From: Terriglobia bacterium
GTDB taxonomy: Bacteria > Acidobacteriota > UBA6911
NCBI GenBank assembly: GCA_020072565.1
Contig: JAIQGI010000032.1
Coordinates: 1-64,000, forward strand
Reading direction: 5' to 3'
DNA: 64,000 nucleotides
Shown here: piece by piece, positions 1 to 64,000 of the stretch
How positions within the stretch are numbered: position 1 is the first letter of the stretch
Layout of the letters: each line of letters opens with the position of its first letter
Notes under the pieces: generated by a model
Database searches by the model: none
What the model was told of the DNA's origin: nothing
Seen by the model: the letters and a program-made list of their open reading frames with translations, nothing else
Program-made: the position numbers and the translations under genes

Positions 1-191
1 CTTGCAGGTCCCGGTTCGCCCTGGTACTCCAGGTCAATGCCCTTGCCCCATCGGTGTCGGGTTCCCTTCGTCAGGGCCCCAGGACAGGACTTGCGCCTGC
101 TGGCGCTCACCTCCGATCTCCTGGCCATGCCAGTCACACTCGCGAAGGCTCGCTGCGCTCGCCTTCACTCCGCTCCGGGGCATCCATCCCC

Positions 192-608
192 GTGGCGGCG
201 GCCCTGGGCCCAGGTCCCGCGGTTGCCGACCCGGAGGTCGGGCCTAAAGCCGTACGGCGGCGTTTCTCAGCCGAGTACAAGCGTCGCATACTGCAGGAGG
301 CCGACCAGCGCGACCCTGGAGGAATTGCGTTACTCCTCCGGCGTGAAGGGTTGTATTCGTCGCACCTGACCACCTGGCGTAAGCAGCGCAAGTCGGGAGA
401 AATCGCCGGTTTGGAGCCCCGTAAGCGCGGCAAGAAGCCATTTCCGCGCAATCCACTGGCCGCCGAAAACGAACGTCTACACCGTGAAACCCAGCGGCTG
501 CAGAAGCGCCTGCGCCAGGCCGAAACCATCATCGACGTCCAAAAAAAACTCTGCGATCTACTAGGGCTGACGGTACCCCCGATCGAGCAGAACGGGAGCG
601 ACGAATGA
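192..608 (+). CDS. IS3-family transposase OrfA (helix-turn-helix subunit)
   Basis: This is the DNA-binding OrfA of an IS3-type element. The protein carries the typical start RRRFSAEYKRRILQEAD, a helix-turn-helix stretch ending in HLTTWRKQRKSGEI, and a C-terminal leucine-zipper-like coiled coil (NERLHRETQRLQKRLRQAETII) that in this family pairs with OrfB. The frame is open upstream to base 54, but the residues before about 192 are low in family resemblance, so I placed the start at the GTG at 192; there is no convincing ribosome binding site and the true start is uncertain. It ends in ATGA, overlapping the orfB start at 605, the normal arrangement for programmed frameshifting or coupling. OrfB is truncated, so the element is dead as an autonomous unit. 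Confidence 0.75.
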   Translation: MAAALGPGPAVADPEVGPKAVRRRFSAEYKRRILQEADQRDPGGIALLLRREGLYSSHLTTWRKQRKSGEIAGLEPRKRGKKPFPRNPLAAENERLHRETQRLQKRLRQAETIIDVQKKLCDLLGLTVPPIEQNGSDE

Positions 609-848
609 TTGCGTGTCAGGATCTGTCGCCGCAGGTGGGGACCGCTGCTGCCTGTCATTCTCTGGACATTGCCCGGGCGACTTATTATCGCCGGCTCGAG
701 GGCGACAGTGAAAATGTCGCTGGCAAGCGGCCGACACCGCCGCGGGCTCTGGATACCAGGGAAAGGGAGCGGGTGCTGGAGATTCTCCACGAGGACCGGT
801 TTGTGGATCGGGCTCCGACAGAGATCTTCGCTTCGCTGCTGGATGAGG
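605..848 (+). pseudogene. Truncated IS3-family transposase OrfB (N-terminal fragment)
   Basis: The first 81 codons match the start of an IS3 OrfB: an N-terminal HTH_21-type region with CHSLDIARATYYRRL and RVLEILHEDRFVDRAPTEIF, ending at LLDEGG. A full OrfB is about 280 aa and carries a DDE (rve) catalytic core. Here homology stops near 848, where the sequence becomes a G-rich motif and then a terminator-like hairpin. The frame happens to stay open to 970, but those residues are not transposase. No DDE residues remain, so this is a remnant. Confidence 0.8.
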
Positions 849-871
849 GGGGATCGGGGACTGACGACGGT
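848..871 (+). repeat. Copy 1 of G-rich GGGGACTGACGAC core motif
   Basis: G-tracts followed by ggggactgacgacggtaa. The same core occurs at about 3004-3022, 11718-11735 and, inverted, at 14417-14434. Here it sits exactly where IS3 orfB homology ends. Only the core is shared; the longer extension seen in the 11.7 kb and 14.4 kb copies is absent. Confidence 0.6.
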
Positions 872-906
872 AAGTCTCTAAAACCAAAAGACGTTAGCGC
901 AAAGGG

Positions 907-952
907 AGGCCTGAAAATCGGCGTTGCGCCCGATTTTCAGGCCTCTTTTTTT
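907..952 (+). terminator. Rho-independent terminator-like hairpin left of the IS1634 element
   Basis: A perfect 15-bp stem (907-921 pairing with 930-944) with an 8-nt loop is followed by a cytosine and a run of seven T. It lies between the orfB remnant and the left end of the IS1634-like element, where it would stop readthrough into the transposase from outside. It is outside the terminal inverted repeat, so it may belong to the older sequence. Confidence 0.8.
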
Positions 953-956
953 GTTC

Positions 957-2976
957 TAACCCGACTTTGACAACTCGACCCCGCTTTTCTCTATTTTTGA
1001 CCTGTTCGTGTCTGTAACTCTTCTATTGCCAACAGCGGGTTTACGCCAAGCCTCTGTAGTGAAGACCCACCCTCTTGACCTGCCCATTGGGACGTGGAAA
1101 ATGTCGCCATGTTTCTTCGTTACACGCAGCGAAAGAAAGACGGGAAACTGCACCGCTACTGGAGCATCGTTGAGAATCACCGTGGTGAGGGCAGACGAGT
1201 AGTCCAGCGACAGGTACTCTACCTGGGCGAGATCAACGACAGCCAAGAAGCAGCCTGGTGCCGAAGCATCGAGGTGTTTGAGTCGGGGACGGGCCACTGG
1301 CGTCAGGTTTCACTTTTCCCCGAGGATCGTGAAGCACCGGAACTGGCGCATGAGGTTGTCCACGTTTGTTTGGATCAACTGCAGCTTAGACGGCCGCGGC
1401 AATGGGGAGCGTGCTGGTTGGCATCTGAGTTATGGCGACAGCTGACGCTGGATGACTTTTGGCGCGAGAAGCTCAGGCCGAGTCGTGAAGGAACCGACTG
1501 GCTGGACGTGTTGAAGATTCTTGTGAGCTATCGCTTGATCGATCCCGGCAGTGAATGGCGGCTGCACCGTGAGTGGTATCACCGTTCGGCGATGCGTGAC
1601 CTCCTTGGGCGCACCGGTGACACCGTCGAGTTGCAGTCGCTGTACCGATGCCTGGACTTGCTGCTCGATCACAAGCGCGACCTGTTCAGCTTTCTGACCG
1701 AGCGCTGGCAAGATCTGTTTGAGGCCAGATACGAAGTTTTACTGTATGACCTGACCAGCACCTATTTTGAATGCGATCCTCCCGAGCATGGCAAGCGACG
1801 GCATGGCTACAGCCGCGACAAACGTCCGGACTGTGTGCAGGTGGTGATCGCGCTCGTGATCACGCCGGAAGGATTTCCGCTGGCATACGAGGTGATGACG
1901 GGAAACACCAGCGATAAGACCACGCTCAAAGCATTCCTCGAGAAGATCGAAAACCAGTATGGGAAAGCCAATCGGGTTTGGGTCATGGATCGCGGGATCC
2001 CGACCGAGGACATTCTGCGTGAAATGCGGACGGCAACCACGCCGGTATCCTATTTGGTCGGGACGCAACGAGGGCGGCTGACGAAACTGGAAAGAGAGTT
2101 TTTGAAACTGCCATGGGCGAGGGTGAAGGACTCTCTGGAAGTGAAACTCTTGCCGCAGGAGGGAGAGCTGTACATCCTGGCCCGCAGCCAAGGCCGCAGG
2201 AAGAAGGAGCGCGCGATGCGGCGGCGCCGGCTCAAAAAACTGTGGCACCGTCTTCATGAGTTGCAACGGCAGAAACTGACGCGCGATGAATTACTGTTGA
2301 AGCTTGGGGCAGCCAAGGCGGAAGCCGGCAAAGCTTATCGGCTGGTGGAAGTTCATGTGCCCAGCGCCAAAGAACCAGTCAATGCCGAGACCTTCACCTT
2401 TTCTGTGCGCAAAGAGAAACTCCGAGCGGCCATGCGTACTGAAGGCGATTATCTACTGCGCTCGAATCTCTCGGGCGAGGACCCGGCAATCCTGTGGCAG
2501 CGGTATATTCAGCTGACGGAAATCGAGGCGGCCTTTCGCAATCTGAAGAGTGATCTGGCCATCCGGCCGATTCACCATCAGAAGGATCCGCGCATCGAGG
2601 CACACATCTTCATTGCGTTTCTGGCCTACTGTCTCTACGTCACGTTACAGCAGCGGCTGCGGGCTTTGGCGCCCGGGCTCACGAGCAGAGCCGTAATCGA
2701 GAAGATGACCGCCATCCAGATGATTGACGTTCACCTACCAACCACGGACGGCAGGATGCTTATCCTCTCCCGATATACGCAACCGGAACCAGATCACCAA
2801 CTGCTGCTGCAGCGGCTCCACCTGATGCTGCCGGCGCAGCCACCGCCCAAAATCTCTCAACAGGGCGAAAATGACGCCACCGAGCCCATAGCTTTGTAGT
2901 GAAGACCTACGAGTTTCTTGAACGCAGAATCAATGACTTAGAGAGATTTTGAGCCCCAGTTGTCAAAGTCGGGCTA
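957..2976 (+). mobile_element. IS1634-like (IS4 superfamily) insertion sequence, complete
   Basis: The element is bounded by imperfect terminal inverted repeats of 19 bp, taacccgactttgacaact at 957-975 and its complement (one mismatch) at 2958-2976, giving about 2.02 kb. It encodes one long DDE transposase. Inside the ends a 14-nt direct repeat, tgtagtgaagacc plus flanking bases, occurs at about 1055-1069 and 2895-2909. I could not identify a target-site duplication: the five bases on each side differ. That suggests age, a later rearrangement, or slightly misplaced ends. Confidence 0.8.
1109..2899 (+). CDS. IS1634-family DDE transposase
   Basis: The protein is 596 aa from the ATG at 1109 (MFLRYTQRKKDGKLHRYW), the usual N-terminus of this family; an upstream GTG at 1094 would add five residues. 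The transposase cuts and joins element ends using a DDE metal centre. Visible catalytic blocks are LLYDLTSTYFE (first Asp, about residue 214), VWVMDRGIPTED (second Asp, about 294) and YIQLTEIEAAFRNLK (the glutamate block, about 471). A basic insertion with RRKKERAMRRRRLKKLW lies between the second and third blocks. Length and all three blocks are intact, so the gene could be active. It fills nearly the whole element. Confidence 0.9.
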   Translation: MFLRYTQRKKDGKLHRYWSIVENHRGEGRRVVQRQVLYLGEINDSQEAAWCRSIEVFESGTGHWRQVSLFPEDREAPELAHEVVHVCLDQLQLRRPRQWGACWLASELWRQLTLDDFWREKLRPSREGTDWLDVLKILVSYRLIDPGSEWRLHREWYHRSAMRDLLGRTGDTVELQSLYRCLDLLLDHKRDLFSFLTERWQDLFEARYEVLLYDLTSTYFECDPPEHGKRRHGYSRDKRPDCVQVVIALVITPEGFPLAYEVMTGNTSDKTTLKAFLEKIENQYGKANRVWVMDRGIPTEDILREMRTATTPVSYLVGTQRGRLTKLEREFLKLPWARVKDSLEVKLLPQEGELYILARSQGRRKKERAMRRRRLKKLWHRLHELQRQKLTRDELLLKLGAAKAEAGKAYRLVEVHVPSAKEPVNAETFTFSVRKEKLRAAMRTEGDYLLRSNLSGEDPAILWQRYIQLTEIEAAFRNLKSDLAIRPIHHQKDPRIEAHIFIAFLAYCLYVTLQQRLRALAPGLTSRAVIEKMTAIQMIDVHLPTTDGRMLILSRYTQPEPDHQLLLQRLHLMLPAQPPPKISQQGENDATEPIAL

Positions 2977-3662
2977 AGGCATTTGCATCGGGAACGGGGG
3001 AACGGGGACTGACGACAGCAACCTATGGACCCGAAAAAGCAATACGCGGTTTCAGGAGCTCCAGGACCCGCTTAGACGCAAAAAGCCGGTCCGTTTTTGG
3101 GTTTTGACCAGGTTTGCATTGGCGGCGCCGGACTAGGTGCAACATTCCTTCGCCAAGAGCAAGCTTCAAGCCGCCTCCCAAGCCTCGGCCTTGTGTTTAA
3201 GACTGCCTGTCCTCTTTCCAATCCCTGCAGTGAGGCGCCCGGTGGACAGCCTGGGGTAACGAGCCTCGTTCCCACTGCCATTCCCGCACCGGTTGGAGTG
3301 CCCTTCCGGCGTGAGTACTCCGAATGACGATCGATCCGGAAACGCGTGGATGTTTTGTTGGAAGTTCCCGGTTCGATCGAGCCCCTTTCTGCAGAAAGAA
3401 ATGGGTTGACGTCCCCATTTAGATTCCCACCAGGTCTGGTTTGTTTGGGCGTAAAATCAACCATCGGTGGCGGTTTGGGGCGAATCCGCGCGCCTGGTTG
3501 ACATAAGACCTCCATGTCGGAAGCTGGTGGGATCACATGCAGGAGGTCCTGCCGGGGAGGACGACCGCAATCACGCAGCTTATTTCGCCTATCCATGTGA
3601 AGCGCTGACTACCGTGGCGCAGTATCAAAAGCAGGAGTTGCTCTCTTCCGGCAGTTCGCCTC
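2977..3662. other. Intergenic region, no convincing gene
   Basis: This 686-bp gap follows the IS element. A second copy of the G-rich core motif lies at about 2990-3022. Open frames exist on both strands, but none has a ribosome binding site, a recognisable domain or sensible composition. It may contain decayed sequence. Confidence 0.6.
2990..3022 (+). repeat. Copy 2 of G-rich GGGGACTGACGAC core motif
   Basis: Repeated G-tracts (gggaacgggggaacgg) precede ggggactgacgacagcaa. It begins 13 bp after the right inverted repeat of the IS1634-like element, while copy 1 lies about 85 bp before the left inverted repeat, so the two copies bracket the element in the same orientation. Confidence 0.6.
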
Positions 3663-5699
3663 TCAACGGTACTCACGGCTGATGTTCAGTTTTTTCATCC
3701 TGGACTGAAGAGTAGTCCGTTTGAGTCCGAGGCGGGCGGCGGCTCCGCCGGGGCCTCCGACGATCCCGTCGGCCTCTCTAAGGGCACGAATAATGCGGTC
3801 CCGTTCGGCGGAATACGCCTCCGTTTCAATTGTGAATGCGCGATCTTTCGGCTCTTTCCGGATCTCTGCCAGGGAGACCTGAAGGATTTGTCCGGTGGAG
3901 AGGATGACCGACCGCTCAATGAGGTTCTGGAGTTCCCGGACATTTCCCGGCCAGCTGTACTGCGTGAGACATTCGATCACCCTGGATGGAATGACCTCGA
4001 CGGTACGACCCAGCCGCTTGGCGAATTTTTGGGTAAAATGACGGATCAGCAGGGGAATATCCTCCCGGCGTTCCCTTAAGGGCGGCACGCGGACGGGGAA
4101 GACATTTAAACGGTAATACAGGTCCCTCCGGAACTGGTTCTCGTCCACCATTCGCTTCAAATCACGATTTGTGGCAGCCACAATCCTGGCATCGACCCGG
4201 ATCGTACGGTTGCTGCCAAGCCGCTCAAACTCCTGCTCCTGGATCGCCCGCAGGAGCTTCGTCTGCAGCTCGAGGGGAATTTCTCCGATTTCATCGAGGA
4301 ACAGAGTCCCGCGATGCGCCAGTTCGAAGCGGCCGATTTTTAAACCGATGGCTCCCGTGAAGGCGCCCTTTTCATGCCCGAACAACTCGCTTTCCAACAG
4401 GCCGGAGGGAATAGAGGCACAGTCCAGCTTCACAAAGCTCTGCTGTTTTCTCCCGCTCAGATCGTGGATTGCGCGGGCGACCAGTTCTTTGCCGGTTCCG
4501 GTCTCCCCCAGAATCAACACCGTCGCATCGGTAGGGGCGACAATCTGGATGCCCTTGATGACCGCCTCCAGTGCCGGACTCTGGCCTACCATCTCGGCCA
4601 GGTTCCTATCGAACCGGATTTCCTCTTCCAGATACAGTTTTTCGGTAGCAAGGTTCTCCTTCAGCCTCGTGACCTCCTGGTAAATCAGCGAGTTCTCGAG
4701 AGCGATGGCGATCTGCCCGGCAACCTGGGACAGCAGCTTCACATCCTCGGGGGTGAAGGCCTCCGCCTCGATCCTGGTAAGATTCAGGCAACCAAGCATG
4801 CTGTTTGGAGTGAAGAGCGGCACGCAGCACATGGTTCTGACACCATGGTCCGCCAGGATGTTGCGGATTTCCGGAGTAAACTTTGCCAGATCGATGTCGT
4901 TGACAACCACAGGGCGACGCTTGGAAATGGCTTCTTCCGCAGGGGTGCCGACAAGAGGACTGCGGCTGGGGATGTCGGCGTTTCTAATTTCACCTCTTAC
5001 TTGCAGCGAATAGAGTTGCAGCTCGTCTGCTTCTCTGTCGTACAGAGCGATGCTCGCACTGAAATGCGGGATGATTCTGTCGAGCTGGCTGGAAATGGCG
5101 GCGAACAGCTCCTCCGGGGACAGCTTGGAGACAAGTGCGTTCGTGATCTCGTGAAGAACCCGCAGCCGGTCGCGCTCAAGCGCCAGCGCTTTACGGCTCA
5201 GGTATTCCTTCATCGTAACGGCGAGTTCAGCCGCAACCCGCCGCAAAAATGCCAGCTCGGATTCGTCGGGTTCATATTCCGTGCGCCGCCCAAATCCCAA
5301 AACCCCGATCTTCTGATCCCCTGCCTTGAGCGGCAATGCAACAAGAGAATGAACTTCACAAGAAACCATCTGACGTATGAATTCAGGCCAGCGGGTTTCT
5401 TCGCGGGCTTTACCTACGACGAGAGCCTGTTGCTTCTCCCAAACCCAGCCTACCGGCGTATCCCCGAGATTGAATCTCTGGAAACTCGAATCGCCTGCAT
5501 GCCCATTGTCCGTTACGGCATGCAGACGCAGCGATTCCGGAGTTCCGTCATAGAGTAGCAGTGCCAGATGGTCAAATTGAGCAACCGTTTGCAGAATCCG
5601 AAAAAGTTCCCCAAGAACGCTGTCCGGGCCTGTGCAGGCATCCAGTGATCTGCCCAAGTCCAGGAGTGCCTGATATAGCCGAGTAGGTTCCAAATCCAT
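3663..5699 (-). CDS. Sigma-54-dependent activator with two GAF sensor domains (FhlA-like)
   Basis: The product is a 678-aa bacterial enhancer-binding protein that remodels sigma-54 RNA polymerase using ATP. Order of domains: GAF 1 (about residues 20-165), GAF 2 (about 190-335, containing a Cys-Cys at 291-292), a short coiled linker, AAA+ domain (about 370-600) with Walker A GETGTGKE at 398-405, the sigma-54 contact loop GAFTGA at 445-450, Walker B FLDEIGE shortly after and the ALLYYRLNVFPVRVPPLRER-type sensor region, then a Fis-type helix-turn-helix at the C-terminus (AARLGLKRTTLQSRMKKL). There is no receiver domain, so activation is probably by a ligand bound to the GAF domains. It is divergent from the RND efflux operon, whose promoter region contains a sigma-54 site; the obvious inference is that it controls that operon. 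Confidence 0.92.
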   Translation of the reverse strand: MDLEPTRLYQALLDLGRSLDACTGPDSVLGELFRILQTVAQFDHLALLLYDGTPESLRLHAVTDNGHAGDSSFQRFNLGDTPVGWVWEKQQALVVGKAREETRWPEFIRQMVSCEVHSLVALPLKAGDQKIGVLGFGRRTEYEPDESELAFLRRVAAELAVTMKEYLSRKALALERDRLRVLHEITNALVSKLSPEELFAAISSQLDRIIPHFSASIALYDREADELQLYSLQVRGEIRNADIPSRSPLVGTPAEEAISKRRPVVVNDIDLAKFTPEIRNILADHGVRTMCCVPLFTPNSMLGCLNLTRIEAEAFTPEDVKLLSQVAGQIAIALENSLIYQEVTRLKENLATEKLYLEEEIRFDRNLAEMVGQSPALEAVIKGIQIVAPTDATVLILGETGTGKELVARAIHDLSGRKQQSFVKLDCASIPSGLLESELFGHEKGAFTGAIGLKIGRFELAHRGTLFLDEIGEIPLELQTKLLRAIQEQEFERLGSNRTIRVDARIVAATNRDLKRMVDENQFRRDLYYRLNVFPVRVPPLRERREDIPLLIRHFTQKFAKRLGRTVEVIPSRVIECLTQYSWPGNVRELQNLIERSVILSTGQILQVSLAEIRKEPKDRAFTIETEAYSAERDRIIRALREADGIVGGPGGAAARLGLKRTTLQSRMKKLNISREYR

Positions 5700-5717
5700 G
5701 TTTCCCGTCCGAAGAAT

Positions 5718-5756
5718 CCGATAATATCATCGGCCGCCGATTTCGGCAATTGCCGA
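5718..5756. promoter_or_regulatory. Candidate upstream activator sites (inverted repeats)
   Basis: Two dyads lie between the activator gene and the efflux operon: ccgat-N6-atcgg at 5718-5733 and a perfect 14-bp palindrome, tcggcaattgccga, at 5743-5756. The palindrome is about 65-70 bp upstream of the -24 element, the usual distance for enhancer-binding-protein sites. Assignment to the neighbouring Fis-type regulator is inference. Confidence 0.5.
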
Positions 5757-5818
5757 CGGCACCTGCCGATTCTTGGCATTGTTCACAGCAGAAACGCTCA
5801 AAAAAGCTGCATCGGGGA

Positions 5819-5835
5819 TTGGTACATCCGTTGCA
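5819..5835 (+). promoter_or_regulatory. Sigma-54 (-24/-12) promoter of the RND efflux operon
   Basis: The sequence ttggtacatccgttgca fits the YTGGCAC-N5-TTGCW consensus with a single C-to-T change. The invariant GG (5821-5822) and GC (5833-5834) are separated by exactly 10 bases, as required. The predicted start of transcription is about 5846, leaving a short leader before the adaptor ATG at 5884. The divergent neighbour encodes a sigma-54 activator. Confidence 0.75.
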
Positions 5836-5883
5836 TAATAGCGTGATTCTGTGATCTACCGGTCGGTCAAAAGGAGTAGACAA

Positions 5884-7161
5884 ATGCCCGTTATCCATTT
5901 TTGCAAGACCCTTTGCCCCGCGGGCCTCATCCTGGCGGGATTGCTCGTTTCCGGCTGCGCATCGAAGACGGCCCCTCCGCCGGCAGGTCCGGTGGAGGTT
6001 GCGACTGTGACGCTCCGTCCTGAAAAGATCGTGCTGACGACCGAGCTGCCGGGCCGGACGTCCGCGTACCTCGTTGCTGAAATCCGTCCGCAGGTGAATG
6101 GCCTTTTGCAGAAGCGGCTGTTCGAAGAAGGGGCCAATATCCATGAGGGTGACCTGCTTTACCAGATTGATCCCTCCCCTTACCAGGCGGCGTACGACCA
6201 GGCCAAAGCCGCGTTGGTCACGGCTCAGGCGAACGTTGGTACGGCCGAGGCGAACGTCGTCATGGTTGAGGCCAACCTGCCGGCGATCCGGTCACGTGCT
6301 GAGCGCCTGAAGGAGCTCGCAGCCATCCGCGCCGTCGGCCAGCAAGACTACGACGATGCCACTGCTGCTTTGCGGCAAGCCGAGGCCAACCTCGAGGTGA
6401 CAAGGACGGCGGTGCAGGCAAGCCGGTCGGCCGTGGAGGTAAGCCGGACGGCTGTGGAGAGCGCCCGCATCAACCTATCGTACACACCCATCAAGGCTCC
6501 CATATCCGGACGGATCGGAAGATCCGACATCACGGTCGGCGCGATGGTGACCGCCTATCAACCCGTTCCGCTGGCGATCATTCAGCAACTGGACCCGATC
6601 TACGTGGATGTGACCCAGGCCAGCGCGGACCTGCTGCGCCTCAGGAGGGCACTGGAGAGCGGAAATCTCAAGAACGGTTTGGGCCGGCGGAAGGTCCAGT
6701 TGCTTCTCGAAGACAGTACGCCTTACCCCATGTCAGGCACGCTGCAGTTCCAGGACGTAACCGTAGATCCGACCACCGGCTCGGTCACGCTGCGCATCGT
6801 ATTTGCCAATCCGAAACAGGTCCTTCTTCCGGGCATGTTCGTGCGGGCGGTCGTAGAGGAGGGCGCGGATGAACAAGCTCTTCTCATTCCACAACAGGGT
6901 GTGAGCCGCGACCCGAAGGGGAATCCCATCGCCCTGGTGGTGAACGCCGCCGGCAAGGTCGAGGCGCGTGCGATCGTGCTGGACCGTGCAATCGGAGATA
7001 AATGGCTGGTGACGAAAGGGCTGATTCCTGGAGACCGGCTGATCGTCGAAGGCATCGAAAAGGTTCGCCCGGGCAATTCCGTCAGGGCTGTCGATTTTGT
7101 AGCGCCCGCGGCCACCGGCGCAAAATCCGGCGCAGGCCAATCGCAGGTTCAGGCAAGGTAG
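5884..7161 (+). CDS. RND efflux periplasmic adaptor lipoprotein (AcrA/MexA type)
   Basis: This 425-aa membrane-fusion protein would link the inner-membrane RND permease to the outer-membrane channel. The ATG at 5884 is preceded by aaaggag. Residues 1-24 form a lipoprotein signal with the lipobox LVSG-C25, so it is anchored by acylation. A first lipoyl half-motif with GRTSAYLVAEIRPQVNG, a long alpha-helical hairpin rich in Ala/Glu/Val (about residues 105-200, with repeated VSRTAV and VEVSRTAVESA segments), the second lipoyl half (APISGRIGRSDITVGAMV) and a beta-barrel region with LLPGMFVRAVVEEG follow in normal order. Length matches AcrA (397 aa). It is the first gene of a three-gene operon with the permease 10 bp downstream. 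Confidence 0.94.
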   Translation: MPVIHFCKTLCPAGLILAGLLVSGCASKTAPPPAGPVEVATVTLRPEKIVLTTELPGRTSAYLVAEIRPQVNGLLQKRLFEEGANIHEGDLLYQIDPSPYQAAYDQAKAALVTAQANVGTAEANVVMVEANLPAIRSRAERLKELAAIRAVGQQDYDDATAALRQAEANLEVTRTAVQASRSAVEVSRTAVESARINLSYTPIKAPISGRIGRSDITVGAMVTAYQPVPLAIIQQLDPIYVDVTQASADLLRLRRALESGNLKNGLGRRKVQLLLEDSTPYPMSGTLQFQDVTVDPTTGSVTLRIVFANPKQVLLPGMFVRAVVEEGADEQALLIPQQGVSRDPKGNPIALVVNAAGKVEARAIVLDRAIGDKWLVTKGLIPGDRLIVEGIEKVRPGNSVRAVDFVAPAATGAKSGAGQSQVQAR

Positions 7162-7171
7162 GAGGAATTCA

Positions 7172-10100
7172 ATGGCTAGATTTTTTATTGATCGTCCTGT
7201 TTTTGCCTGGGTTGTCGCCATCGGGATGATGCTTGCCGGCGGGCTGGCTATCTACAATCTGCCCATTTCCCAGTATCCCCCGATTGCTCCGCCTTCGATA
7301 TCCATTCGATGTGTGTACCCCGGCGGATCGGCGAAAACGGTGGAAGACAGCGTGGTTCAGATCATCGAACAGCAGATGACCGGGCTGGACAAGATGCTTT
7401 ACATCCATTCCACCTCTGATTCTGCAGGTATGGCACAGATCGAGCTGACCTTCGCCCCGGGCACCGATCCCGATCTTGCTTGGGCCAAAGTGCAAAACAA
7501 GCTTCAGCTGGCCATGCCGGTGTTGCCGGAGGTGGTTCAGCGCCAGGGTCTCAGAGTCAGCAAGTCCACACGCAACTATCTAATGATCGTCGGACTCTCT
7601 TCCCTGGACGACAGTCTCGACCAGAATGACCTCTCGGATTACGCTTTCTCGCAGATTCAATATTCGCTGGCCCGTGTGCCCGGCGTGGGCGAAGTGGAGG
7701 TGTTTGGCGCTGGCTATGCCATGCGAATCTGGCTGGACCCGAACAAACTCACGAATTACGGCATGACCTCGGACGATGTAATCGCGGCGGTCCGGAGTTA
7801 CAACGTGCAGGTGTCGGCCGGCCAGTTCGGCGGGATGCCCGCCGTGCCGGGCCAGCGGCTCAATGCCTCGATCGTCGTTCAGACGCTGCTGAAGACTCCA
7901 GAGGAGTTCGGCGCCATTCCTCTGCGCAACAACCCGGACGGATCCATCGTGCGTGTACGGGACGTGGCGCGGACGGAATTGGGGACCGAATTTGACAATT
8001 TCAGGGCCTTTTATAACGGACATCCCACGACCGGTCTAGCCATCCGGCAGGAGGCCGGGGCTAACGCGCTGGACACTGCCGCCGCCATAAAAGCGAAGAT
8101 GGCGGATCTGTCCCGCTACTTTCCTCACGGCATGACGGCCGTTTACCCCTTCGACACGACTCCTTTCGTGCGTGTAGCCATCAACGAGGTCGTCAAGACC
8201 CTCCTCGAGGCGATCTTTCTTGTGTTCCTTGTCATGTTCCTTTTTCTGGGAAACATGCGGGCCACGCTCATCCCCACGATTGCCGTGCCGGTGGTTATTC
8301 TTGGCACGTTCGGCGTTCTCGGACTGTTCGGCTATTCCATCAACATGTTGACCATGTTCGCCATGGTGTTGGCGATCGGGCTGCTGGTGGATGATGCCAT
8401 CGTGGTGGTCGAAAATGTGGAGCGTGTGATGTCCGAAGAGGGCCTTTCGCCGCTGGAAGCCACCCGCAAATCAATGGACCAGATTACCAGCGCCCTGGTC
8501 GGCATCGGGCTTGTGCTTTCGGCCGTATTTGGCCCCATGATGTTTTTCGGCGGCTCGACCGGCGTCATCTACCGCCAGTTCTCCATTACGATCATCTCCT
8601 CCATGCTTCTCTCGGTCATGGTAGCTTTGATCCTGACGCCGGTGCTTTGCGCTTTTCTTCTAAAGCCGATGGGCAAGGGGCACGAAGCGGCCGAAACCGG
8701 ATTCCGTCTACTCCGGCCGTTTTTCTTGTGGTTCGACCACATGTTTCTCCGCCTTCGGGGACGCTACCAGTCCGCGGTTGGGCACATACTTCGGACTCGG
8801 CTCCGCTACATCGCCGTTTTTGTCCTGATCGTGGCGGCGATGGGTTACCTCTTCGTGAAGATGCCCACAGGCTACCTGCCGGACGAAGACCAAGGGGTAC
8901 TCCTTGCTATGGTGCAACTGCCCCCGGGTTCGACGATGGAGCAGACTCAAGTGATGATGCGAAAGGTGCAAGACCACTTTCTCATAGACCAGAAGGAGGC
9001 GGTGGAATCCTGCATGGCTATGAGCGGTTTCGGCATGGCGGGCCAGGCACAAAACCAGGGGATGGCCTACATCAAACTTCGGGATTGGGACCTGCGCAAC
9101 AGGCCGGACCTGCGTGTGGAAGGCATCCTGAAGAAGGCGGCGCCGGTCCTCGGCAGTATCCGGGGAGCGACGATCTTTGCCTTTCCGCCTCCTGCCGTCG
9201 TCGAACTCGGCACATCAAAGGGATTTGATTTCATGCTTCAGGACCGCGGCGGCCTCGGCCACGAGACGCTCATGAATGCCCGTCTCCAGCTTCTTGGCCA
9301 GGCGATGCCCGATCCGCGGCTGACCGCTGTCCGCCCGAACGGCATGCCGGACCAGGCCGAGCACAAGGTGGATGTCGACTGGGCCAAGGCCGGCACTTTG
9401 GGAGTGTCGGTGCCTTCGATTCAGAGTTTGATCTCGACTGCCTTCGGGAGTTCCTATGTCAACGACTTCATACAGGGCGGACGCGTCCATCGAGTTTATG
9501 TGCAGGCCGACGCTCCCTACCGGATGCTGCCGGAGGATCTGGACCGCCTCTTCGTCCGGAACGCTGCTGGCCGCATGGTTCCTGTCTCCGCCCTCGCGTC
9601 GGGGCGCTGGACGTACAACTCCCCCCGGCTCGAGCGCTACAACGGTTTCCCAGCCCTGGACTTTTTGGGTGAGGCTGCGCCCGGAAAAAGCACCGGGGAT
9701 GCCATGGCGGCCATGGAGGAAATCGCGTCGAAACTGCCACGCGGCATCGGCTACGAATGGACCGGCATCTCGTACCAGGAGCGGCTGAGCCAATCCCAGA
9801 CGGGACTCCTGTATGCTTTTTCCATCCTCGCGATTTTCCTGGTGTTGGCGGCCCTGTACGAGAGTTGGTCGATTCCTATTTCGATCCTGCTCGCCCTGCC
9901 GCTCGGGGTGATCGGCGGGGTGCTGGCCACTTCCTGGCGCGGGTTGCCAAACGACGTCTACTTCCAGATCGGGCTGCTCACGGTTCTGGGGCTCACAACG
10001 AAGAACGCGATCCTGATCGTGCAGTTTGCTAAGATCCGCGTGGAGGCTGGCGCGGGCCTGATCGAAGCCACTCTCGAGGGGGCGAGGCTCAGGCTTCGAC

Positions 10101-10360
10101 CCATCGTGATGACCTCGCTGGCGTTCGGCTTCGGGGTCTTGCCGCTGACGCTCGCCACCGGCGCCGGAGCAGGGGCGCAAAAGGCCATCGGCACCAGCGT
10201 CCTCGGCGGCATGATAACGGCGACATTCCTGGCGATCTTTTTTATCCCTCTGTTCTTCGTGCTGATCACTCAGGTCTTCGGCAGGAAAAAACCGGGGGGT
10301 CGAACCGTGATGGTCGATCCAGATCCCGAAACCAAGATGGAGGGGCCGCAACATGCGTAA
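7172..10360 (+). CDS. RND multidrug efflux permease (AcrB/MexB/OqxB type)
   Basis: The product is a 1062-aa proton-driven inner-membrane pump of the hydrophobe/amphiphile efflux family. The ATG follows taggaggaattca. The N-terminus FFIDRPVFAWVVAIGMMLAG is the standard first membrane helix. The proton-relay aspartates lie in LLVDDAIVVVENVERV at residues 407-408, and the partner lysine is in TTKNAILIVQFAK at about 944. Two large periplasmic loops and twelve predicted helices fit the family length. Substrate cannot be read from sequence; closeness to drug-type rather than heavy-metal pumps is suggested by the HAE1-like motifs. Its stop overlaps the start of the outer-membrane gene by 8 bp, implying translational coupling. 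Confidence 0.96.
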   Translation: MARFFIDRPVFAWVVAIGMMLAGGLAIYNLPISQYPPIAPPSISIRCVYPGGSAKTVEDSVVQIIEQQMTGLDKMLYIHSTSDSAGMAQIELTFAPGTDPDLAWAKVQNKLQLAMPVLPEVVQRQGLRVSKSTRNYLMIVGLSSLDDSLDQNDLSDYAFSQIQYSLARVPGVGEVEVFGAGYAMRIWLDPNKLTNYGMTSDDVIAAVRSYNVQVSAGQFGGMPAVPGQRLNASIVVQTLLKTPEEFGAIPLRNNPDGSIVRVRDVARTELGTEFDNFRAFYNGHPTTGLAIRQEAGANALDTAAAIKAKMADLSRYFPHGMTAVYPFDTTPFVRVAINEVVKTLLEAIFLVFLVMFLFLGNMRATLIPTIAVPVVILGTFGVLGLFGYSINMLTMFAMVLAIGLLVDDAIVVVENVERVMSEEGLSPLEATRKSMDQITSALVGIGLVLSAVFGPMMFFGGSTGVIYRQFSITIISSMLLSVMVALILTPVLCAFLLKPMGKGHEAAETGFRLLRPFFLWFDHMFLRLRGRYQSAVGHILRTRLRYIAVFVLIVAAMGYLFVKMPTGYLPDEDQGVLLAMVQLPPGSTMEQTQVMMRKVQDHFLIDQKEAVESCMAMSGFGMAGQAQNQGMAYIKLRDWDLRNRPDLRVEGILKKAAPVLGSIRGATIFAFPPPAVVELGTSKGFDFMLQDRGGLGHETLMNARLQLLGQAMPDPRLTAVRPNGMPDQAEHKVDVDWAKAGTLGVSVPSIQSLISTAFGSSYVNDFIQGGRVHRVYVQADAPYRMLPEDLDRLFVRNAAGRMVPVSALASGRWTYNSPRLERYNGFPALDFLGEAAPGKSTGDAMAAMEEIASKLPRGIGYEWTGISYQERLSQSQTGLLYAFSILAIFLVLAALYESWSIPISILLALPLGVIGGVLATSWRGLPNDVYFQIGLLTVLGLTTKNAILIVQFAKIRVEAGAGLIEATLEGARLRLRPIVMTSLAFGFGVLPLTLATGAGAGAQKAIGTSVLGGMITATFLAIFFIPLFFVLITQVFGRKKPGGRTVMVDPDPETKMEGPQHA

Positions 10361-11699
10361 ACTCGTACCGCTATTGGCGCTCTCGTTTTTCCTGTACGGG
10401 TGTCCTCGCCCATCCCAGTATGTACGCCCCGGATTGCCGGTCCCTCCGACCTGGCCGGAAAGCTCTGCCGCCGGGGCCGGTGCGCGGGGTGCGCCGGCCG
10501 CCGGCGATCTGAAGTGGCAGGAATTCTTCACCGATCAGCGGCTCCAGTCTGTGATCGGGCTGGCGCTGGCGAACAACCGCGATCTCAGGGCGGCCTCGCT
10601 CAACATCGAAAAGGTCCAGGCTCTGTATCGGATTCAGCGCGCCCAACCTTACCCCACCGTTATCGCCTCGGCCAGCGGCGATGCCTACCGGGTGCCGGAA
10701 AACCTTTCCGGCAAGGACCACGCGGAAACGATCTCGCAGTACACCGTGGGACTGGGCACGACTTCGTGGGAACTGGATCTCTTCGGACGGATCCGTAGCC
10801 TGAAGACTCAGGTACTGGAACAATATTTGGCGACCGATCAGGCACGGTCGGCCGCCGACCGGGAAGGCCTGAAGCTGGCGCAAGATACTCTCGATGCCCA
10901 ACAGGCTTCCTTCGATTTGATCAAGCGCACTGCGGAACTCGGCATGGCGTCTGACCTGGATGTGCGACAGGCGCAAAGCCAGGTGGAAGCGGCTCGCCTC
11001 GATATTGCCGGCTTTTCGGGCCAGGTGGCCCAGGACGAAAACGCGCTCAACCTGTTGGTCGGCACACCCGTAGCCCCGGGCATGCTGGCCGATGCACTGA
11101 GCAAGGTCTCAGATTTAAAGGAAATCGCGGCCGGCGTGCCGTCCGACGTGCTGCTGCGCCGCCCCGACATTCTCGCGGCCGAGCACCAGTTGATGGCTGT
11201 CAATGCGAATATCGGCGCGGCGCGCGCTGCGTTCTTCCCCCGGATCGCTCTTACCGCCGCCCTCGGGATCACCAGCAGTGATCTGACAAACCTGTTCAAA
11301 CCCGCTGCTGGGACCTGGAACTTCGCACCGCAGGCGACCCTCCCGATATTTGACTACGGGGCCCGGCGGGCCGCGTACAAGGCGGCAACTGTGGATCGGG
11401 ATATCGCGGTGGCCGAGTACGAGAAATCGATTCAGTCGGCCTTCAGGGAGGTGAGCGACGCCTTGAGCCAACGCACCGCGCTGGCCAACCAGCAGCAAGC
11501 GCTGCAATCACTCATCGATGCGTTGCAGGAAACCTATCGGCTTTCCGAAGCCCGATACAAGGGAGGGATCGACAGCTATCTGAGTGTCCTCATCGCCCAG
11601 CGCTCCGTGTATGCCGCTCAACAGCAGATGGTCGGCATACGGCTGGCACGACTGAGCAATCTTGTCACACTTTATAAGGTACTGGGTGGCGGAGCCTGA
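10353..11699 (+). CDS. RND efflux outer-membrane lipoprotein (NodT/OprM, TolC family)
   Basis: This 448-aa protein is the outer-membrane channel of the tripartite pump. It starts at an ATG inside the 3' end of the permease gene. The lipoprotein signal ends in LYG-C17. Two repeated TolC/OEP halves are visible: the first with LANNRDLRAASLNIEKVQALYRIQRA and TVGLGTTSWELDLFGRIRSL, the second with LRRPDILAAEHQLMAVNANIGAARAAFFPRI and EYEKSIQSAFREVSDAL. The order adaptor-permease-channel on one strand is complete, so the pump should not need an external TolC. The stop codon is followed at once by a G-rich interspersed repeat. Confidence 0.94.
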   Translation: MRKLVPLLALSFFLYGCPRPSQYVRPGLPVPPTWPESSAAGAGARGAPAAGDLKWQEFFTDQRLQSVIGLALANNRDLRAASLNIEKVQALYRIQRAQPYPTVIASASGDAYRVPENLSGKDHAETISQYTVGLGTTSWELDLFGRIRSLKTQVLEQYLATDQARSAADREGLKLAQDTLDAQQASFDLIKRTAELGMASDLDVRQAQSQVEAARLDIAGFSGQVAQDENALNLLVGTPVAPGMLADALSKVSDLKEIAAGVPSDVLLRRPDILAAEHQLMAVNANIGAARAAFFPRIALTAALGITSSDLTNLFKPAAGTWNFAPQATLPIFDYGARRAAYKAATVDRDIAVAEYEKSIQSAFREVSDALSQRTALANQQQALQSLIDALQETYRLSEARYKGGIDSYLSVLIAQRSVYAAQQQMVGIRLARLSNLVTLYKVLGGGA

Positions 11700-11810
11700 G
11701 GGTGGGGGATGCGGATGGGGGACTGACAACGGCAAGGTGCTGACCAGTCAGTACTTTGACACTTCTCTACCCTCCAAATTCCCGCTTACATCAACAAAAC
11801 AGGCCTGATT
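11700..11810 (+). repeat. Interspersed repeat A, copy 1, abutting the efflux operon stop
   Basis: Starting at the base after the TGA, G-tracts lead into gggggactgacaacggcaag, followed by about 85 bp ending near ggcctgattattgaa. A second copy lies on the minus strand at 14340-14450. By eye the two align without gaps over about 100 bp with roughly 16 mismatches. Both begin directly after a stop codon and run in the direction of that gene. Confidence 0.75.
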
Positions 11811-11983
11811 ATTGAAGTTAACAATCAAACACGGCTTTTGGATGAACTCTTATTCCTGCCAAGCATCTGAATATTGCTGCCGGATGTGGGTTCCGGCGCA
11901 AATAAACTGGCCCCGCAGGCACTTGACCTGCGGATTAGGAGGAGAAGTTCGGAACGACAAGGAAAAGAAGGTGGAGTTACCTG

Positions 11984-12493
11984 ATGTTGCCGGCAGTACT
12001 GGGACTCTGCCTGAATGCAATGCCGGGAATCGTCCGGGCACAGACGGCTGCGGCAGCGCAGGCTCCGGATCTGTTGCGGCCATTGAAGATAGCGTTGGGT
12101 GAGGCCGGCGTGGCCGCTCTCACCAGCGATCAGGAGGCGGCAATTATGGCTTTGATCACAGACTTCCGGGCCCAAACCGCGCCCGTTGTCAGTGCGACGC
12201 GAGCCAGCTACTATAACTATATCCTCAGCGGCGATGCAACGGATGCCGTGGTATTGTTGCCGGCGCTGATGTCCGTCGAGAATGCGCAGGCTCAGGCACG
12301 AGCGCAGGCAAGAATCAACTTTGCCGCGGGTGTCGCCGCCGCTTTGACGAGCGCTCAGATGACCGCACTGCAAGCTAAGTTTAGCGACGAACAGATCGTC
12401 CGTTTTATTGAAGCCCTTGCGGGAGGCCCGGGCGGGATGAGGGGAGCGCGTGGCGCCCTCGGGCCGGCTTCGCCAACGCCTTTCAGAAGGTAA
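11984..12493 (+). CDS. Small exported protein of unknown function
   Basis: I do not recognise this 169-aa protein. Its first 19 residues are signal-like and end in VRA-Q; the mature part is Ala-rich and helical, with paired LTSDQEAAIMALITDFRAQ and LTSAQMTALQAKFSDEQ segments of the kind seen in short periplasmic Spy/LTXXQ-like proteins, and a Gly/Pro-rich tail. The start is doubtful: a strong Shine-Dalgarno (taggagga, 11936-11943) is followed in this frame by an open stretch encoding TTRKRRWSYL just before the Met, a good basic n-region, but with no ATG, GTG or TTG. A start at the ACG at 11954 or a mutated start codon is possible. It stands alone between two gaps. Confidence 0.6.
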   Translation: MLPAVLGLCLNAMPGIVRAQTAAAAQAPDLLRPLKIALGEAGVAALTSDQEAAIMALITDFRAQTAPVVSATRASYYNYILSGDATDAVVLLPALMSVENAQAQARAQARINFAAGVAAALTSAQMTALQAKFSDEQIVRFIEALAGGPGGMRGARGALGPASPTPFRR

Positions 12494-12513
12494 CGACTGC
12501 CATAACTGTGGAA

Positions 12514-12539
12514 CGGGCCCGCCGACAGCTGCGGGCCCG
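12514..12539 (+). terminator. GC-rich hairpin downstream of the small exported protein gene
   Basis: A perfect 9-bp stem, cgggcccgc (12514-12522) with gcgggcccg (12531-12539), begins 20 bp after the stop codon. No T-run follows, so it is not a classic intrinsic terminator; it may protect the 3' end or be an incidental dyad. Confidence 0.4.
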
Positions 12540-12783
12540 ATGCTCGGCGGAAAATGCAACAGAATGCGCTCTATCCCGCGCTCAGAGGCGCAAATTCTTT
12601 CAAATGAAGAATCCTGAATAAGGTATCTCGCTTGGCCCGCTGGGTAAAAAGGAAATAGGAAACGTGGCACAGCCTGAAATCGATGCATCCGCCCCCCGGC
12701 TCGCTCCCCGCCCTGACTACAGGTTCCCGCCGCGTTTTGTGGTGATAAGAACCACCGTTTGATTCCTGCGCGTTCTCGTCCTG

Positions 12784-14079
12784 TTGTGTTATGTGCTCGT
12801 GCCCGTCGGCCTTTATTCGCAACAGAAACGGCAGATGCCTCCTCCTGACGAAAGTGCTTATGGGTCAAAATTCTTCGATCAGCTGCACAGCATCTTTGGC
12901 ATATTTCGAAATGAAGATCTTCAACGTGTATTTCAAAGGGCTCAACCGATCCAATGCTCCGAGCTGGTAGCCAGCAAGGGGCAGTGGAAAACCGTTGCGT
13001 TTTTTAATGAGGATCGCAGCCTGGGCGAATGGTGCCGCAACACCATTGAAGAAGTGAAAGCAGATCTATCCGTCTACACCTTCTCCGGATCCTGTAATGG
13101 AGAGCAAGGGGCGGTCCAGGTGACAACGGAATTCCCGGTGGGCGCAAGCATCGAACTCTATAACGAAGCGAAAATCGGCCTGGATCAGATCGATGTCAAT
13201 GTTAACGCGCCGGTGAATGCCACCTTTGATCCGGGCACTCAGGCGTATATCTTCGAGCTTCCCTACCTTTTCCTGACAGGACAACGCAGCTCCGGGAACA
13301 TTTACAGCCTCGTCGCACCCCGCACCGAAGACAGGTATGCCACGGACGTGACGAGCCGCTGGGAATGCAAGATAGTAAAATCAGACGATTTGACCTACCG
13401 TTTTCTGATTTGCCGGACGGCGACTGTGCCACGCAACCCGGCAGTGAGGAACCAGAAGCGGGAACTGAGCTTCGGCGCGTCTGCCTACTTTATTCTGTCT
13501 GACGGCATGGAAGCGCAGACAAGTGTGCATCTGTCGTTCGGCGATGCCGGCCGTCGTACCGATAGTTCCCAGGACACCGTGCCGTCTGATCCTTCCCGTG
13601 CGCGCCCGGTCCTCATAAGAAAGGGAGCGATCACGGGCCGCGGGTCTTGGCAGGTGCCGGATGTGCATTCTAAATTCGCCGATGTCGGAAACAACGAATT
13701 CAGGCTGCGCTTCAACTCTCAAACCTGGACCGGCAAGATCCGTTCTTCCGAGATCTTGGCGGATCAGAAACTGTCGAGCCCGCAATCGGCCAAACTGCAG
13801 CAAGGCGAAGACTATTGCACCTGGCATCCAGCGGCTGCGGATCTTGTGGACCTTTTGCTGGCAAGCGAGCCTGATGCGAATGTTTCGTACTCCGCGGAAG
13901 GATTCGACAGAAACAGCTTGGAGGCTGCATCGATTGTCATTTACCTGAAGACCCATGAAGGTAGTCGTATAGGAACCCTGCAATGCTTCTTCCCACACAC
14001 GGAATCCGCGTCGAAAATCGATTTTGACCGCTGGGTATCCATTGTTGGCGGACATCTCACGCTGGAGATCAAACGGTAA
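12784..14079 (+). CDS. Exported protein of unknown function
   Basis: I do not recognise this 431-aa protein. It has two copies of a beta-rich region: residues about 30-220 with five to six Cys and a GQWKTVAFFNEDRSLGEWC block, and about 280-420 with FRLRFNSQTWTGKI. Cysteines appear in pairs suited to disulphides. The only in-frame start is a TTG at 12784; the frame is open back to the TGA at 12760 and the residues just upstream (LRVLVL) would extend the hydrophobic signal peptide that ends before YSQQK, so the true start may be a non-standard or damaged codon upstream. Base composition is lower in GC than neighbours. Confidence 0.65.
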   Translation: MCYVLVPVGLYSQQKRQMPPPDESAYGSKFFDQLHSIFGIFRNEDLQRVFQRAQPIQCSELVASKGQWKTVAFFNEDRSLGEWCRNTIEEVKADLSVYTFSGSCNGEQGAVQVTTEFPVGASIELYNEAKIGLDQIDVNVNAPVNATFDPGTQAYIFELPYLFLTGQRSSGNIYSLVAPRTEDRYATDVTSRWECKIVKSDDLTYRFLICRTATVPRNPAVRNQKRELSFGASAYFILSDGMEAQTSVHLSFGDAGRRTDSSQDTVPSDPSRARPVLIRKGAITGRGSWQVPDVHSKFADVGNNEFRLRFNSQTWTGKIRSSEILADQKLSSPQSAKLQQGEDYCTWHPAAADLVDLLLASEPDANVSYSAEGFDRNSLEAASIVIYLKTHEGSRIGTLQCFFPHTESASKIDFDRWVSIVGGHLTLEIKR

Positions 14080-14451
14080 GATTAAACGCATCTTCGAGAG
14101 CTTTTCTCATTTCGAGTCTGAAACCACGAACTCTGACCGTGCGACCTGGAAGGATCCCGTCAGCCGCCAATTTCCTCAATATACCCGTTCGATCCATCAA
14201 CATTGAGGGGAGCGTCCCCCATTCCTATTCTTCAATCTAAGGACTGTATCCGAGATGCTGGGGTAATTCCCGATTGTGCGTCTCCCACTCTCCCGGGCTG
14301 TCGAAAATCGCCGCGCATGGTCATCGGTCTTATGTTCAATAATCAGGCTTGTTTTTTCGATATAAACGGGAATTTGAAGGGTGGAGAATTGTCGAAATAT
14401 CGTCCGGCCAGCACCTTGCCGTCGTCAGTCCCCCATCCCCCATCCCCACTG
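14080..14451. other. Convergent intergenic region
   Basis: This gap lies between two converging genes. The right third is interspersed repeat A copy 2. The remaining 250 bp contain no gene that I can support. Confidence 0.6.
14340..14450 (-). repeat. Interspersed repeat A, copy 2, abutting the VWFA gene stop
   Basis: Read on the minus strand, it begins two bases after the TGA of the VWFA-domain gene with tandem ggggat tracts, then gggggactgacgacggcaag, and runs about 100 bp to gcctgattattgaa. It is about 84 percent identical to copy 1 at 11700-11810 without gaps (counted by eye). Confidence 0.75.
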
Positions 14452-16239
14452 TCATCGCCCGATCACCCACCTGCTGCCCAGCCGGTCGCCCTGCATGTCA
14501 TAGACCACAGCGACGACAAACTCTGTGTTGCTTTTGCGCGGAATAACCACGGAGATGGGGATGCCCTCCCGCAAGGCCGCCTGATAACGCTCGTCAGTGC
14601 GTTGCACGTCCGCGGTTCTCCACTCCGCACCGAGATAGTTTGAGTCTGCATCGGCGTAAAAGACGGCAATGCGCAGGCGCGCGGCATGGATGCCGCCGAT
14701 GGTCTTGAAGCTAACTTTCGTCAGATCCACCTTCAGGTCGATCTTGAACTGGATTTGTCCGGCGTCGTCTTTGATTCTCGACGCTTTGATGTCGAGAGGG
14801 ATGTCGGTATATTCCACCTTCCGGGTGCCCTGAACGCCCGCACCGTTGATGCGGGTCCAGGCCAGAAACTCGACAGGATCGTAGCGCTGCAACTTTTCAC
14901 GGGCATAGTAGCCGTGCCTGTACTGGACTTTCACCCCGGACCGGTTCACTTTGACGCTGATCCCCCGAAACTTTCCGTCCCAATTTTCATTGTCAGGATA
15001 ATAACCAAGCAGGTACTCGACCCGGGAACTGTCAAGAACGCGGGAAAGGGCATCCCCGACATTCTGATAGGCCGAGGAACGTCCGCCCGTCAGTTGAGAG
15101 ACGTTGCTCATGCTCTGTATGGCAAACGTCTCCGCCCAATCCCTTGCCACAGGCACACCGCGTGGGCCCGCTCCGGGAACCGATCCGGCGCCGGAGAGGC
15201 CGCCGGTCTGGAACGTGTCGATGGCAACGCGAGCGTCGTTGGCGACGGCTGCGATGCCCTGGTCGTACTCAGTTTTTCCAAAAGGGAAGGTCAGGCCACG
15301 TTCGCTGAAAAACAAAAGGTGTTTCTCTCCTTCGACATAGCGAAGATATTCGATACATGTGAAAATATTGCCCGCATCAGCCATCGTGCTTCTGGAGCGG
15401 ACAGCGAATTCGTCAAACGGCAGCCAGAGCATGGCGGCATCCGCAGCGAACGATTCGAGCTCCGTAGTCGCGGAGCCTTCCACGGTGCCGAGCACCACGC
15501 CCGCCGCCCTCTGCCATTGCCGGTAAGCCTCGGCTTCCCCGGTCACCTGGCCGGGAGGCACCTGGCGGGAACCCAGCCCCCGCGCGCTTTCGAAAATCCT
15601 GTCGATGTCGGGCTGCAGCGTCTTGGGAAACTCCTTGCTTCCGAACAGCGAGGCGAGGCCTGCGCTGAAATTCTGCAGCCGGTATTCTATGCTCTCGTGC
15701 GCGCCTTTGTAGGCCTCGAGCGCCTGAGCGATCTTCTCATGGTCGGTGGTGAAGTCCGTGGCACGGTTGTAGGCGAACAGAGCCACCCGGTCCTGGGGCA
15801 AGAGATTCTTGCGGACGAACTGGATCAGAACATCAACCGTCTTGAACGGCAGCTGGTAGCGGCCCCGGCCCATCAGAATGAGAAATACGCGAGACGTCTG
15901 GGGGGAAAGTTCTGCCGCCGGAATCGGACGGAGCACGGACGCCGGTTCCGGCATGGGGGCGGCTGCGTCGAAATTCTGCACGGAAAAATGCCGGATCTCC
16001 TGAGGTTTCCCATTTTCGAAAATGCGAAAGTCTTCCTGCTTGAGACCGGTCACCGGCCGGCCGCGCGAGTCTGTGACGATCACATCTACCGGAACCAGGC
16101 GCACGCGGGCCCGGTAAGTTCCCGGAGGGGCGGTTTGCTGGCCCTTAGGCGCGCCTTGGCCGAGCACCAACGCAATGGGCAGAGAGACTGGAAGACCAAA
16201 AACAAACATGATCAGGACGGCGTGCCGCAGACATCGCAT
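14452..16239 (-). CDS. Exported VWFA-related acidobacterial domain protein
   Basis: The 595-aa product has a signal peptide (first 28 residues, ending VLGQ) and the acidobacterial VWFA-related architecture: an N-terminal beta domain with RLVPVDVIVTDSRGRPVTGL and QEDFRIFENGKPQEI, a VWA-like fold and a C-terminal domain with YLLGYYPDNENWDGKFR and VKVQYRHGYYA. In typical members the VWA MIDAS site reads DxSxS; here that position is LILMGRGRYQ (about 118-127), so metal binding of the usual kind is probably lost. The role of the family is unknown; secretion and adhesion-like folds suggest protein-protein contacts outside the cytoplasm. It is transcribed alone. Confidence 0.88.
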   Translation of the reverse strand: MRCLRHAVLIMFVFGLPVSLPIALVLGQGAPKGQQTAPPGTYRARVRLVPVDVIVTDSRGRPVTGLKQEDFRIFENGKPQEIRHFSVQNFDAAAPMPEPASVLRPIPAAELSPQTSRVFLILMGRGRYQLPFKTVDVLIQFVRKNLLPQDRVALFAYNRATDFTTDHEKIAQALEAYKGAHESIEYRLQNFSAGLASLFGSKEFPKTLQPDIDRIFESARGLGSRQVPPGQVTGEAEAYRQWQRAAGVVLGTVEGSATTELESFAADAAMLWLPFDEFAVRSRSTMADAGNIFTCIEYLRYVEGEKHLLFFSERGLTFPFGKTEYDQGIAAVANDARVAIDTFQTGGLSGAGSVPGAGPRGVPVARDWAETFAIQSMSNVSQLTGGRSSAYQNVGDALSRVLDSSRVEYLLGYYPDNENWDGKFRGISVKVNRSGVKVQYRHGYYAREKLQRYDPVEFLAWTRINGAGVQGTRKVEYTDIPLDIKASRIKDDAGQIQFKIDLKVDLTKVSFKTIGGIHAARLRIAVFYADADSNYLGAEWRTADVQRTDERYQAALREGIPISVVIPRKSNTEFVVAVVYDMQGDRLGSRWVIGR

Positions 16240-16654
16240 AGCCCCTCTTTGGACAACCTGAATGCGTAATTAATCTACATCCATGAGAACGGGATTCCAA
16301 TTGGATTTGATGCGCCCAACCTCGCAACTGTTCACGGTTGTGAAATCCGGTCACAGGCTGCGCCTGGCGAAAATCGGGGAATCGCAGCCCGGCAGTGAAT
16401 TGCGGGGCTTTGTGCCGCTCAGAAGCCGATTCCCGCCCGATCCTGTCTCAGTGGAAGCGACGGGCAAATGGATATCCTGGATCGCAGCCTGATCCGTAAA
16501 GAAGTCCCCGTCAGGCAGGCGGAACCGGAAAATCCATTTGGTTGCCGGACGTTCGAGTTTCTTGACCGTACGGGATGGGAGACCGGCTCCGCAGGAGCAC
16601 TAAGAAATCCTTTTCGTGCGAGAAGCCCATATGGAGCCGCGAAATGTTATCTGG
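16240..16654. other. Intergenic region, nothing supported
   Basis: This 415-bp gap between two minus-strand genes holds the promoter region of the VWFA gene. I see no gene, tRNA or repeat here. Confidence 0.5.
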
Positions 16655-18994
16655 TCAGGATAATTCGCGTGCCAGGGCCGGAGAGTGGCCGAACTTGAGA
16701 ACCGTGGAACTCAGGAATGCCGCCAAATACAAACCAATGGCAAGCCAGTAGAGAGACTGAAAACCAAAATACATCGAGTTGTATTCCAGGAGCCCACCAC
16801 ACATCGCTCCCAAAAGATTGACCGCCATAACACCCGAAATTCTTCCCGTGTTCGCAAGCAAAGTCGAAAACACAATTCCCGAGAAAAAGACAGGGCAGGT
16901 TAAGACAATCGCCGTCGCCAGCTTGCCGACCGGAGTCGACGGCAGGCCACCGCTCCTCGCAATCACCAGGCCCAGCAACAGACTGGCCAAAAGCAACAGG
17001 TACGGTATGGTGGGTTTCAAAATGGCCAGCCATCGGACAACGGTGTTCGCCAGATATGCCATAATGAGAATCCCCGCCACGACAATGCCAATGACTTGCC
17101 ACGTGTTGCCGAACGCGAGACCCATCTCCGTTATGCCCTTGGTCTCCACCAACATGAAACCGGCGCCCAAAAAGAAGAAAGAAGCTTCACTGAGGCAAGG
17201 CCGTTCCGGAAGAAAATTGGTGAAGAAAGCGACGGACAAAAACAGCACCAATGCCACCATGATCAGGTACGACGCCGGGTACACACGCTTCGGCATGTAG
17301 AAAAAGGGCCAATCGTCCGTTGACACGTCCGCTTGGACTCTGGAATCCCCATATGCTCTGGAAATGTCCACAAAGCCGGCGCGGGCAATAATATCGGGGG
17401 AGATGTTCAACGCGCCATCCTTGGACTGGAAGAATATGACAGAGTTATCATATTTGGCCTGCACGCAAACCGGCGGGTGACCGTCGAATGCCTTCTCCAT
17501 CATGAGATATATCTTGCGCCCGATCTCCTTGGACAATATCGAGAAAGACAGGCTGACAATGCCATCCTTGGTGAGGCGTGCCCGGGCTTCCTGCAAGCCT
17601 TCTACAGTGTAGACGAAAGAGTCCAGCCTCACACTGGATGCATGGCTGAGCAGGGTATGTGAATCCAAAAGACCATAGACGATGAGATCATAAAACCGGT
17701 CCGTTGTTCGCAGAAATGACCGAGCATCGTTGGTGATGCACGACACCCGGGAATTCGAGAAAGGTCGTTCCGGATGAAACTTGCTGCCGAGAGTCTGAAT
17801 GGCAGGATCAATTTCTATCGCGTCCACTCGCTCCGCGCCCGCGCGCAGCGCAGCGGCCACATCGTTGCCAGTGCCCGCTCCCACGACTGCCACCTTCCCT
17901 ACGCCAGCGCGAAGACGGTACGGCAGTTCGTAATAATTGCCGATTTTCCGGAGGCTAGGAGATGCCAACTGGCTGGCAAACGACAAATCGAGGACGCGCT
18001 GATAATAGTGTCCCGCGGCTCGAATCATTGCGAGACCGCGTTCGTCACTCCCGCGCTCGAGGAGTTGATAGGGTGAGTAGATCCGCTCCCAGCCGAATGA
18101 CACCGGCCATACCAGGATCACAAGGCCCGCTAATGAAGAGAACACCGCAATCAACAGGGCGCGTCGTTGAAAGACCTGGAAAAGGAGGAGCACGGAGAAG
18201 GCAAGGACGAACCAAATGGCCGGTGGTGTCCACAAGAGGCTGACGCCCAACATCAATACTACCCCCAGCAGGCTTCCCAAGAGGTTTAAACCGTAGGAGC
18301 GGAGTTTCTCGGTCCGCTCGAGCAGCCGCCCGCAGACCTGCCCAATCGGCACAAAGGCCAACGCAGTCAGGAGAAACACCACAGCCAGAAAGAAGTAGAC
18401 CGCGACATATTGAGAAAGAGTGCTTGCCGTGCCGACACCCATGTTGAGCTGCTCCCGGAAGGGAGTCAGAGAGAGGCTTCGCGTGCCTTCGGCAGGCAAG
18501 CCATATCGCAGAAAGATCAGCAAGCCCATCTGTAGAGAGAGTAAAGGAGCGGCAAATACCAGGGGTATCCGGTCGCGTCCGGCAAGAGCATAACCGAGCC
18601 CCAAGCCGGCAAAGCAGGCAAGGAGGCTGAGATTCTTGTAAAAAGCGAAGAACTCCCATACTGTTCCCTGCCATCGGATGACCGCAAGCTCGAGGAACAG
18701 GCTTAGTGCAGCTCCGGCGACAATAGCGGGAACAAGATACGTGTCTGGGAGAAAATCGATGAATTCGACCTGTTTCCGGCACAGAGAATCAATGGCAGGT
18801 CCAGATTTCCGAAGAAACCAGTCGAATGAGGCGCCGATTGCGAGGGCAATAACCACATCCCGGACGAATCGGAGAATCAGAATTGCATCGAGCCCAGACT
18901 CAAAAAGACCGCTGTGACACCCTGCCAACACAGGCGGAAGCAAACAACTCAGCAGAAAGCTGATTTTGACAAGTCGGATGAAAGAAAGAGCCAC
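16655..18994 (-). CDS. Multi-spanning membrane protein with spermidine-synthase-like SAM domain
   Basis: The 779-aa protein has about ten N-terminal membrane segments, a cytosolic Rossmann domain (about residues 360-560) and about six more membrane segments at the C-terminus. The soluble part carries a SAM/dcSAM-binding motif VAVVGAGTGNDVAAALRAGA followed by RVDAIEIDPAIQTLG and CITNDARSFLRTTDRFYDLIVYGLLD, the pattern of spermidine synthases. In characterised polyamine synthases this fold transfers an aminopropyl group; fused membrane versions are common in acidobacteria and their substrates are not established. The N-terminal LAGC looks like a lipobox, but it more likely lies at the end of the first helix. 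It is upstream of no partner gene. Confidence 0.85.
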   Translation of the reverse strand: MALSFIRLVKISFLLSCLLPPVLAGCHSGLFESGLDAILILRFVRDVVIALAIGASFDWFLRKSGPAIDSLCRKQVEFIDFLPDTYLVPAIVAGAALSLFLELAVIRWQGTVWEFFAFYKNLSLLACFAGLGLGYALAGRDRIPLVFAAPLLSLQMGLLIFLRYGLPAEGTRSLSLTPFREQLNMGVGTASTLSQYVAVYFFLAVVFLLTALAFVPIGQVCGRLLERTEKLRSYGLNLLGSLLGVVLMLGVSLLWTPPAIWFVLAFSVLLLFQVFQRRALLIAVFSSLAGLVILVWPVSFGWERIYSPYQLLERGSDERGLAMIRAAGHYYQRVLDLSFASQLASPSLRKIGNYYELPYRLRAGVGKVAVVGAGTGNDVAAALRAGAERVDAIEIDPAIQTLGSKFHPERPFSNSRVSCITNDARSFLRTTDRFYDLIVYGLLDSHTLLSHASSVRLDSFVYTVEGLQEARARLTKDGIVSLSFSILSKEIGRKIYLMMEKAFDGHPPVCVQAKYDNSVIFFQSKDGALNISPDIIARAGFVDISRAYGDSRVQADVSTDDWPFFYMPKRVYPASYLIMVALVLFLSVAFFTNFLPERPCLSEASFFFLGAGFMLVETKGITEMGLAFGNTWQVIGIVVAGILIMAYLANTVVRWLAILKPTIPYLLLLASLLLGLVIARSGGLPSTPVGKLATAIVLTCPVFFSGIVFSTLLANTGRISGVMAVNLLGAMCGGLLEYNSMYFGFQSLYWLAIGLYLAAFLSSTVLKFGHSPALARELS

Positions 18995-19346
18995 GCAATA
19001 CCCCCCCTCAATTCAAACATTCGAGCACAGCCGACTACTCGTCACAGCGACTCATCGTCACTACCGACGTTTCAAATAAACATTCTCCTGGGCTTGGATG
19101 GGCTTATTACCGGGCACTGCGGCAACACTTCCGGCGGCGCAAAATATTGGTCTGTTATTCCGTAGCGCAGCTCGACCCGGCGTGTCGCCTGGAAACTGAC
19201 GTTGGCATGGCAGGCCAGCCTGGTCCCATGGCGGGAAATAGAAGTTGATCCCTTCTACACCCCTTCCCTGGCAAAAATCAGAAGGATGGAAACATCGTGA
19301 ACTGGGCAGGGAATGTGGCCCGGACCTTCTGCCAGAAGTGTGCCTC

Positions 19347-19410
19347 GGAAGCTGCAGGGGACGCAGCCCAGGAGAGGAGACCACCAACTTGGCAGGTTAT
19401 TTCACCCATC
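19347..19410 (+). repeat. Interspersed repeat B, copy 1 (64 bp)
   Basis: The block from ggaagctgcaggggacgcag to ggttatttcacccatc is repeated at 35312-35375 with four substitutions. It contains a small dyad, gctgc-N7-gcagc. The flanks of the two copies are unrelated. Confidence 0.8.
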
Positions 19411-19443
19411 GATGAGTCCGGGCTTTTGTCTGCTGAGAAAACG

Positions 19444-19474
19444 TGCAGGGACGGGCTCCGTGCCCGTCCCTGCA
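19444..19474 (-). terminator. Intrinsic terminator of the BNR propeller gene
   Basis: A perfect 12-bp stem (19444-19455 with 19463-19474) around a 7-nt loop lies 16 bp after the stop codon. On the minus strand it is followed by cgttttctc, a short T-run. Confidence 0.7.
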
Positions 19475-19489
19475 TCTGTCCGCGGTGCG

Positions 19490-22400
19490 CTATCGGTATA
19501 GGATGTAGTTCTGCGCCGGCAGCGGCTTTACCTGGAAACTTTGGATGGGCCCGAGGTAGGTGACGGTGTCTCCCTTCTTCAGGCCAAGCTGGGCCGAATA
19601 ACGGCCCAGCGCAACCGCCGGACCGCCGCGTCCCCGGCCGCCTTGACCGAAGCCGGCCGCACCCTGGCCGCCGCGGCCCTGCTGGGCTCCGGCGCCGCTC
19701 TGGGCACCACGACCCTGCTGGGCCTCGGCTGCCGGCTGGGGCGGCAGATCTCCCCGCAGATCCCACTCGATGCGCCGCAGGCCGGCAGTCTTGTCGAGGG
19801 TCATTTGCCGCACCTGGTTCCCCTGGGTGTTCCGGATTGTAAGCACGAGCTCGGTACCCTCGGGCAGGGTTTCGCGCACGTGATACGTGAAGACCGCCCC
19901 GTTCGGCGGATTCCGGGTGGTGTAGTTGCCGCCCAGGGTCGCCACGCCGGCCGCGCCGGCGTTGGCAACGCCCCAGGGCTGGAACTGGTAGACAGGCCGC
20001 AGCGGGAAGAGCCGCACATCCTCGGCCAACGCCTGGGCGCTCACCTCGCGCAGCGCGCTGTAGTCGTCGAGAATCCAGAAGCCGTTGCCGAAGGTCGCCA
20101 TGACCACATCGTTCTCGCGCTTCTGGATCTCCAGGTCGCGCACCTGCGTCGGCGGCATGCCGCCGCGCACCTGGATCCAGCGGTTCCCGCCGTCCACAGT
20201 GAAGAACAATCCGAACTCGGTTCCCGCAAACAGCAGGTCGCCGTTTACGTGATCCTGGGCAATCGCCCACACGTCGTGAAGCGGCGGCAGGTTGCCCGAG
20301 ATATTCTTCCAGGTGCGGCCGCGATCGTCACTCCTGACGATGTACGGCTTGTAGTCGCCGACCTGCCAGTTGTTGAGCGTGACGAAGATGACGTCCGCGT
20401 TGCGCGGCGACGCCGCGACATCGGACACATAGGTCCACTTCGGCACGTCGGGAAAGTCCTCGACCCTGCGCCAGTTGGCGCCGCCGTCCTCCGTGATCTG
20501 CACCAGACCGTCATCGGTACCGGCGATGATCATGCCGTCAAGCAACGGCGATTCGTCAATCGACACGACGTTGCTGAGCGGAGTCGTGGATTCATGGTAT
20601 GCGATCGAATCCTCAGGCCAGACCTTGCCCATGATCGGCAGAGTGCGATAGTCGAGGTTGCGGGTCAGGTCCGGGCTGATGCGCGTCCACGTATCACCAC
20701 GGTCGTCGGAGCGGTAGACGAAGTTCGACGCCCAATACAGACGCGTGTTCGAATGAGCGCTCGTGATGTACGGCGTATCCCAATTGACCCGGTCGCCGGT
20801 GCCGCCACCGCGACCGCCGCCACCCCGGCCGGCACCGCCGGCGCCCCGAGCCGCAGCACCCGCACCGGCTTCCCTGGCTTCGGGTGTGGGTGGTGCGCTC
20901 AAATTCAGAGTATTGTTGGGACCGGGGCGGATGCCGGTCGACCTGCCTGTACGCCGATCGAAGCGGACAATGCCCCCGCTTTGCGACGACGCGTAGATGA
21001 TGTTCGGGTCGCCCCGATCATGGCGGCTCACGAAGCCATCGCCTCCCACAGTCATGTACCAGTCACTGGTCCGGATGCCGGAGACGAATGTGGTGCGGGA
21101 CGGACCGCACAGCGAGAAGTTGTCCTGGGTACCGCCGCAGACGGTATAGAACGGCTCCTCGTTGCCGGCCGAGACGCGGTAGAACTGGGTGATCGGCAGG
21201 TTGGCAAACAAGCGCCAAGTGTCACCGTCGTCGTAGGTCTCGTACGCGCCGCCGTCGTTGCCGATGATGATATGTTTCGGATCTTTGGGATCGAAGGCAA
21301 CCTCATGATGATCGACGTGCACGTTGAAGGCGCCGCCGACGCCCATGTCCGCGGTGCTGTTCTCGATGCCGATGTTGGTCCACGTGCGGCCGCCGTCGCG
21401 GCTCCACTGGAAATTCACGTTGACCGACCAGATCGTGTCGGGATGCCGGGGATCGACGAAGATTTCGCTGTAGTAGGCGGGACCGCCGCCGCGATAATCC
21501 GACATCCGTGTCCACGAGTTGCCGTTGTCATTGGAGCGGTAGAACCCGCGTGCGTTGTCTGCCGTCGGCGCAGGCGGCAAGGGTGGCGGTTCCGCAGGCG
21601 CGGCGCCGCGACCACGGGCCTGCGGAGCCGCCGCTGCGCCACGGCCACGGGCCTCCGCGTCCATCGGCGGCTCTTCGCCACGCCCACGGGCGCCGCCGGG
21701 CATCTTTGCGTCGATCAGCGCGTAGACGCGTCCCTTGACCTTGGGATCGGTCGCCAGCGCGATTCGGCCGACTTCACCGGGAGGCAGCCCGTTCTTTAAT
21801 TTATCCCAGCTTTTGCCGCCGTTGGTCGTCCGGAACACCCCACCGTCCGGGCCGCCGCCGATCATCTGACCGACGTGCCGCCGGCGCTGGTATGTGCCGG
21901 CAAACAGCGTATCCGGATTGGCTGGATCAAAGGCGATGTCGGTTACGCCCGTGTCGTCATTGATGAACAGCGGCCGGGTCCACGTCTTGCCGCCATCGGT
22001 CGTCTTGTACAGACCCCGATCGCCGCCGGCCGAAAACAGCGGGCCTTGGGACGCAACCCACACCACATCCGAGTTGCGCGGGTCGATCAGAATCTTGCCG
22101 ATATGCTCGGACTTCTCCAGCCCGACCCGCACCCAGCTTTTGCCCGCGTCCGTCGACTTGTAGAGTCCTGTGCCGAAATGGGCGCTGCGCTGGCTGTTGT
22201 TCTCCCCCGTGCCGAGCCATACGACCTTCGAGTTCTTCGGATCGACGACCACGCAGCACAGCGAAAAGGCTTCGACCTCGCCTGATCGCGGAAAAATCTG
22301 GGTGAACGTAAATCCGCGATTGACCGACTTCCACAGGCCGCCGAAGGCGGACGCCACATAGTAGGTATTCGAATCGTTCGGGTCGATCTCGACGTCGACC

Positions 22401-22555
22401 ACACGGCCCGTGACCAGCGTCGGACCGATGCTCCGAACCTCCATCGCGGAGAACATGTCGGCCGTCAGCCGATCGGAGCCCGACTGCTGACCTGTGACGA
22501 TGCCGACCACGGCAAACAGCGCCGCCACTGCTGCAAGAAACACAATTCGTCTCAT
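19490..22555 (-). CDS. Exported BNR/Asp-box (sortilin/VPS10-like) beta-propeller protein
   Basis: The start is the ATG at 22555, preceded by gggaga and giving a clean signal peptide ([23 protein letters not shown]); an upstream in-frame extension is ignored. The 1021-aa product contains at least nine Asp-box motifs of the S-x-D-x-G-x-x-W form, such as [32 protein letters not shown] and TEDGGANW, which mark the blades of one or two ten-bladed propellers as in sortilin and BNR glycosidases. No catalytic residues of a glycosidase can be assigned. Three Gly/Arg-rich low-complexity inserts interrupt the fold (near residues 300-340, 570-600 and 940-975). Such proteins are abundant in acidobacterial secretomes; function is unknown. 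Confidence 0.88.
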
Positions 22556-23097
22556 GGATTTGTCTCCCGGAAACGCCTTGGGAGGATGCCCGCGGTGGGC
22601 CATTCTCCCCTCGGCAAATGGCTTCCCGCCACAGTGCCTGTCATTACCGTGGCGGCGCTCGCGCAACGAAAATCTGTGAGGGCCCGACCGGCACCTCTGA
22701 ATCCGCAAGGACCTGAACCGGTATCTCTCACCAGGGCTCGTAGTGGGCGGCATAGACGGATAGGACGGATATGGAAATCAAGCTGCCGTTTTGATTCTGA
22801 TCCGTATTCGTGCGGACCTCGCTCCGGCCTGATATGGGGCTGCTGTCCACTTGCACCGCCTCTCCGGCAGTGGCTGCGATCATAACTCAAAACGATGCTG
22901 CAGGATATAGGATTGTGGCACACTACCGGCAGACGGCCGGGCGCGGAAAATCCTGTCTATATTCGGGCCGTGAACGAGCAGGCGCCCTGCGCATCATGTC
23001 GCGCCAGGACCATTCACGACCGCATCGATCTGGGCCCCTCGGGCCCAGAGAAGTTCAATTGCAGTTCAGACGCTAATTGAACGAGAGCGCGGATGCC

Positions 23098-23134
23098 GCT
23101 GACGGGCGGCAGCAGGTCGCTGCCGCCCGTCAGC
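23098..23134. repeat. Perfect 16-bp hairpin in spacer
   Basis: gctgacgggcggcagc (23098-23113) pairs perfectly with 23119-23134 around a 5-nt loop. There is no T-run on either side, so it does not look like an intrinsic terminator. Confidence 0.7.
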
Positions 23135-23175
23135 ACCAGCACGCGGCCAACAGCAGGGATCCAGTCCTTCGGCGG

Positions 23176-23260
23176 GGATCGTCGGTATCGGGATCGCAGC
23201 CGCAATTGCAATCGGTTTTTCGGACTGACAAGATCTGCTGCGACTGCGATATCGAAGTCT
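23176..23260. repeat. Degenerate hexamer-repeat stem-loop, copy 1
   Basis: The left arm is built from tcggtatcgggatcg and related atcgca/gcaatc steps; the right arm contains tgctgcgactgcgatatcg, which pairs with the middle of the left arm. The same opening 15-mer and similar following steps occur at 33455-33498. Confidence 0.6.
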
Positions 23261-23271
23261 ACCAGCTTATC

Positions 23272-24153
23272 TTATTTCGGGAAGTAGCCTTCTTTGGCGT
23301 GGATTCTGACGTTGCTTATCCCCTTCAACGCGAGTTGGATGGTTCTCCATTTTGAATCCACGACGGGGGGAGCCTCGTAGGCAAGCATATATGTATTTTG
23401 CAGGCTTTGCGTGATCTTTTGAAAGATCTCGTCGATGTCGCGTGACTGCCGGATAGTATAGGTAGATGCTCCGGTCCATGACGAAATCAGCTTGAGCTGT
23501 CCCAGGAATCTCGGGCTCGTGAGCGCCTCGCCCTGTGCGATTGTATAGATTGGCGTTCCAGCGCTCCGGGCGCGCGTCATGGCTGCGCTCGCATTGAGAA
23601 AACTGGCGTTTTCTCCGCCATCCGTAAATGCGATGATGCTCTTCTTCCCTTTTTGCCTGGACAGGTCCGTCGAGATCTGGGCAATCGCATCGAACAGAGC
23701 GGTAGCCCCGCCCGCGCGTATGCCCAATACGGCCTTCTTGGCGGCATACTTGTCTCGGGTGAATTCCTGCAACTGTGCCAGCGAGGTAGTGAAGGTGTAC
23801 ACAGCAAACGAGTCGTCCGCTCGGAGGCTATCGATCAACCTGAGTATCGCGTTCTTCACCACCGGGAGGCCGGCCTGCATACTGCCGGTGCTATCGAGCA
23901 GAATTGCGCAGGAGAAATCTGCGGTGGCAGCCTCGAACGCGGCGATCTCCTGGCGCTCCCCATTGTCACGGACCTCAAATTGATCCTTTGTCAGATTGGC
24001 CAGATATCTCCCCTTCTGGTCGGTCACAGTCGCGTAGACTACAACCTGCCGTACCTCGGTCTTAAAGACCAGGACCTGATCCTGGCCCGACACCGACAAG
24101 AGCCCGCCCAGTCCCAGCAGCGCACACGCAGAGACGGCAACCTTGTTGAGCAT
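23272..24153 (-). CDS. Exported VWA-domain protein, partner of the large TPR protein
   Basis: The 293-aa product has a signal peptide (ending SVSGQ) and a short acidobacterial VWFA-related layout: VVYATVTDQKGRYLANLTKDQFEVRDNG, then a VWA domain with an intact MIDAS DSTGS at 86-90 and the later FTDGGENASF loop. C-terminal YMLAYEAPPVVDSKWRTIQLALKG and VRIHAKEGYFPK match the family tail. Its ATG lies one base after the stop of the upstream 1685-aa TPR gene, so the two are almost certainly co-translated. Inference: the TPR protein forms an extracytoplasmic scaffold with this metal-dependent binding domain. Confidence 0.88.
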   Translation of the reverse strand: MLNKVAVSACALLGLGGLLSVSGQDQVLVFKTEVRQVVVYATVTDQKGRYLANLTKDQFEVRDNGERQEIAAFEAATADFSCAILLDSTGSMQAGLPVVKNAILRLIDSLRADDSFAVYTFTTSLAQLQEFTRDKYAAKKAVLGIRAGGATALFDAIAQISTDLSRQKGKKSIIAFTDGGENASFLNASAAMTRARSAGTPIYTIAQGEALTSPRFLGQLKLISSWTGASTYTIRQSRDIDEIFQKITQSLQNTYMLAYEAPPVVDSKWRTIQLALKGISNVRIHAKEGYFPK

Positions 24154-24154
24154 C

Positions 24155-27100
24155 TCACTCCTGCCTTTGGACCAGCTTTTTTACCAGCTCGTCGTTGAGC
24201 TTCGAATAATCAGTGACCACGGAGGACCAGTCGCGCAGGTCGGTGAGCCGCATCGAGCGAAAGATCCCCAGCGCCAGGGGTTCCGCGAGCGTGCCAAGAA
24301 GGGAGGCAGGCATTCCTGCCCGGTCAAAAAATTCGGCGAGGAAGATCTTGAATTCAGAGGTGCGCGCAGCAAGCTTGTCGGGAAACAAAAATCTTTCGAA
24401 ATACTCATAGGGTGCGAGCCTCAGCAAGTGGGGATGGCTGCAGTAGCCTATGGGTTGGAGGTCGGCCCCGAGAGTCTGAAGGCGCAATCCATCATTCGCT
24501 GCCGCAAATCCGCGGAGGGCAACGACCGTGGGGGAGTCAGCGGGATTGGCTTGGTATCGACGGAGGTACTCCTCCCCAAGATGGTAGAGATCGCCCAGCG
24601 TGATCGAATCCCAGACATTCTTCCAATCCCTGGAAAGGAGAGCCTTCAGCAGATCGGCTCTGCGGGAGAATGAAAGCAGGCCCGGGACCGCATCAGCCAG
24701 ATCGGCAAAGATCTCGGGCCGCCCGGCTGCCTGCACAATCCACTCGCGCGCACTTCGTATCTTCAGACCGACGAGGCGCAAATCCTCGTCCTGCAAGTCG
24801 CCCCAACGGGAGGCCCGAATGGAGCCGATCTGGGAAATGAAGAAGGGCTCGATCCTTTCGTCCTCCCGCTTGAAACCCGCAAAGGCGACTCTGCCGGCGA
24901 TGGCGCTGAAATCAGCGAAGCCTCCGAGAAAACAACTTCCGGCCGTGCTGTCGGTGAGGACCTGCGCCTCATACAAAGGTATGGGAGCTGTTTGAGCTTG
25001 CTGCAGATGCACGAACTGATGCTTGCGAAGTAAGAGAGGATCCGCCGAAACCGGAAGATCGTCCGGGCTCAAGTAATAAGCATAGACTATGCCTGCCAGC
25101 GCGATCTTGACCTGGGGATTAATGACACGGAGCAGTTCCGCGGTGAGCTTCTGGACATCTTGGGGGGTCGCGGGCCGCTTGGCCAAGGTCTGCTGCAGCT
25201 TTGCGATGAGATTCGTCACCTCCGCGGGCTGAAAGCTGAGCAGGCTGTTCTTAAGCTTCCCCTCGAACTTGATCGATTCAGGGATCTCGACCGTCAGCAG
25301 GCCACGACTGCTTTCCTCCAGGAGCTTGATTTGCATCTCCCATCCCGCGGTGCTTGCCGCGAGGCTTCCGGCCGCGTCGTAGATGCTGAAGAGCGTGCGC
25401 AGTGAGGTGACCTTCTGCAGTTCCAGCACGCGCCGGTAGTTCTCCCGCCGGGACTTGGTGGCAGCGAGCCGTCGGCTCTTGTCAGCCGCCTCCAGGGTCC
25501 CCGCGATTGGAGAATCAAGAAGAAGCCCCTCCATTGCTTCATCCGGATCCGAGGGCGCTTCCTTCAGCGCCTGCCGCAACACTTCGCGGGTGATCTCGAG
25601 AGATGCAGCCGTCAGATCCCCCGGGTCTCGGGCCCGCGCGAACCGGTCGCAGACAGTGCTGAACAGCTTGGTGCTTTGCTGCTCGTCGATCCTCCCGGCC
25701 TGCCGCAGAAGGCAGAGCAACTCGATGAGCGAATGCAGTTGACCCATCAAATCATTCAAGCGCACAGTCTCGTAGTCCCGCACCTGAGTTCCGAGCGCAA
25801 AAAACTTCTGAAACTCAGCCGCACTCAGCCCGGTGAGAATGGCGAAGTAGGGCCAGGCGGGCTTGTAATGCCCGAATTCCTGCGCCAGCATGAGGGCGGA
25901 TTGTTCGTCAAGCGGCACCCTGCGATGGTTTTCGATGCTGGCGACCGCGAGAAAATTGTCCAACTCCGATTGCTTGACGCGGTTCGTCGTGTAGCTGGTG
26001 CGCATCAGGCGTGTCAGAATCCGGTCCTCTTCCTCAGGAGCAACCAGTTTTTCTGCCTTGCGCAGAAGCGCCGCCGTCCCGGCAAGGGAGTCGGACTGCC
26101 CTTTCGCCACCATCCACACCTGCGGACTGCCGGGGAAACGCACATGCAGGTCGGCGTCGAGGGGCACACCTCGGATGAACTCAATAAAGGGGGCAGTCCT
26201 TTGGGAGCGAGCGGCGCCTGATTGCAGATCGGGAGATTCCTGGAAGAGCTCGTAATACTGCATGGCGCGGGCGGCGTTCTGCGTAAAGAACTCTTGATGT
26301 TGTGCGTCGAGCTGGGCGAGGTTGAAGTAGAAGGCCAACATCTTGCCGTCGTCCTTCTTGAGCAGAGTCCGAAAGAACACTCCTGGCGAATTGAGCCGTG
26401 CGCCTACCAGTTGCTCCCATACCGGCGCTGCCTTGTCTCCCCCCGGAAGTGTCACATGCCTGCCGATTACAGCCATCGCCGAGGAATAGGAGTGAAGCAG
26501 GTCCGCATATCTTTCCGACAGCTGCTTCAAACCGACGTCCTGCAGCAGCGCCGTCGCGCTTTCTGCATCGAGCGCTGAAAGCCCGACATATATTTTGGCC
26601 AGGTTGGGATTTCGCACCAGGGCCTCCGCAAAACCGCCCGCCAGATTCCTGTTCGCATAGAATTGATTGCGCCAGAGATCTTCCCCAAACAAGATCGCGA
26701 CCTTGTCATCGACGATCCCAATACTAAAAGCATGGCCTGCCTGGAGGTCTTCCTGCATTGCGAGCTCGTCAATATGCAAGGAAGCCGCGGTAAGCCGGAG
26801 GTCGGCTGCTGGGCCCTTCTCCGCGATCTCAACCTTAACGGCATTCTTCGAGGCCTGCAGCCTCCAGCCGATCAAGCGCAGCACTTCCTCCGTGGCCTTG
26901 CGGGACTTTTCATCTTGCGTGGAAAGAACGACCGTGACCCGGGAACCGACGCGCGTGCCGTGGCGTTCCAGCTCGGTGATCCGCCTGAAATGCTCGATGA
27001 TCCCGTCCACATAATCTTGTGCCTCCTTCACCCTCACCACTGCCAGGTAATCCAGAACAGTCCGGCTGAATCGTGCGAAGAATTGTTCCTGTGCCCCCTG

Positions 27101-29212
27101 CTCTTTTCCCCGGGCCGCAAACATGAGAGCTTGTATGCCACCGGGAATCAGCGCCCCCTGGCCGTTGTGCGCGGCGACGCTGCCCAGCATGGATGCGTAT
27201 TCCTTGTGCCCGACCTTTTCGATCCTGACGGCAAACCATTGCGCACGTTCCAGGTCGGCATCACGGAGAGCCACCTGGAAACCGCGCACCAGCGTAGGGA
27301 GATAGTCCGACTCTGGAGGAATCTTCTCCAGGGCCTGCGCCAGCATCTGATAGCACCTCGGCGCGTCGCGGCCGTAAGAGTCTTCCACTTGTGCATAGCG
27401 ACGAAGCAGCTGCAGATCCTGGATTGAGGCAGCGGCCCGCTGCAATGTGCGGCGCGCTTCGTACCACCACCCGAGCTTTTCTTGCGCATAAGATTTCGCA
27501 AGGTGGATCCGGGCGGACTCCGGCGCAGCAGCCAGACCGGCGTCTGCAGCGCGCACCGCGCCCGCAGGATCGTCCATATCCAAGAACAGACGCGTTCTGC
27601 TGTAATGGGCGGACTCCAGCCCGGGGTTGGCTGCCAGGGCCCTTTCCCATAACTGGAGCGCCTCCTGTTTTTGTCCCAGCTGCTCCAGAAAGTCTGCGTA
27701 CGTGCCGCATACGGCGGCGTCTTCCGGGAGGACGGCGACTGCCTTCCGGATATGGCTGAGAGCCTTTTCAGGATTGTTATGCTGCAGATACAGGCGGATA
27801 AGATTGGTGCGTTCGGTCAGAGGCGCTCCCCCAAGATCGAGACCGTGCTCGAGAGCATCCGCGGAGTGCGTCCAGTCCTTTATCTGGCCATACAGGCCCG
27901 CGCACCAAAACCAGAGATCCTGATTCCTGCTGTTTGCTGCAAGGCTCTCCTCGGCGAATGCAATGGCAGCCCTAAGGTCCTGTCGGGCGGCACTGATCCT
28001 GGCCAGATCTTCCGACACCTGCGAATTGCCGGGCTGGAGTTCACGGGCGCGCATCAGGGCAACCTCTCCCTGTGCCGGATCTCCGATCACAAACCGCGTG
28101 TGGCCGAGCTCCGCCAGGTGCTGTGCGTCATCCGGCTCCAGCTGGGTCAGATCATCCAGCAGAGCCGCAAGTCTGGCAGTCTCGTTTACGCGCCGGTAAA
28201 AGCTCACCGCCAGGTGCAATGCTTCGGCATCGTAAGGATTGATCGTCAGCACCTGGTCGAGGCCGACTCGGAGACGATCGCGCCGATCCGGCGTCAGCTC
28301 CGCCTCCTTGGCAAGCTCAGTGAGAGCCTTGACACGCTCTCGTAATTCGAAGCAAAGAGCGAGGTCCGGTTCATTGCCTCCGGCAGCAACCGCGAGCGCA
28401 GATACAACATCCACGGTGTTGCCCGAGCGATCAAGCAGTGCCGCCCGATAAAAATGGAAGCCCCTCTTGAGCGGCGGATCGGCCCATTTGAGCTCTGTGA
28501 ATGATTGCGGTTTTCGATCCAGAAAATCCGCATAGTGGGTCAGCTGGAGAGGCGCAACCATTCCACCCGTGGACCGGGCCACTCCTTCAAGGGGAAGCCA
28601 GCGCTCCCCACTGGGTTCCCAATATGTGAGCCTCAGCTGGTGAACTCGAAATCGCTCGAAGAGACAAGCCTCAACCACCGGCTGCAGATCAGGAACCACC
28701 TCCTCAAATCTTCCCACCACAAGCACTGACGGCCAGTTCGATCTCGGCTCGTCCAGTGACGTCGACAGCAATGCGTCGAAGATCTGCGCCTTGCAGCGGA
28801 TTGGAGATGCAGCGAGCAGTTTCCCAAGGTCGTTGAGCGCCGCCTGGAATCTGGCCAGGCTTTTGAAAGGACCCTGGCGCCGGACGACTTGGTCTTTAAC
28901 GAGCACCAGGGTGAGCGGATGCGAACTGCCGACAGCCTGCCAGAGAGCAGTCAACTGGTCTCTTAGCTTCGGCATTTCCCGGTCTGACAGGGTATCGGCC
29001 AGGATCAGGACAGTCAGTTCGGGCGCAGGCTCGACCGGGCGCGAGACCGCTGCGACTATGCCCGCGTAGGTCCTGGCTGAGGCGATAGCCGGTGGTTCGG
29101 CAGTGTCCGCGCGAAGCAGGACGGATTGGGCACCCTGAATAAGGGACAGAGGATAAAAGACAAAGATGATGCCGAGCAGACTTTGGCGTAACGGCCTTAG
29201 AATTCGCGGCAC
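24155..29212 (-). CDS. Giant exported TPR protein of unknown function
   Basis: The 1685-aa protein has a signal peptide (RQSLLGIIFVFYPLSLIQGAQ), an N-terminal VWA-like region (about residues 50-240, beginning PELTVLILADTLSD), a TPR superhelix from about 320 to 720 (repeats with consensus WxxxGxxxxxxxxxxxAxxxxxxxLxxxPxx, e.g. ELGHTRFVIGDPAQGEVALM, SRTRLFLDMDDPAGAVRAADAGL), and a long C-terminal part of about 950 aa that I cannot assign. It contains no enzyme motif that I recognise. Its last base is adjacent to the VWA protein gene. Homologues would be expected mainly in Acidobacteriota. Export is supported by the signal peptide; the final location is unknown. Confidence 0.8.
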   Translation of the reverse strand: MPRILRPLRQSLLGIIFVFYPLSLIQGAQSVLLRADTAEPPAIASARTYAGIVAAVSRPVEPAPELTVLILADTLSDREMPKLRDQLTALWQAVGSSHPLTLVLVKDQVVRRQGPFKSLARFQAALNDLGKLLAASPIRCKAQIFDALLSTSLDEPRSNWPSVLVVGRFEEVVPDLQPVVEACLFERFRVHQLRLTYWEPSGERWLPLEGVARSTGGMVAPLQLTHYADFLDRKPQSFTELKWADPPLKRGFHFYRAALLDRSGNTVDVVSALAVAAGGNEPDLALCFELRERVKALTELAKEAELTPDRRDRLRVGLDQVLTINPYDAEALHLAVSFYRRVNETARLAALLDDLTQLEPDDAQHLAELGHTRFVIGDPAQGEVALMRARELQPGNSQVSEDLARISAARQDLRAAIAFAEESLAANSRNQDLWFWCAGLYGQIKDWTHSADALEHGLDLGGAPLTERTNLIRLYLQHNNPEKALSHIRKAVAVLPEDAAVCGTYADFLEQLGQKQEALQLWERALAANPGLESAHYSRTRLFLDMDDPAGAVRAADAGLAAAPESARIHLAKSYAQEKLGWWYEARRTLQRAAASIQDLQLLRRYAQVEDSYGRDAPRCYQMLAQALEKIPPESDYLPTLVRGFQVALRDADLERAQWFAVRIEKVGHKEYASMLGSVAAHNGQGALIPGGIQALMFAARGKEQGAQEQFFARFSRTVLDYLAVVRVKEAQDYVDGIIEHFRRITELERHGTRVGSRVTVVLSTQDEKSRKATEEVLRLIGWRLQASKNAVKVEIAEKGPAADLRLTAASLHIDELAMQEDLQAGHAFSIGIVDDKVAILFGEDLWRNQFYANRNLAGGFAEALVRNPNLAKIYVGLSALDAESATALLQDVGLKQLSERYADLLHSYSSAMAVIGRHVTLPGGDKAAPVWEQLVGARLNSPGVFFRTLLKKDDGKMLAFYFNLAQLDAQHQEFFTQNAARAMQYYELFQESPDLQSGAARSQRTAPFIEFIRGVPLDADLHVRFPGSPQVWMVAKGQSDSLAGTAALLRKAEKLVAPEEEDRILTRLMRTSYTTNRVKQSELDNFLAVASIENHRRVPLDEQSALMLAQEFGHYKPAWPYFAILTGLSAAEFQKFFALGTQVRDYETVRLNDLMGQLHSLIELLCLLRQAGRIDEQQSTKLFSTVCDRFARARDPGDLTAASLEITREVLRQALKEAPSDPDEAMEGLLLDSPIAGTLEAADKSRRLAATKSRRENYRRVLELQKVTSLRTLFSIYDAAGSLAASTAGWEMQIKLLEESSRGLLTVEIPESIKFEGKLKNSLLSFQPAEVTNLIAKLQQTLAKRPATPQDVQKLTAELLRVINPQVKIALAGIVYAYYLSPDDLPVSADPLLLRKHQFVHLQQAQTAPIPLYEAQVLTDSTAGSCFLGGFADFSAIAGRVAFAGFKREDERIEPFFISQIGSIRASRWGDLQDEDLRLVGLKIRSAREWIVQAAGRPEIFADLADAVPGLLSFSRRADLLKALLSRDWKNVWDSITLGDLYHLGEEYLRRYQANPADSPTVVALRGFAAANDGLRLQTLGADLQPIGYCSHPHLLRLAPYEYFERFLFPDKLAARTSEFKIFLAEFFDRAGMPASLLGTLAEPLALGIFRSMRLTDLRDWSSVVTDYSKLNDELVKKLVQRQE

Positions 29213-29788
29213 TTGGCATTCTCCTGAGTTTGCCTGCAGGGGATAAGAACTCGTTCTTCAGAGATCCATCTTCCTGGCCTGTTTATAGGACATTCTATCC
29301 AGGGCAGGCAAGGGGAAAGCGGCAGGGATGTCGGGAAAACAGGGGGATTCGGGAGAGGGATCGGGAATAAGATGGGTCCGGGTTGGCGTGGGGATCACTG
29401 CAGCGAGGACACCATGGTGCGGGGGTGCGGGTGGGAATCCATGGGATCCCGCGCCCGGCAGCGGCCGCTCCGGAGATGGCGCATGATGCGGTTCACGATA
29501 CCGGACTCTTTGGTGAGGAATAGCATGAGTTGCCTGCTTTCGAAGAGATGCAAGCTTCGGCGACGTCAGTGGCCGGATCGTGTCAGCGGGAACACGGTTC
29601 GCAGTCCGGGAACTGAGAGGAAGACGAGATCGTGGGTCCAGATCTCACCGGCGCCCGCCTCAAACGCGGTGAGGGCCATGGTCAGGTCAAGGGAATTTCC
29701 GGGACAGACTACTCAACTCCTAAATTGCATGTCTGTTGGTACATACTCGCATTCCTTAAATTAAAAGGGGCCCCGGTGCTCGTAAGAT
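29213..29788. other. Intergenic region with a toxin remnant
   Basis: The gap separates the TPR gene promoter region from the padR gene. It contains G-rich stretches (29325-29400) and the C-terminal remnant of a PIN-domain gene (29566-29712). No intact gene was found. Confidence 0.6.
29566..29712 (-). pseudogene. PIN-domain (VapC-type) toxin gene remnant, C-terminal part only
   Basis: On the minus strand a 48-codon open stretch reads ...LTMALTAFEAG, then AGEIWTHDLVFLSVPGLRTV followed by FPL, and then a stop. This is the last third of a VapC-like PIN ribonuclease, where the typical pattern is D-x-x-x-A-A-x-A-x-x-x-A-x-x-W-T-x-D-x-D-F. A stop codon and unrelated AT-rich sequence replace the N-terminal two thirds, and there is no start. 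No antitoxin is left beside it. Confidence 0.6.
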
Positions 29789-30124
29789 GTGAATACATCA
29801 AAATCGACAGAACTCCTGCAAGGCATGCTCGACATGCTGATCCTCAAGGCACTCGCGCTCGGCCCGCTGCATGGCCTCGGCATCTCGCGGCGCATCGAAC
29901 AGGTTACCCGCAGGACGTTCCTGGTGGGTCCCGGTTCGCTGTTTCCGGCGCTGCATCGCATGGAGGAGCAGGGCTGGCTGGCATCGGAGTGGGGCGCCTC
30001 GGAAAAGAACCGCCGCGCCAGGTATTACCGCCTCACAGCGGCGGGACGGCGCCGGCTCAAAACTGAAACGGACCGATGGGGGCGCATTTCGCTGGCTATC
30101 GCGCGTGCCCTCGCGGCGAATTAA
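29789..30124 (+). CDS. PadR-family transcriptional regulator
   Basis: The 111-aa winged-helix protein starts at GTG (MNTSKSTELLQGMLDMLILKAL); an ATG two bases upstream is in a closed frame. GPLHGLGISRRIEQ and GSLFPALHRMEEQGWLASEW form the helix-turn-helix and wing; RRARYYRLTAAGRRRLKTE is the typical C-terminal end. In acidobacteria this subgroup nearly always sits directly upstream of ADOP/MacB-type permease genes and presumably represses them. Here the downstream permease (13 bp away) is broken, so the regulator may have lost its local target. Confidence 0.9.
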   Translation: MNTSKSTELLQGMLDMLILKALALGPLHGLGISRRIEQVTRRTFLVGPGSLFPALHRMEEQGWLASEWGASEKNRRARYYRLTAAGRRRLKTETDRWGRISLAIARALAAN

Positions 30125-30136
30125 AGGATAAGGCCG

Positions 30137-30697
30137 ATGAAGTGGGTGGCGCGAACTCGCAGTTTGGGCCGCAATCTGTTCCGACGCGCCCGGGTCGAAC
30201 GCGCACTTGACGATGAGGTGCGCTCCTACATCGACATGCTCGCCGAAGAGAAGATCGAGAACGGCATGACACCGGGGCAGGCGCAGCGGGCAGCTCGGCT
30301 CGAAGCCGGCGGCGTCGAGCAGGTGAAGGAGGAAGTGCGCAGCGTGCGCGCGGGCGCCCGGCTCGAATCATGCGCGCAGGATCTCCGCTACGGTTTCCGT
30401 GTCCTGCGCAAGAACCGCGGCTTTGCCGCCGTGGCCGTGCTGACTCTGGCGCTCGGCATCGGCGCCAACACGGCCATCTTCAGCCTGCTGGATTCCGTTC
30501 TCCTCAGGCCGCTGCCTCAAGTCATGATCTGCCTGCCATTACTGGTAGCTGCCGGCCTGTTTATTCGCAGCTTTCAAAACCTCGAGAGCGTCAATCTCGG
30601 TTTTGAGGCCGCAAACGTGGTGCATCAGTTCAAGAGTTCTCGATTCCTTCAAAGACAAAAACATCTGGCACAACCGGAAGGAACAGGTAAAGTTTGA
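30137..30697 (+). pseudogene. ADOP/MacB-type ABC permease gene with large internal deletion and lost 3' part
   Basis: The intact N-terminus ([22 protein letters not shown]..., then [46 protein letters not shown]) is that of acidobacterial duplicated orphan permeases, which are normally 800-900 aa with two FtsX domains. After residue 131 the sequence jumps directly to [30 protein letters not shown], which belongs roughly 250-300 residues later, and homology ends soon after. The frame is kept across the junction, so a 186-aa protein could be made but cannot be a working permease. It lies directly downstream of padR. Confidence 0.8.
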
Positions 30698-30822
30698 TGA
30701 TAGGGTCCCGGTGTCGCCTCGACCACGGGGATGGTCGGTTGCCCTGTTTCAGAAGGTCCCGTCGGTGCCGGCAAGGCGCCATGCGTTCCCGGGGCAGCCG
30801 CATCACGGAGAGGAGGAGGGAG

Positions 30823-31437
30823 ATGAGGAACCTGAATGTCCCCGCGCTGGCGCTGATGGCTGTCCTGGCTGCGGGTTTAGCCTTCGCGATGCAACAGACC
30901 AAGAAGCAGGCGGCCAGTCCGCCCATGGATGAAAAGGCCGCCATGGAGATGATGCAGAAGTTGGCGACGCCGGGAGACGGTCATAAGAAAATCGATTTCC
31001 TGGCAGGCACCTGGACGGCGAAGGTCAGCGCGTGGATGCAGCCCGGGCAGCCGCCCTCGGTTTCCGAGGGAAAGTCGAAGAACACGTGGGTCCTGGGCGG
31101 CCGGTTCCTCGAGCAGCGTTTCGAAGGAACCTTCATGACTATGCCGTTCTCCGGTCTGGGCTACACCGGCTACGATAACTACAAGAAGAAATATGACTCG
31201 ATATGGATGGACTCGTCCGGCACTTCCATGCTGCACACATCCGGTTCGTTCGATCCTGCGGGAAAAATCTTGACCACCAGCGGAAGCATGGACGATTTCA
31301 CCACTGGCAAGGTCATCACCATCCGGGAGAAGATGACCAAGGTAAACAATGACGACGTGCTCTTTGAAATGTACGGGCCGGCGCCCGACGGCAAGGAGTA
31401 CAAAATGATGGAAATCCGCTACGTGCGGGGCAAATAG
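30823..31437 (+). CDS. Exported DUF1579-type protein
   Basis: The ATG at 30823 follows the strong site aggaggagggag and opens a signal peptide (NVPALALMAVLAAGLAFA); a longer upstream frame is rejected. The 204-aa protein contains the DUF1579 beta-barrel signature: DFLAGTWTAKV, a block GRFLEQRFEGTF, GLGYTGYDNYKKKYDSIWMDSSG and TGKVITIREKM. Members are small lipocalin-like exported or cytosolic proteins with no settled function. It stands alone after the broken permease gene. Confidence 0.85.
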   Translation: MRNLNVPALALMAVLAAGLAFAMQQTKKQAASPPMDEKAAMEMMQKLATPGDGHKKIDFLAGTWTAKVSAWMQPGQPPSVSEGKSKNTWVLGGRFLEQRFEGTFMTMPFSGLGYTGYDNYKKKYDSIWMDSSGTSMLHTSGSFDPAGKILTTSGSMDDFTTGKVITIREKMTKVNNDDVLFEMYGPAPDGKEYKMMEIRYVRGK

Positions 31438-31588
31438 GTCCTCGGCCGCGAGCGATACGAAGCAGCCCAACGTGGCTGCCGGCTGCCAGACGGTGCCCCA
31501 GCCTGGGAATTATGCAAGCCTCGGCCGCGTCCGGCGGCCGCGGCACACGGCTTCCCCGTCTTACGGGATGCCTTCCTCGCGTGGTATC

Positions 31589-32734
31589 ATGGATTTGCCA
31601 AAGAATATGATTGGAAATCGTCGCTTCCTGTTTGCCGGCCTGGTCTTCATGCTCTGCATCGCGGGCCTGTCGGGAGCGCCGCAGATTCCGGGCGTTGCCG
31701 ACACGCTGCCGGAGCGGCTCGAAGACCAGGAGTTCTGGCGGATAGCCACGGAGTTCTCCGAGCCTGACGGCTATTTCCGCTCCGACAATCTCCTCTCCAA
31801 CGAGATGTCGATGCAGTATGTCATCCCGGACCTCCTCCTGCGGACGCGGCCTGGGGGCGCATACTTGGGCGTAGGTCCGGAACAGAATTTCACCTACATC
31901 GCCGCCGTGAAGCCGAAGATCGCGTTCATCACGGACATCCGGCGTGGAAACACGCACACTCAGCTGATGTACAAGGCTCTTTTCGAGCTCTCTGCGGACC
32001 GCGCTGATTTCGTTTCGCGCCTGTTTACCAGGAAGCGTCCGGATGGACTGGGCGCCTCAGCAACTGCGCAGGATCTTCTCGGGGCAATTTCCGCTGTTTC
32101 GGCAGGCGACGAGACCGCCTGCAAGGGAAACCTGAAGGCAATCAACGACCTGCTGGTTCAGAAGCACAAGTTCCCACTTTCGGACGAAGACCTCGCGGGC
32201 ATCGAGTACGTCTACCACAGCTTCTACGCCTTCGGCCCGGGTATCAACTACGGCTCGACGGGCCAGGGTTTTGGCGGGCGCGGCGGCAGATCTTCCACCT
32301 ATGCCGATTTGATGACCCAGACTGACGGAAACGGCGTCAATCGCGGTTATCTCGCCAACGAGGAAAACTACAAAATCTTGAAGGATCTCGAGGAAAAGAA
32401 CCTCATCGTTCCGCTCGTCGGGAATTTTGCCGGGCCAAAGGCCATCCGGGCCGTCGGCAAGTACCTCAAGGAGCACGGCGCCACGGTGACGGCATTCTAT
32501 CTTTCCAACGTCGAGCAGTATCTCGGCGGCACCTGGAACACCTTTTGCACCAACGTGGCAAGCCTGCCTCTGGATGAGAAGAGCACCTTCATCCGCGCAT
32601 CCCGCGGCGGCGGTCTCGGGTATGGCTCCGGCGGCGGCCTGACCACGTCCCTCGGCAGCATGCTTGCCGAGACCAAGTCATGCGGCGGCATACAGCTGGT
32701 CCCGCCCGCTTCCGGTGAAGCCAGGAAGCGCTGA
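31589..32734 (+). CDS. Conserved exported protein of unknown function
   Basis: I do not recognise a named family with confidence. The 381-aa protein has a signal peptide (MIGNRRFLFAGLVFMLCIAGLSGAP; the start could be the ATG at 31589 or 31607). The mature part begins with a PERLEDQEFWRIATEFSEPDGYFRSDNLLSNE segment, then a Rossmann-like stretch YLGVGPEQNFTYIAAVKPKI and DIRRGNTHTQLMYKALFELS, and later VPLVGNFAGPKAIRAVGKYL. This pattern resembles SAM-binding folds, but no methyltransferase motif is complete. A Gly-rich loop (RASRGGGLGYGSGGGLTTSL) lies near the C-terminus. Confidence 0.75.
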   Translation: MDLPKNMIGNRRFLFAGLVFMLCIAGLSGAPQIPGVADTLPERLEDQEFWRIATEFSEPDGYFRSDNLLSNEMSMQYVIPDLLLRTRPGGAYLGVGPEQNFTYIAAVKPKIAFITDIRRGNTHTQLMYKALFELSADRADFVSRLFTRKRPDGLGASATAQDLLGAISAVSAGDETACKGNLKAINDLLVQKHKFPLSDEDLAGIEYVYHSFYAFGPGINYGSTGQGFGGRGGRSSTYADLMTQTDGNGVNRGYLANEENYKILKDLEEKNLIVPLVGNFAGPKAIRAVGKYLKEHGATVTAFYLSNVEQYLGGTWNTFCTNVASLPLDEKSTFIRASRGGGLGYGSGGGLTTSLGSMLAETKSCGGIQLVPPASGEARKR

Positions 32735-32847
32735 CAATCCTTGACCGCAAGCAAGGCGCAGAAAGACGGCTGGAACGGAAGGACGCCCCGCAAGGCCGGC
32801 CACGACGGCGCGAATCATCCCGCGGCCAATCCTAACGGCGGCGACTT

Positions 32848-33309
32848 TCAGGAACCCGTTTCTCCGCTTCCCTGACTTTTCGTGTCGTTGCTCTCAAGCG
32901 ATTGAAGATAGTTGGCAAAATTCTCGTTGAAGAGGGCGCCCGGCCTCTTCTCGCGCAAGAGCCGGACCGCCTCCTTGCCGCTCATGCCGAGGTAGGTCAG
33001 GGTCAGGCCGGCGACGAGCGCCGACCGGTTCAGCCCGAGCCCGCAATGGCTGAGGACTCGTTCCCCCCGCTCCACCAGCCCCGCGGCCAGTTTGGCGACG
33101 GCGTGCAGCTTCTCAGTGTCGGGCAGTTCGTCGTCATAGATCGGGAAGTAGATGTACAGCATCTGGTTGGGAATCGTCGGGATGCCGAGATCGACATCCC
33201 CGTCGAGATCAATAACGGCTGTGATCCCGTTATTGCGGATCGTTTCCCAGTCGTCAATGGCCGGCGAGAGGTAGAGCCTTCCCCCTTCATCGAGCGGCAC
33301 AAGTTCCAT
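32848..33309 (-). CDS. Dual-specificity/tyrosine phosphatase-like protein
   Basis: The 153-aa protein starts at the ATG at 33309 (MELVPLDEGGRLYLSPAIDD). It has the cysteine phosphatase signature H-C-x-x-G-x-x-R-S as HCGLGLNRS with Cys89, and an acidic loop FPIYDDELPD (about 55-64) that supplies the general acid. The core AVIDLDGDVDLGIPTIPNQM and the helical end match atypical dual-specificity phosphatases. The natural substrate cannot be inferred. It stands alone between two converging or divergent neighbours. Confidence 0.85.
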   Translation of the reverse strand: MELVPLDEGGRLYLSPAIDDWETIRNNGITAVIDLDGDVDLGIPTIPNQMLYIYFPIYDDELPDTEKLHAVAKLAAGLVERGERVLSHCGLGLNRSALVAGLTLTYLGMSGKEAVRLLREKRPGALFNENFANYLQSLESNDTKSQGSGETGS

Positions 33310-33853
33310 GGCAAAGACCTTATCCCAGGACGCGTGGCGAATGCAAGGAGCCGGCGCGATCGCCACCGGTCTGGGATGTTATCGCCTCTTTCGATCAATT
33401 CCTCGATGTTCGGACATCCACGTGCTCCGAAACTGGCAAAAAGACCGGCAGACTTCGGTATCGGGATCGGTATCGCTATCGCAGTCGCAATCGGTCTTCC
33501 CAGACCGGAAAAGCCGATTGGAATGGCGTTCCCGATTCCGATATCGATGAGAAGAATGACTTTCAGGCCTGACGGGGAATTTGTCTGCCCCGTGCAGACC
33601 TCTCCCAGGTGTAGAATCTTGCCATGGCGACTCCTGAGCTGTGATTTGATCGGGGCGAGGGCAGCGGAGGGGCCCGGGGAGTTGACATGATGCCCCAAGC
33701 ATGAACCTGACGACTCCAAGGGGGAAGGCGCGCGGGTTCCCTGACGTGGGATACGCAGCCAAGCCTTCCTGTCCGCCGTCGGTTTTCTCGATATTTACGG
33801 AAACTGGTGAAATGGTACTTGCCGCCAATTTTCCCGATAAGGAGAAATCCGTA
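33310..33853. other. Divergent intergenic region with a hexamer-repeat element
   Basis: The 544-bp gap between the phosphatase and permease genes contains the hexamer-type stem-loop at 33453-33550. The remaining sequence carries no supported gene and no riboswitch that I can recognise ahead of the permease. Confidence 0.55.
33453..33550. repeat. Degenerate hexamer-repeat stem-loop, copy 2
   Basis: The left arm repeats atcggt/atcgct/atcgca steps (33455-33498), and the right arm carries cccgattccgatatcgatg (about 33530-33548), complementary to the left. The opening 15-mer tcggtatcgggatcg is identical to the element at 23182. Confidence 0.6.
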
Positions 33854-35164
33854 ATGTCTCGCAGCAGGATCTACTATCCCGAAGACAAGATTCCTTTGGT
33901 CCGTCTGATTCCCATGGGCCTGCAACACGTGGTGGCGATGTTCGGAGCGACCGTCTTGGCCCCCATCTTGATGGGATTCAATCCGCAGGTGGCCTTGTTC
34001 TTCTCCGGCATTGGAACACTCCTCTTCATCCTCACGACCGGTTCTAAGGTCCCGAGCTACCTTGGTTCGAGCTTCGCCTTCATAGGACCTGTGCTTGCGG
34101 TAACCGGTGGCGATGCGGCAAAAATCCCCTTCGCTTTGTCTGGGATTGCCGCTGCCGCCGTGCTTTACGCCGTTGCGGCGCTGATCACGATACGATGGGG
34201 CTCGAATTGGATCGACCGTCTCATGCCGCCCGTGGTCACAGGTTCGGTGGTGGCCATCATCGGCCTCAATCTAGCCTCCTCAGCTGTGACCAACGCCATC
34301 AATGCCGACTTGACGGTAAACAGCACCGCGGACCTCAAACGGCTGGCCATCGCCACGGCCACCTTCCTCACCGCCGCCGTGGTCTGCATCCATCTGAAGG
34401 GGTTTTTACGGCTCTTACCGATTCTGATTGGGGTAATTGTGGGTTACACGCTTTTTGCGCTTGTCGGCATGCTCGATCCTGGGAGCGTTGCCCTTATCCG
34501 CAGTGCCGCATGGATCGGCCTGCCGCCGTTTCAGAAGCCGGCTTTCAGCCTGAACGCGCTCCTGGTGATCGCACCGATTTTCGTTGTGCTCATTGCTGAG
34601 AACAAGGGACATATTGCCGCCATTTCCGGCTACATGGGCCGCGATCTCAATCCGCACCTGGGGCGAGCTTATCTTGGCGATGCTCTCGCCACCTTCCTGT
34701 CCGCTCTCGGCGGCGGAACGCCGCAGACGACCTACGCCGAGAACATGGGCGTTATGGCCATCACGCGAGTTTACAGCACCAGCAACTTCATCGTGGCGGC
34801 CTGCATCGCGATCCTGCTCGGGCTCTGCCCCAAGTTCGGCGCCCTCATCCAATCCATCCCCAATCCGGTCCTGGGCGGCATCACCGTCATCCTCTACGGG
34901 CTGATAACCCTCATGGGGATCCGCATATGGATCGACGCCAAGGTGGATTTCTCCAACCACAAAGATTTCGTCGTGGCCGGAGCTTCGCTCGTGGCCGCCA
35001 CCGGCCTGGGGATCAAGGGCCTGACGGTGGCGGGCGTGAATATTGCCGGCATCGCTTTTGGAACCCTCATTGCCCTGGTCCTGAACCTGTGCCTCTCTAT
35101 CGGCGGGGCGTCGCCCAAACGCCCGGAGCAGGACCATCAGGAGTCCCCTGATATGCAGGCATAA
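33854..35164 (+). CDS. Uracil/xanthine permease (NCS2 family, UraA-like)
   Basis: The ATG at 33854 is preceded by aaggag; an open extension upstream lacks a site. The 436-aa protein is a nucleobase:proton symporter of the NCS2 family with about 14 membrane segments. Recognisable blocks are LIPMGLQHVVAMFGATVLAP (helix 1), SSFAFIGPVLAV (helix 3) and the substrate-site block GGGTPQTTYAENMGVMAITRVYS containing the conserved QTTYAEN. UraA has 429 aa. The sequence points to uracil rather than xanthine, since xanthine members usually have NT-x-x-x-NNGV-type changes in that loop, but this is not certain. No pyrimidine salvage genes are adjacent. Confidence 0.92.
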   Translation: MSRSRIYYPEDKIPLVRLIPMGLQHVVAMFGATVLAPILMGFNPQVALFFSGIGTLLFILTTGSKVPSYLGSSFAFIGPVLAVTGGDAAKIPFALSGIAAAAVLYAVAALITIRWGSNWIDRLMPPVVTGSVVAIIGLNLASSAVTNAINADLTVNSTADLKRLAIATATFLTAAVVCIHLKGFLRLLPILIGVIVGYTLFALVGMLDPGSVALIRSAAWIGLPPFQKPAFSLNALLVIAPIFVVLIAENKGHIAAISGYMGRDLNPHLGRAYLGDALATFLSALGGGTPQTTYAENMGVMAITRVYSTSNFIVAACIAILLGLCPKFGALIQSIPNPVLGGITVILYGLITLMGIRIWIDAKVDFSNHKDFVVAGASLVAATGLGIKGLTVAGVNIAGIAFGTLIALVLNLCLSIGGASPKRPEQDHQESPDMQA

Positions 35165-35472
35165 ATGCGGCCTTCAATCATCGTGTCGGTCACGACGCAG
35201 ATCTCCTGCCCTGGAAGTATGCAAAAAATCAGTATCCTGTGGTATCGTCAGGGCTGACAATCCTTCGCCGGGCGTCGTTCACGCCTCGTAGCTGGCACAA
35301 AGCCCCATATTGGAAGCTGCAAGGGACGCAGCCCAGGAGAGGAGACCACCAACTCGGCAGGTTATCTCACCTATCTGTTATCCGTCGACGAACTTCGTCA
35401 AATAGTGCGGAACCTCGTCGACCCGGGCGGGGCCCGCCTGCGGCACTTTGGTGTTCACATCGGAGATCAGTC
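35165..35472. other. Intergenic region carrying repeat B copy 2
   Basis: The 308-bp gap contains the 64-bp repeat at 35312-35375. No gene is supported. Confidence 0.6.
35312..35375 (+). repeat. Interspersed repeat B, copy 2 (64 bp)
   Basis: This block matches 19347-19410 over 64 bp with four substitutions, all transitions. It lies about 100 bp upstream of the exported zinc peptidase gene on the same strand. Confidence 0.8.
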
Positions 35473-36486
35473 ATGGGAAGACCTTCACAAGCCCTGCCCT
35501 TCTGCTTGCTCCTGCTCTTCTCGTCCGCGCTCGCGGCACAAGGGCCGACCCGGGCCGCCGGCACGAACTCGCCACAATGCGCCGGCGCCCACATCGTGTT
35601 CGATATCTCTTCCATCGAGCACATCTTCCTGCGGCCAGAAGACGTCCTTGCGAACGATGAACGCTTCTGGGAGGCGGACGGTGCCTACAGGCTGGCCAAG
35701 CTGTGGCACGAACGAAACAACATCCCGATCCCCTACGACGAATGGCGCGAGAACCTTAAGCGGATCGCCAGCACGCCCGCTGCAGAGCGCTCCACTCACC
35801 CTGTGTTTGCCTTGGCCAAGGCGCTGGCGGACAGCTACACCGAGTTCATGAAACGCGCAATCCCGCACGTCTGCTCCTACCTGCCAGACGCCGACGTGAA
35901 GCTGGACACGACCGTCTACTTCACCGCCTACACGAGAGCCCGCGCCTTCATGACCCAAAGCAACATCGTCGTCAACATCATGCACCCGTATTGGCAGGGG
36001 GACCGGCAGCATATTCTGAATGCGATCGCGCACGAGGTCTTCCACATCGGCTATGGCCTTAACCCAACCTCCCTGGCGCTCGCACAACAGACCAACGATC
36101 GCTTCTACGGGATACTCAGGCAGCTGCATAACGAGGGAATAGCCACATATGTGTCCTACAAGGCGCTCGCGATTTACCCGGCGGCGGGTGAGAAAGACTA
36201 CCAGCTGCTGGCGAACCCGGCGGATGTCGCCGACCTTCGGCGCCAGCTCAATGCGCTGTTCCAACAGGCGGCCTCTCTCTCCCCAGACGAACTGCAGAAG
36301 CGCTCCTGGGACATCGGTGTCACCCAGCGCGTCTACTACGTTGTCGGTGCAGACATGGCGAGGACCATTGAAGGCAAGGCCGGACGAAGAGCTCTCATCG
36401 AGACCATCAACAAGGGACCGCGCTCGTTCGTGGCAGCCTACAACGCCCTTGTGCGCGCTGCTGAGCGAGTTGTCGAGTTGCGGTGA
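35473..36486 (+). CDS. Exported putative zinc metallopeptidase (HExxH)
   Basis: The ATG at 35473 (site ggag) gives a 337-aa protein with a signal peptide ending in LAAQ. An HExxH zinc motif, HEVFH, occupies residues 187-191, within the helix [12 protein letters not shown]; a glutamate in [15 protein letters not shown], about 33 residues later, is the likely third ligand, the layout of gluzincin-type peptidases such as the DUF2268/DUF5700 groups. The N-terminal half ([16 protein letters not shown]) is of unknown fold. Exact family is not certain. Export suggests action in the periplasm or outside. Confidence 0.75.
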
Positions 36487-36569
36487 GCGCGTCCACCGCC
36501 AGAACTCTACTGGATGCCCCACGGCACTTCCAGTTTCATCAAAGGGCCGTAGTACTGGCAGCCCCCAGC

Positions 36570-37705
36570 ACGTCTTGGTTCCCATTGCTCCCGTTCGTCT
36601 ACCACGCGAGCAGGAGGCACGGGCTGTGGCGGCTCTCAACCACCCTAATATCCTCGCGATCCACGACGTCGGCACCCACGAGGCCGCTCCCTACATGGTC
36701 ACCGAATTGCTGGAAGGCGAGTCGCTGCGGGAGCGCCTGGGCAGCGGCGCGCTGCCGGTCCGCAAGGCCATAGAGACGGCGGTTCAGATCGCCCAGGGCC
36801 TGGCGGCGGCACACGATAAGGGCATCATCCATCGCGACCTCAAACCGGGCAACGTCTTCCTCACAAAGGACGGTCATGTCAAGATCCTGGATTTAGGCCT
36901 TGCCAAGCTGGCGGCACCGAGAAACACGGACGAACTCTCAAGAGCCACCACGGAAACAGAGGCGACGCAAGCGGGCACGGTGCTCGGTACCGTTGGGTAC
37001 ATGTCGCCCGAGCAAATGCGGGGACAAACGGCGGACCATCGCAGCGACGTTTTCTCGTTCGGGTGCGTGCTGTATGAGACCAGCGGCTATGCCAGCGACG
37101 TACGCGTCTCCCCCAAGGGAGACTTGGTGGCTTTCGCAGACCATCCCGCGCTCGGTGACAATGGCGGCACCATCGCCGTCGTGGATTCTTCAGGCCGCAA
37201 GCGCACGCTTTCCACACCACAGGTGCAAATCCTCGGCCTCGCCTGGGCTCCGTCGGGGAAAGAGGTCTGGTTCAGCGGGTCCAAGGTCGGTGCCGCCGCT
37301 CCACTGAAATCGGTGGACCTTTCGCGCCACGAACGTGTCGTGGCGCGTGTTCCGGGACGCATCGTCATCCACGATATTGCCAATGATGGACACGCACTGC
37401 TGAGCCACAAGAATGACCGCATCGTTGCGATGGCCTTCGGGCCCGGAGAACCGCAGCAGATCACGCAAGATTCGATCGACCACGCTGACGCTCACTTCCT
37501 TCCGGAGGGCAAAGGAGTTGTGTTCACCGGCATCGAGCCCGGTCACAAGCCGCGCATTTACACGCAGGCGATTGGTGCCGGCGGCCCGCGCGCTATCTCG
37601 CCGGAAGGGGTCCGCGGCATGGTCCCCACGGCGGACGGCAAGTACTATGCATACGCCTTCAGCCGCACACTGAGCGAGCTGTATGCGGTGGACGGCTTGC
37701 GGTGA
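36570..37705 (+). pseudogene. Broken Ser/Thr protein kinase with TolB/WD40-like C-terminus
   Basis: The remaining frame starts inside the kinase N-lobe ([20 protein letters not shown], no P-loop and no conserved Lys), continues through the catalytic loop HRDLKPGN, the metal motif written DLGLAK instead of DFG, and the [24 protein letters not shown] activation-segment region. After VLYET it jumps directly to [20 protein letters not shown], part of a WD40/TolB-like propeller, so the C-lobe, linker and first blades are missing. The reading frame is preserved across that junction. Full acidobacterial kinases of this layout are about 850-900 aa. The frame overlaps the end of the upstream peptidase gene and has no own start. 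Confidence 0.78.
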
Positions 37706-37807
37706 AGAAGTGAGCAAGTGCTGCGGGTCATGAGCGTCGGCAGAGACTATCAGGCTGGAGCCATAGCCGCATAACTTTCACGGCGGCGTGTTCCTTTCCT
37801 GTGATCT

Positions 37808-39244
37808 CTACTTGCGATAGTCGAGCGGCGGCTTGCGATCGCCGATGACGGGCTTGTAAGAAATGTTGCCCTTGCGCTGCTCGAATTCAGCGCGCGCTCT
37901 CTGAACGTGGGCCGGGTCGCTGAACAGGTCGACGCCAGTCAGTGCCATCGTCTTGGCTGCCAGCATCATTCCGTTGATCCCGATCGTCATGCCGTCACAT
38001 GCGGTCGCCTGCCAGGTGTGCGCGGAAGTGCCGGGCACCCAGGTCGCCGTTGTGAGTCCGATCGTGGGCACATTCCAACTCACGTCGCCCAGGTCTGTAG
38101 ATGCCGGGGTGATGTTCGTGCTCTGAGGCTGAATCTTTTCCTCCGATCCCAGCGGCAGCACTGGACCAAGCATTGTCCTCTGCAGCGCCTCCGCGAACGC
38201 CCGCTCCTCGTTCGTGTATTTGATGCCGCCCAGCCGCTGGAGGTTTTTATTTTGCAGGCCCGCCAGATAAGCATTCGGCAGGATGTTGTAGTCGCCGCCC
38301 AAGATCTCCAGATCCATTGTGGTGCCGGTCCCGAGCGCTGCCCCCTTGGCGGCGTCGGTAATCCGCTGCCAGATTCCATTGAGCACCTGCATGTCGGGAT
38401 GCCGTGCTACGTAATAGACCTCGGCAAAGTCAGGGACGACATTCGGCGCCGCGCCGCCATTGGTAATGATGTAATGAATGCGCGTTTCCTGCGGAACATG
38501 CTCACGCATCAGATTGATCATCATGTCCATGGCCTCTGCGGCATCGAGCGCCGAGCGCCCCTTGTCGGGTGCGGCCGCGGCATGGGCCGCAACGCCGTGA
38601 AACCTGAATTTGGCGCTGATGTTCGCGAGGTTGCTCCCTGTACTTGCCTGATTGGTGTCGCCCGGGTGCCAGGAGATCACTACGTCCACGTCCCGGAAAA
38701 GGCCGGCCCGGACCATGTATACCTTGCCTTCACCTCCCTCTTCTGCGGGCGTTCCATAATAGCGCACAGTACCCTCGCGATGGACGGATGCCAGCCAGTC
38801 CTTCACCGCGACGGCTGCAGCCATCGCAGCAGTGCCGAGCAGGTTATGTCCGCAGCCGTGTCCCGGGGCGCCTGCTAAGACAGGCTTCTTCTCGGGTACG
38901 GCCTCTTGCGAGAGTCCCGGCAGAGCGTCGTACTCGCCGACGAATGCGATGACCGGCCTGCCACTGCCATAGCTCGCCACAAACGCGGTTGGAATGTCGG
39001 CAACGCCCTTCTGGACTGAGAATCCAGCCGCCGCCAACCTGGCTTCGAGCAACGCGCTGCTCTTCACTTCCTGGTAGCCGGTTTCGGCAAACTTCCAGAT
39101 TTGAAGCGCGACATCGGCGTAGGCTTGGTGCTGCGCTTCAATGCCTTCGACGACTTGCGTCCCCGCATCCGGCCGTTGCGCGGTTGCGCCAAAAGCAATC
39201 AATAACGATGCAAGCAGGAAGAATGCGACTCGTTTTGTTTTCAT
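37808..39244 (-). CDS. Exported M20 family amidohydrolase (AbgB-like)
   Basis: The 478-aa product has a signal peptide (MKTKRVAFFLLASLLIAFGATAQ) and an M20D/aminobenzoyl-glutamate hydrolase-type body. Metal-site blocks are AFVGEYDALPGLSQEA, GHGCGHNLLGTAAMAAA (residues about 130-145) and DVVISWHPGDTNQAS; the dimerisation domain with HAAAAPDKGRSALDAAEAMDMM follows, and NITPASTDLGDVSWNVPTIGL near the end holds the last ligand region. Such enzymes cleave N-acyl amino acids or p-aminobenzoyl-glutamate; the substrate cannot be told here. Export is unusual compared with cytoplasmic AbgB but common in acidobacteria. Confidence 0.9.
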   Translation of the reverse strand: MKTKRVAFFLLASLLIAFGATAQRPDAGTQVVEGIEAQHQAYADVALQIWKFAETGYQEVKSSALLEARLAAAGFSVQKGVADIPTAFVASYGSGRPVIAFVGEYDALPGLSQEAVPEKKPVLAGAPGHGCGHNLLGTAAMAAAVAVKDWLASVHREGTVRYYGTPAEEGGEGKVYMVRAGLFRDVDVVISWHPGDTNQASTGSNLANISAKFRFHGVAAHAAAAPDKGRSALDAAEAMDMMINLMREHVPQETRIHYIITNGGAAPNVVPDFAEVYYVARHPDMQVLNGIWQRITDAAKGAALGTGTTMDLEILGGDYNILPNAYLAGLQNKNLQRLGGIKYTNEERAFAEALQRTMLGPVLPLGSEEKIQPQSTNITPASTDLGDVSWNVPTIGLTTATWVPGTSAHTWQATACDGMTIGINGMMLAAKTMALTGVDLFSDPAHVQRARAEFEQRKGNISYKPVIGDRKPPLDYRK

Positions 39245-39771
39245 CTCTCCTCGCGCCCGAAATGAGGTTGGATGTTACCTTGCTTTTCTGCGGTGGGGAA
39301 AGCATACCACTGCTAAGACAACGCACCAATTGAGTTCGGCATATAGACAGGATCTCGCCGACGGGATTCTGTCGCCCGATCTCTGCTTTCCGCTTGAAAT
39401 CAGGAAGCAATGGGGCACAGCGGATGTCCCTTGGCGGATCGAGCGTCGAGGTGATCCGACTGTTTTATTTTTGCCGCCAAAGTATGCGGATGCCTTTGAT
39501 ATTCGTTCTGGCCACCTCGGCAGCGGGGGCTTGATGGACGTGTGGTTTTAAAAAGGAATCGGCATAGTCAGCGAGCGGTATCTGCACCAGGGCACTTATG
39601 AAGCGTGGACTAAGGTGCTTAAGGCTTTCATTAAGGTACGGCAAATCAAGAACTGAACATGGCCACTCCAGATTATCTTGGATTCAAGGGAAAGCACGGC
39701 TCTGGCACGATCGTGCTTTGCGCCCGCGGACGCGTCGTACGCCGATGCTCCTGGTTCTGGATCCGTCCGCC
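39245..39771. other. Intergenic region with an interrupted reading frame
   Basis: The 527-bp gap between the M20 gene promoter and the end of arsM contains the interrupted frame described at 39331-39656. Nothing else is supported. Confidence 0.5.
39331..39656 (+). pseudogene. Possible gene remnant interrupted by an in-frame TAA
   Basis: The plus-strand frame reads SAYRQDLADGILSPDLCFPL, later RRGDPTVLFLPPKYADAFDI, then LMDVWF, a TAA at 39549-39551, and continues in the same frame as KGIGIVSERYLHQGTYEAWT and KVLKAFIKVRQIKN before a TGA. Residue composition is coding-like on both sides of the stop. I do not recognise the family, and no ribosome binding site or start was found, so this may be the 3' end of a lost gene. 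Confidence 0.35.
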
Positions 39772-40602
39772 TCACCTTCCCGTGGCCGGCTTGGTGGCGC
39801 GGATGAACGCGCTCAGGAATTTCCCGTCTACCTGCGGCCCGATGGCATCCACGTCGATGCCTTTGTCAAGGAGGAACGAGAGGGCGTCCTTGGTCCGATA
39901 GATGCGGGTAGGCACGATGTCGATCTGCTCGAAGCCCGCGGCGGCCAGCTTGGTCCGGTACTCGTTCTCTTCCAGGGCCCCGGCTACGCATCCCACCCAC
40001 AACAGGACGCTTTTGCGTATCGCCGGGAGCATTTCGCCCCTGGTGACCACGTCGGATACCGCGAAGCGGCCGCCAGGCTTCAATACCCGAAACGCCTCCG
40101 CCAGAACCCGGTCCTTGTTGGCCGAAAGGTTGATGACACAGTTCGAGATGATCACGTCGACCGAATTATCCGGGAGTGGGATGTTTTCAATTTCGCCCTT
40201 CAGAAACTCCACGTTGGCCACTCCGGCTTTGCGTTTGTTCTCCTCCGCAAGAGCCAGCATTTCGTCGGTCATGTCCAGACCGTAGGCCTTCCCCGCCGGA
40301 CCGACACGTTTCGCGGACAGCAGAACGTCGATGCCGCCACCCGATCCCAAGTCGAGCACCACGTCGCCCGGTTTCAGTTCCGCCAGCGCGGTGGGGTTGC
40401 CGCAACCAAGGGATGAGAGCACGGCGGTATCCGGCAAGTGCTCTACCTGGTTGGGATCATACAGATTGCTCGTGATCGGATCGGCACAACGCTGTTCCGC
40501 CGGAGCCGCTCCGCAACACCCACCCTTGCTGCCGCTGATGACTTTGAGGGCTGCTTGCCCATATTTTTCTCTCACCACTTTTTTGACGTCTTCGGTACTC
40601 AT
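39772..40602 (-). CDS. arsM: Arsenite S-adenosylmethionine methyltransferase
   Basis: The enzyme methylates arsenite stepwise using SAM, giving volatile or less retained species. The ATG at 40602 is preceded by aggagg. The 276-aa protein carries the SAM motif [18 protein letters not shown] and the cysteines expected for As(III) binding: [15 protein letters not shown] and GCVAGAL, plus an N-terminal CCGAAP. Order and spacing match ArsM (about 280 aa). Its start overlaps or nearly touches the arsR stop (8 bp apart, within the arsR 3' end), so the two genes form an operon under the ArsR operator. Confidence 0.95.
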
Positions 40603-40610
40603 GAGTCCTC

Positions 40611-40955
40611 CTACCTGCTGATATGGATGATTTTTTCGGGCTCGATTGCTTTCGAGCGCGTACAGCATTCGGCATAAAGAAAGCGCAACAGCTCCTGCAG
40701 AGTCTCCGTGTTGGCAGTGTAACGCAAAAACGTGCCTTCCCGTTTTACTGCGATCAGGTCCTCGTTCTTCAGCTTCTCAAGATGGTGGGACAGGTTGGAA
40801 GGCGCGATCCCCAGCTCCTCCTGAATCTCTCCCACGACCATGCCTTCCGGGTGCGCCGCCAGCAGCACCCGCACGATCCGGAGCCGCGACTCGGTCCCCA
40901 TGGCGGCGAGCATGTCGGCGTAGCGCGCGATCAGTTCAGACTCTTCTCTTGCCAT
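40611..40955 (-). CDS. arsR: ArsR-family arsenic-responsive repressor
   Basis: The 114-aa winged-helix repressor starts at the ATG at 40955 with ggag eight bases upstream. It has the ArsR fold: [20 protein letters not shown], the recognition helix in [20 protein letters not shown], and a wing [12 protein letters not shown] vicinal Cys-Cys in [11 protein letters not shown] near the C-terminus, rather than the classic ELCVCDL in helix alpha3, is the probable As(III) site; known ArsR variants place thiols at different positions. It is followed by arsM and preceded by a near-perfect operator, so it is very likely autoregulated. Confidence 0.92.
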
Positions 40956-40982
40956 CGGTATCACTCCAGTACCCGGTCCATT

Positions 40983-41016
40983 ATTCTATAATTCAAATAT
41001 AATTGAAATATAGAAT
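40983..41016. promoter_or_regulatory. Operator for ArsR upstream of arsR-arsM
   Basis: A 34-bp nearly perfect dyad runs from attctataattcaa to ttgaaatatagaat. Its core ttcaa-N6-ttgaa matches the usual 12-2-12 ArsR/SmtB operator form. It overlaps the -10 region and spacer of the promoter. Confidence 0.8.
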
Positions 41017-41023
41017 TTGTCAA
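40996..41023 (-). promoter_or_regulatory. Sigma-70-type promoter of arsR-arsM
   Basis: On the minus strand TTGACA (41018-41023) and TATATT (40996-41001) are separated by 16 bases, about 40 bp upstream of the arsR start. The operator dyad lies across the spacer and -10 box. Confidence 0.7.
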
Positions 41024-41236
41024 CCCCCAGCAGGGGGAAACGAAGTGGGCGCCGGGGGCCCGACGGCGCCCTGAAAGCGGCGAATTTGGAGTAGCCGGCA
41101 ATATCCGGGCAACGTCTGACCGATGCTGACATCCCGGGTCGCGTCTGGCAGCCGCGACCCACAGGGGCGCCGAAGGAAATTGCGGGTCTGCCAAGAGTCG
41201 ATCTATACTGGCCGTCATTGAAAAGCAGGAGGAGCT

Positions 41237-42769
41237 ATGAGACCGATGCAATATTTCGTTGCAGATATGCCCCGCAGGGAATTCCTCCAGGCCAGCTTCA
41301 AGGGAGGCATCGCCCTGGCGGCAACCCCCACCCTGATGACGAATCTGCTGTCCGCCATGGAATCCACGGCCGGCGGTGCGAAGCCGGCCCCGGATCCCCA
41401 GATGCTGAACCGCGTCATCCAGGCAGCGCTTCAGAAGGGGGGCGAGTTTGCGGAAGTGTACGTAGAGAACAGGATCTCGAGAGACATCCTGATGGAAGAG
41501 TCCAAAGTAAAGCAGGCAGTCTTCGGCATCAGCCAGGGGGCGGGCGTGCGCGTCATCTCGGGCGACAAGACTGGATACGCCTACACAGACGAAATCAGTG
41601 AAGACAAGCTGAAGAGGGCTGCCGAGGTAGCCTCTTATGTCGCACAGGGATCGAAAGCGTCCAACCCTGTAAACGTCCGCAGGGCCGGCAGGGCGTCCTT
41701 TATCACGGTGAAAGTCCCTCTCGAAAACGTTGCCGACGCCAGGCGCATTGAAGTCATGAAGCGGGCCGACCAAGCCGCGCTCTCCTACGACCCGCGCATC
41801 AAGATGGCATCGATCTCCTATTACGACGAAGTCCGGGGCCGGACCATTGCCAACAGCGAAGGTCTGCTGCTCAGCGACGAACTGCCTCTGCTCTTTTTCA
41901 TCGTGCAGACTCTCGGCGTGGGCAACAACACCCGACACATGGGCCGTGAGCGCCTCAGCATGCACGCCGGCTTCGAGATGTTCGACCAGGTCACTCCAGA
42001 GGAGGTGGCGCGCAGGTGCGCCCGCGAATCGATCGCGATGCTCTCGGCGGAAGACTGCCCCGCGGGGAAAATGGACATCGTCATGCAGAACGGATGGGGC
42101 GGAGTGCTGGTGCACGAAGCGGTGGGGCATCCCCTGGAAGCCGACAACATCGCGAAGCAGGTCGGCACTTTCACCGGCAAGATGGGGCAGAAGGTGGCCA
42201 GTGATATCTTTACGATGGTCGACGATGGTTCTCTGGCCAATTCGCGGGGCACGACCAATTTTGATGATGAAGGCACTCCGATGAAGCGCAACGTGCTCAT
42301 CGAGAAGGGGGTGCTCAAGTCATTCATGACGGACATTCTTTCGGCCAGGCAGCTGAAAATGGAACGTACAGGTAACGGCCGGCGCGAGAGCTTCCGCTTC
42401 CCCCCTATCCCGCGCATGACCAATACCTTCATCGATAATGGAAAAGACAAGCCGGAGGACATCCTCGCATCGACCAGCAAGGGCATTTACGTACAGAGCC
42501 TGAGCGGCGGGAGCGTCAATCCCACGACGGGCATGTTCAATTTTACCTGCCGCGAATCCTATCTGATCGAGAATGGGAAGAAGACCAGACCCGTCAAGGG
42601 AGCGACCCTGATCGGCAGCTGCACGGACATCATCTCGAACATCGACGCCGTGGGAAACGACCTGGATCATGGCCCCGGCATCTGCGGAAAGGGGCAGAAT
42701 GCCGAAGTGAACGCAGGCCAGCCCACGGTGCGCATTCGCAGCATCAACGTGGGCGGATCCCGGGCATGA
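41237..42769 (+). CDS. tldD: TldD-like metalloprotease subunit with twin-arginine-type N-terminus
   Basis: TldD forms a heterodimeric zinc protease with TldE (PmbA). The 510-aa product carries the HExxxH zinc motif HEAVGH at 293-298, with GRRESFRFPPIPRMTNTFI downstream as expected for the third-ligand region. The ATG at 41237 has the strong site aggaggagct. Unlike cytoplasmic TldD (481 aa), the N-terminus reads MPRREFLQASFKGGIALAAT, which fits a twin-arginine signal (R13-R14, then FLQ and a hydrophobic stretch). This suggests export by the Tat pathway; experimental support is absent. tldE follows 31 bp later. Confidence 0.9.
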   Translation: MRPMQYFVADMPRREFLQASFKGGIALAATPTLMTNLLSAMESTAGGAKPAPDPQMLNRVIQAALQKGGEFAEVYVENRISRDILMEESKVKQAVFGISQGAGVRVISGDKTGYAYTDEISEDKLKRAAEVASYVAQGSKASNPVNVRRAGRASFITVKVPLENVADARRIEVMKRADQAALSYDPRIKMASISYYDEVRGRTIANSEGLLLSDELPLLFFIVQTLGVGNNTRHMGRERLSMHAGFEMFDQVTPEEVARRCARESIAMLSAEDCPAGKMDIVMQNGWGGVLVHEAVGHPLEADNIAKQVGTFTGKMGQKVASDIFTMVDDGSLANSRGTTNFDDEGTPMKRNVLIEKGVLKSFMTDILSARQLKMERTGNGRRESFRFPPIPRMTNTFIDNGKDKPEDILASTSKGIYVQSLSGGSVNPTTGMFNFTCRESYLIENGKKTRPVKGATLIGSCTDIISNIDAVGNDLDHGPGICGKGQNAEVNAGQPTVRIRSINVGGSRA

Positions 42770-42800
42770 TTGCCGGGCAATCGAGAAGGAGGAAATCATC

Positions 42801-44135
42801 ATGGATTACAAGGCATTATCCGAACAGTTGGTACAAACCTGTTTGAAAAAGGGGGCCGACAGCGCTGAGGTGTACGTCCAGACAGGGCGCCGCCTGAGCA
42901 TCGAGGTTCGCAAGGGCGAGATCGAAACCGTGCAGGAAGCCTCCTCTCAGGGGATCGGCTTCAGGATCTTTGCCAAGGGAAAGATGGCCTTCGCCAGCTG
43001 CAACGATTTCGATGCTGCCGCGACTGCCAGCGCCATTGAAAGCGCCGTCCGCTTCGCCCAACAAACGACAGCCGACCCGAACAACGTGCTCCCCGATGAC
43101 AAGAGGGTTACGGCCGTGGAAGGACTCTACGATGCCAGGATCAGCCAGATTGCGATAGAAAAGAAGATCGAGCTGGCAAAGACCCTTGAAAAGCTGGCCA
43201 TGAAGGACAGCCGGATCACCAAGAGCGCGGGATCCGGGTACTCTGAGTCGGAAGGGGAAATCTTCCTCGCCAACTCCAACGGTTTATCGAAGAGCTACAA
43301 GGTGTCGGGTTGTTCCTTGGGGGTCTCCGTGGTTGCGGAGAAAGGGGATCAGAAGTCGTCCGGGGATGAATCCTGCTCCCGGCGCTTCTTCGCCGATCTT
43401 AAGACGCCCGAGGAGATTGCAGCCAAGGCGGCCCGCAAGGCTTACGAGCTGCTTGATCCCCGCATGGTCAAAACCCAGAGGGCTGCGGTGGTCTTCGATC
43501 CCGATGTGGCCGGAGCCCTTCTAGGCGGAATCCTGGCAGCTGTGAATGGGGAGCGCGTGCTCCAGGGGGCCAGCTTTCTCGGAGCCAGGATGAATCAGAA
43601 GATCGCATCAGCGCTTCTGACCATCATCGACGACGGCACCCGCGCTCGAGGCCTGGCAAGCCGGCCCTTTGACGGCGAAGGGGTCCCCACGCAGAAGCGC
43701 ACCATTGTGGACCTGGGAGTGTTGAAAGCGTTCATGTACAACACCACCACCGCGCGCAGGGCAGGTGTGCAGACCACCGGCAACGCCTCCAGAGGAGGCT
43801 TTACCAGCGTGCCGGGCATCGGACCCCACAATTTTTACGCCGCAGCCGGGGCCAGTTCCCGCAAAGACATCATCGCCTCGACCCAGAAGGGACTGCTGCT
43901 GACCGAGGTCACCGGATATGGGATCAATCCCGTGAACGGAGATTTCAGCGGCGGCGCTTCCGGCTTCTGGATCGAAGGAGGCAAAATTGCCTTCCCTGTC
44001 AAAGGACTCACGATCGCTGGCAGAGCGGACGAGATGCTGAACGGCATCGATATGATGGGGGACGATCTTGACTTGAACCGCGGTATGACAGCTCCCACGT
44101 TCCGTGTTCGGGAGATGCAGATCGGCGGCGAATAG
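42801..44135 (+). CDS. pmbA: TldE/PmbA-like subunit of the TldD-TldE protease
   Basis: The 444-aa protein is the non-catalytic partner of TldD: it lacks HExxxH but has the family fold with GIGFRIFAKGKMAFASCNDF near the start, QKRTIVDLGVLKAFMYNTTT in the middle and GDFSGGASGFWIEGGKIAFPV near the end. The ATG at 42801 follows aaggaggaaatcatc. It contains no signal peptide, whereas its partner TldD has a Tat-like one, so export of the pair, if any, would need a hitchhiker route. Such proteases process modified peptides and certain antitoxins in other bacteria; the substrate here is unknown. Confidence 0.9.
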   Translation: MDYKALSEQLVQTCLKKGADSAEVYVQTGRRLSIEVRKGEIETVQEASSQGIGFRIFAKGKMAFASCNDFDAAATASAIESAVRFAQQTTADPNNVLPDDKRVTAVEGLYDARISQIAIEKKIELAKTLEKLAMKDSRITKSAGSGYSESEGEIFLANSNGLSKSYKVSGCSLGVSVVAEKGDQKSSGDESCSRRFFADLKTPEEIAAKAARKAYELLDPRMVKTQRAAVVFDPDVAGALLGGILAAVNGERVLQGASFLGARMNQKIASALLTIIDDGTRARGLASRPFDGEGVPTQKRTIVDLGVLKAFMYNTTTARRAGVQTTGNASRGGFTSVPGIGPHNFYAAAGASSRKDIIASTQKGLLLTEVTGYGINPVNGDFSGGASGFWIEGGKIAFPVKGLTIAGRADEMLNGIDMMGDDLDLNRGMTAPTFRVREMQIGGE

Positions 44136-44213
44136 CAGGAAAGCGGCGTCAGGATGAAATCAGTAGACCAGCTCTATTGGTCCTGCCATGAATGGCGCTT
44201 AGATAAGTAATCA

Positions 44214-44576
44214 AAGCGCGACCCTGAAAGGGTCGGCCAGAAAAGCCCAGGGCGCGAGCCCTTAAGCGCTAAGATAGGAATGATTTTGCCAATAAACGTG
44301 GACTTGGACCTAAACCTGGACGTAGACGTGGACCCTTTGAGCGGAGACAAACTCTTGCACGCCGAGCCTTTATCAGGCTACGGGTCGCTTCTTATCGCTT
44401 GCGGCGCAGCAGAGCGTCAAGGTCCACGTCCAAGTCCAGGTCGGGAAAGTGGGTTAAGTTAGCGCTTATGGGCGCGAGCCCTGGGAACAGAGGAACAAAT
44501 CACAGCAAGCCCTGTAAGCGCGACCCTGAAAGGGTCGGCCAGAATAGCCCAGGGCGCGAGCCCTGGGATAGGACGC
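44214..44576. repeat. REP-like palindromic repeats
   Basis: Two nearly identical units, each built of gcgaccctgaaagggtcggc followed by agcccagggcgcgagccct, lie at 44218-44265 and 44518-44566. A partial unit (gggcgcgagccctggga) lies at about 44469-44486. Each contains its own small stem-loops. Confidence 0.75.
44299..44447. repeat. Degenerate hexamer-repeat inverted pair, copy 3
   Basis: The left arm repeats gac-gtg/ttg/cta/ctg steps (cgtggacttggacct, acctggacgtagacgtggac, 44298-44334). The right arm, 44421-44445, reads ggtccacgtccaagtccagg and is complementary. The design matches the elements at 23.2 and 33.5 kb, but the hexamer is different. Confidence 0.55.
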
Positions 44577-44587
44577 AAATGATGGAT

Positions 44588-44662
44588 GAGCCCTGTAAGG
44601 GCGATGCAGAAACTCCTGCAATGCCCCGATTACAAGGACCTTGCATCGCCCTTACAGGGCTC
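44588..44662. repeat. Perfect 21-bp inverted repeat with 33-nt loop
   Basis: gagccctgtaagggcgatgc at 44588 is repeated as an exact inverted copy ending at 44662. It lies at the right side of the REP-like cluster. Confidence 0.8.
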
Positions 44663-44692
44663 TCTTTGTTAACGGCTCCGCATTCCCAGGGC

Positions 44693-45289
44693 TCACGCCC
44701 CGGGCTGCGGACTGCGGACACCCCTTTCGGGGCTTAAGCCCTTGCTCCTGGTACGCCCAAGACGATGCCAATCGCCCCCATTTAAGCGCCATTCGGGCCT
44801 GCAATCTTGTTCTACTTCAGCAGAGCTCAGATATCGAGAGGACTGATTCTGACTCCTGAATCCCATTTTTTTCGGATGGATGTGCGCGGTAATGATTTCC
44901 CTGGCGGCGGGCCTGATTTCCTCCCAATGCGCTTTGGGCGCTTTTTGAAGCACCACCATCGTTTTATCAATCGTCACTTCAATGACCCCGGGTATATTGA
45001 ATAACTTCTTCGCCAGCTCGTCCGCCGGTGGGATTTCCTGCCGGGTGTGATATTTATGGGCAGTTTCCGAGAGTTTGGATCCCAAATAAAAATAGCAGGA
45101 GTTGGCCGTCGAAGAGGTTACTTCATCCAGTATACCGGATGGATCGATTTCCTTGGGAGGCACCTTGTCCTTATCTCTAAATCCCTTTAAAACAAACGCA
45201 CCCAGGACTAACAGCCCTCCGATGAAAACCATAAAAAAGAGCAGATTCTTCACCTCATAACTATTCAGCGCCCTCCGCGTGTTAGACAT
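44693..45289 (-). CDS. Membrane-anchored protein with Nfu_N-like domain
   Basis: The 198-aa protein starts at an ATG with gaaggaggagg upstream. Residues 16-37 (LLFFMVFIGGLLVLGAFVL) form one membrane helix; residues about 70-135 read ANSCYFYLGSKLSETAHKYH and later LAKKLFNIPGVIEVTIDKTM, VVLQKAPKAHWEEIRPAARE, which match the N-terminal domain of Nfu/NifU-type Fe-S scaffold proteins. The C-terminal CxxC cluster-binding domain of Nfu is absent. The last 40-45 residues are encoded by REP-like repeat sequence (LGRTRSKGLSPERGVRSPQP), so the original stop has probably been lost. A role in Fe-S assembly is not supported without the scaffold cysteines. Confidence 0.7.
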   Translation of the reverse strand: MSNTRRALNSYEVKNLLFFMVFIGGLLVLGAFVLKGFRDKDKVPPKEIDPSGILDEVTSSTANSCYFYLGSKLSETAHKYHTRQEIPPADELAKKLFNIPGVIEVTIDKTMVVLQKAPKAHWEEIRPAAREIITAHIHPKKMGFRSQNQSSRYLSSAEVEQDCRPEWRLNGGDWHRLGRTRSKGLSPERGVRSPQPGA

Positions 45290-45417
45290 CCTCCTCCTTC
45301 AAAAATGCTGAGGCCTGCCGTCCCCACCAGCCGCGGGCTGACGGGGCAAACCTCACAGCCCATCCCGGAATATAGCCTTTTCGAGCCCCCACTTACAAAC
45401 ACGTTGGGGAATCGCTT

Positions 45418-45813
45418 TTATTTCACCTTGAAACTCATTTCTTTCAGGGTGTTGCCCTTGGAATCCGCAATCGTAATGGTCCAATCTCCCGCAAGGTACG
45501 CGGTCATATACCACCACGTGCGCCAGGGACTGCCGCCGATAGCCAATTCACTGGTATAGGTGTGATCCCCGCTCTTCCAGGTGGCCTTCAAGGACTCGCC
45601 CGCAGCGCCTGTTACCTTCAACCACAGATAGACCTTGTCGTTGACGGAGAACTCAGTGGTTTCGTCGGTGATCTCGCGGTCCTTTACATCCTTTCCGAGC
45701 TTCGCTCCCACGATCTGAATCCCCGTTGCCTGCCCGGGTTTCACGCGGACAGAAGCGTCCATCAAATAAGGAATCAGAAAGAGCACAGCAAGACTCAAGA
45801 GAGTTCGTTTCAT
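45418..45813 (-). CDS. Exported DUF2914 protein
   Basis: The start is the ATG at 45813; upstream residues in frame do not fit. The 131-aa protein has a signal peptide (MKRTLLSLAVLFLIPYLMDA) and the DUF2914 pattern: KVYLWLKVTGAAGESLKATW, SPWRTWWYMTAYLAGDWTIT and a final KEMSFKV. The domain is a small beta-sandwich often attached to membrane proteins; function unknown. It follows the Nfu_N-like gene on the same strand, with 128 bp between them. Confidence 0.85.
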   Translation of the reverse strand: MKRTLLSLAVLFLIPYLMDASVRVKPGQATGIQIVGAKLGKDVKDREITDETTEFSVNDKVYLWLKVTGAAGESLKATWKSGDHTYTSELAIGGSPWRTWWYMTAYLAGDWTITIADSKGNTLKEMSFKVK

Positions 45814-45939
45814 GGCATTCCCATCCCTTTCTATCAGGATTCCGCACTGATCCCGTTGCCTGCGCGTCATCGCGTCAAACGAACTTCGCCGCAATAGAAA
45901 CATCTTCTCGCAGATCTCCTGCAGGTTCAATGGTCGAAA

Positions 45940-46818
45940 TCAGCGGCGCTGGTCGCGAAACCGGACCGGGTCAACGGTCAGATCGGCTAGACGAATTGCA
46001 TCCACGGCGGAAAGGTCACGGATTGGCGTCAAGATTGTCGCTGTCCCAGCCGTCGCGTCGGTTTTCGTGACGATGCCCAGGGCGAGCGTAAAACCGTTTG
46101 CGTCCTCGAATGCCAGGAGTTGATTGGGCCCGGGAGGGGCATCTGGGAAAACAGCGAAATCTCTCAGGCTGAACCCCCGCAAACTCGCCCCGGCGAAGTG
46201 CTCCGCGAAACGGCGCACGCGATAGCGCCTGCGTGTGAGCATGTTGCGGGGGCGCAACGCCGGCGAGGGATCGAGTTCCACGATGCGCGTGCGCGCGCTC
46301 TTTCGCAGAGGCGCCAGCAGCGGCTCCAGCTCTTGGGTGCACCGGATCGCGATCAGGGTCTCGGGGCGCAGCAGATCGATCTTCGCCAGCTTGAGCTCCA
46401 CCGCCCCAACGCCGGGATCGATCAGGCCCGTCGTGTCATAAACGATCGTCGCGATCCGCCTGCTCCGGGCGACTTCAACCAGGCGCGCGACGCCTGTCAG
46501 CAGCGGCAGCATGTGGTGACGGGGAGTGGTCGATCCGACAAAACGCCGCCAGCGGCGACCGCGGCCGGGAAAGTGTGTCGTCCCCCGCGCTATCGTGAGT
46601 GTCACCGTAGACGGAGGTCCCAGAGCACTCTGCCCCGGATCTCCGTCCAGGAATGCGACCGGAGCGAAAGACTGCTGCAACAGTTGTTCAAAGAGCCAGT
46701 GCGCGAGGGTGCTCTTTCCGGTGTCGGAAGCGCCCACAAACATCACCAGCCCGCGCAGCGGCGCGCGGGTGATCTGCTCCCACTCACGAGAAACGACAAT
46801 CTGATCCTCAGCCGGCAT
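45940..46818 (-). CDS. Clp1/Grc3-like P-loop polynucleotide kinase homologue
   Basis: The 292-aa protein has a Walker A GASDTGKST at residues 29-37, a DGDPGQSALGPP clasp/Walker B block (about 58-69) and YDTTGLIDPGVGAVELKLAKIDL (about 125-147). This triad is that of the Clp1_P family, known from archaeal and eukaryotic RNA 5'-hydroxyl kinases (Clp1, Grc3/NOL9) and from less studied bacterial members. The C-terminal third (about 200-290) is a small beta domain. The start has gaggaag upstream. It is divergent from nth by 83 bp. RNA or DNA kinase activity is an inference from the fold. Confidence 0.8.
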   Translation of the reverse strand: MPAEDQIVVSREWEQITRAPLRGLVMFVGASDTGKSTLAHWLFEQLLQQSFAPVAFLDGDPGQSALGPPSTVTLTIARGTTHFPGRGRRWRRFVGSTTPRHHMLPLLTGVARLVEVARSRRIATIVYDTTGLIDPGVGAVELKLAKIDLLRPETLIAIRCTQELEPLLAPLRKSARTRIVELDPSPALRPRNMLTRRRYRVRRFAEHFAGASLRGFSLRDFAVFPDAPPGPNQLLAFEDANGFTLALGIVTKTDATAGTATILTPIRDLSAVDAIRLADLTVDPVRFRDQRR

Positions 46819-46901
46819 GCTTCCTCACTATCATGGTATCGTAGTAGAATCGAAGTGAGAACGTAACCGTCGGCACCTGCCACCCATGGAAAGGCGGAAT
46901 C

Positions 46902-47564
46902 ATGCCGGTCGAATCATTGGCCAAACGCAAGGGGCGAACCGCTGAAATCATCGCAATCCTCGAAAAGACTTATCCTGATGCGCGCATCGCCTTGAACTTC
47001 AGCAATCCCCTGGAACTGCTGGTGGCGACGATCCTGTCGGCTCAATGCACGGACAAGCGTGTCAACCTGGTCACCGGGCACCTGTTCAAGAAATATCGCG
47101 CCGCTGCCGACTACGCCGCCGCAGATCCGAAGGTGTTCGAGGAGGAGATTCGGTCGACTGGATTCTACCGCAACAAGACAAAGTCGGTGCTGGGTGCAGC
47201 AGCCCGGATCGCCAAAGACTTTGGGGGCAAGGTGCCCGACAACATGGAGCAGTTGCTCACGCTTTCGGGCGTAGCCCGCAAGACGGCCAATGTGGTTCTC
47301 AGCGGCGCCTTCGGCAAGAACGAAGGCATCGTCGTCGACACCCACGTGACTCGAGTCGCCCAGCGGCTCAAGCTGACCAGGCACAGGGATAATGCCGGCG
47401 ACAGGATCGAAAATGATCTCATGGAATTGGCACCGCGCAAGAACTGGACGGATCTCGGCAACATGCTCATCTGGCACGGGCGCCTGATCTGCGCGGCACG
47501 GCGCCCGAAGTGCGCCGAATGCAAGATCAACAAGCTCTGCCCCTCGGCTTTTAAAATACGCTGA
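46902..47564 (+). CDS. nth: Endonuclease III (DNA glycosylase/AP lyase)
   Basis: The enzyme removes oxidised pyrimidines from DNA and nicks the abasic site. The 220-aa protein has the helix-hairpin-helix LSGVARKTANVVLSGAFG with catalytic Lys127, the Asp in VVDTHVTRV at 146, and the [4Fe-4S] cluster cysteines at 197, 204, 207 and 213 in the exact C-x6-C-x2-C-x5-C spacing. E. coli Nth is 211 aa. It is transcribed away from the Clp1-like gene. A MITE-like repeat starts eight bases after the stop codon. Confidence 0.97.
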   Translation: MPVESLAKRKGRTAEIIAILEKTYPDARIALNFSNPLELLVATILSAQCTDKRVNLVTGHLFKKYRAAADYAAADPKVFEEEIRSTGFYRNKTKSVLGAAARIAKDFGGKVPDNMEQLLTLSGVARKTANVVLSGAFGKNEGIVVDTHVTRVAQRLKLTRHRDNAGDRIENDLMELAPRKNWTDLGNMLIWHGRLICAARRPKCAECKINKLCPSAFKIR

Positions 47565-47572
47565 GAACAGAA

Positions 47573-47768
47573 ACCACAAAATACACGGCGCGGAATACCC
47601 GCAACCCAAATCCTCAACAGAGGTCGCAGAGACCGCAGAGGATTTTCGCCTCTGTTACTTTTCTCCGCGACCTCTGCGCCCTCTGCGATGATCTTTCGCT
47701 TTTCTTGCCTAAATGGCAAGAATCTGCAGGGAAGTAGTACGAAACCGGTCCTGCGTGATTCGTGCGTT
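47573..47768 (+). repeat. MITE-like repeat C, copy 1 (about 195 bp)
   Basis: The sequence is alignable along its whole length with the inverted copy at 54394-54584. Shared blocks include cacggcgcgg/cagggtgcgg, the long ctctgcg-type palindrome and a segment atctttcgcttttcttgcct followed by aaatggcaag. The terminal inverted repeats are degraded in this copy. Confidence 0.7.
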
Positions 47769-47798
47769 GCGCGGTTTATCGGGGGCAGTTTCTCTGGC

Positions 47799-47918
47799 TC
47801 AGAATCCGCGTTCGTCGGCGGAAGGACCATAGATCATGGGAACAGGCACATCCTTGAGCCGGATGTAAACGCTGAGCTGTCCGCGGTGGTGAATTATGTG
47901 ATTGAGCAGGTGTGAAGG
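47799..47918 (-). pseudogene. DinB-family protein remnant, C-terminal part only
   Basis: The minus-strand stretch before the TGA reads PSHLLNHIIHHRGQLSVYIR then LKDVPVPMIYGPSADERGF. This is the typical last helix of DinB/YfiT-like four-helix proteins, with the metal-binding HHRGQ motif. The upstream two thirds are missing and replaced by an aatccaaaatcc repeat tract, so this is a broken gene. Confidence 0.7.
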
Positions 47919-47983
47919 CTAATCCCTGGATTTTGGATTTGAGATTTCAATCCAAAATCCAAAATCCGCAATCCAAAATCTTT

Positions 47984-48874
47984 TTATTCCATGCGGCCGC
48001 CGCGCCGCGCGGTGGCCATGAAAGGGGTGTCCCATAGTGTGATCAGGGTACCGTCGGCGTCGACAGCAATCAATCCGGCGGAGGCGGTGGCCAGCGTTTC
48101 GATCTCCGCCATTGTGGCCCTTCCCGCAGCATCAAGCGACTTGCCGTCGGCGACCAGGTCGCACAGCCGCTTGGCTGAAAGCAGCACCATGATGCGCTCG
48201 CCGACGCCCGTCAGGGAAACAGCCGCTTTCGTCGTGCAATAGGTTCCCGCCCCGATGATCGGAGAGTCCCCCACGCGGCCCGGGTAACACTGTCCAGTGC
48301 CGCCGGTAGAGGTTCCGGCCGCAAGATCGCCGTGCCCATCGAGCGCTACGCAACCGACAGTCCCGAGACGCGGATGACCGTTCTTCCAGTCTTTGCCCAT
48401 CCGCTCATAGTCGAGCTGCAGGCACGCGTCGGTCATGTGCTGCTGCCAGTAGGCGATTTTCTGGGGTGTAGCCACAACGCCCGATTCATGGCCGAGCTTC
48501 AATCCGAGTTGAGTGGCTTCGATTCCGCAGAGCATCACATGGGCATCACACTGCAGAAGGTAACGCGCCAGCCGGATTGGATTCTTAAGACCGGGCACCT
48601 GGGCCACCGCGCCCGCCCGGCCGTCGCTCGCCATGATGCTCGCATCCATCCGGGCCACGCCGTCGGCCTGGAGGTAGCTGCCTGTGCCGGCATTCAGCAC
48701 CGGCTCATCCTCGAGCCGACGGATGGCAACGTCGACGGCGTCGACCGCGGTTCCGCCCGCCTCCAACACCTTCCACCCCTCTTCAGCCGAGCGTTCGCAT
48801 GCCGCCTCACGAACCAATTCTTCTTCTGCAGAGACCGCGGCACAGCCGCCGTGCACAATCAATGCCTTCTTCAT
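47984..48874 (-). CDS. iaaA: Isoaspartyl peptidase / type III L-asparaginase
   Basis: This Ntn-hydrolase hydrolyses beta-aspartyl dipeptides and asparagine after autocleavage. The start is the ATG at 48874 (site ggagg). The 296-aa protein begins MKKALIVHGG as usual, and the autocatalytic Thr is T172 in LGTVGCVALDGHGDLAAGTS, with the downstream STGG and GRVGDSPIIGAGTYC substrate-site blocks. Length fits the family (about 310 aa). It follows lysC on the same strand with 113 bp between, enough for separate initiation. Producing aspartate next to aspartate kinase may be coincidence. Confidence 0.93.
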   Translation of the reverse strand: MKKALIVHGGCAAVSAEEELVREAACERSAEEGWKVLEAGGTAVDAVDVAIRRLEDEPVLNAGTGSYLQADGVARMDASIMASDGRAGAVAQVPGLKNPIRLARYLLQCDAHVMLCGIEATQLGLKLGHESGVVATPQKIAYWQQHMTDACLQLDYERMGKDWKNGHPRLGTVGCVALDGHGDLAAGTSTGGTGQCYPGRVGDSPIIGAGTYCTTKAAVSLTGVGERIMVLLSAKRLCDLVADGKSLDAAGRATMAEIETLATASAGLIAVDADGTLITLWDTPFMATARRGGRME

Positions 48875-48987
48875 CCAGACCTCCCGAGCTGGAAGCTTAT
48901 AGGCCGGCAAGCCAAAATGCCAAGGGAAATGAGTGATGAGCGATGGATCAGATCCCTTCTTCTCTATGATTTATCACCTATGACTCA

Positions 48988-50361
48988 TCACTCCGGACCT
49001 GATTCGAAAAAGGCCTGATGAAGCCGGCAAACCACGTCGTTTACCACTGCTTCATCGGTTACGAAGGTGAGGTTGATGCGCGACGCTCCCTGCGAGATCA
49101 GCGACACGTTGACGTCCGCGATGGTGCTGAACAGCCGCCCGGCAACACCGGGCGTTGCCCGCAGTCCCTCACCCACAATGCAGATCACGGCGCGATGACA
49201 CTCGACTTCTACGGCACCCAGGGGCTGCAGGTCCCGCAGAATTTCCGGGAGGGCGCTGTCGTCGTCCAGCGAGAGCGAGACGCTCACCTCCGAGGTCGTG
49301 ACAATGTCGATCACGGTGAGGTGGCGGTCGAAGACTTCGAACAGGGCCCGCAGAAAACCGTAAGCGCCGAGCATGCGGCCGGATGTGATCAGCACCGTGG
49401 TAATCCCGGTCTTGTGGGCGATCGATTTCACCGCGCCCGGAGACATCTCGCTTTCCGAGCAGATGAGGGTTCCCGCTTCTTGCGGAGCGTGGGAGTTGCA
49501 GATCAGGAACGGGATACCCTTTGCCACGGCTGGATGGATGGTCTTTGGGTGGAGGACCTTGGCGCCGAAATATGCCAGCTCCGCGGCCTCCGCATAGGAG
49601 AGGCGCGGGATCGTCCTGGCGGCCGGCACCACCCGCGGATCGGCCGTGAGGACTCCGCTCACGTCCGTCCATATCTGGATTTCGCGCGCGTCGAGTGCCG
49701 CGCCGATCAGGGCGGCGCTATAGTCCGAGCCGCCGCGCCCCAGGGTCGTGGTCATGCCCGCCTCCGTGGCGCCGATGAATCCGCCCAGCACGGGGATCCG
49801 ACCGGCTGCCAGAAGCGGTTCAATCCGGCTCCGGGTCCTGTACTCGGTCTGATCCATGAGGGGCGTGGCGCGGCCGTAATCCTCGTCGGTGACGATGCAT
49901 GCGCGCGCATCGACGAGCTCGGCCTCCAGGCCCTGCGCGCGCAGAACCGCCGCCAGCAGGCAGGACGACATCCGTTCCCCGTAGGAAACGACCTTGTCCT
50001 GAAGCTCCGCCGCAGGCGCGGCGCCGCTCGCGGCGGACTGGAGCAGCCGCGCGACCGCGTCGCGCGCTTCCGTCAGGAATCTCTCCATCGCGGGCGCTTC
50101 CTTGCCAAGCAGGTCTTCCTTTACCGCTGCGTGCCGTTGGAATTGGGCATCGAGCGCAGCCATCGCCCCGGCTGCATCGCCGGCTGCTGCCGTCTGGAAG
50201 CCCGCCAGCAGCGCATCCGTCATCCGGCTCATGGCCGAAACAACCACGACCGGCATGGCTTCGCGGCGCGCCGCCACGATTTCAGCCACGCGCCGAAACG
50301 CCGACGCGTCCTTGACCGACGTGCCGCCGAATTTGAGTACGGTAGGTCCGTTCAATTCCAA
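48988..50361 (-). CDS. lysC: Aspartate kinase (monofunctional, LysC type)
   Basis: The enzyme phosphorylates aspartate, the first step towards lysine, threonine and methionine. The frame opens at a TTG (50361) preceded by gaggaat at good distance; no ATG lies near. The 457-aa protein has KFGGTSVKDASAFRRVAE at the N-terminus, GRGGSDYSAALIGAALDARE with the substrate-site block TDVSGVLTADPRVVPAARTI, and two C-terminal ACT domains (from about 310). Length is close to E. coli LysC (449 aa). No lysine riboswitch was recognised in the upstream 200 bp; a 31-bp inverted repeat lies there. Confidence 0.95.
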   Translation of the reverse strand: MELNGPTVLKFGGTSVKDASAFRRVAEIVAARREAMPVVVVSAMSRMTDALLAGFQTAAAGDAAGAMAALDAQFQRHAAVKEDLLGKEAPAMERFLTEARDAVARLLQSAASGAAPAAELQDKVVSYGERMSSCLLAAVLRAQGLEAELVDARACIVTDEDYGRATPLMDQTEYRTRSRIEPLLAAGRIPVLGGFIGATEAGMTTTLGRGGSDYSAALIGAALDAREIQIWTDVSGVLTADPRVVPAARTIPRLSYAEAAELAYFGAKVLHPKTIHPAVAKGIPFLICNSHAPQEAGTLICSESEMSPGAVKSIAHKTGITTVLITSGRMLGAYGFLRALFEVFDRHLTVIDIVTTSEVSVSLSLDDDSALPEILRDLQPLGAVEVECHRAVICIVGEGLRATPGVAGRLFSTIADVNVSLISQGASRINLTFVTDEAVVNDVVCRLHQAFFESGPE

Positions 50362-50440
50362 TAGAAATTCCTCGTGGGTCGCGGCTGCCAGACCCGACCC
50401 CCAGCTGGACAGTCACTCCTATTCCGACCATAGATAGAAA

Positions 50441-50521
50441 GCTTAGCCACGAAGAACCCCAACGGCACGAATCGAATTCCTGCGAGCCGGTTCGTGCGGT
50501 TGGGGTTCTTCCTGGCTGAGC
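50441..50521. repeat. 31-bp imperfect inverted repeat between lysC and the M28 peptidase gene
   Basis: Arms 50441-50471 and 50491-50521 pair with three mismatches around a 19-nt loop; the centre of each arm is gaagaaccccaac or its complement. Since the M28 peptidase gene ends 57 bp away on the minus strand, it may act as its terminator, although no T-run follows. Confidence 0.7.
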
Positions 50522-50577
50522 TATTCCTGCTGTGTCTTAATCACGGGGCGCCGTCTGGCAGCCGGCGCCCACTGCGA

Positions 50578-52827
50578 TCACCACGTGATCAGTCCTACTG
50601 CCCGCAACTGCTCCAGGTAGTTCAGGATGTCCTGCAGGTCATTCACAGACTGAGTCTGGGGCTGAGTCTGGCCCTGAGCCAGGGACGGTCCCTGGGGCTG
50701 AGCCTGGGCGTCGAGCAGGTACTTGATGTCGAGCGCGCTGTGCTGGCCGTTGATCAGCAGCTGCAGCTCGCCTGTGTTGCTCAGCCTTCCCTTCAATGGA
50801 TACTTCGTGCGTGCGGCCGCCGCGATCTCGCGGATCTTGATCTCCTCCGGAGTCGCGTTTGCCGGCGCTGCACCGCCGGAGGGGAAGGCAGCCCCACCGC
50901 CGGCGGGGAAATAATACCGGTAGCCATAGTTGCCCTGGATCAGCTCCTTCACCCTGGCCGTGGGTTTCGGAATGATCTTTGCAGCCTGCTTCTCGAGGTC
51001 GGTTAGCTGGAGCGCGATGGGCGCAGCGTTGAGCTTCTTCGCCACGGCCTTCATATGAGTATCGAGCGCGGCGAGGTGGGCCTTGCCGATGTCATCGATC
51101 GACTTCTGCATCGCGGCCACGTAGTCGCCGACCGCCTTCTTGTCCGCGGCCAGCTGGTTAACAGTCGCCAGCGTGTCCTTTTCATTGATCACCGCGCCCA
51201 GAATATCGGCGCGCCCGGACTTGTACGCATCCGCGAACGTTTCCGGGGCAGCGCGGTTCAGCGCTTCCAGCCCACGCACCAGCTGGTGACCCAGGCGGCC
51301 CGTGCCGTTGCTGGTGATTTCGCCGGCGATCTTCATCGCCATGTTGTCGTCGGCGCCGGCGATCGTGTAGGCGGCCGCGGCCCCGATAATCGCGACCCGC
51401 CGCAACTGGGTCGGATCGGACTTGTCCACATGGTCGCCCGAGGTGTGGTACCAGCGGTCGGGCCACGCGATCATCATGATGCCCGGCACGCCCATGCCCC
51501 AGTCGTTGAACACCGTGTGGTCGGAGGAGCCATAGTAGGTTTCGATGCTATAGATGAACGGCTCATCGGCTCCGGTCGGCGCCACGATGCGGCGCGCCTG
51601 CGGGGTAAAGTTGCCGCGGTTCTGGATGTGCTCGCGGTTGGACTCGCCCACGTACCGGTAGTAGTTCTCCATCACGTCGTTGATATAGTGCGGATTGCCG
51701 TAGGTGGTGCGCATCAGGCAGAAGAAGGACTGGTTCTTGCTCAGCCACTCTCCGACCATGTCCAGGTTGATGTTGCACAGGGTCCGGTTCATGACCTCCC
51801 TGTGATCGCGAGCCCACGCGCCGGTGCCCGACATCTCCGGGCCTATGAGGAAGCGGATGGTGCGCTTCGGGCGCGGGATGCGGTTTTCGTTGATCAGCGT
51901 GTTCAGCACGCGGGCGATTTCCATGATTGTGGCGCAGCCCGAGATGTCGTCGTTGCCCCCCTGCTTCACATAGCCCTCGTACAGGTGCGCGGTGAAGATG
52001 ACCTCGTTGCCGTTCGGCTCCGTGCCGGGAATATAGGCGACCACGTTCTGCATGTCCGTCGGCACGGTCTCGGAAGCGACCTGCGCGCGCACCTTGATTC
52101 TTTGTCCCGCGAGAAGGCGTTGTTTCAGGTAGGAGCCGTCGCGGGGCGCGATCTGAAAGCCGAACTTCACGGTACTGGTGGTTCCGGCGCCCCCGCCTCT
52201 GCCGCCGCCTCTGCCGCCTCCGATCGAGGCCCAGTTGAGCTGGAGCGGATCGAAGAAGGGACGGCTGTTGCCGATCCCGATCACGCCCACGGCGCCCGTG
52301 GCCGACAAGCCCCCCATGGAGCCCTCCGTGACGGCGATCTTGTCCTTCAAGTCTTTGCCCTGGAGTTCTTGCGCCCTTCCCGAGCCGACCCAGACGAGCT
52401 CCGCGGTGACATCCGAAGTCTGGCTCCCCTGCGCCAGCATCGCGGTCGCATCGCGATACGATGCCAGCTTGTCATGTCCGGGCTCGACTTCCCACAACTC
52501 GCCCTTGATGCCGTTCCAGGCAGTTCCGCCGGGGTAGCGCGCGACCTCTGCGCCGGGAATGCCGTATTCCTTGAACTTATCCAGGAAGAATTTGGTCTCA
52601 TGGAACATCGACGAAGGTCCATACTCGGACGCGGGGCGGACCTTGTCATAGCCGCCCGTCTCCATGATTGCCTTCCATGCGTTCTCACCGGAGGATTCCC
52701 CGATGATCTCGTCCATGACGCTCGACGCCAGGAAAGTCCACTGCAGCCACGGCGTCATCTGTGCCACGGCAATGGCGCCGACGGATAGAACCGCCGCCAG
52801 AAAGAGCAGAACCGTTCGCTTTGCCAT
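50578..52827 (-). CDS. Exported M28-family zinc aminopeptidase with PA-like domain
   Basis: The 749-aa protein has a signal peptide (MAKRTVLLFLAAVLSVGAIAVAQ), a protease-associated domain (about residues 130-230, interrupted by a GGGRGGGRGGG linker) and an M28 catalytic domain (about 270-500). Metal-binding blocks are HLYEG, GGNDDISGCATIMEIARVLN, GPEMSGTGAWARDHREV, NINLDMVGEW and YHTSGDHVDKSDPTQL. The C-terminal 200 residues are helical and end in a Gln-rich stretch (QAQPQGPSLAQGQTQPQTQS). M28 enzymes release N-terminal residues. It is transcribed alone. Confidence 0.9.
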   Translation of the reverse strand: MAKRTVLLFLAAVLSVGAIAVAQMTPWLQWTFLASSVMDEIIGESSGENAWKAIMETGGYDKVRPASEYGPSSMFHETKFFLDKFKEYGIPGAEVARYPGGTAWNGIKGELWEVEPGHDKLASYRDATAMLAQGSQTSDVTAELVWVGSGRAQELQGKDLKDKIAVTEGSMGGLSATGAVGVIGIGNSRPFFDPLQLNWASIGGGRGGGRGGGAGTTSTVKFGFQIAPRDGSYLKQRLLAGQRIKVRAQVASETVPTDMQNVVAYIPGTEPNGNEVIFTAHLYEGYVKQGGNDDISGCATIMEIARVLNTLINENRIPRPKRTIRFLIGPEMSGTGAWARDHREVMNRTLCNINLDMVGEWLSKNQSFFCLMRTTYGNPHYINDVMENYYRYVGESNREHIQNRGNFTPQARRIVAPTGADEPFIYSIETYYGSSDHTVFNDWGMGVPGIMMIAWPDRWYHTSGDHVDKSDPTQLRRVAIIGAAAAYTIAGADDNMAMKIAGEITSNGTGRLGHQLVRGLEALNRAAPETFADAYKSGRADILGAVINEKDTLATVNQLAADKKAVGDYVAAMQKSIDDIGKAHLAALDTHMKAVAKKLNAAPIALQLTDLEKQAAKIIPKPTARVKELIQGNYGYRYYFPAGGGAAFPSGGAAPANATPEEIKIREIAAAARTKYPLKGRLSNTGELQLLINGQHSALDIKYLLDAQAQPQGPSLAQGQTQPQTQSVNDLQDILNYLEQLRAVGLITW

Positions 52828-53229
52828 ACATATCTCCTCATGACATCTGTGAAGGGGCTGTGTTATGAATGACCTGTTTGGGACGGCCCAGTTTATCCGA
52901 ATTTCCCGTCAAATGCGATCGGGACCTCGAGAAATGGGAAAACAAGTCGGTGTGATTTTGTCGTCATTCCGGCCCGAACGGCCGGCAATAAATAGGCCCG
53001 GCCGTAAGGCCGGGATAGGGATTGCAGAGAGATGGAGCGCCGAAGGTGCAGCACTGTTGATATTTCAGGTGCCGCGCCTTTGGCGCTCGAACTTTTATCC
53101 GGCATCCAATCCCGGCCTTACGGCCGGGCCTCAAACCATTTTTCAAGACACCCCCAATCCTTGTCGCACGCCCGCAATGATCTTTCGCTTGCGGCACTAT
53201 TTTTGACGCTCTGTATGAAGGAGGCGGTG
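52828..53229. other. Intergenic region containing a nested palindrome element
   Basis: The 402-bp divergent gap holds the 138-bp element at 52994-53131. No gene is supported elsewhere in it. Confidence 0.65.
52994..53131. repeat. 138-bp nested palindromic element
   Basis: Exact 23-bp inverted ends, containing cccggccgtaaggccggg, occupy 52994-53016 and 53109-53131. Inside, a second dyad pairs gagcgccgaaggtgc with gcgcctttggcgctc (about 53034-53090). The arrangement fits a small non-autonomous palindromic repeat. Confidence 0.75.
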
Positions 53230-54393
53230 ATGGTTGTGAAGGAAGAGTTGAGCGGCGAACAGCTGGCGGCGCTGATCGAGAGAGTTTTTCGCCTGCGGCC
53301 CTCGGATCGCGCGTTGGCGGTCCTGGTTGACTTGCCCGATCGTGCTCGCGGCGACACGGCCGAGTGGCGGGAGCGCCGGGAAATGGCGGAGCAATGGGTG
53401 CGCCGGCTTGTTCCCTGCCGGCAGCGGCTCGGTCTCGAGGTTCATCTCTACCTGTACCGCAACGTGAGAACCAACAACGCCGATCTCCCGCGCGGTGCGT
53501 GGCTGCACAGCGGCGGTCCGCTGCCGCGAACTGCGGAAGAGCTCGACGCGTTGGCCGAGGAGCCGTTTCCCGACATCTTTCGGGCGCACAGCATTCTGAT
53601 GGCCATTACGGAGCTCTCTGCTACTGCGCCGCTCAAACTGATGGCCAGGACCTTTGCCTTCCGTGCCGCCACCATGCCCGGCTTTTCACCCGCGATGATT
53701 CCCTCGCTGCGCCTCGATTATGAAGAGATCAACAGCAGGGTGATGAAGCTCAAGGAGATGCTCGACCGCGCCGAGGGAGCCGATCTGGCCTTCCAGGTGG
53801 AACGCGGCCCGGAGTACACGCTCTTCCTTGATCTGCGTCACCGGCCTGCACACGCTTCGGGTGGGCTGCTCCATGAACCCGGTACGGCCGGTAACCTCCC
53901 CTCCGGCGAGGCCTACATCGTTCCCTACGAAGGCGAAATCGCAGGAACGCCCAGTGCTTCAGCCGGCCGGCTTCCGGTGCAGTTCGGCAATGAAGTGGTC
54001 ATCTACGAGATTGAACGGAACAGCGCCGTGCGGGTCACCGGTTCGGGCGCCGCCGCACGCCGCGAGGCGGAGCACATCGCGCGCGAGCCCGCCTACGGCA
54101 ACATCGCCGAACTGGGGCTCGGGGTGCTCTCGGACTTCGGAGTCAAGCCCTGCGGCTCGCTCCTGCTCGATGAGAAACTCGGCCTTCACATCGCCTTCGG
54201 CCGCAGCGATCATTTCGGGGGACGCGTGGGCGCAGCCCAATTCTCCCGTCCGGAGGAAGTGGTGCACATCGATCGCGTCTATCTGCCGTCCGTGCAGCCG
54301 ATGGTGCACGTGCGCCGAGTAGATCTGCGCGGGCCGGGGACTGAGATCCCCTTGATGCGTGACAATCGCTTTGTCGTCGATTTCGCGCGCTAA
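53230..54393 (+). CDS. M29-like (aminopeptidase T-like) metallopeptidase family protein
   Basis: The ATG at 53230 is preceded by aaggaggcg; an upstream frame is ignored. The 387-aa protein has no signal peptide. Its C-terminal half holds the M29-like metal region: NLPSGEAYIVPYEGE (about 225-240), GNIAELGLGVLSDFG, LGLHIAFGRSDHFGG and EVVHIDRVYLPSV, where the E-x-x-x-x-P-E, H-x-x-G and H-x-D residues correspond to ligands in aminopeptidase T and related enzymes. The N-terminal half is helical and unfamiliar. Assignment rests on this motif set, so the exact reaction is uncertain. A MITE-like repeat abuts its stop codon. Confidence 0.68.
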   Translation: MVVKEELSGEQLAALIERVFRLRPSDRALAVLVDLPDRARGDTAEWRERREMAEQWVRRLVPCRQRLGLEVHLYLYRNVRTNNADLPRGAWLHSGGPLPRTAEELDALAEEPFPDIFRAHSILMAITELSATAPLKLMARTFAFRAATMPGFSPAMIPSLRLDYEEINSRVMKLKEMLDRAEGADLAFQVERGPEYTLFLDLRHRPAHASGGLLHEPGTAGNLPSGEAYIVPYEGEIAGTPSASAGRLPVQFGNEVVIYEIERNSAVRVTGSGAAARREAEHIAREPAYGNIAELGLGVLSDFGVKPCGSLLLDEKLGLHIAFGRSDHFGGRVGAAQFSRPEEVVHIDRVYLPSVQPMVHVRRVDLRGPGTEIPLMRDNRFVVDFAR

Positions 54394-54584
54394 AGCCACG
54401 AAATCCGCGAAAAACGCGAAAGGGCCTTCGAACTATTTACCTTCAGGCCCTTGCCATTCAGGCAAGAAAAGCAAAAGATCAACGCAGGGGCCGCGGAGAA
54501 GAGTCCTGCTGAAGCGAAAATCCCCTGCGGCCTCTGCGTTGAGGCTTTAGGTTGCGCCTATGCCGCACCCTGTGTTTCGTGGCT
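54394..54584 (-). repeat. MITE-like repeat C, copy 2 (191 bp)
   Basis: It starts at the base after the TAA of the M29-like gene. Its ends are inverted copies of agccacgaaa (54394-54403 and 54575-54584). It is a diverged inverse copy of 47573-47768. It ends 15 bp before the thiD start and covers the region where a promoter or ribosome binding site would lie. Confidence 0.75.
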
Positions 54585-54599
54585 CAGGAGACGAGTCGC

Positions 54600-55379
54600 A
54601 TGATTCCGGTTGCATTGACAATTGCGGGTTCCGATCCTTCCGGCGGCGCCGGCATCCAGGCTGATATCAAGACGTTCCATCAGCTCGGAGTCTACGCCAC
54701 GAGTGTGTTGACTCTGGTGACGGTCCAGAACACGCAGGGCGTAAAGGCAGTCGAGCTGTTGTCTGCCGGGCTGGTTGGAGCACAGCTCGATGCTGTCCTC
54801 GAGGACATTCCGCCGCGCGCCGCGAAGACCGGAGCGCTTGGAGACGCGGATATCATTGCCGCAGTGGCCCGCCGTGCGGCCGGCTTCACGTTTCCGCTGG
54901 TCGTTGATCCGGTCATGGTCAGCAAACACGGACTGCCCCTGTTGACAGAGCGCGCGCGTGCGGTCCTGGCCGCGGAACTGCTCCCGCATGCCTTTCTGGT
55001 CACTCCCAACCTGCACGAAGCCGGCGTGCTCGCGGGCATGCCCGTCCACGACCTCGAAACCATGGAAGAAGCTGCGCATCGCATCGCAGCGCTTGGGGCA
55101 GCTGCGGTGCTGATCAAAGGCGGGCACCTCGCCGGGGACGCCGTGGACATGCTTTACTGGAAGGGCGGGATCAGGCAGTTCGCTGCCCCACGCGTGGAGA
55201 CCCGGCATACGCATGGGACCGGATGCACCTATTCGGCTGCGATCACCGCCGGACTGGCCCAGGAGCTTGCGCTCCCGCAGGCGATCGAGAGGGCAAAGAA
55301 GTTCATCACCCTGGCGATTCAGTCGCCTCCGGGCCTGGGTCAGGGATGCGGCCCGGTGAACCATCACGTGGTAGTTTGA
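54600..55379 (+). CDS. thiD: Hydroxymethylpyrimidine/phosphomethylpyrimidine kinase
   Basis: ThiD phosphorylates HMP and HMP-P in thiamine synthesis. The 259-aa protein starts at the ATG at 54600 (site caggag). It has the ribokinase-like ATP/substrate blocks AGSDPSGGAGIQADIKTF, VVDPVMVSKHGLPLL, LVTPNLHEAGVLAG and the anion-hole motif HTHGTGCTYSAAITAGLAQE. Length matches ThiD (266 aa). There is no other thiamine gene next to it and no TPP riboswitch upstream. Confidence 0.95.
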   Translation: MIPVALTIAGSDPSGGAGIQADIKTFHQLGVYATSVLTLVTVQNTQGVKAVELLSAGLVGAQLDAVLEDIPPRAAKTGALGDADIIAAVARRAAGFTFPLVVDPVMVSKHGLPLLTERARAVLAAELLPHAFLVTPNLHEAGVLAGMPVHDLETMEEAAHRIAALGAAAVLIKGGHLAGDAVDMLYWKGGIRQFAAPRVETRHTHGTGCTYSAAITAGLAQELALPQAIERAKKFITLAIQSPPGLGQGCGPVNHHVVV

Positions 55380-55582
55380 GCCCCCCACCAACAACCACGT
55401 GCCGATTGCAGCAAGCGGCAAGGGGTCATAAGTCGGAAGAAAAAGCCGCCATCAAATCAGCGGTCGGGTGCCTCCTTCGAATTTGCGCGCAGGATTTTCT
55501 TTATTCCAATCCCTGACCCCTGACTCCTGACTTCTGGTATTCTTATCTACTTGGTGAAATGAGGAGACATCGGGAGATCATG

Positions 55583-56428
55583 ATGGATGATGAGTCAACA
55601 GCGCCCAGGGAACACAAACTGCAGAAGGCCTACCAGAACCTGCGTTTTCTTAAGAGCAAGGATGCAAGGCTGATCCGGATCCTCAGCGAGTATCTCGAAC
55701 CCGCCAGCCGACTCAAGTGGCAGCACGTGGAGGACACGATTGTCTTTTTCGGTTCCGCCCGTGCATGCCCGCTCAAAGAGTCCCAAAATCATCTGGCTCT
55801 TCTCCGGGAGCGGGCCGCCACGGGCACCGATCCAGGCCCGGCTCTGCAGGACGAGATCCGGCACGCGGAGCAGCAGGTCAAGCTGTCGCGCTATTACGAG
55901 GACGCGCTGGTGCTCGCGCGGTTGATGACTCAGTGGGCCAGGACCCTGAACGGAGGCCTGAAGCGGCTCATGGTTTGCTCCGGGGCAGGGCCGGGGATCA
56001 TGGAAGCCGCGAACCGGGGAGCCAGCCAACTCGGGGAACAGTCGATCGGGTTGTCGATCAGTCTACCCGCCGAGCAACGTGTTAACCCTTACGTCCCCCC
56101 CGAGCTGTCCTTCGAGTTCCACTACTTTTTCATGAGAAAATTCTGGTTTATCTATCTGGCCAAAGCGCTGGTCATTTTCCCGGGAGGGTTCGGGACACTG
56201 GACGAAGCCTTCGAAGTGCTGACGCTGGTTCAGACCCAGAAGACCCGCAAGCATATGCCGGTTTTGATGTACGGCTCGGAGTACTGGAACGAGGTCCTGA
56301 ATTTTGATGCCATGGTTCGCTGGGGAACCGTGGCCCAAGAAGACCTGGCGCTGATTCACCGCTCCGACGATCCCCATGAGGCGTTTGAGTACCTCAAAAG
56401 CGAGTTGACCAGAATATGGAACCTGTAA
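55583..56428 (+). CDS. LOG-family (TIGR00730-like) Rossmann-fold protein
   Basis: The 281-aa protein belongs to the LOG/lysine-decarboxylase-like family, some members of which release free cytokinins or hydrolyse nucleotide 5'-monophosphates. It has the signature [18 protein letters not shown] (about 197-214) and an upstream [10 protein letters not shown] and [19 protein letters not shown] nucleotide-site block. It is longer at the N-terminus than short LOG proteins (about 190 aa) by a helical region of about 60 residues, a type common in acidobacteria and actinobacteria. Start chosen at the second of two adjacent ATGs (55580, 55583), six bases after gggag. Confidence 0.9.
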
Positions 56429-56560
56429 GGCAGGAGTCAGAACAAAGCCTTGGTAATTGCACTCGTGCATCGAGCCAAGGGCTGTAAATCTGAATAAAAT
56501 GTCTTTGAGAAAGAGCGGCGTCACGTGCTCCATTCTGACTCCTGACTCCCTTCTTCAGCT

Positions 56561-57901
56561 ATGGACGACTTCTTACTCGAGCGGGAGTATCCGGAACCGC
56601 CGGCCTCCCCCAGGGATCATCGGCACCCCACCGAGCGGGATCGAGACCGCATCCTGCACAGTTCGGCATTCCGCCGGCTCCAGGGCAAAACCCAGGTCTT
56701 CGGCATCGGCCAGGCCGATTTCTACCGCACCCGATTGACCCACAGCATTGAAGTTGCACAACTTGCCCGGGCGATCGCCAACAACATGCTCGTAGAGGAA
56801 CCTCGACTGGCACGCTGCCTGACCACGGAACTTGCCGAGGCTGTCGCCCTGGCGCACGACCTCGGGCATCCACCCTTCGGGCATGGGGGCGAAAAAACGC
56901 TGGATGCGTGCATGAGGGACGTCAGCACACGCGCGCGCCTGCGAGGCAAAGGAGCGCTGCGCTTCGAGGGCAACGCGCAGACCTTCCATGTCCTCGTAGC
57001 TGCCGAGCCTAAATCGCCGTCCTATCCGGGCCTGAACCTGACCCGCGCAACCCTGGCGGGGGTCATGAAATATCCCTACGAGCAGGACACCGGCAACGAC
57101 AAGTTCATTTTCGCCTCCGATGCCGACACTGCAAGCTGGGCACTACGCAACAGCGCAGGCCTCGTGACTGCACGGCAGATCGAAAAAGGGGAGCAACCGC
57201 AGACATCGATCGCCTGCCATATTCTGGATTGGGCAGATGATTGCGCCTATTCGATTCACGATATCGAAGACGCGCTGCAGGCCCAGTTCCTCAGGCCTGG
57301 AGATCTTACGGATGTGCGATTCGCGCAGCGTGTACTGCAGCACTACCAGGAAACCCGGGAGAGCGAATCGGTCCCGCCGTTGACTCACAACGAGATCCGC
57401 GAACGTTTGCGCGCGTTGAAGCGGCGCATTCAGCCGCCTGAAAGGGGCGACGAAAGGGCCCATCGCAAGGAGGCCCTCCGGAACATCCTCAACGAGCTCA
57501 TCACCGAAGTCACAGTGCGGCTGCGCCCCGGCGTAACCCGCTCCGATTATGCCTGGACTCTGGTAGTGCCCGCCGAATCCAGAATACTGTCGGCCCTGTG
57601 CAAGGCTGTCATCTGGGAAGCCGTGATTACCGATCCACGCGTCGCCGCCATGACCACCAAGGGGAAAGAAATCCTGCATGACCTCTTTTGCCTGCTGCTC
57701 GGAGAGCTTGTGGAAAAAAAGAGCCATGCCGTCTTCCCCCGCTACTACCGGCCAATCATCGAGGAGTCCATGGGCGGAGGCGAACCCGAAGCTGCGCGCG
57801 GCGTGTGCAATTTTCTGGCGCTCCTGACCGACATGGACGCGCTCCGCCTGCACGCCTTGTTGCGCGGGTCTAAGGCGTCCTCGATTTTTGACCTGCTCTA
57901 G
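56561..57901 (+). CDS. dgt: Deoxyguanosinetriphosphate triphosphohydrolase-like protein (HD domain)
   Basis: The 446-aa protein removes triphosphate from dNTPs. Its HD domain is clear: FRRLQGKTQVFGIGQADFYR, the first ligand in THSIEVAQLARAIA, the HD pair in AVALAHDLGHPPFGHGGE, and the fourth ligand in ILDWADDCAYSIHDIEDAL. This is the dGTPase-like (type II) group, typically 380-500 aa. The start MDDFLLEREYPEPPASPRDH has an S-A-F-R-R-L-Q block as usual for the family. A 65-bp repeat begins 40 bp after the stop. Confidence 0.94.
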   Translation: MDDFLLEREYPEPPASPRDHRHPTERDRDRILHSSAFRRLQGKTQVFGIGQADFYRTRLTHSIEVAQLARAIANNMLVEEPRLARCLTTELAEAVALAHDLGHPPFGHGGEKTLDACMRDVSTRARLRGKGALRFEGNAQTFHVLVAAEPKSPSYPGLNLTRATLAGVMKYPYEQDTGNDKFIFASDADTASWALRNSAGLVTARQIEKGEQPQTSIACHILDWADDCAYSIHDIEDALQAQFLRPGDLTDVRFAQRVLQHYQETRESESVPPLTHNEIRERLRALKRRIQPPERGDERAHRKEALRNILNELITEVTVRLRPGVTRSDYAWTLVVPAESRILSALCKAVIWEAVITDPRVAAMTTKGKEILHDLFCLLLGELVEKKSHAVFPRYYRPIIEESMGGGEPEAARGVCNFLALLTDMDALRLHALLRGSKASSIFDLL

Positions 57902-57941
57902 CCCCCGATTATTCATGAGTATGCGAACAAGAGAAACCCTT

Positions 57942-58006
57942 GGACGCGGAAAAACGCTGACAGACGCTGGCCCTTCGGTCTTGGCCGGCGTGCAGGAGCT
58001 CCTGCC
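57942..58006 (+). repeat. Interspersed repeat D, copy 1 (65 bp)
   Basis: It starts with ggacgcggaaaaacgctgac and ends in gtgcaggagctcctgcc. The 65 bp match 61789-61853 with about 11 substitutions. This copy also folds: ttggacgcgg at the left end pairs with ccgcgtccaa (58016-58025). Confidence 0.7.
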
Positions 58007-58153
58007 AGCGTTCATCCGCGTCCAATTTTGTTGCCTTTCACCGGCGGTGGGTTCTGTTTCACGCATAATTCAGGCTGCGCATGGTTGGACCGAAGATACA
58101 GGCTGCTCCGAAAATATTGCTGAAATGCGAAAGGTCAACCCAAAGGGCGGCGG

Positions 58154-58531
58154 TCAGGCGAGCAGGTCCAGGTCGCGTTGCCGGGCGGGCGGGGGATCAT
58201 AGGGACAGCGCATCTTCTGCTGCGGAACGGCGGATTGCACATCCGGTGGTTTGTCGGGCGCTGCGGACCCTTTCCGTACGCGGCTCCTCTGCCTGCCCGA
58301 TTCGGACGTTTCCGGCAGCCGCTGGAGTGAGTCATCCGTTGAGGCGGCCGGTTGCGTGCGCATGAGCGGATTGTCCGGCAGTTCCGCAGGGCTTCTGACC
58401 TTGGGCACAGCGTCCGCGCCCTCCGGCAACTGGCCCGTGGGACGCTTCATCGACTGGCCGGCGGAAGCAGATGGGCGCGCCAGGCCGTGCTGAGACGGTG
58501 CGTTGACAGCGTCACTGATGTTTAACGACAT
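58154..58531 (-). CDS. Small hypothetical protein
   Basis: The 125-aa frame starts at an ATG with aagga upstream (MSLNISDAVNAPSQHGLARP). Composition is rich in Pro, Ser, Gln and Arg with no hydrophobic core, so the protein would be disordered. There is no recognised domain. Two Cys-free thirds and one CPYDPPP segment near the end. It may be a real lineage-specific gene, or an open frame in GC-rich DNA; support is only the site, the start and length. Confidence 0.4.
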   Translation of the reverse strand: MSLNISDAVNAPSQHGLARPSASAGQSMKRPTGQLPEGADAVPKVRSPAELPDNPLMRTQPAASTDDSLQRLPETSESGRQRSRVRKGSAAPDKPPDVQSAVPQQKMRCPYDPPPARQRDLDLLA

Positions 58532-58728
58532 GGGTCCTTAGATGCGACCGCCCGGACCTGTGACCGCGGCGGGCTGGAGCCGAGGGGCCAGCGCTTCGGT
58601 GGGACATCCGACTTATCGACGGTTTCCCGCTGCAACATTATGAAATAATGTCGATTGACGGTCGACGGTTGACGAATGAAGATTGACAGGTGATTTCTTC
58701 GCCAATCGCCTTTGCTATTGGGGGAACA

Positions 58729-59163
58729 ATGCCGGATTCGATCTTTGTAGAAGGAGGGGTGCTGGTTCCAGGTGAGGCGCTCGAGGTACGGGCTGTGCGC
58801 GCTTCCGGCCCGGGCGGGCAGAACGTCAACAAAGTCGCCACCAAAGTCGAAATCCACGTGGATCTCGCTCGCATCCAGGGCATGGGGGCCGAAAGCCGCC
58901 AGCGATTGCTGCGCCTGGTGGCAAAGCGACTTGACCGCGAAGGCAGGCTCCTGATCACGAGCCAGCGAACGCGGGATCAGCAGAGAAATCTGGAGGATGC
59001 CCGGCGCAAGGTTCACGATTGGATCGCCCAGGCGCTGGTGAAGCCGATAAGGCGGATCCCGACGCAACCGAAGCCGGTGAGCCGCGATCGGCGCCTCGAA
59101 GAGAAGAAGCGCCACGCTGCGCGCAAGGCAAGCCGGCAACCGCCCCCTCGGGAAATCGAGTGA
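58729..59163 (+). CDS. arfB: Peptide chain release factor-like ribosome rescue protein (ArfB-type)
   Basis: The 144-aa protein hydrolyses peptidyl-tRNA on stalled ribosomes. The GGQ catalytic motif is in SGPGGQNVNKVATKVEIHVD (G29-G30-Q31). The codon-recognition domain of true release factors is absent, and a basic C-terminal tail (PKPVSRDRRLEEKKRHAARK) would enter the empty mRNA channel, as in E. coli ArfB/YaeJ (140 aa). The ATG at 58729 was preferred over an upstream in-frame Met because residues before it do not fit the family. Confidence 0.9.
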   Translation: MPDSIFVEGGVLVPGEALEVRAVRASGPGGQNVNKVATKVEIHVDLARIQGMGAESRQRLLRLVAKRLDREGRLLITSQRTRDQQRNLEDARRKVHDWIAQALVKPIRRIPTQPKPVSRDRRLEEKKRHAARKASRQPPPREIE

Positions 59164-59296
59164 TGAGTCATGGACGACGAGTGCCGATTGGCGATGAGCG
59201 CCGGCACTCCAATCATGGCTCGTAACTCGTTCTTCGGTACTCCTGATTCATCGCTCGAGGTCTGTGCTATTATCCGCGCGGGAGGTCAACGGACTC

Positions 59297-60412
59297 ATGA
59301 CGAAATCATTTCATCCACCACAGAGGATTCTGCTCGGCCCCGGCCCGAGCAATGTGGAACCGCGTATCCTGCAGGCCATGATGGCGCCTTTGCTTGGCCA
59401 TATGGATCCCTTGTATTTCGAATGCATGGACGAGATCCAGTCGCTGCTGCGTGCCGTGTTCGAAACCGGGAACCGGCTTACCTTCGCGATCGCGGGAACC
59501 GGCGGCGCCGGCATGGAAGCCTGCCTGGCCAATCTCATTGAGGAAGGCGAGGAAGTGGTCGTCTGTGTCAACGGCTTCTTCGGTCAGCGCATGGCCGAAC
59601 TGGCGGAGCGCTGGGGCGCCAAAGTCGCGCGGGTTGAGGCGGATTGGGGGCGTCCGCTGGACATGCAGAAGGTACGGGAAACGTTTGCAAAGTCGAGCGC
59701 CCGCATCCTGACGATGGTGCACGCGGAAACCTCGACCGGCATGCGCAATCCCATCGAACAATTGCAGTCGTTGCGCGATGTGCGCGATGCCGTCTTTATC
59801 GTCGATTCGGTGACCTCACTCGGCGCCCATCCGGTCGGCATCGACCGGAATGGCATCGACGCCAGCTATTCCTGCAGCCAGAAAGGAATCGGTGCTCCCC
59901 CGGGACTGGCGCCGGTGACGTTCTCTGAGCGCGCGCTGGAGAAGATCCGCGCGCGCAGGAAACCGCCCCAGACGTGGTATCTCGATGTGAAGCTGCTCGA
60001 CAAATACTGGAGTTCGGAGCGGGTGTACCACCACACCGCACCGGCGTTGATGAACTATGCGTTGCGCGAGGCCCTTGCGATCATCCTCGAGGAAGGTCTG
60101 GTATGCTGCTGGCAGCGACATGAGCGCAACAGCAGGGCCTTCGTGGCCGGCATTGAAAGCATGGGCCTGGACATGCTGGTTGCGCCCGAACACAGGTTGT
60201 GGTCTCTGAACACAGTCAAGATTCCACCGGGGGTTGATGATGCGCGCGTGCGCTCCCGCCTGCTCAATCAGCACAACATCGAGATCGGCAGCGGTTTCGG
60301 CGCACTGAAGGGGAAAATCTGGCGCGTGGGCCTGATGGGATCAAACAGCACGGAAAACACCGTCCTGCTGCTGCTCTCCGCCCTCCGAAGCGTCCTCACG
60401 CATGAGTCATGA
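59297..60412 (+). CDS. Class V pyridoxal-phosphate aminotransferase (alanine-glyoxylate/serine-pyruvate type)
   Basis: The 371-aa enzyme starts at an ATG after a somewhat distant ggagg. Blocks: [17 protein letters not shown] at the N-terminus, [20 protein letters not shown] for cofactor phosphate, [19 protein letters not shown], and the PLP lysine K196 in [16 protein letters not shown]; the C-terminal [20 protein letters not shown] is typical of AGT/SPT enzymes. Reaction is probably alanine or serine with glyoxylate. It follows arfB on the same strand. Confidence 0.92.
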
Positions 60413-60489
60413 GTGTCGAATTGCGTCTGACCGAGGAATAATGGAGTATCAAATCAGGCCTTGAAGATTCATCACTCATCACTCTTTCG

Positions 60490-61530
60490 TTATCTACGGA
60501 TTGGCTGTTCCGTGATGATCAAGCCTTCGGCCAGTTCCATGAGCGTTTGCTTTACCCTTGGGGCATCGGGCGCATTGGGGTGAAGCTCCAGATAGCCGCG
60601 CAGATACCCCATCGCCTCGACAAACGACCTTTCCCCCATCGCGATATGAGCAAGGAACAAATGCGGAGAATTCGCGAAGGCCGGATCGAGAGCCAGCACA
60701 CGCTTGAAATACTTCTTGGCCTCACCATATTCATGCAGGTAATAGTGGCTCAATCCGAGCTGTGAGTTGGCAATGGCGTCATCCGGGCCCAGGCTCAGGG
60801 CCTTGCGGTTAGCCTCCACCGCTCCCTTGAACCTTCCCGTCGCCAGGAGGCTGCCGCCCAGATTCATCCAGCCCACGTAGAAGTCAGGGCTCAGCTCTGT
60901 AACCTTGGTGAAGCTTTGGATGGACTGCGCGAAGTCGCCCTTTCGATGGTAATGGGCCCCCAGGTTGTTCCATGCGTCGGCGTAAGCGGGATAGATCTCG
61001 ATCGCCCGCTTGAGACGGCGCATCACCTCCTCCTCGTCACCCTCAAGCTGAGCTTTTTCAGAGCGTTGCAGTTGCTGGAGTGCTTCTTTGGGAACCGTCA
61101 GGTTGTGCACGCTCACCTGATATTGACCGGGCACCTGGGCCGCGGACTTGGGCACTCGGATCTCTTTGGCAATTGCCAGCGATCGCTGATTGGGGGCGGG
61201 AGTCAAATCGACGGACTCACAGCTTCTGCGGCCTCCCCTGCCCGATAAGTAGATTCTGTAGATGCCCGGCACCAGATCCTTGAAGTGAACGGTGTCTCCG
61301 ACCATGCGCAAAACCTGTCGCAACGGCGCGCCCGCAGCGTTGCGCAACTCAACGAGCCAGAGCCCCCGCGTATGCTCATCGGGATTCCCTAAGATTTTGC
61401 ATTTCAACTCGATAGCTGGTGCCGAGCGTGCCGCCGGCTGCATTTGTGCAGCACCCCAAGCCCCACCGAAGAGCACAATGGACAGGATCAAACCGATCAC
61501 GACGCGCGGGCGCACCAATACCTTAGACAC
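60490..61530 (-). CDS. Exported TPR protein
   Basis: The 346-aa protein has a signal peptide (VVIGLILSIVLFGGAWGAAQ), a beta-rich N-terminal part (residues 35-140, with VPGIYRIYLSGRGGRR) resembling a carboxypeptidase-regulatory-like or prealbumin-type fold, and five TPR units from about 165 to 320, such as ADAWNNLGAHYHRKGDFAQS and ANSQLGLSHYYLHEYGEAKK. Such proteins act as protein-protein scaffolds. It lies at the end of a minus-strand group that starts with the sigma/anti-sigma pair. Confidence 0.85.
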   Translation of the reverse strand: MSKVLVRPRVVIGLILSIVLFGGAWGAAQMQPAARSAPAIELKCKILGNPDEHTRGLWLVELRNAAGAPLRQVLRMVGDTVHFKDLVPGIYRIYLSGRGGRRSCESVDLTPAPNQRSLAIAKEIRVPKSAAQVPGQYQVSVHNLTVPKEALQQLQRSEKAQLEGDEEEVMRRLKRAIEIYPAYADAWNNLGAHYHRKGDFAQSIQSFTKVTELSPDFYVGWMNLGGSLLATGRFKGAVEANRKALSLGPDDAIANSQLGLSHYYLHEYGEAKKYFKRVLALDPAFANSPHLFLAHIAMGERSFVEAMGYLRGYLELHPNAPDAPRVKQTLMELAEGLIITEQPIRR

Positions 61531-61904
61531 AGGCTACTTCTCCCTGGCCAGTCAGCGCAAGGCTTCGTTACAGGCAGGCTGTGGTGCGATGCGGACTGAC
61601 ACCCTGATTCCAGGCACATTCCCAGGTGAGGCACTGTTGGATCGCGTTTGAGGTAAACAGTGTCCAGGCAGGCATGACCTGGATGGGCCTATGATAACCA
61701 AGTGAAATTAGATTGCAATAATATTTTCTCTAATCTTGACTTCGCCGGCTGAGTACTGTGGTGCCTAATTACGGCAGCATAATTTTCGGGACGCGGAAAA
61801 ACGCTGACCGGCGCCGACGGTCCGGTCTTGGTCGGAGTGCAGGAGCTTTTGCCGTGGAATTCAGGGCAGTCTCGAAATCCTAAGCCCGAAATCCAAAATC
61901 GGGC
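61531..61904. other. Intergenic region with repeat D copy 2
   Basis: The 374-bp gap between two minus-strand genes includes repeat D copy 2 (61789-61853) and a short aatccaaaatc stretch (61877-61893). No gene is supported. Confidence 0.6.
61789..61853 (+). repeat. Interspersed repeat D, copy 2 (65 bp)
   Basis: Runs from ggacgcggaaaaacgctgac to gtgcaggagcttttgcc and matches 57942-58006 in length and most bases. Confidence 0.7.
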
Positions 61905-62786
61905 CTACTGGATCCAGAGCTTGACGACCCTGGGGCCATTGCGGATGGTGAGTATGTTGGTGGGGCTCAGTCGATTCAGGCTCTCACTGATGTTTTCAAT
62001 GTCGAAACCCTTTTTGCGGATCTCTGCCTTGGTGGGTTCGTCGAGCGCCGCAATGAGCAGCTGGGCAAAGCTCACCGGAAAGTTCAGTTCGACTGTGGGT
62101 GGATTTTTTTCTCCGCTTTCGAAAATCTGCAGGTGAATCATCCTTACCGCAGTGTTTCCCTGCTTGGAACCGCCCTTCGCCTGCTTCTTTGACTCTGCCG
62201 GCTGCGCCAGGGCCGCAGGATCGATTCTCAGAAGAGCAATGGAAGCAGGAGTGACCAGATCCAGCTCCTTCTCCTTGGCTACAATCTCCTTGAGAACGGG
62301 GACGCAGAGGGAGTTCAGCTGGCGATCCTTCAGGGAACTGCAGCGGAAGGCGGCGAAATAGCGCACCTCCTTGTTCGGATCGGCCAGTGCGCTCACCAAC
62401 CGGCTCCGATAGACGGCTTTCCCCTGTTCGACCAGCGATGCCGCCAGATTCACGACGGCTCTGCCCGCCTCTGCGGCAAGGAAAGGTTCCTTGGGATACT
62501 TTTTCAGGAACTGGTCGTAGGCCACGAGCGCCTCTTCAGGCCGGTTCTGCAACCGCAGGCAATAGGCCGTGTGGAAGTAGGCCTGAGACAACAAGGGGCT
62601 CTGCGGGAACTCGCGGATCAGACGCTGGAAGACCTGGCGCGCCTCCTCCCATTTCTGCTCCATCATAAGGATTTTCGCCTGATTCAGGATTTCCTGGTCT
62701 TTCGCCGGGCCGGCCGCCGCCAAGGAGGGCGGCCCCAGCGAGACCGCCGATAGCAGAATCAGAGTCCGCAATCCCGCACAATTCAT
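61905..62786 (-). CDS. Exported TPR protein with repeat-like C-terminus
   Basis: The 293-aa protein has a signal peptide ending in LAAAG. Residues 30-115 contain YbgF/CpoB-like TPR units (QAKILMMEQKWEEARQVFQR, AYCLRLQNRPEEALVAYDQF). The region 120-195 (VYRSRLVSALADPNKEVRYF, PVLKEIVAKEKELDL) resembles HEAT-type helical pairs. The C-terminal part (about 215-293), with VELNFPVSFAQLLIAALDEP, is beta/alpha and unfamiliar; it resembles no enzyme. It is in the group after the sigma/anti-sigma genes, 135 bp downstream, and may belong to their regulon. Confidence 0.82.
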   Translation of the reverse strand: MNCAGLRTLILLSAVSLGPPSLAAAGPAKDQEILNQAKILMMEQKWEEARQVFQRLIREFPQSPLLSQAYFHTAYCLRLQNRPEEALVAYDQFLKKYPKEPFLAAEAGRAVVNLAASLVEQGKAVYRSRLVSALADPNKEVRYFAAFRCSSLKDRQLNSLCVPVLKEIVAKEKELDLVTPASIALLRIDPAALAQPAESKKQAKGGSKQGNTAVRMIHLQIFESGEKNPPTVELNFPVSFAQLLIAALDEPTKAEIRKKGFDIENISESLNRLSPTNILTIRNGPRVVKLWIQ

Positions 62787-62921
62787 GGCAAACTCCTGAC
62801 GAGGCAGAAAAATGCGAAGCTCAGAAACCCCAAATACCTGCCAGAAGGCGCATCTGTTTCGTTGCGGCCCCCGCGGTCTTTGCGGTTTGATCTTGAAACG
62901 ACCCGATATCTGTAGCGCATG

Positions 62922-63686
62922 TCATAAGATCCCGGATTGCACAAGGTTAATACGAAGCAGAAGCTGTTCTTTTTCAATGAAGCGCTCCATGCCGCGCACG
63001 CTCTCGCTGGTTTCGCATTCCTGCGACAGGGACACGTTGACCAGGAAATGCTCCAGGTCGTCGCAAAGGCCCTTGGCGCGGGACACATCCGGAACGCGCA
63101 GTTCCGCGTCCAGCATGCGCTTCTCCTGCAGGAGCCGGCGCGCGCGGGCTACCTCGAGCGAAACATCGTACCGGTCCCCCGCGCAAGTCTTTTCGGCGCT
63201 CGTCAGGTCGATCAGCAGGTCCTGGCATCCAGTGAGATACCGCGCCGTGGCCTCGCGGGCATAGACGGTGTGGATGCGGTCAAGGAACGCTTCGTTTCCT
63301 GTGGCAACCAGGGCCGGCCTGGCTGCAGGCGGCGCGGGCGCCTGAAAACGAATCGTCCAGATTAGTCCGCCGGCCAGCGCCAGGAGAGCGGCGGTACTCA
63401 ATGCCCATGTCGGTAAGCCCACTCCCAACAGGCTCCATTTCCTCTCCTGGAGCAGTCGGGCGCGGCCGGCGAGTTTCTCAGGCAGAAGTTGCCAGTTCAT
63501 ATCCGGCACAGGCTCGAACAGTGCCGGGTCGGACAACCAGCCTCGGATTTTTGCGATCTGCACGGCTTCCACCCCGCAGGCGGGGCAGCCGGCCAGATGC
63601 TCCTCGACCCTGCGTTTCTCCACCGGATCGAGAGCGCCTTCGCCATAAAGGACGAGCATACCCCTGATCGCTGTGCAGTTACTCAT
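62922..63686 (-). CDS. Anti-sigma factor with N-terminal zinc finger (zf-HC2)
   Basis: The 254-aa protein begins MSNCTAIRGMLVLYGEGALD and has the H-x3-C-x2-C zinc motif HLAGCPAC (about 30-37), as in ZAS/RsrA-like anti-sigma factors. One membrane helix (WALSTAALLALAGGLIWTI, about 92-110) separates the cytoplasmic sigma-binding part from an outside domain with CQDLLIDLTSAEKTCAGDRY. Its ATG overlaps the stop of the sigma gene (ATG at 63684-63686, TGA at 63679-63681), the usual coupled pair. It is expected to bind and silence that sigma factor until a signal arrives. Confidence 0.9.
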   Translation of the reverse strand: MSNCTAIRGMLVLYGEGALDPVEKRRVEEHLAGCPACGVEAVQIAKIRGWLSDPALFEPVPDMNWQLLPEKLAGRARLLQERKWSLLGVGLPTWALSTAALLALAGGLIWTIRFQAPAPPAARPALVATGNEAFLDRIHTVYAREATARYLTGCQDLLIDLTSAEKTCAGDRYDVSLEVARARRLLQEKRMLDAELRVPDVSRAKGLCDDLEHFLVNVSLSQECETSESVRGMERFIEKEQLLLRINLVQSGIL

Positions 63687-64000
63687 GACTCAGCACTCCC
63701 TCCTGCTCGATCAGCATCCCTTTGAGCCCCATCACGGCCTTGTGCAGGTTGGATTTGACCGTGCCCAGGGGGCAGCCGAGCGCTTCGGCAATTTCATCCA
63801 ACCTCATATCCCCGAAGAATCTGAGGGATACCACTTCCCGCTGGCGTTGCGGCAAGCGGCGCACGGCGTCTTCCAGGAGCCGGCGTCGCTCTCCTTCGCG
63901 CAATCGGCCGAGAGGATCTTCTGCCGGGTGCACGGTTGCAGATTGGTGCAGCTGCGTTTCCATTACATCCTCCAGCGACGAGGTTCGCCCTCGATCCGAC
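63679..64000 (-). CDS. ECF-type RNA polymerase sigma factor, C-terminal part (gene runs off the right edge)
   Basis: On the minus strand the frame is open through to base 64000 without a start, so the gene is cut by the window. Visible residues include the end of the linker (EDPLGRLREGERRRLLEDAV) and sigma region 4: RRLPQRQREVVSLRFFGDM, then RLDEIAEALGCPLGTVKSNLH, the -35 recognition helix. The internal Met near 63963 is not a true start. Region 2 should lie beyond the edge. The adjacent, overlapping gene is its anti-sigma factor. Confidence 0.9.
   Translation of the reverse strand, partial: SDRGRTSSLEDVMETQLHQSATVHPAEDPLGRLREGERRRLLEDAVRRLPQRQREVVSLRFFGDMRLDEIAEALGCPLGTVKSNLHKAVMGLKGMLIEQEGVLSHE

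Follow-up and report, generated by a model that had tools for sequence, protein, structure and literature searches.

A repeat behind two stop codons in a Terriglobia genome is probably the end of a small mobile element with a matching RAYT-type transposase

Introduction

Why do two genes of one Terriglobia bacterium (GenBank assembly GCA_020072565.1), an outer membrane efflux channel gene and a VWFA gene, run at their stop codons into the same sequence? Both lie in the first 64,000 nucleotides of contig JAIQGI010000032.1, the stretch analyzed here and called the window, to which positions refer. An earlier reading of the letters alone (the sequence-only reading) had seen a repeat of ~100 bp that starts exactly at the stop, and had suggested a transcript-end structure, an RNA gene or an element that targets gene ends, with G-tracts that could fold into a quadruplex. 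We searched the whole genome (7.46 Mb, 135 contigs) and genomes of the class, and all support reported here is comparative, from sequence against sequence. We propose, with a probability of about 0.82, that both copies are degraded, non-autonomous mobile elements of ~300 bp whose ends match those of a RAYT gene, and that this RAYT would move them in trans. The probable mover is a tyrosine (HUH) transposase whose gene lies elsewhere in this genome.

Results

The repeat itself is real. Copies 1 and 2 form an inverted pair of 125 nt (11697-11821 on the plus strand, 14330-14454 on the minus strand) that is 81% alike without gaps, and in the genome search BLAST aligned copy 1 with copy 2 at 84% across 113 nt with an E-value of 8.5e-28, far above chance. 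Its supposed start at the stop holds only for a G-rich run, which in copy 1 follows the stop immediately and in copy 2 after a gap of a few bases; the conserved block opens with GGGGACTGACNACGGCAA 18 nt past the stop codon in both copies, their heads GGGGACTGAC lie at 11718 and 14433, and the nucleotides between stop and head form a variable junction that is unlike between the two. The estimated length of ~100 bp has to be revised as well, since copy 2 is longer: it matches 210 bp of an intact 297-bp element (C50) at 86% identity, from 14433 down to 14224, where it ends short, truncated at its second end. Copy 1 matches 99 bp of one end of the C50 element at 92% identity and is possibly followed by a remnant of ~20 bp, which resembles C74 and C50 near position 240-260 (90-94% over 18-20 nt) in a match that is weak alone. 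The window contains two further heads of this family, one at 856 and one at 3004.

11700..11717, plus strand: variable G-rich junction of copy 1, from the efflux channel stop codon to the element head; differs among copies.
11718..11824, plus strand: end unit of copy 1, with head GGGGACTGACAACGGCAA, spacer and dyad CTTA...TTAAC; profile match with E 3.1e-15, 92% identity to 99 bp of the C50 element.
11916..11936, plus strand: possible opposite-end remnant of copy 1; short match to C74/C50, E 0.05.
14224..14433, minus strand: copy 2, truncated at the second end; 86% identity to the C50 element, profile match with E 4.6e-16.
14434..14451, minus strand: junction of copy 2, from the VWFA gene stop to the head, with a 7-bp tandem duplication, GGATGGG.GGATGGG, that runs into the head.
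856..959, plus strand: third unit, at the point where an IS3-type reading frame is cut, itself split by an insertion sequence; E 4.9e-14.
3004..3109, plus strand: fourth unit, with the 8-bp junction duplication GGGAACGG.GGGAACGG; E 5.2e-14.

The window also holds other repeats and insertions. The IS3-type frame (605-970) is cut at 856 by the third unit; no close uninterrupted relative of it was found in the class, nor an empty site there. The insertion sequence at 960-2973, with ends CCCGACTTTGACAACT/AGTTGTCAAAGTCGGG and a 601-amino-acid transposase-like open reading frame (1094-2899), sits in the CTAA of the same unit and is accompanied by an apparent 4-bp duplication of CTAA. A 64-bp direct repeat (94% identical; 19347-19410 and 35312-35375) is unrelated to the element. 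There are also two direct repeats of 49 bp at a distance of 302 bp (98% identity; 44214-44262 and 44516-44564) and a 106-nt inverted pair with 74% complementarity (47672-47777 and 54393-54498).

One arrangement that an inverted pair brings to mind, a single 2.75-kb transposon (11700-14451) bounded by copies 1 and 2, was rejected: both copies are the same type of end, and copy 2 runs on into its own second half. The two genes between the copies gave zero Pfam or NCBIfam matches, and hence no transposase was found there.

The intact element became apparent from the rest of the genome. The 18-nt head, with one mismatch allowed, occurs at 26 genome loci, compared with 0 for a reversed control pattern; the ~100-bp end has six strong copies in the genome search, and a profile of the end made from sequence only has 42 matches. 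Many heads were observed in inverted pairs at set spacings (297 bp three times, 253-255 bp twice and 176 bp once), which defines an intact element of ~300 bp with two inverted ends of ~108 bp. An alignment of forty units, drawn from three genera, is nearly gap-free and resolves into the head GGGGACTGACGACGNNAA, ~50 nt of variable spacer and a block of 38 bp. The motif GGGGACTG is found in 39 of the 40 heads and GGGGCCTG in the remaining one. The block, CTTAnAn...AAAAA...GGCC...TTTTT...nTnTAAG, lies ~50 nt inward of the invariant head GGGGACTGACNACGNNAA and is a clear dyad, ~5 standard deviations above other symmetry centers. Covariation analysis, which the sequence-only reading had proposed, detected none between the two sides of the dyad and so gave no evidence of the hairpin in single-stranded DNA that REP biology would predict.

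Units of the family are present in 8 of 38 class genomes (profile, E ≤ 0.01), and the exact 18-mer head in four class genomes. Among the latter are G027 and G035, which are identical in sequence to the public metagenome-assembled genomes CTSoil_012 and nzgw75, respectively; G027, an assembly of 720 contigs, contains units and no close RAYT. In a genome from another family of the class (G023), two loci (L150 and L158) combine a head, GGGTCGGACCTCATG, with the same TTCTAAG end and represent a further relative of this end type.

The genome encodes eight Y1-type transposases. One gene, at C59:2890-3657, lies between inverted heads of the family at 2639 and 3760, and no such heads were found near the remaining seven. 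Its product, the RAYT, is encoded by a single copy, matches Pfam Y1_Tnp (PF01797) at 3e-10 (40.7 bits, above the gathering cut-off of 23) and matches the NCBIfam REP_Tyr_transpos model at 3.7e-19, under the cut-off; RAYT scores against this model (NF047646) were 69.1, 67.9 and 75.7 bits, below its cut-off of 80, with E-values down to 3e-21. The HUH and Y residues are present in NHTH, whose middle residue departs from the usual hydrophobic one, and in YIDLN, and a search of solved structures with the RAYT sequence gave no match. The NHTH motif, the single copy of the RAYT and the lack of a close RAYT in G027 count against the proposed reading. In G035, which belongs to another genus of the same family, a RAYT with 61% identity is likewise enclosed by GGGGACTGAC heads (locus C365), so that the same ends are directly seen to flank an HUH/Y1 gene in two genera.

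Other RAYT genes are accompanied by variant ends. A second RAYT in G035 has a GGGGTCGGACC unit on its upstream side and groups outside the GGGGACTGAC pair, the RAYT of G033 lies between two units of the family, of which the upstream one has the head GGGGTCGGACC, and those of G034 and G029 sit between GGGGACGGACCAG arms. The two transposases with GGGGACTGAC ends form a group in a small tree (support 0.998). Together with the tree, the matched end variants indicate that the end type follows the transposase lineage, even inside one genome. Judged from these sequences, related RAYT lineages carry different yet related ends, and end type tracks transposase type.

The G-tracts at the junctions have a different explanation from the one proposed. 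Tandem duplications of 6 to 18 bp in register with the head precede 14 of 52 heads, against an expectation of 0.24 both at other GGGG sites of the same loci and with shuffled flanks. The duplicated units vary (CATCGGGG, GCATATGG, GAATCGG and GGATGGG), and two duplications, of 17 bp in G027 (C642) and 10 bp in G035 (C430), include the head's own ACTGAC, showing that at least some arose after insertion. These duplications account for the G-tracts without a quadruplex, and the quadruplex of the sequence-only reading was discarded: the G-tracts are not a conserved motif, and in other copies this place is taken by AGTCATAT or CATCGGGG, or shows no repeat.

Slippage at the G-run and nicking by the transposase are both possible origins of the duplications. 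With rather low probability, the RAYT or the head itself might drive the local expansion of a tandem repeat of 6 to 18 bp composed of flank and the G-run of the head, which would turn each inserted end into a small repeat-generating site. In a limited literature search, the junction duplications were the sole part of the finding that we did not find described, and no description of a repeat-generating side activity of RAYT-type HUH enzymes was found; the word "tandem" is absent from Quentin et al. (2018, PMC6006769), and where it is used by Di Nocera et al. (2013, PMC3733652) it refers to whole REPs. The G-rich junctions could instead represent the target, if the element inserted into preexisting G-rich or tandem-repeat DNA. 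In favor of this, the bases just ahead of the head tend toward a GRAY-like sequence in this genome, and G027 carries TGAGGATC at the place of TGAGGGTGGGGGATG here. We nevertheless hold this to be rather unlikely as the source of the G-tracts, because the duplications that contain head bases must postdate insertion and because the repeat units vary in sequence yet keep their register with the head.

Target-site duplications, which would indicate a different class of enzyme, were absent. At 13 elements tested we found none longer than 3 nt, and none of the 13 had a convincing one, which fits HUH enzymes but not DDE enzymes. This weighs against a MITE of a DDE-type insertion sequence, a reading under which the RAYT gene lies between two ends by coincidence, as a passenger. 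Classical MITEs do have long inverted ends and a similar size (~250-300 bp), and DDE elements are present in the window (the open reading frame at 1094-2899). However, two genera each have a RAYT enclosed by matching ends, related RAYTs come with related ends, and the transposase that matches this family is of the Y1 type, which leaves a DDE origin improbable.

An equally small probability is given to active targeting of gene 3' ends. The exact junction to the stop codon is not a general feature: the distance of 29 heads to the upstream gene edge ranges from -115 (inside the gene) to +866, and 12 of the 29 are upstream of a gene start. The 26 heads outside genes face stops (15) and starts (11) about equally (P = 0.70). 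What survives of the idea is a modest excess close to stops. Eleven of 45 heads lie within 25 nt of a stop, against 4.3% in a random-intergenic model; after removal of the two copies that prompted the analysis and of four heads whose own sequence provides the stop codon, the count is 5 of 39 where 1.7 are expected (P = 0.026). We take this excess as weak, given that the genes were called with a home-made gene caller and the null model is from one 64-kb window. The four self-stop heads also end a reading frame, 9 nt inside the element, by the TGA in GGG GAC TGA; selection against insertion elsewhere would yield the same pattern as targeting. Hence, of the gene-end-targeting element envisaged at the outset, the mobile-element end is retained and the targeting of stops is no rule. 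The refuting condition set in the sequence-only reading, a lack of preference for stop-adjacent sites among genome-wide copies, had a mixed outcome.

Orthologous genes in sister genomes lack the element. The efflux channel orthologue in G027 (85% identical DNA) remains homologous until two bases past the stop and then continues into unrelated DNA without the element, and the orthologous ends of the gene beside the C50 element are likewise free of it in G024 and G027. Homology thus breaks at the gene end whether the element is present or not. Synteny in the sister genomes is lost past the stop, so that no true empty site, conserved on both flanks, turned up; the VWFA gene gave only weak partial matches in G027. 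According to Di Nocera et al. (PMC3733652), REPs in general are mostly found downstream of genes. The placement after stop codons would mostly reflect where such insertions survive, with no gene-end signal.

The reading with the least in its favor is a 3'-end RNA element (a terminator, an mRNA stabilizer or a small RNA) retained for the genes upstream of it. Both window copies directly follow stop codons, heads are mildly in excess within 25-50 nt after stops, and one subfamily (856, C106 and C120; L016 856-959 and L028/L029 1501-1611) forms a strong, GC-rich hairpin with a T-run behind it, with a z-score of -3.0 for C106. On the other hand, Rfam gave no match, RNAalifold found no consensus pair in 26 units, pair counts were negative, copy 1 folds no better than its shuffles (z = 0.41), heads are also oriented toward starts (11 of 26) or located inside genes, and orthologous genes do without the repeat. 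An RNA gene or structured transcript end was therefore rejected for copy 1 and the family. The hairpin and T-run of the subfamily could terminate transcription in one direction. With no covariation, no RNAalifold pair and ordinary single-strand folds outside that subfamily, we read the dyad as a DNA signal.

Discussion

The mobile-element reading, in which a RAYT moves non-autonomous elements, explains a puzzling repeat without a new RNA or a new gene-end system. In our hypothesis both head and dyad are bound by the RAYT, which, in the manner of IS200/IS605-type enzymes, would cleave single-stranded DNA at the head and mobilize the element in trans. An insertion behind a stop codon would do no harm, and the in-frame TGA of the head can end a reading frame; for these two reasons copies would persist at such places. 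The G-tracts at the junctions, to judge from their register with the head, may be small tandem duplications of flank and head that form after insertion, and these short duplications are an unexpected trace. The acidobacterial family allows transposase lineages to be matched side by side with their DNA ends (GGGGACTGAC, GGGGTCGGACC and GGGGACGGACC), which could be useful for studying DNA recognition by TIR-type RAYTs, little studied compared with that of GTAG-type REPs.

How does the family compare with known systems? A literature text search for GGGGACTGAC gave no prokaryotic-repeat paper among the matches listed. With IS200/IS605 elements (TnpA Y1) the family shares an HUH/Y1 transposase and the lack of target-site duplications; those elements have subterminal hairpins, usually many near-identical copies and the Y motif Y---Q, whereas here the ends are terminal and inverted and the motif is YIDLNM. 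REPs, REPINs and BIMEs with their RAYTs (REPtrons) are more similar, being non-autonomous inverted doublets that are tied to a RAYT, extragenic and often downstream of genes. However, REPs are hairpins of 20-40 nt with a GTAG or GGAG foot (GT[AG]G), whereas the ends described here are ~108 nt long, have the foot GGGGAC and show no GTAG foot, consensus pairs, covariation or demonstrable hairpin.

Among known systems the nearest is the TIRtron, which Di Nocera et al. (2013, PMC3733652) described as a RAYT gene flanked by long terminal inverted repeats (TIRs); the TIR families are moderately abundant, are arranged as dimers and frequently contain the motif GGGGWSAS. Most TIRtron transposases (TIRYTs) were placed in TnpAY1 subclass 2.1, with a C-terminal HTH domain and the motifs NH[VYF]H, W[EQ] or FQ and Y[IV][EH]LNP (Quentin et al. 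2018, PMC6006769). The present RAYTs depart from this subclass: no HTH domain was matched in Pfam up to an E-value of 5, and they carry NHTH/NHVH, W[SNG] and YIDLNM. The head GGGGACTG has T and not A at position 7 and so differs by one base from GGGGWSAS, a motif found in some but not all of the published TIRs. In the text examined, Di Nocera et al. (PMC3733652) mention neither a bipartite end of 108 bp whose 38-bp dyad is distal nor micro-duplications at the junctions. Other features agree. A RAYT-like Y1 gene lies between long terminal inverted repeats unrelated to GTAG in this genome (G000 C59) and in G035 (C365), with variant ends in G033, G034 and G029, and the repeat family is dispersed, moderately abundant and often dimeric (42 matches in this genome, inverted pairs of 176-297 bp), with G4-headed ends. 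By sequence, then, the family fits the TIRtron definition, and an acidobacterium, Koribacter, is already among the published TIRtron hosts (PMC3733652).
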